Origin: Deltaproteobacteria bacterium
GTDB taxonomy: Bacteria; DRYD01
Length of the DNA: 5,498 nucleotides
Assembly (NCBI GenBank): GCA_028276365.1
Contig: JAPYWL010000070.1
Location: 1-5,498 of the forward strand
Direction: 5' to 3'
In this document: positions 1 through 5,498 of the stretch, piece after piece
Numbering within the stretch: position 1 is the stretch's first letter
Layout: every line of letters starts with the position of its first letter
The notes under the pieces: model-generated
The model's database searches: none
What the model saw: the letters and a program-made list of their open reading frames with translations, nothing else
What the model was told of the DNA's origin: nothing
Translations under genes and position numbers: made by a program

Positions 1-488
1 TCATTATGGATAGTTTAACTAGATTAACTAGAGCTTGTAATTTGGTTTTACCTCCTACTGGTAGAACTTTATCAGGGGGATTAGATACTTCTGCTATTTA
101 TAGACCTAAAAAATTCTTTGGAGCTGCGAGAAAAATAGAAAATGGAGGATCTTTAACTATTATTGCTACTGTACTAGTTGAAACCGGCAGTAAAATGGAT
201 GAAGTTATATTTGAAGAATTCAAAGGTACTGGTAATATGGAATTACATTTGTCTAAATTATTAAGTGAAAAACGGATTTTCCCTGCTATTGATATTAATA
301 AATCTGGTACTAGGCATGAAGAATTGCTATTAGATAGCAATACCCTTAATGTTGTTTGGACTTTAAGGAGATTAATTAGTAAATTAGATGTAGATGAGGC
401 TACCCCTAAAATAATAGAATATCTTAAAAAAACTAAAAATAATGCTGAATTTATCGAATTCATGAAAAAACAAATAAGTAATATATAG
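1..488 (+). CDS. rho: Transcription termination factor Rho, C-terminal part (5' end outside window)
   Basis: This is the last third of Rho, the hexameric RNA-dependent ATPase/translocase that ends transcription in bacteria. The reading frame is open to the window edge (first full codon at 3), so the Met at 6 is internal. It is the residue before the Asp-Ser that ends Walker B (D265-S266 in E. coli). Seen without gaps against the E. coli protein as I remember it: the Q-loop region around PPTGR (about residues 15-27 counted from that Met), the near-invariant [10 protein letters not shown], the R-loop TGSKMDE (60-66), [13 protein letters not shown] (70-82), and SGTR (100-103), whose Arg corresponds to the arginine finger R366. 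The C-terminal helices (about 125-160) are more divergent but of normal length. All catalytic and RNA-contacting loops in this part look intact, so a working Rho is expected. The N-terminal RNA-binding domain and Walker A lie outside the window. The stop codon TAG (486-488) overlaps the ribosome binding site of the next gene, which suggests cotranscription. Confidence 0.97.
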
Positions 489-493
489 GAGGG
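487..493 (+). promoter_or_regulatory. Shine-Dalgarno site of the AAA+ gene, overlapping the rho stop
   Basis: AGGAGGG lies 10 bases before the ATG at 504, and its first two bases are the last two of the rho stop codon TAG. It is a near-perfect anti-SD match and fixes the start of the AAA+ gene at 504. The overlap implies that ribosomes finishing rho may help load the next gene. Confidence 0.85.
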
Positions 494-503
494 ATTATTA
501 AAA

Positions 504-2615
504 ATGAATGAATCTTTAATTGAAAATAGTAAAAAAAATATAATAGATAATGTTAATTTTGAGTTTCCGAAATGGACTAAAGAAATCCTTAGATTTATTA
601 GTGTAAAACCTCAAATAATATTAGAAGGTAATATATATGATGTTTATCCTATTGAAATTAATGTTAATGTTGGTTCTAATTTAAGTATTAATAAAGATTC
701 AATTAGTTCCAAAGATTCAGTTAGTTCTAAGCAAGTAATTAATTCTCAAACAATTGACCCTAAAAATCAAGATATTAATCAAGATACTAAAACAATATCA
801 TCTCAGAATATTAACCAAAGTTCTAATAATATAACTAATGAAGTTCCTGTTTCTAATCAAAATTTAAATAATCAAAGTTTAAATAATTTCAATCAAAAGG
901 TTGTAACTACGATGAGATTAACAGATTATTTATCTACTATTTTGTATGATCAAGAAGGTTATGAATTAGTTGTTTTATTTGAACCTGTTTTTGGTTTTAA
1001 AAAACTAAAAGGTAGTGATGAGGTATTTAAGAAGTACATAAAGGATAGTACTGATAAGGAGGGTTTTGTTAAAGCTGTTTTATTTAGAGCTTATGAAGCT
1101 ATTGAAAATATGGTTAATTCTAAAGAACATTATATTGCTATTATTATTAATTTTGCTTCAAGATTGCCTGAAGTTTCTCAAAATGATATTAATGAATTCT
1201 TATATAAGATGTTTAGATTATCTTTTTTAAGTACCCCTAAAATTATTTCAAATAATCCTAATCCTAAGTATAATCCAGTTTTTATTTTAATAGATAAAGA
1301 AACAGACTTGCCTACATGGTATACTTTAGATAATCCTAAAGTAAAGATAGTAACTGTTCCTAAACCTGATAATATTTCTAGGAAAATTGTTATAGAAACT
1401 TTAATAAAAAGACTTGATAAGTATAATGAATTAATTAGTGATGAAAAAAAATACAAAGAAATAATTGATTTATTTATTGATCAAACTTATAAGATGTATA
1501 ATAATGAAATAATTTCAATAGTTTCCTTAGCTAAAAAAGAAGGAATAGATGTATATAATGTAAATGAGGCAATAAGGAGATATAAAGTAGGGGTAATTGA
1601 TAATCCATGGGCTAAATTAAGTATAGATGATATCATTAATGCTGAAGAAATATTAAAAAGGAGAGTAAAAGGTCAAGATAAAGCTATTAAGAGAGCTGCT
1701 GAAATATTAAGAAGATCATTTTTTAATTTATCAGGTTCTCAGTTTGGGATTAGTTCATCTAGGCCAAAAGGAGTTATGTTTTTTGCAGGACCTACTGGTG
1801 TTGGAAAAACAGAACTTGCTAAAGCTTTAACTGAATTAATCTTTGGTAGCGAAAGTAATTATATTAGATTTGACATGTCTGAATATTCTAAGGAACATAC
1901 TGATCAAAGATTAATAGGAGCTCCACCAGGTTATGTAGGATATGACGCAGGGGGACAATTAACTAATGCTATTAAACAAAATCCATTCTCTATTGTTTTA
2001 TTTGATGAAATAGAAAAAGCACATCCCAGAATTTTAGATATATTCTTACAAATCTTAGATGAAGGAAGACTTACTTCTGGTAGAGGAGAAACTGTTTATT
2101 TTACTGAATGTATTATTATTTTTACTTCTAATTTAGGAATTTATGATATAGATAATTTGGGAAATAAAATAGTTAGAGTAGATCCATCTATGGATTATGA
2201 ATTGGTTGAAAAACAAGTTAAAGATTTTATTATTGATTATTTTAAATTTAGAATAAATAGACCAGAAATCCTAAACAGAATTGGTGAAAATATTATAGTC
2301 TTTGATTTTATAAGACCTTATGCTGCTAATCTTATATTTGAAAAAATGGTCAATAATGTTATCACTAAATTAAAGGATAATAATAAAATAGAATTGATTT
2401 TAGAGCAGGATATATATAATACTTTAAGAGATTATTGTACAAAAGATTTAACTATGGGAGGAAGAGGAATAGGGAATAGATTAGAAATATCCTTTGTTAA
2501 CCCTTTATCTACTTTATTATTTAAATTACAACCAAATGAAGGAGATACTGTTGTTATTAATGAAATAAAAGAGTCTCAATTAGGATGGGAATTAAACGGA
2601 TATATTAAAACTTAA
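504..2615 (+). CDS. Clp/HSP100-type AAA+ ATPase with a degenerate N-terminal AAA-like module
   Basis: The C-terminal half is a canonical Clp D2 (AAA_2) ATPase module of the ClpB/ClpC type. Seen: Clp box [10 protein letters not shown] (389-398), Walker A GPTGVGKT (429-436), DMSEY, pore loop GYVGY (476-480), Walker B IVLFDE (497-502) followed by IEKAHP, sensor 1 TSN (N543), arginine finger in RPEILNR (R592) and sensor 2 GGR (R654), then a ClpB-D2-small-like end. This module should hexamerise, bind ATP and thread or remodel protein. The N-terminal half has no Clp-N repeats, no ClpB-type coiled-coil M domain and no Walker A. It reads as a decayed AAA fold: GNIYDVY (42-48), a low-complexity insert (about 57-131), a Walker-B-like strand with no acidic pair (IAIIINFAS, 211-219), a sensor-1-like strand ([14 protein letters not shown], 257-270), VPKPD.ISR (285-293) and a lid-like helical part (about 315-361). 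A cytosolic chaperone or remodelling ATPase is likely; the substrate is unknown. It is probably in an operon with rho. Confidence 0.9.
693..728 (+). repeat. Two-copy 18-bp in-frame tandem repeat in the AAA+ linker
   Basis: Copy 1 (693-710, aaagattcaattagttcc) and copy 2 (711-728, aaagattcagttagttct) match at 16 of 18 bases and encode [12 protein letters not shown] (residues 64-75). It sits in the low-complexity linker, and the unit length keeps the reading frame. This is the pattern expected from a slippage or small tandem duplication event. Confidence 0.8.
855..884 (+). repeat. Two-copy 15-bp in-frame tandem repeat in the AAA+ linker
   Basis: Copy 1 (855-869, aatcaaaatttaaat) and copy 2 (870-884, aatcaaagtttaaat) match at 14 of 15 bases and encode [10 protein letters not shown] (residues 118-127). 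A partial third unit, aatcaaaag, follows at 891-899. Like the 18-bp repeat upstream, it is in frame and lies within the Asn/Gln/Ser-rich insert. Confidence 0.78.
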
Positions 2616-2622
2616 AAAAAAA

Positions 2623-2651
2623 CTTATAAAATAAAAAGCTAATGGTATTAT
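2623..2651 (+). promoter_or_regulatory. Weak promoter candidate in the 85-bp gap before the KhtT-like gene
   Basis: The gap 2616-2700 is the longest non-coding stretch in the window and the most likely place for an internal promoter. TATTAT (2646-2651) could serve as a -10 element, with CTTATA (2623-2628) 17 bp upstream matching only three of six -35 consensus positions. In DNA this AT-rich such matches are expected by chance, so this is a low-confidence pointer. I see no GC-rich hairpin with a T-run, so no intrinsic terminator after the AAA+ gene. Confidence 0.2.
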
Positions 2652-2700
2652 AAAAGGTTATTTAATTTTTATATAGAAAATAAAAAAAAGATAAATATTT

Positions 2701-3171
2701 ATGGATTTTCAAGAAATAGATTTACCAGCAGTAGGTAAAAAATATATTATTAATTTAAATGATCTTGATATAGTAGTTATTCATCATAATACTGGAAAAA
2801 AAGAGTTATATTTTGTAAAAGATGATGAAGTTTTATATAATATAGAATTTTCTGAGAATGTTGCTAAAGATTTAGGGATGATCCTAACAGGAACATTTTA
2901 TCAAACTTTATCCCCTGATAAAGTAGATTTTATCATTAATCAAATGGTTATGGAATGGATAAAGATTAAGGATTACCCTAAGCTGCATAATAAGACTATA
3001 GCAGAGTTAGACATAAGGAGAAATACGGGCTGTACTGTTATTGCTGTTATCAGAGGTAAGGAATTCTTTATTAATCCTGATCCCTATAATTTTAAATTTA
3101 ATCCCCAAGATACTATTATTTTAGTAGCTAATAGAGAACAATTAAAAAAATTCTTTGAATATATCCGTTAA
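2701..3171 (+). CDS. KhtT-like protein with C-terminal TrkA-C (RCK_C) domain
   Basis: The protein resembles KhtT, the cytosolic regulatory subunit of the Bacillus K+/H+ antiporter KhtU, in length (156 residues) and layout. Seen: the N-terminal signature DLPAVGKKYII (7-17), a beta-rich N-terminal domain with VVIHHNTGKKELYF (25-38), then a TrkA-C domain (about 85-156). The latter has the usual KTIAELDIRRNTGCTVIAVIRG (98-119), NPDP (125-128), DTIILV (137-142) and a terminal helix QLKKFFEYI. In known KhtT the RCK_C domain binds c-di-AMP and the protein gates KhtU; c-di-AMP binding here is inference. There is no membrane antiporter gene next to it in this window, unlike the khtSTU arrangement, so its partner must be elsewhere or it acts on something else. 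There are no membrane segments. The start at 2701 is set by homology of the N-terminus; no Shine-Dalgarno site is visible ahead of it, only an A-rich run. Confidence 0.83.
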   Translation: MDFQEIDLPAVGKKYIINLNDLDIVVIHHNTGKKELYFVKDDEVLYNIEFSENVAKDLGMILTGTFYQTLSPDKVDFIINQMVMEWIKIKDYPKLHNKTIAELDIRRNTGCTVIAVIRGKEFFINPDPYNFKFNPQDTIILVANREQLKKFFEYIR

Positions 3172-3186
3172 TTTATTTACTTTATT

Positions 3187-3191
3187 GGGAG
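3187..3191 (+). promoter_or_regulatory. Ribosome binding site of the small cysteine protein, unusually distant
   Basis: GGGAG ends 13 bases before the ATG at 3205 and 19 bases before a second in-frame ATG at 3211. The spacing is long, but it favours 3205 over 3211 as the start codon. Confidence 0.45.
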
Positions 3192-3204
3192 ATTAATTTA
3201 AATT

Positions 3205-3612
3205 ATGGCTATGGAATTTGAAAAAGTTAAAAAGCAACAAAGGAAAGAAGAATATAAATACAAAGCTTTAGAACCTAAGGAAGTATTCTGTAAAATATTA
3301 AATAAGAAAATAACTATTGTAGTAGAACATCTTGATTATAAAGGATCTTATGTTAAATCCGAAATAGGGGAAATATTTTGTAGTAATATGTTAGAATGTT
3401 ATTATGAAAATATAAAATGTAAATATAGTGGAATAAGTAAGTTTTATCCTGATCCTTTAGAAAAAAACTTTAACGATGAGTTCTATGAAAATTATGTAGG
3501 ACCTGAAGAATTTGAAAGAATTTTAAAATTAAGACAAAAATATCTTAATAAAGAACAGCAAAATGAGAATAAAAATATAAATTTAAATGAAGATGAAACT
3601 GAAACTGAATAG
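3205..3612 (+). CDS. Small four-cysteine protein of unknown function, possible zinc ribbon
   Basis: I do not recognise this 135-residue protein as a named family. It starts with a Lys/Glu-rich helix-prone segment (about 4-25). A compact core follows (about 27-85) with the only four cysteines: C29, C59, C65 and C72, in the pattern C-x29-C-x5-C-x6-C. Around them are VFCKILNKKITIVVEHLDYKG (two parts, 27-47), IGEIFCSNMLECYY (54-67) and IKCKYSGISKFYPDP (70-84). Four spaced cysteines within a beta-hairpin-like context suggest a structural zinc site, but there is no CxxC pair, so this is inference. The last 30 residues are Asn/Glu/Lys-rich and likely disordered (ending NEDETETE). There is no signal peptide or membrane segment, so it is cytosolic. 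It lies between the KhtT-like gene (32-bp gap) and the glycosyltransferase (10-bp gap), and is probably cotranscribed with both. The motif-like density of the core argues for a real, conserved gene. Confidence 0.8.
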   Translation: MAMEFEKVKKQQRKEEYKYKALEPKEVFCKILNKKITIVVEHLDYKGSYVKSEIGEIFCSNMLECYYENIKCKYSGISKFYPDPLEKNFNDEFYENYVGPEEFERILKLRQKYLNKEQQNENKNINLNEDETETE

Positions 3613-3622
3613 ATTTTAATTT

Positions 3623-4648
3623 ATGTTAAAAGATATATCTATAGTTATTCCTGCTTATAATGAAGAAAAATATATTCTTAATTCTTTAAGATCTTTATTA
3701 AATCAAAATTTAGCTAATACTATTAGTTATGAGATTATAATAGTAGATAATGATAGTACAGATAATACTTATAAAATTGTTAAAAGTTTTATAGATAAAT
3801 ATAGAAAAAGTAACGATAAGATAAGTTTTGAATTAATAAGGGAATATAGGAAAGGAGTAGCTTTTGCAAGACAAACAGGATTTAGTATGGCTAATTCTAA
3901 AATAATTGCTACTTTAGATGCGGATTGTATAGCTTCTCCTTTATGGATTAGAACAATCTTTAATATATTTAACTATGATTATGATTACCTTTATAATCCG
4001 TTTTATAGGAATTTACCTTCTAAAATAATGGATAGTATAAAAAATACTATTAATAAGAAAATAGTGGCTACTACTGGAATGATTAAATTTTATGATGCTG
4101 ATACTCCTGAATTGAAATTTATTAATAATTTAATCCCCCTATTTCTTAAGTTAGCTAATTTTTTTTATTTATTTCCTTCATTACATGGTTCTAATTTAGC
4201 TGTTCTAAAGGAAGCTTTTATTCAAGTTGATGGATTTAATCTAAACTTGAAAACAGGGGAAGATTTAGATTTGGGATTAAAATTAGAAAAAATTGGAAGA
4301 ATTGTTTATTTACCTGCTATTGTATATGCTTCTTCTAGAAGATTTAAAAAGAATATTATAAAAGCTATTTTAATATATACAGTGGCTAATTTTTTATTCC
4401 ATAAAATTACTGGAAAACCATTAATTAATGAACTAGATACCCCTAGAGGTGAAAAAGATAAATTACTCGAGTATTTTAAATTAGATAACTTTAATCTATT
4501 AAATAAAGATAATCTTCTTAAAGATAATAATTTAATTGAAAATTTATTAACTAATTTGTACTTTAATAATAAAGGCAATAGTGAAGTTAAGTTTAATATA
4601 AAAGAGATAATTAACGAATTTTTTGAAAAATTAAAGCTAAAAAAGTAA
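3623..4648 (+). CDS. Family 2 (GT-A fold) glycosyltransferase
   Basis: This enzyme should move a sugar from a nucleotide-sugar donor to an acceptor. Seen: the GT2 start ISIVIPAYNEEKYI (5-18), IIIVDNDSTDNT (38-49) with the nucleotide-binding Asp, RKGVAFARQTGF (76-87), the metal-binding DxD-type motif DAD (99-101), an acceptor-region HGSNLAV (188-194), and GED (212-214) as the likely catalytic base motif, followed by LDLGLKLEKIGR. Two hydrophobic stretches (about 168-187 and 244-256) could make it membrane-associated, but no clear multi-span transmembrane domain is present. After about residue 270 comes a Leu/Asn/Lys-rich tail with no motif I can name. Length (341) is usual for a single-domain GT2. 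No polysaccharide, lipid or lipoprotein genes sit beside it, so the donor and acceptor cannot be inferred. The start at 3623 is 10 bp after the previous stop and lacks a visible Shine-Dalgarno site, so translation may be coupled to the upstream gene. Confidence 0.9.
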   Translation: MLKDISIVIPAYNEEKYILNSLRSLLNQNLANTISYEIIIVDNDSTDNTYKIVKSFIDKYRKSNDKISFELIREYRKGVAFARQTGFSMANSKIIATLDADCIASPLWIRTIFNIFNYDYDYLYNPFYRNLPSKIMDSIKNTINKKIVATTGMIKFYDADTPELKFINNLIPLFLKLANFFYLFPSLHGSNLAVLKEAFIQVDGFNLNLKTGEDLDLGLKLEKIGRIVYLPAIVYASSRRFKKNIIKAILIYTVANFLFHKITGKPLINELDTPRGEKDKLLEYFKLDNFNLLNKDNLLKDNNLIENLLTNLYFNNKGNSEVKFNIKEIINEFFEKLKLKK

Positions 4649-4665
4649 ATACTAGATATATAAAG

Positions 4666-4674
4666 AAAGGGAGG
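4666..4674 (+). promoter_or_regulatory. Strong Shine-Dalgarno site of the aconitase gene
   Basis: AAAGGGAGG followed by T lies 7 bases before the ATG at 4682. It is one of the two best ribosome binding sites in the window and fixes the start of acnA. Confidence 0.85.
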
Positions 4675-4681
4675 TATTTTT

Positions 4682-5498
4682 ATGGAATTAAAAAAATTAA
4701 AAGGTACTGATTTTAATTATGTAGATATAACTAATATTAAAAATGTAGAAAAATTTCCATTCTCTATTAGAATTTTATTAGAAAATATTTTAAGAAACTA
4801 TGATGGATTTAAAGTTAATGATGAACATGTTAATTTAATAATGAATTATGATTCCAAGAATGTGGTTGATAAAGAGATCCCGTTTGTTGTTAATAGGATA
4901 TTAATGCAGGATTTTACTGGAGTACCTGCTATTGTGGATTTAGCATCTTTTAGAAAGGCATTTAGTAAATATGGAGATCCTAAATTAATTAATCCTTTAA
5001 TTCCTGTTGATTTAGTTATAGATCATTCTGTTGTAGTTGAATATTTTGGTACTTATTATTCATTTTATAAAAATGTGGAATTAGAGTATGAGCAAAATAG
5101 GGAAAGATATTCTTTTTTAAAGTGGGCTCAAAAGTATTTTAATAACTTTAGATTGGTACCTCCTGGAACTGGTATATGTCATCAAGTTAATTTAGAGTAT
5201 CTCTCTAAGGTTGTATATACTAAAGATAATTGGGTTTTTCCGGATACTGTTTTAGGTACTGATTCTCATACTCCTATGGTTAATGGAATAGGTGTAGTGG
5301 GATGGGGAGTTGGGGGAATCGAAGCTGAAGCTGTTATGCTAGGACAACCACTGTATATGACTTTACCTGAGGTTATCGGAGTTAAATTAATAAATGAGCT
5401 ACCATATAACGCTACTGCTACTGATTTAGTTTTAACTATTACTGAAAAGCTTAGAAAATATGGGGTAGTGGGAAAATTTGTGGAAGTGTTTGGTCCTG
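4682..5498 (+). CDS. acnA: Aconitate hydratase A (AcnA/IRP1 type), N-terminal part, cut by the window end
   Basis: Aconitase interconverts citrate and isocitrate through cis-aconitate in the TCA/glyoxylate pathway, using a [4Fe-4S] cluster. The frame is open for 272 codons and runs off the window, against roughly 890 residues for full-length family members. Seen in order: SIRILLENILR (28-38), MQDFTGVPAIVDLASFR (75-91), NPLIPVDLVIDHSV (104-117), KNVELEYEQNRERY (130-143), VPPGTGICHQVNLEYL (159-174), LGTDSHTPMVNGIG (191-204) and GWGVGGIEAEAVMLGQP. The substrate-contacting Gln (Q76), Asp-His-Ser (114-116) and Asp-Ser-His (194-196) are all present. The match is to the cytosolic AcnA/IRP1 branch and not the AcnB or mitochondrial branch. 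The three cluster-binding cysteines lie downstream of this part and cannot be checked here. The start is set by the strong Shine-Dalgarno site and by family alignment. It follows the glycosyltransferase after 33 bp and may be in the same transcript. Confidence 0.97.
   Translation, partial: MELKKLKGTDFNYVDITNIKNVEKFPFSIRILLENILRNYDGFKVNDEHVNLIMNYDSKNVVDKEIPFVVNRILMQDFTGVPAIVDLASFRKAFSKYGDPKLINPLIPVDLVIDHSVVVEYFGTYYSFYKNVELEYEQNRERYSFLKWAQKYFNNFRLVPPGTGICHQVNLEYLSKVVYTKDNWVFPDTVLGTDSHTPMVNGIGVVGWGVGGIEAEAVMLGQPLYMTLPEVIGVKLINELPYNATATDLVLTITEKLRKYGVVGKFVEVFGP

Follow-up and report, generated by a model that had tools for sequence, protein, structure and literature searches.

A Clp-type D2 motor joined to a degenerate Cdc48-type AAA module in an unnamed AAA+ protein family

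The 703-amino-acid protein described here joins, as judged from its sequence, a complete ATPase module of the Clp/Hsp100 D2 type to a decayed classical AAA domain of the Cdc48/VAT/Vps4 kind (hereafter the N-module). It is encoded in a 5498-bp stretch of DNA (the window) that is an entire contig of a 1.6-Mb, 87%-complete deltaproteobacterial genome. The idea that the fusion is peculiar to this genome was not supported: it belongs to an existing, widely distributed family. An open-access literature search found no name for the family, and its role appears to be unstudied. We consider it fairly probable that the protein works as a two-tier AAA+ machine, in which an active Clp D2 ring is topped by a Cdc48-type pseudo-ATPase platform and remodels a dedicated client independently of any protease. 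The features of the gene and protein are collected in Table 1.

Table 1. Features of the gene and its product, with window coordinates
Feature	Residues	Window position	Strand	Basis or remark
Whole gene, pseudo-AAA/Clp fusion protein	703 aa	504-2615	+	ORF list
N-module, degenerate classical-AAA (Cdc48-type) domain	19-369	558-1610	+	Without P-loop, without DE pair
GNIYD, the GN[IV]xD motif in place of the P-loop	42-46	627-641	+	Conservation, profile alignment
Low-complexity N/Q/S-rich insert	~57-132	672-899	+	Alignments, dN/dS 0.42
Walker-B-like strand, acid pair lost	211-221	1134-1166	+	Sister-family profile aligned with Cdc48
Sensor-1-like strand	259-270	1278-1313	+	Alignments
Junction to lid (P[DN]..R)	283-293	1350-1382	+	Start of best Cdc48/VAT match
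Clp/Hsp100 D2 module	~372-690	1617-2573	+	AAA_2, ClpB/ClpA/ClpC D2 matches
D2 Walker A, GPTGVGKT	429-436	1788-1811	+	Sequence; in 32/32 relatives
D2 substrate-threading pore loop, GYVGY	476-480	1929-1943	+	Sequence
D2 Walker B acid pair, D501-E502	501-502	2004-2009	+	Sequence
D2 sensor 1, TSN	541-543	2124-2132	+	Sequence
D2 arginine finger, R592	592	2277-2279	+	RPEILNRIG motif
D2 sensor-2 region, GGRG	652-655	2457-2468	+	Sequence

An earlier reading of the sequence alone (the sequence-only reading) had proposed that a live, fully equipped Clp D2 module carries a decayed AAA domain in front of it and that Clp-N and M domains are absent. Pfam and NCBIfam searches and motif inspection bore out the description of the D2 module, which is complete with every catalytic element, and neither a Clp-N nor an M domain was found in the 703-residue protein with these two databases. 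The Pfam model AAA_2 matched residues 420-594 (E-value 3.6e-49), and ClpB_D2-small matched residues 611-685 below its gathering score (E-value 0.0014). By the pattern used, 31 of the 32 relatives have GYVG or GFVG in the pore loop. The NCBIfam Clp models scored the whole protein far under their equivalog cut-offs. In a phylogenetic tree, the D2 modules of 30 family members made up one side of a 100/100 branch, opposite seven D2 modules of the ClpB/C/E type. The best matches of the protein are to Clp/Hsp100 proteins (ClpB, ClpC, ClpA, ClpE and ClpV), with which it shares a D2 with Walker A and B motifs, a GYVG pore loop, sensors and an arginine finger. Unlike these proteins, the family lacks the Clp-N, M and Clp D1 domains, has a classical-AAA pseudo-ATPase in front and forms a separate D2 clade.

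The N-module is not described by existing domain models. Residues 1-369 alone had no significant match in Pfam or NCBIfam, the N-modules of 31 Clp-type relatives had no consistent match in either database, and those of 31 members of a sister family (described below) had no consistent match in Pfam. Pfam and NCBIfam contain no model for this module. We searched three profiles (from 15 N-modules, 31 Clp-type and 31 sister-family sequences) against the PDB. The matches listed for all three were classical AAA proteins, namely VAT, Cdc48/p97, Vps4, katanin, spastin, the proteasome-activating nucleotidase and FtsH-type proteins, and Clp D1 was absent among the matches listed. The best E-values were 2.4e-7 for the Clp-type profile (to VAT) and 3.3e-7 for the sister-family profile; profile positions 198-263 align with VAT residues 170-233. 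In hhalign comparisons the N-module reached a probability of 97-99% with classical AAA domains, a set partly collected by the N-module profile itself, compared with 0.3% for Clp D1 and 0.5% for Clp D2, whose control sets contained few sequences (five and six). The maximum among 20 column-shuffled controls was 0.23%. Unbiased support for a classical-AAA origin comes from the PDB searches and from the 80% hhalign match between the N-module and the sister family's own active AAA module. These profile matches indicate that the N-module is a decayed classical AAA domain.

All of the elements that had been named in the sequence-only reading (the Walker-B-like and sensor-1-like strands, the junction and the lid-like helices) are present, without a Walker A motif and without the acidic pair. 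The range it had stated extends into the D2 module, and residues ~57-132 are the low-complexity insert. Absence of Walker A throughout the homologues had been set beforehand as a test, and a P-loop is missing from the N-module in every one of the 32 Clp-type relatives. In the profile alignment, FIL.GNI.D stands opposite FLLYGPPG.GKT, and across 69 N-modules the GN[IV]xD motif retains its G in 65, its N in 66 and its D in 68. The sister-family segment vAviiDyaetilP aligns with IFIDEIDSIAP of Cdc48, identifying the Walker-B-like strand; at its acid site the window protein has N216-F217, and relatives mostly retain the D, never DE. Because GN[IV]xD replaces the P-loop and the catalytic acids are lost, the N-module is predicted to be unable to bind ATP in the usual P-loop manner. 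At the lid junction P288 is conserved in 68 of the 69 N-modules, and lid-like helices run from there to residues 358-369. One sister-family member (L123) contains a P-loop-like string, GIDKSGKT, which we rejected as a Walker A candidate: its position, near residue 131, does not coincide with the strand-1 site.

The insert is missing from most relatives and shortened in the nearest one (L019). Between the window protein and L019, dN/dS was about 0.12 in the N-module core and 0.07 in D2, compared with 0.42 in the insert. The N-module core is thus under purifying selection and, since GN[IV]xD is also conserved, the module is not debris. AlphaFold2 models made from a shallow alignment, with L019 as the sole relative, had a pLDDT of 34 for residues 19-369 and 35 for the whole protein, low even over the known D2. 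We therefore infer the AAA fold of the N-module from sequence profiles.

The same N-module occurs in a second architecture. In a sister family of about 37 members (for instance, L046-L064 and L121-L151), it is followed not by a Clp D2 but by an active AAA domain of the classical kind (GP/RxGTGKT, IDEAD). The N-modules of the two families match each other with an hhalign probability of 99.96% over 264 columns, and both carry GN[IV]xD. In one sister-family member (L064, at L085:7767-9611) the P-loop is lost in the second module as well (GPTGNGNI), and this protein is possibly dead in both rings, to judge by its motifs. In three cyanobacterial proteins (L154, L156 and L161), tandem CbbX-like AAA modules come after a diverged, weaker form of the N-module.

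Among the closest known systems, Cdc48/p97, VAT, Vps4 and katanin share the Walker B-to-lid signature with the N-module, but the N-module has lost the P-loop and catalytic acids, and the second module is a Clp D2 rather than a classical AAA domain. In Pex1/Pex6 a catalytically inactive D1 lies above an active D2 (PMC10518020), an arrangement like the one proposed here. However, Pex1/Pex6 is a hetero-hexamer in which both rings are classical AAA and the D1 of Pex6 still binds ATP, whereas the present family shows one subunit type, a wholly replaced P-loop and a Clp-type D2. The defence proteins DolB and PDC-M37B (from PADLOC) have a Clp-like D2 (E-values 4e-20 and 7e-30), but the similarity is mainly in D2, and none of their partner genes was found next to the family gene. 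Partner genes required by the Dodola, PDC-M37 and Mokosh systems are not among the window neighbours; the plasmid relatives stand beside helicases like those of Mokosh, Hhe and PDC-S37, with no known Dodola partner. The MoxR-vWA conflict systems (PMC7159879) were rejected as a counterpart, as their core proteins differ.

The protein is encoded in each of the seven genomes analysed from the window phylum, in one of them (G006) as a partial copy. Relatives were found in Proteobacteria, Cyanobacteria, Firmicutes and unnamed phyla. Plasmids, or records labelled as such, of Rhizobium, Caballeronia, Leisingera, Moellerella, Acinetobacter, Polaromonas, Photobacterium, Aristaeella and Geminocystis encode full-length relatives, which also occur in at least three other genome groups. 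Scans of viral contigs yielded no relative, and phage records gave no match spanning most of the protein. A broken copy of the gene is present in Mesomycoplasma hyorhinis (L181:5346-7298), annotated as several fragments. In G003, a genome of the window phylum, there is a second paralogue (L011/L021:262-2593) that is more compact and lacks the insert.

In the window, the gene is flanked by the 3' end of rho on one side and by a gene for a TrkA_C protein on the other; the neighbours with Pfam or NCBIfam matches are rho, TrkA_C, GT2 and aconitase. The downstream block (TrkA_C, an unknown protein, GT2 and aconitase) is common to the window genome and its sister genome G001, in both cases 3' of rho. 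The neighbours of the Clp gene are different in another genus (g2) of the window phylum, and so there is no fixed operon in this phylum. The TrkA_C protein (window positions 2701-3171) has an N-terminal part that we take to resemble KhtT of K+/H+ antiporters; no antiporter gene stands beside it. The unknown protein (135 aa, window positions 3205-3612) has no Pfam match and keeps its position in G001. In G001, a sodium/solute symporter-like gene split across two frames (L027:5825-7196) stands between the Clp and TrkA_C genes; no such gene was observed in the window.

Outside the window phylum, the gene is associated with radical-SAM and phospho-signalling genes. A radical-SAM gene (Fer4_12) is present in the examined region of 17 out of 27 loci, often directly adjacent, and was not found in that of the other 10, some of which are on truncated contigs. 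The same 27 loci include kinases (10 loci), zinc-ribbon-FHA proteins (six loci) and PP2C. Searches of 17 sister-family loci with the same profiles found no radical-SAM, FHA or PP2C gene, a second difference between the two families beside their motors. We defined membership of the radical-SAM subfamily by an E-value of 1e-45 or lower. The following p-values are optimistic because related genomes were counted as independent: 1.5e-5 for a nearby radical-SAM gene (17 of 27 loci vs 0 of 17 in the sister family), 1e-13 for the subfamily in carrier genomes (9 out of 10 vs 6 out of 376 others), 9e-6 with the window phylum excluded (3 out of 3 vs 6 out of 376), and 5e-5 within another phylum (8 out of 8 carriers vs 6 out of 31 others). 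In the window phylum, six of the seven genomes have radical-SAM and zinc-ribbon-FHA genes, unlinked to the Clp gene save in G003, where the second paralogue is directly followed by a zinc-ribbon-FHA gene. The window genome likewise has radical-SAM and kinase/FHA/PP2C-type partner genes. In this genome and its relatives the partner genes are unlinked to the Clp gene, and a pathway shared by gene and partners is there suggested by co-occurrence. Several proteobacterial plasmids have as partners a PIN protein and SF1 helicases similar to Mokosh, Hhe and PDC-S37 defence proteins. A link to comFC was discarded, as that gene adjoins the family gene in only two genomes of the window family, and adjoins one sister-family gene.

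Several other explanations of the protein were weighed. The order of elements in the N-module is that of an AAA domain and could reflect local decay of an ordinary ClpB or ClpC D1 in the window lineage. The identification of the N-module with a Clp D1 did not hold: it has no Clp D1 profile similarity in hhalign or among the PDB matches listed, the same state is found in distant relatives, the module is under purifying selection and the D2 falls in its own clade. We regard local decay as refuted and hardly credible. The N-module might instead be a ligand- or nucleotide-sensing domain that makes novel use of GN[IV]xD and is not an inactive ring, since the conservation of the motif that replaces the P-loop is stricter than expected of a decaying site. 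However, a structural turn or a ring interface could equally explain the conservation; we think a sensing domain unlikely.

Two further explanations concern what the motor serves. The relatives beside helicase-nuclease, PIN and kinase genes may be anti-phage or anti-plasmid ATPases, the window gene being a domesticated or stand-alone version. Some plasmid operons combine PIN, radical-SAM and an SF1 helicase that matches MkoA at 6.5e-98, and others encode a kinase-DUF4011-helicase-nuclease fusion matching PDC-S37 and Hhe. In the window phylum, however, the gene stands among housekeeping genes (rho, aconitase, deoC-like and radA-like) and occurs in all seven genomes by vertical descent, unlike a mobile defence gene, and a defence role appears improbable, to about the same degree as the sensing domain. 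Less probable still is a regulated unfoldase that feeds ClpP or a different protease, the N-module serving as its adaptor-binding domain. The D2 is related to the D2 of ClpC and ClpA, which feed ClpP, but an IGF/IGL-like ClpP-binding tripeptide is missing from the loop following sensor 1 in the window protein (a weak test) and in nearly all relatives where the pattern was readable, whereas a ClpC-like protein of the same genome has ELGLRAE there. No protease gene was noted among the annotated neighbours. Remodelling without proteolysis is favoured because the protein lacks the ClpP-type tripeptide loop and the Clp-N and M domains.

In the two-tier machine that we favour, the rear tier would be an active ring of Clp/Hsp100 D2 modules, hydrolysing ATP and threading a polypeptide through its GYVGY pore loops. 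By analogy with Pex1/Pex6, the front tier would probably serve as a fixed pseudo-ATPase ring or docking platform, choosing partners and coupling these to D2. A dedicated client would most likely be remodelled or unfolded without degradation. The sequence-only reading had suggested a substrate- or partner-specific remodelling machine, and the association with radical-SAM, kinase and FHA genes strengthens this suggestion. We infer hexamer formation, the platform role, protease independence and the identity of the client. As client or adaptor, the strongest candidates are the radical-SAM protein and three kinds of phospho-signalling protein (Ser/Thr kinase, zinc-ribbon-FHA and PP2C), because they are encoded beside the gene in many relatives and elsewhere in the source genome; these are candidates by gene association. 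More tentatively, the family may be a multi-phylum machine in which a Clp-type ring with a GN[IV]xD pseudo-ATPase cap, regulated by kinase, PP2C and FHA proteins, remodels or activates the radical-SAM enzyme or its target.

An inactive AAA ring over an active one is already known from Pex1/Pex6; here a dead Cdc48-type ring would sit over a live Clp-type one. Since the dead module is found with two or more different motors, it behaves as a transferable part. Members of the family pass as a generic "AAA family ATPase" where they are annotated, and their specific link to phospho-signalling genes and one radical-SAM subfamily provides a concrete, testable hypothesis for the client.
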